A stretch of DNA of 5,854 nucleotides from a bacterium (GTDB taxonomy: Bacteria > Coprothermobacterota > Coprothermobacteria > Coprothermobacterales > JAADFF01), in NCBI GenBank assembly GCA_027063755.1, contig JAMORD010000125.1:1-5854 (forward strand), given 5' to 3'. Of the stretch, positions 1 to 5,854 are shown one piece after another. The notes beneath the pieces are model-generated. The model was not told the origin of the DNA and did no database searches. It saw nothing but the letters and a program-made list of their open reading frames with translations. Numbering within the stretch: position 1 is the first letter of the stretch; each line of letters begins with the position of its first letter. The translations under genes and the position numbers were made by a program.

Positions 1-1
1 T

Positions 2-1234
2 GATCTTGGACATAACTTCCCGGGGACAGAGCACTATCCCCACTACTACCTTGAGCCCAATACGGTTAGGAACCTTCATGGATATGTTTCTGCTTGGATG
101 CTGTGGGAGGCATGGAAGAAGGTAAAGGAGTCAAAGGGTAAACCCAAGATAAAGGACAATGTAGAAGAGTGGGCAATGCTGTCTTATACCTTTCCTTTCT
201 CTTCTGGTGCCGATGGGACAGGGAGCAAAGAGTTTAAGGAGAGAAAGCAAGGAAAGGAGCTTGAAGAGTTTTATAACCGGTTTGAATGGGTTATTAAATC
301 TGCTATGCTCATAGCTATATACCACAGGCAGTTTGCTCCGGTGTTTTCTGGGGATGAGGGGAAACCTCATAAGCAGAGGATTCACCTGTTTAAGAAACTT
401 CTGGGAGAGGATAAGTTCTGTGAGTTTGCAAGAGCTTTGCCGGTATTTGCAAGATGTACAAATGAAGGAAGATGTTCAGTAGGATGTGAAATAAAACTTA
501 TACCTTTGGAAGATGTCTTAAAGAAAGATCCTACTGTGTATTCAATGGTTGATGTTTTCGTAGGTGATAGAGGAGAATTTGTGACTGCTTGGAGAAAGTT
601 TAGGCATAGCCTTATCCAAAACATTGACTCCATAAACAACTTTCTCTTTCTTCACACATTCTTCCGTCTAATGGATGCCTTTGATGTCACATGGGAAAGA
701 GCAGGTTCCAGAGACTATATAGGTATTCGCATGTGGATTTCCTCTTTACAGAAGCATGCAGTTTCTCACCTAATGGACCATGTTGCCCTCTCGTCCCTTC
801 CAGAGAACATGGAGTGGCTCTACAAGGTGCTGAGGGATCAGAAGGAGTTTCTTGAAGGCAATTATCCACACTATGTCAAACACGGCTGGATAAAGGGGAT
901 ATACCCATGGTGGGAGAAGAAAAAGGACGAAAAAGAGGATAAACTTATTCTTCATCTTGACTTTATCTTCCGTGCCCCCATGAAGGCATCGGTAGTGTAT
1001 AAGGAGAAGTGGCAGTTCTTTAGAGAAGAACTGAAGGAGAGGAGAGAGGACCTTATACGAGAGGACATTCCTGAAGAGGTTTTTACAGAGGCAATAGAAG
1101 TAAAGGAAGAGCTTAAAAGAGAGTTTGAGCTTGTTGCCAAGGCGTGGAACGATAGGCTGAAAATCATACCTAAGATGAGAAAAGAGGTGGAATTCAAATT
1201 TGCCCAAGAGACTACAGGCGAGAGGGGAAAGTGA
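2..1234 (+). CDS. Unrecognised protein upstream of cmr2, 5'-truncated by window edge
   Basis: The frame is open from base 2 to the TGA at 1232-1234, giving about 410 residues. The codons before the first in-frame ATG (98) read as plausible protein (GHNFPGTEHYPHYY), and that ATG has no Shine-Dalgarno sequence, so the true start lies left of the window. I do not recognise the family. Visible features, numbered from the ATG at 98, are three cysteines close together (C120, C126, C130) that could bind a metal, an aromatic-rich middle, and a Lys/Glu-rich, probably helical C-terminus. No transmembrane segment is evident. It ends one base before cmr2, so it is almost certainly translated from the same mRNA. 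Many Cmr operons have cmr1 here, but the Cmr1 N-terminal signature would be off-window and no glycine-rich RAMP loop is seen. A divergent Cmr1 or an accessory protein both remain possible. That it is a real gene is likely; its function is unknown. Confidence 0.8.
   Translation, partial: DLGHNFPGTEHYPHYYLEPNTVRNLHGYVSAWMLWEAWKKVKESKGKPKIKDNVEEWAMLSYTFPFSSGADGTGSKEFKERKQGKELEEFYNRFEWVIKSAMLIAIYHRQFAPVFSGDEGKPHKQRIHLFKKLLGEDKFCEFARALPVFARCTNEGRCSVGCEIKLIPLEDVLKKDPTVYSMVDVFVGDRGEFVTAWRKFRHSLIQNIDSINNFLFLHTFFRLMDAFDVTWERAGSRDYIGIRMWISSLQKHAVSHLMDHVALSSLPENMEWLYKVLRDQKEFLEGNYPHYVKHGWIKGIYPWWEKKKDEKEDKLILHLDFIFRAPMKASVVYKEKWQFFREELKERREDLIREDIPEEVFTEAIEVKEELKREFELVAKAWNDRLKIIPKMRKEVEFKFAQETTGERGK
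1222..1227 (+). promoter_or_regulatory. Ribosome-binding site deciding the cmr2 start
   Basis: GAGGGG lies 8 bases before the ATG at 1236. It supports this ATG over the in-frame TTG at 1200, which lies inside the preceding gene and would add 12 residues with no comparable site upstream. Confidence 0.7.
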
Positions 1235-1235
1235 T

Positions 1236-3785
1236 ATGGATAGGTGGCAGAGGTTACGAGAGATTGTAGATATTTATCTGAAGGATACGGGGCAAGGCGA
1301 AGATCTCCTTGCTCCCCTTGCCGCGGAGCAGGTTTCCAATGTAGACAAAGACCTTCCTCTAAAAACTGGATGTAGTCTGGTGCCTATGTACAACCGGGAT
1401 ATAGAGCTTGTTAACACGGTAAGACATCCACAATATGTTGTATGTAAGCTGAAAGAACTCTATAGATTTATAGATGGTTTGAGTGTTGGAGAGAGAGAAA
1501 AGATTCTACTTTTCTGGTGGTATTCTGCGTATGTCTATCATGATGCCACTCCTATGTCTACTCCCGGTTGGAATGAAATACTACATCATACTATACTTGA
1601 TGTCATAGATACATTGGGAGCCTTCCATCTATCAGATGGTGATGATATGGGGCTTCTTCTCTTTTCCTTCTCACCCGTTCAGCCATTTATAGAAGGAGCA
1701 AAGAAGCTTAAAGACCTTTGGGGAGGTAGCTATCTTCTTTCGCTGTTTACACTTTCTGCTATAAAACAGGTGTTTGAGAGTAAAGGAGTGACTCCTTATA
1801 ACATTATTCTTCCATCTATTCGCCACAATCATATGGTATATACATGGATGAAAAAGAAGTATGGTAAATATATGGAACGGATAGAGTCCCTATCATATGT
1901 TATGTCTAAACCTCTTGATATGCCCGATTTCCCTCACGAATATATGCGTGTAGCGGGACTTCCAAATAGAATTTTGCTTCTTGTTTCAGAGAGAGAAAAG
2001 GATCATATTGTTGGGGCTATGGATAGAGCTATTAGGGAGACGTGGAATAAAGTCGTTGAGGTGGCAGTGGGTGAGCTTAGGAATGTAGATGGATGGGAAG
2101 AGATGTGGCACTGGCAGGAGCTTGTGAAGGAAGAAAAGAAGACATTTCCCCAGACATACCATGCGTTTATACCACTGACATCTGATATTGAGGATATAAA
2201 GAGATTTTTGACAGAAAAGGGAATAGATAGGGAGTGGAACTATGTAAAGGAGTGGTTTAACAGACAGACGAGGGAAGCTAAGAAGCTTCATCCGGCAACA
2301 TATGTGCTGTGGCATGTGGATGCTGTAAATGCCAAGCATGGTGGTGTAAAGGCGTTTACACCGTTTTACCCATATGAGATGAAGGTAGAATGTCCTCCTC
2401 TTCTCATGGATGATCTGTCAGGTAAGGTGCCGGCTGCCTTTGTACTGGAAGATGACGATAGCAGAATACACCGGTTTGGTGTTGCCTCTCTGGTAAAGAG
2501 GTATATGGAACAGATGGCTTTGTCTGTTATAGAAGATGAGGAGAAACCTAAATCTCTTCCCACTACTAAATATATGGGATTTGATACCGGTTCTACATTT
2601 CCTTCTGTCTCTTGGGTTGCTGGATATAAGTTTGTGAAATGGGCAAAGGAAAATGGAATATGTGAGGATGCGGTGAAAGATCTTATAGGAGAAGAGAAGT
2701 TGTGGGGTGATTTAGGGGCTGAAAGAAAGAGAGAAATAGAAATGGATAGGGGAGAATCGGGGGCTATCGCTGAGTATATAGCTGAGGTTTGCAAAAAAGA
2801 AATATTCCCTGACGAATCCAAGATCTTACTTCCCTCAGGCTACTACTCTGTACTCATGCTTGATGGTGATAAGATGGGGGCATGGTTTAGTGCCACACAT
2901 GAGGTGATAGACAAACATGTAGAGATGGTGGATAAAGACTGGATGTTTGAAAGGTTTTATAAGCTTATTAGTGAGAGTGAAGCCAAGAGATCCATCTACC
3001 GTGGGATTGTTCTTGGACCTGCATATCTCAGAAACCTATCCACCGCTATAGGTACATTTGCCTATCTCGTGCCTGCCATTGTTATGCATCATGGCGGTTT
3101 TATGGTGTATGTGGGTGGTGATGATGTCCTTGCCATACTGCCTCCAGAAACGGTCTTTGATGCCATAGAGGATATAAAGATGCTATTTGCCGGTGGCGGA
3201 GAAGAGGGAATAGATGTTCTTGGCTATAGGGTGAAGAAGGGCATCATTTATAAGAATGGTAAACCTCTTGCCATGCTTACAGGAACAGCCCATACTATGA
3301 GTGGTGGTGTAGCTATCTACTGGCTAAAAGATCCTCTGGTACTTGCTGTGAGAGATGCGAGAGAGGGAGAAGGTAAGGCTAAGGGAGCAGGTAGGAATGC
3401 CGTGAATTTCATCATGAGGGAGAGAAGTGGCAGGCCGATAGAGGGTGTGTTAAAGTGGGAAGATGATATGAAACTGTGGAAGAAGGGCAGATTAAAGGAG
3501 ATGAACAGAATTCTTGAGGATGTTTGGGACAGTAATAAGCTTTCGCCATCTTTCCTATATGAAATGTATAATGCACGCCATGAGCTTGAGGCGATGGCTA
3601 CTTCTCCCCATGATACCGGTGATTATGACCTCATGCGGCAGTATTTTGCCTATTTCTTAGACAGACATGGGCTTAAAGAGACTAATCTCAGAGAAAGACT
3701 TGCCAACTACCTTGCCCATGAGTGGTGGCAGGATGCCCTTGCGTACATGAAGGTATGGCTTCGCATATGGAGGAGGGGTAGATGA
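1236..3785 (+). CDS. cmr2: Cmr2, Cas10-family large subunit of type III-B CRISPR complex
   Basis: This is the large subunit of the cytoplasmic Cmr RNA-targeting complex. In the family, the Palm domains convert ATP to cyclic oligoadenylate when target RNA is bound. The product has 849 residues, close to the family's usual length (P. furiosus Cmr2, 871). The Cmr2 signature SPVQPFIEGAKK with DLWGGSYLL begins at residue 146. The second Palm domain has DGDKMG (543-548), VYVGGDDVLAILP with GGDD at 627-630, and SGGVAIYW from 689. The nucleotide/metal aspartates D543, D545, D629 and D630 are all present, so cyclase activity is expected. The N-terminal region before the signature is short (about 145 residues). 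It has YLKDTG at 14-19 where family members such as P. furiosus Cmr2 have YLHDPP, so the HD nuclease is probably inactive. The insert at about 380-425, normally a four-cysteine zinc site, keeps only C386. The gene begins one base after the previous stop and overlaps cmr3, implying translational coupling. Identification is firm; the loss of the HD and zinc sites is inferred from remembered family sequences. Confidence 0.96.
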   Translation: MDRWQRLREIVDIYLKDTGQGEDLLAPLAAEQVSNVDKDLPLKTGCSLVPMYNRDIELVNTVRHPQYVVCKLKELYRFIDGLSVGEREKILLFWWYSAYVYHDATPMSTPGWNEILHHTILDVIDTLGAFHLSDGDDMGLLLFSFSPVQPFIEGAKKLKDLWGGSYLLSLFTLSAIKQVFESKGVTPYNIILPSIRHNHMVYTWMKKKYGKYMERIESLSYVMSKPLDMPDFPHEYMRVAGLPNRILLLVSEREKDHIVGAMDRAIRETWNKVVEVAVGELRNVDGWEEMWHWQELVKEEKKTFPQTYHAFIPLTSDIEDIKRFLTEKGIDREWNYVKEWFNRQTREAKKLHPATYVLWHVDAVNAKHGGVKAFTPFYPYEMKVECPPLLMDDLSGKVPAAFVLEDDDSRIHRFGVASLVKRYMEQMALSVIEDEEKPKSLPTTKYMGFDTGSTFPSVSWVAGYKFVKWAKENGICEDAVKDLIGEEKLWGDLGAERKREIEMDRGESGAIAEYIAEVCKKEIFPDESKILLPSGYYSVLMLDGDKMGAWFSATHEVIDKHVEMVDKDWMFERFYKLISESEAKRSIYRGIVLGPAYLRNLSTAIGTFAYLVPAIVMHHGGFMVYVGGDDVLAILPPETVFDAIEDIKMLFAGGGEEGIDVLGYRVKKGIIYKNGKPLAMLTGTAHTMSGGVAIYWLKDPLVLAVRDAREGEGKAKGAGRNAVNFIMRERSGRPIEGVLKWEDDMKLWKKGRLKEMNRILEDVWDSNKLSPSFLYEMYNARHELEAMATSPHDTGDYDLMRQYFAYFLDRHGLKETNLRERLANYLAHEWWQDALAYMKVWLRIWRRGR
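3769..3776 (+). promoter_or_regulatory. Ribosome-binding site of cmr3, inside the end of cmr2
   Basis: GGAGGAGG, followed by two more G, lies 5 bases before the ATG at 3782 and 8 bases before the adjacent ATG at 3785. It sits within the last cmr2 codons, so ribosomes ending cmr2 can restart at once. Either ATG could be used; the spacing slightly favours 3785. Confidence 0.75.
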
Positions 3786-4816
3786 TGCTTGTAAAGTTTG
3801 AATTTACCCAACTTACGCCATGGTTCTTCAAGGCAAATACGACATTTACATTGGGGACATGGGGATATACCCGTAAGCTTCCTCCTATTTCTACCCTCAT
3901 AGGAGCCATACGTTCAGCATTGGGAGAAATCTTAGGGGGGGATTGGGAGAAGTATAGAAGTGGGGAGAGACCAGATATTGAAAGAGTCATAGGGAAGTAT
4001 GGAACACAGGAGGATTTACCCTTTGTGGTCTATGGGCCATTTGTTGGAAAAGGCAATGAGGTGTATTTCCCACTGCCTGGCATACTGAAGGTTTATGAGA
4101 TTTCTAAGTATGGAAGGACGGAGATAGATAATGTTGTTAGGGCAAAAATGTTTGACGAAGAGTATGAATATGAAGGTAGTGTGAAGTTAAAGACATGGGG
4201 AGGGCTTCCGTCAAAGAAAGAGGCTAAAGGGTATTGGCTTACCATGTGCGGTATGAATGCGTTTTTAAAGGGAGAGAATGTGAATAAAGATGAAGGGGTA
4301 GAAAAGATAGGCTTTGCATCTGTGGTGGAGGAAATCGGTGTGAATATAGACCGGGATAGGTGGGCTGGTGGAGATGAAAATGCCATGTATCGTATCCGTA
4401 GGGTGTTTATGAATCCGGGGTATAAGATTGTGGCTTATGCCTACTTTACCGGGGAGGTAGACATCCCATTTGGGAGTGTGGATATTCCATTTGGGGGTAG
4501 AGGAGGCATGGCAAGGGTGAAGGTCTCATGCGGAGAAAACATGGTTAGATGCTGGGTAGAGAGAAAGGGAAACCTTGCCTACCTTGGAGCACCTCATTAT
4601 ATGAACTGGAAAGGGCTTCCTCTTCCAGATGGTAATGTTATAGCTGCCTCCGTGGGTAAACCCATACCCTATCGCATGCTTGCCCCTGGCATAAACCCCG
4701 AGAAATCTACGGGAATCGTTAGGCATCTTGCCCCCCAGGGAAGCGTGTATGTGTGGAAGACACCCCCAGCGGGTGAGGTTAGAAATATGCCAATGTTTTG
4801 GGGAAAATTAATTTGA
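3782..4816 (+). CDS. cmr3: Cmr3, Cas5-group RAMP subunit of type III-B complex
   Basis: Cmr3 pairs with Cmr2 at the foot of the Cmr complex and helps hold the 5' repeat-derived tag of the crRNA. The product has 344 residues (343 from the second ATG), normal for the family (P. furiosus Cmr3, about 320). Family features in order are: an N-terminal strand and LTPWFF (11-16); the RAMP helix motif PPISTLIGAIRSALG (34-48); EEIGVNID (183-190), matching the conserved E-x-IG-hydrophobic segment; a glycine-rich loop FGGRGGMARV (237-246) in the place of the usual GGE-type RAMP loop; and a C-terminal LAPQGSVYVW (316-325), matching the PAGSVY-type ending. Its start overlaps the cmr2 stop (ATGA). One oddity is that VDIPFG occurs twice in tandem (226-231 and 233-238), just before the glycine-rich loop. 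Assignment rests on the motif set plus its position directly after cmr2. Confidence 0.92.
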   Translation: MMLVKFEFTQLTPWFFKANTTFTLGTWGYTRKLPPISTLIGAIRSALGEILGGDWEKYRSGERPDIERVIGKYGTQEDLPFVVYGPFVGKGNEVYFPLPGILKVYEISKYGRTEIDNVVRAKMFDEEYEYEGSVKLKTWGGLPSKKEAKGYWLTMCGMNAFLKGENVNKDEGVEKIGFASVVEEIGVNIDRDRWAGGDENAMYRIRRVFMNPGYKIVAYAYFTGEVDIPFGSVDIPFGGRGGMARVKVSCGENMVRCWVERKGNLAYLGAPHYMNWKGLPLPDGNVIAASVGKPIPYRMLAPGINPEKSTGIVRHLAPQGSVYVWKTPPAGEVRNMPMFWGKLI

Positions 4817-4820
4817 AAAA

Positions 4821-4828
4821 AAGGAGGG
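4821..4828 (+). promoter_or_regulatory. Ribosome-binding site of the HEPN-motif gene
   Basis: AAGGAGGG lies 6 bases before the ATG at 4835, in the 18-base gap after cmr3. An in-frame ATG at 4829 directly abuts this site and is therefore a poor start. The gap holds only this site and a run of seven A spanning the cmr3 stop, with no hairpin that would suggest a terminator. Confidence 0.8.
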
Positions 4829-4834
4829 ATGTTT

Positions 4835-5854
4835 ATGGCGCAGACTTCCCCGTTTCTTGAGTGGTTGGGCGGTAAGAGATCGGTCAACAAGTGGTTAGAG
4901 AAAATGGAAGAGAAGGGTAAAGGTAAAGATGAAGCATTAAAAGAGAATTTAGAAGATTTGTTGTTGAGTTACCTGTTAGAAAACTTTATTTCTAGGTATT
5001 TAGATGATGTGCGTAATAATAAATTCAAAGGGATAGAATCTGATAGATGGCGATTTATTCCTACGCTCGAGGCAGCTATAAGAAAAAAAGATGAAATAAA
5101 GAAGAGTTATAAACATGTTTTGGATGGATTCGAAAAGGAAGCAAAGGATACATTTATTGATTATATAATGCTTATGGATTATCTTGATGTATTTGTATCA
5201 ATGAATGCCTATTTAGGATATGTACCATCAGAAGATGTAATCTTTGCTAATATGGTTTTTGTTACCATGAGAACGATTGTAGAATTTTTAATAGAATATC
5301 ACTCCAAATTTAATGATCAACCAAAGATAAAGGCGATCAGAGATATCTTTGCGCATATTGATGGAACGGATGTGCTTGTTGAGGTACTAGATGGACTAAG
5401 AAAGATGAGGAACACGTTTGTACATGTTGATAATACGGTGGAGTTCTTTACTAAAAGTCAAATTAAAAGTGAGGTAGAAGAGCCTTATGGAACGAGAATA
5501 AATATTATGTTTTATTATATATTTCGAGAAGCCATCAAGGATGCTATTAGGTTGCTTAATAATGAAGATATACATAAATGGCGAAAGAGAAGAGTTTGTT
5601 TTAGTTATTCATGTGAGAAAAGTAGATTAGAAAGTGATTATAAGTTATTGGCTGCAGAATATATTAAGTCTAGTCAACAAGTAAGGTATTATCCATTTTT
5701 CATTTCTTCTCCCAAATCTATTAATGATGTATTGGATGAGATAGACAATACGGGTGAAAAAGTTTTATGTGAATTGATTTTAGACCACTTGTTGACACAA
5801 GTTTGTGGAATGAACCGAACAACGGAATCAGGGAATATTATGACTGCTGTTTTA
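4835..5854 (+). CDS. HEPN-motif protein, putative CRISPR ancillary RNase, 3'-truncated by window edge
   Basis: A continuous reading frame of 340 codons starts at the ATG at 4835, behind a strong ribosome-binding site, and leaves the window without a stop. The most informative feature is LRKMRNTFVH (188-197). R192-N193-x3-H197 is the R-x4-H form of the HEPN RNase active site, preceded by a predicted helix (VLVEVLDGL) as in HEPN domains. A second, similar string, RDIFAH (169-174), lies 23 residues earlier. The N-terminus has a charged Lys/Glu-rich segment (24-40), and most of the visible protein looks helical. There is no signal peptide or membrane segment. No RAMP glycine-rich loop is seen, so it does not look like Cmr4 or Cmr6, and it is far too long for Cmr5. 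No Rossmann-like CARF sensor was recognised, though one could lie beyond the window. Known CRISPR HEPN RNases (Csm6, Csx1) carry CARF at the N-terminus, so this would be a different architecture. The gene is much richer in A+T than cmr2/cmr3, suggesting separate acquisition. That it is a gene is near certain; HEPN membership is probable; its role is inferred from operon position. Confidence 0.75.
   Translation, partial: MAQTSPFLEWLGGKRSVNKWLEKMEEKGKGKDEALKENLEDLLLSYLLENFISRYLDDVRNNKFKGIESDRWRFIPTLEAAIRKKDEIKKSYKHVLDGFEKEAKDTFIDYIMLMDYLDVFVSMNAYLGYVPSEDVIFANMVFVTMRTIVEFLIEYHSKFNDQPKIKAIRDIFAHIDGTDVLVEVLDGLRKMRNTFVHVDNTVEFFTKSQIKSEVEEPYGTRINIMFYYIFREAIKDAIRLLNNEDIHKWRKRRVCFSYSCEKSRLESDYKLLAAEYIKSSQQVRYYPFFISSPKSINDVLDEIDNTGEKVLCELILDHLLTQVCGMNRTTESGNIMTAVL

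Follow-up and report, generated by a model that had tools for sequence, protein, structure and literature searches.

What does the gene directly behind cmr3 encode in this type III-B CRISPR locus, and does it serve the defence system beside which it lies? The window, that is the whole stretch of 5,854 nucleotides analysed here, is contig C125 in its entirety and comes from a bacterial assembly that totals 1.5 Mb and is broken into 251 contigs. With a probability of roughly 0.45, we read the gene as a divergent RNase of HEPN type that would serve the Cmr (type III-B) operon as an ancillary effector and be switched by the Cas10 messenger.

The plus strand carries, in this order, an unnamed gene, cas10/cmr2, cmr3 and the HEPN-like gene under study. 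The ATG of cas10/cmr2 (1236..3785; TIGR02577 3e-49, Pfam Cmr2_N and palm2, PADLOC Cas10 5e-69) stands one base past the stop of the preceding gene, and the start of cmr3 (3782..4816; PF09700 1.5e-17, PADLOC Cmr3 4e-23) overlaps the cas10 stop. NCBIfam supports cas10, and the Cmr3 match alone falls under its cut-off. The identities first given to cmr2 and cmr3 from the bare sequence are thus borne out by Pfam and PADLOC and, for Cas10, by NCBIfam as well. Both palm motifs of Cas10, LDGD and GGDD, are intact, and because both are kept this enzyme should, by established knowledge, make a nucleotide messenger. The HEPN-like gene runs in the same direction as cas10 and cmr3 and thus shares its operon with a Cas10 that is competent as a cyclase.

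The unnamed gene at the head of the contig (2..1234, plus strand) consists of the C-terminal 410 codons of a frame whose 5' end lies outside the contig. It has no family match and is possibly an HD-domain protein, with D-x-GH (as D-L-G-H) near its start and IYHR later. These motifs recall the HD domain in the CARF-HD protein of contig C103, though the pairwise score against that protein is marginal (Z 2.4, reached by 11/500 shuffles). The gene may be a second effector of the operon.

Other contigs of the same genome carry further Cmr genes. A second III-B locus on contig C103 (L011, positions 1-6840) reads cas10 (cut), cmr3, cmr4, cmr5, cmr6, cmr1 and then a gene, truncated where the contig stops, for a CARF-HD effector that PADLOC recognises (CARF7 CARF_HD, 7e-21). 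Contig C178 (L019, 85-2499) holds cmr1-cmr4-cmr5 without cas10 or cmr3 and ends 84 bases past cmr5. The genes that the operon studied here lacks may be this set, which would then possibly form its upstream half; a search for overlap between the ends of the two contigs found none proving a join. On contig C144 (L020, 144-4692), a Cmr4-like RAMP fragment is followed by proteins of 348, 497 and 407 residues. The first and third of these are related (BLASTP 2e-8), the 497-residue protein bears a metallo-beta-lactamase-like motif (H-F-H-A-D-H), and the three have no Pfam or PADLOC match, which makes an unusual RAMP-associated gene set.

The gene itself can be delimited at its start. From the cmr3 stop (TGA, 4814-4816) a gap of 18 bases leads to the ATG at 4835, and the frame is open from there, or from an ATG at 4829, through the last base of the contig. 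We prefer 4835 since a GGAGG ribosome-binding site (4823..4827) stands 7 bases upstream of it and is too near to the ATG at 4829. The long frame 18 bases past cmr3, with a strong ribosome-binding site of its own, is therefore present as had been claimed. It spans 340 codons (4835..5854, plus strand). At 33% GC chance alone would turn some 7% of codons into stops and the frame has none over its 340, while GC differs between the codon positions (40/28/30%); its length is therefore no accident. As the frame meets the contig end without a stop, statements about the protein concern its first 340 residues; the missing end was sought through contig overlaps and further cas RAMP genes in the assembly and was not found.

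The composition of the gene sets it apart from its surroundings. Its GC content is 33% against 43-46% in the neighbouring genes, and in the sampled genome, where pieces of 1020 bases have a mean of 41% and a standard deviation of 3.4%, only 1 of 87 pieces is as low. The likeliest change point falls at 4917, just inside the gene. Being AT-rich beside its neighbours, the gene appears to have been acquired separately, perhaps recently, and need not belong to the system, which counts against an effector. It could instead encode a HEPN toxin or abortive-infection protein that acts on its own, having landed behind cmr3 without being driven by Cas10. Another III-B locus lends this idea some support: just upstream of its cas10, in Caldicoprobacter oshimai, lies a stand-alone HEPN-like frame of 151 residues (L037:9212-9664, plus strand) with the motif RNLLVH, which resembles the HEPN partner in a nucleotidyltransferase-HEPN pair. 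We nevertheless hold such a passenger gene to be unlikely, given the tight spacing, the gene's own ribosome-binding site, the shared operon direction and a position also used by CARF effectors.

This last point emerged from a count of 84 Cmr3 genes, for which we drew on 80 III-B loci together with 6 further contigs. The next gene is cmr4-like in 56/84 and encodes a CARF protein in 12/84, of which 10 are of the APE2256 type, 1 is Csm6 and 1 is Csx1; the remainder have an unclassified frame next (7/84), an edge or no clear next frame (7/84), or split or double Cmr3 frames (2/84). With 12 of 84 Cmr3 genes followed by a CARF protein, the slot behind cmr3 is one that ancillary genes and effectors regularly occupy. 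The original prediction had argued from this position for tight functional coupling. The place proves not to be exceptional, so the claim of a special position loses weight; as a known effector slot it strengthens the effector claim, makes an effector role likely and leaves the missing CARF as the notable point. In other loci, the ten best candidates for CARF-less Rx4H proteins close to cmr3 were rejected on closer look: they were CARF-HEPN, CARF-adenosine deaminase, Lon-domain, Csx16- or Csx3-ended or RAMP proteins, unrelated enzymes or an implausible frame.

Whether the effector would be a HEPN protein depends on the middle of the sequence. HEPN proteins carry Rx4-6H with a polar residue after the R, often together with E-x3-[KR] in helix 2, in a fold of four helices whose third is closed by the motif (PMC3710099). 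The R-N-x3-H motif previously assigned to residues 192-197 is indeed found there as RNTFVH, counting from 4835. The earlier reader missed a second copy, RDIFAH, at residues 169-174, and a polar residue follows the R in both (N and D, respectively). The two copies belong to an imperfect repeat of 14 residues, IKAIRDIFAHIDGT (5327..5368) and LRKMRNTFVHVDNT (5396..5437), both on the plus strand and 23 residues apart, which is the best match of the protein to itself (BLOSUM62 score 37). This score was reached by 1/200 shuffles, or by 2/500 when only close pairs were counted. Single motifs are common: R[NDHQ]x3H is present in 5% of shuffles of the protein, and R[NDH]x3H in 95/839 frames of 250-500 codons from related loci. 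Two copies no more than 40 residues apart occur in only 3/839 of the same frames, so that a single motif is weak evidence and the pair is better; the duplication is beyond chance. In addition, E-Y-H-S-K at residues 154-158 (5294..5308, plus strand) puts E154 and K158 where the E-x3-[KR] of helix 2 is expected, a pattern common in helices that occurs 7 times in this protein.

Structure models were of limited help. Two single-sequence models reached pLDDT 35 and 38, too poor to use; in the former, helices at about residues 107-129, 133-158, 177-207 and 218-241 (from 4835), with unreliable boundaries, follow an order that fits HEPN, with the motif falling in helix 3 of what would be the core. No HEPN profile from Pfam, NCBIfam, PHROGs or PADLOC matches the protein, nor does any family at all in Pfam, NCBIfam or PHROG. 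The comparison with HEPN families that had been proposed as a check likewise gave no match: profiles of Csm6, Csx1 and APE2256, built from proteins of neighbouring loci and run with hmmsearch and hhalign, scored no higher than on the reversed sequence of the protein used as control, in the profile-profile comparison too.

The search for homologues was equally negative. None was found in the genome itself or in some 770 other whole genomes; the searches covered relatives and three other phyla, and they were empty also for viral contigs, plasmids and phages and for all frames of the 80 III-B loci and others. A scan of 85,000 species genomes, sensitive to close relatives only, also returned none. 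As pattern-based scans find only close relatives, the protein is an orphan at this sensitivity. Borderline matches were inspected and put down to chance, among them a SelB-like factor, a protein of efflux or outer-membrane type, and several more, chelatase-like proteins included.

The silence of the profiles, the pLDDT of 35 and a single motif that arises by chance in 5% of shuffles all count against a HEPN effector. The gene could instead encode a helical protein that has an accessory or structural role and no RNase function, and the Rx4H motifs would then be part of a repeat of helices in some other fold. The protein is recognised by none of the HEPN families, 5-11% of proteins bear one such motif by chance, and a common repeat of helices could account for the duplication. 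Yet HEPN is matched by the letters of the motif, by its spacing and polar second residue and by the order of the helices, and it is known that HEPN families diverge too far for profiles to recognise (PMC3710099); we consider this explanation rather improbable, while taking it seriously. With no profile match, no homologue and a poor model, the HEPN assignment is built on the motif, the helix pattern and E-x3-K, from which we may reasonably infer a HEPN protein. The original description of an ancillary HEPN RNase thus stands in part: the placement of the motif and of E-x3-K and the helix order agree with it, whereas homology to HEPN families proved not demonstrable.

If the protein is a HEPN RNase of the Cmr operon, the question becomes how it would sense the messenger. 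Within its 340 residues no CARF domain was found by Pfam or by the CARF/HEPN models of PADLOC, which include CARF-HEPN-CARF and CARF-HEPN-Csx3/Csx16/Csx20 forms. The same models match the positive controls L052 and L086; two ordinary neighbours are recognised at 1e-97 and 1e-99, the orphan not at all. The prediction that no CARF stands at the N-terminus accordingly holds for the 340 residues present. Neither SAVED nor any other known sensor was found in them.

By a crude propensity prediction, the last 90 residues (5585..5854, plus strand) look alpha/beta, with a strand-helix-strand-helix-strand order cut by the contig end, and could begin a Rossmann-type domain. The libraries searched contain no family match for this region. 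A TIR or CARF domain in the tail, suggested by eye, was rejected for want of profile support; a CbiX-like chelatase (L133) aligned to residues 272-327 in agreement with an alpha/beta tail, a match expected by chance over 386 genomes. A sensor behind the HEPN region is possible, and the last 90 residues may begin it; it would most plausibly lie in the missing C-terminal part. In related neighbourhoods, L052 is a CARF-HEPN-CARF protein and so has a further domain behind HEPN. Two long proteins near III-B loci (L098:17140-18954 and L045:15551-17230, both on the plus strand) carry RN-x3-H and, behind it, end in a ring-nuclease domain of the Csx16 or Csx3 kind; they are apparently self-limiting effectors.

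The lack of a CARF, SAVED or other known sensor would also suit an effector that dispenses with the messenger and is restrained or turned on through the Cmr complex touching it directly. This seems to us very improbable, as the cyclase motifs of Cas10 are kept and the C-terminus, a possible sensor site, is missing from the contig.

The favoured reading, a messenger-switched HEPN RNase, would work as follows. Binding of target RNA by the Cmr complex would lead Cas10 to make its nucleotide messenger, which would be bound by the cut-off C-terminal alpha/beta region or by an unseen part of the protein and turn on the RNase. R192 and H197, perhaps with R169 and H174, would form a metal-independent RNA-cutting site, probably on dimerisation, and general RNA cleavage would then halt the cell or the virus. 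Whether the gene represents a new family of type III effectors is a more ambitious proposition, namely a HEPN RNase whose single chain bears two motifs of catalytic type at a distance of 23 residues, devoid of CARF and SAVED, and controlled by a new alpha/beta sensor behind HEPN or without a messenger; we regard it as doubtful. An effector in the usual slot without a CARF, if true, would imply another sensor for Cas10 messengers or another coupling between target recognition and RNA cleavage. It would also mean that effector slots behind cmr3 hold proteins overlooked by current profile libraries.

Among known systems, the candidate single-gene defence protein PDC-S15 of PADLOC gives a weak match at residues 50-107 (from the ATG at 4829; E ~0.0015, 16 bits), but this covers 60 residues of 254, lies outside the motif region and is too weak to use. 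With the HEPN superfamily of toxin-antitoxin and abortive-infection proteins, the orphan shares R-N-x3-H, a candidate E-x3-K and a helical context; it differs from them in having no Pfam HEPN match and no antitoxin partner visible beside it. Csm6 and Csx1 resemble it in lying beside cmr genes, in sharing an operon with a Cas10 competent as a cyclase and in an Rx4H motif whose second residue is polar. Unlike them, it has no CARF before the motif, no sequence similarity and two motif copies, and whereas their HEPN domain lies at or near the C-terminus, its motif is in the middle of the protein with at least 143 residues following. In the HEPN effectors that have been described for type III CRISPR, the switch is a CARF domain ahead of the HEPN (PMC3710099, PMC11229360). 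CARF-HEPN-CARF, CARF-HEPN-Csx16/Csx20/Csx3 and Csm6-2 all begin with CARF, and no PADLOC model of these matches the orphan; in them a further domain lies behind HEPN, and the tail of the orphan looks alpha/beta too. Set beside these systems, the gene behind cmr3 stands as a candidate for a new effector variant in type III CRISPR.
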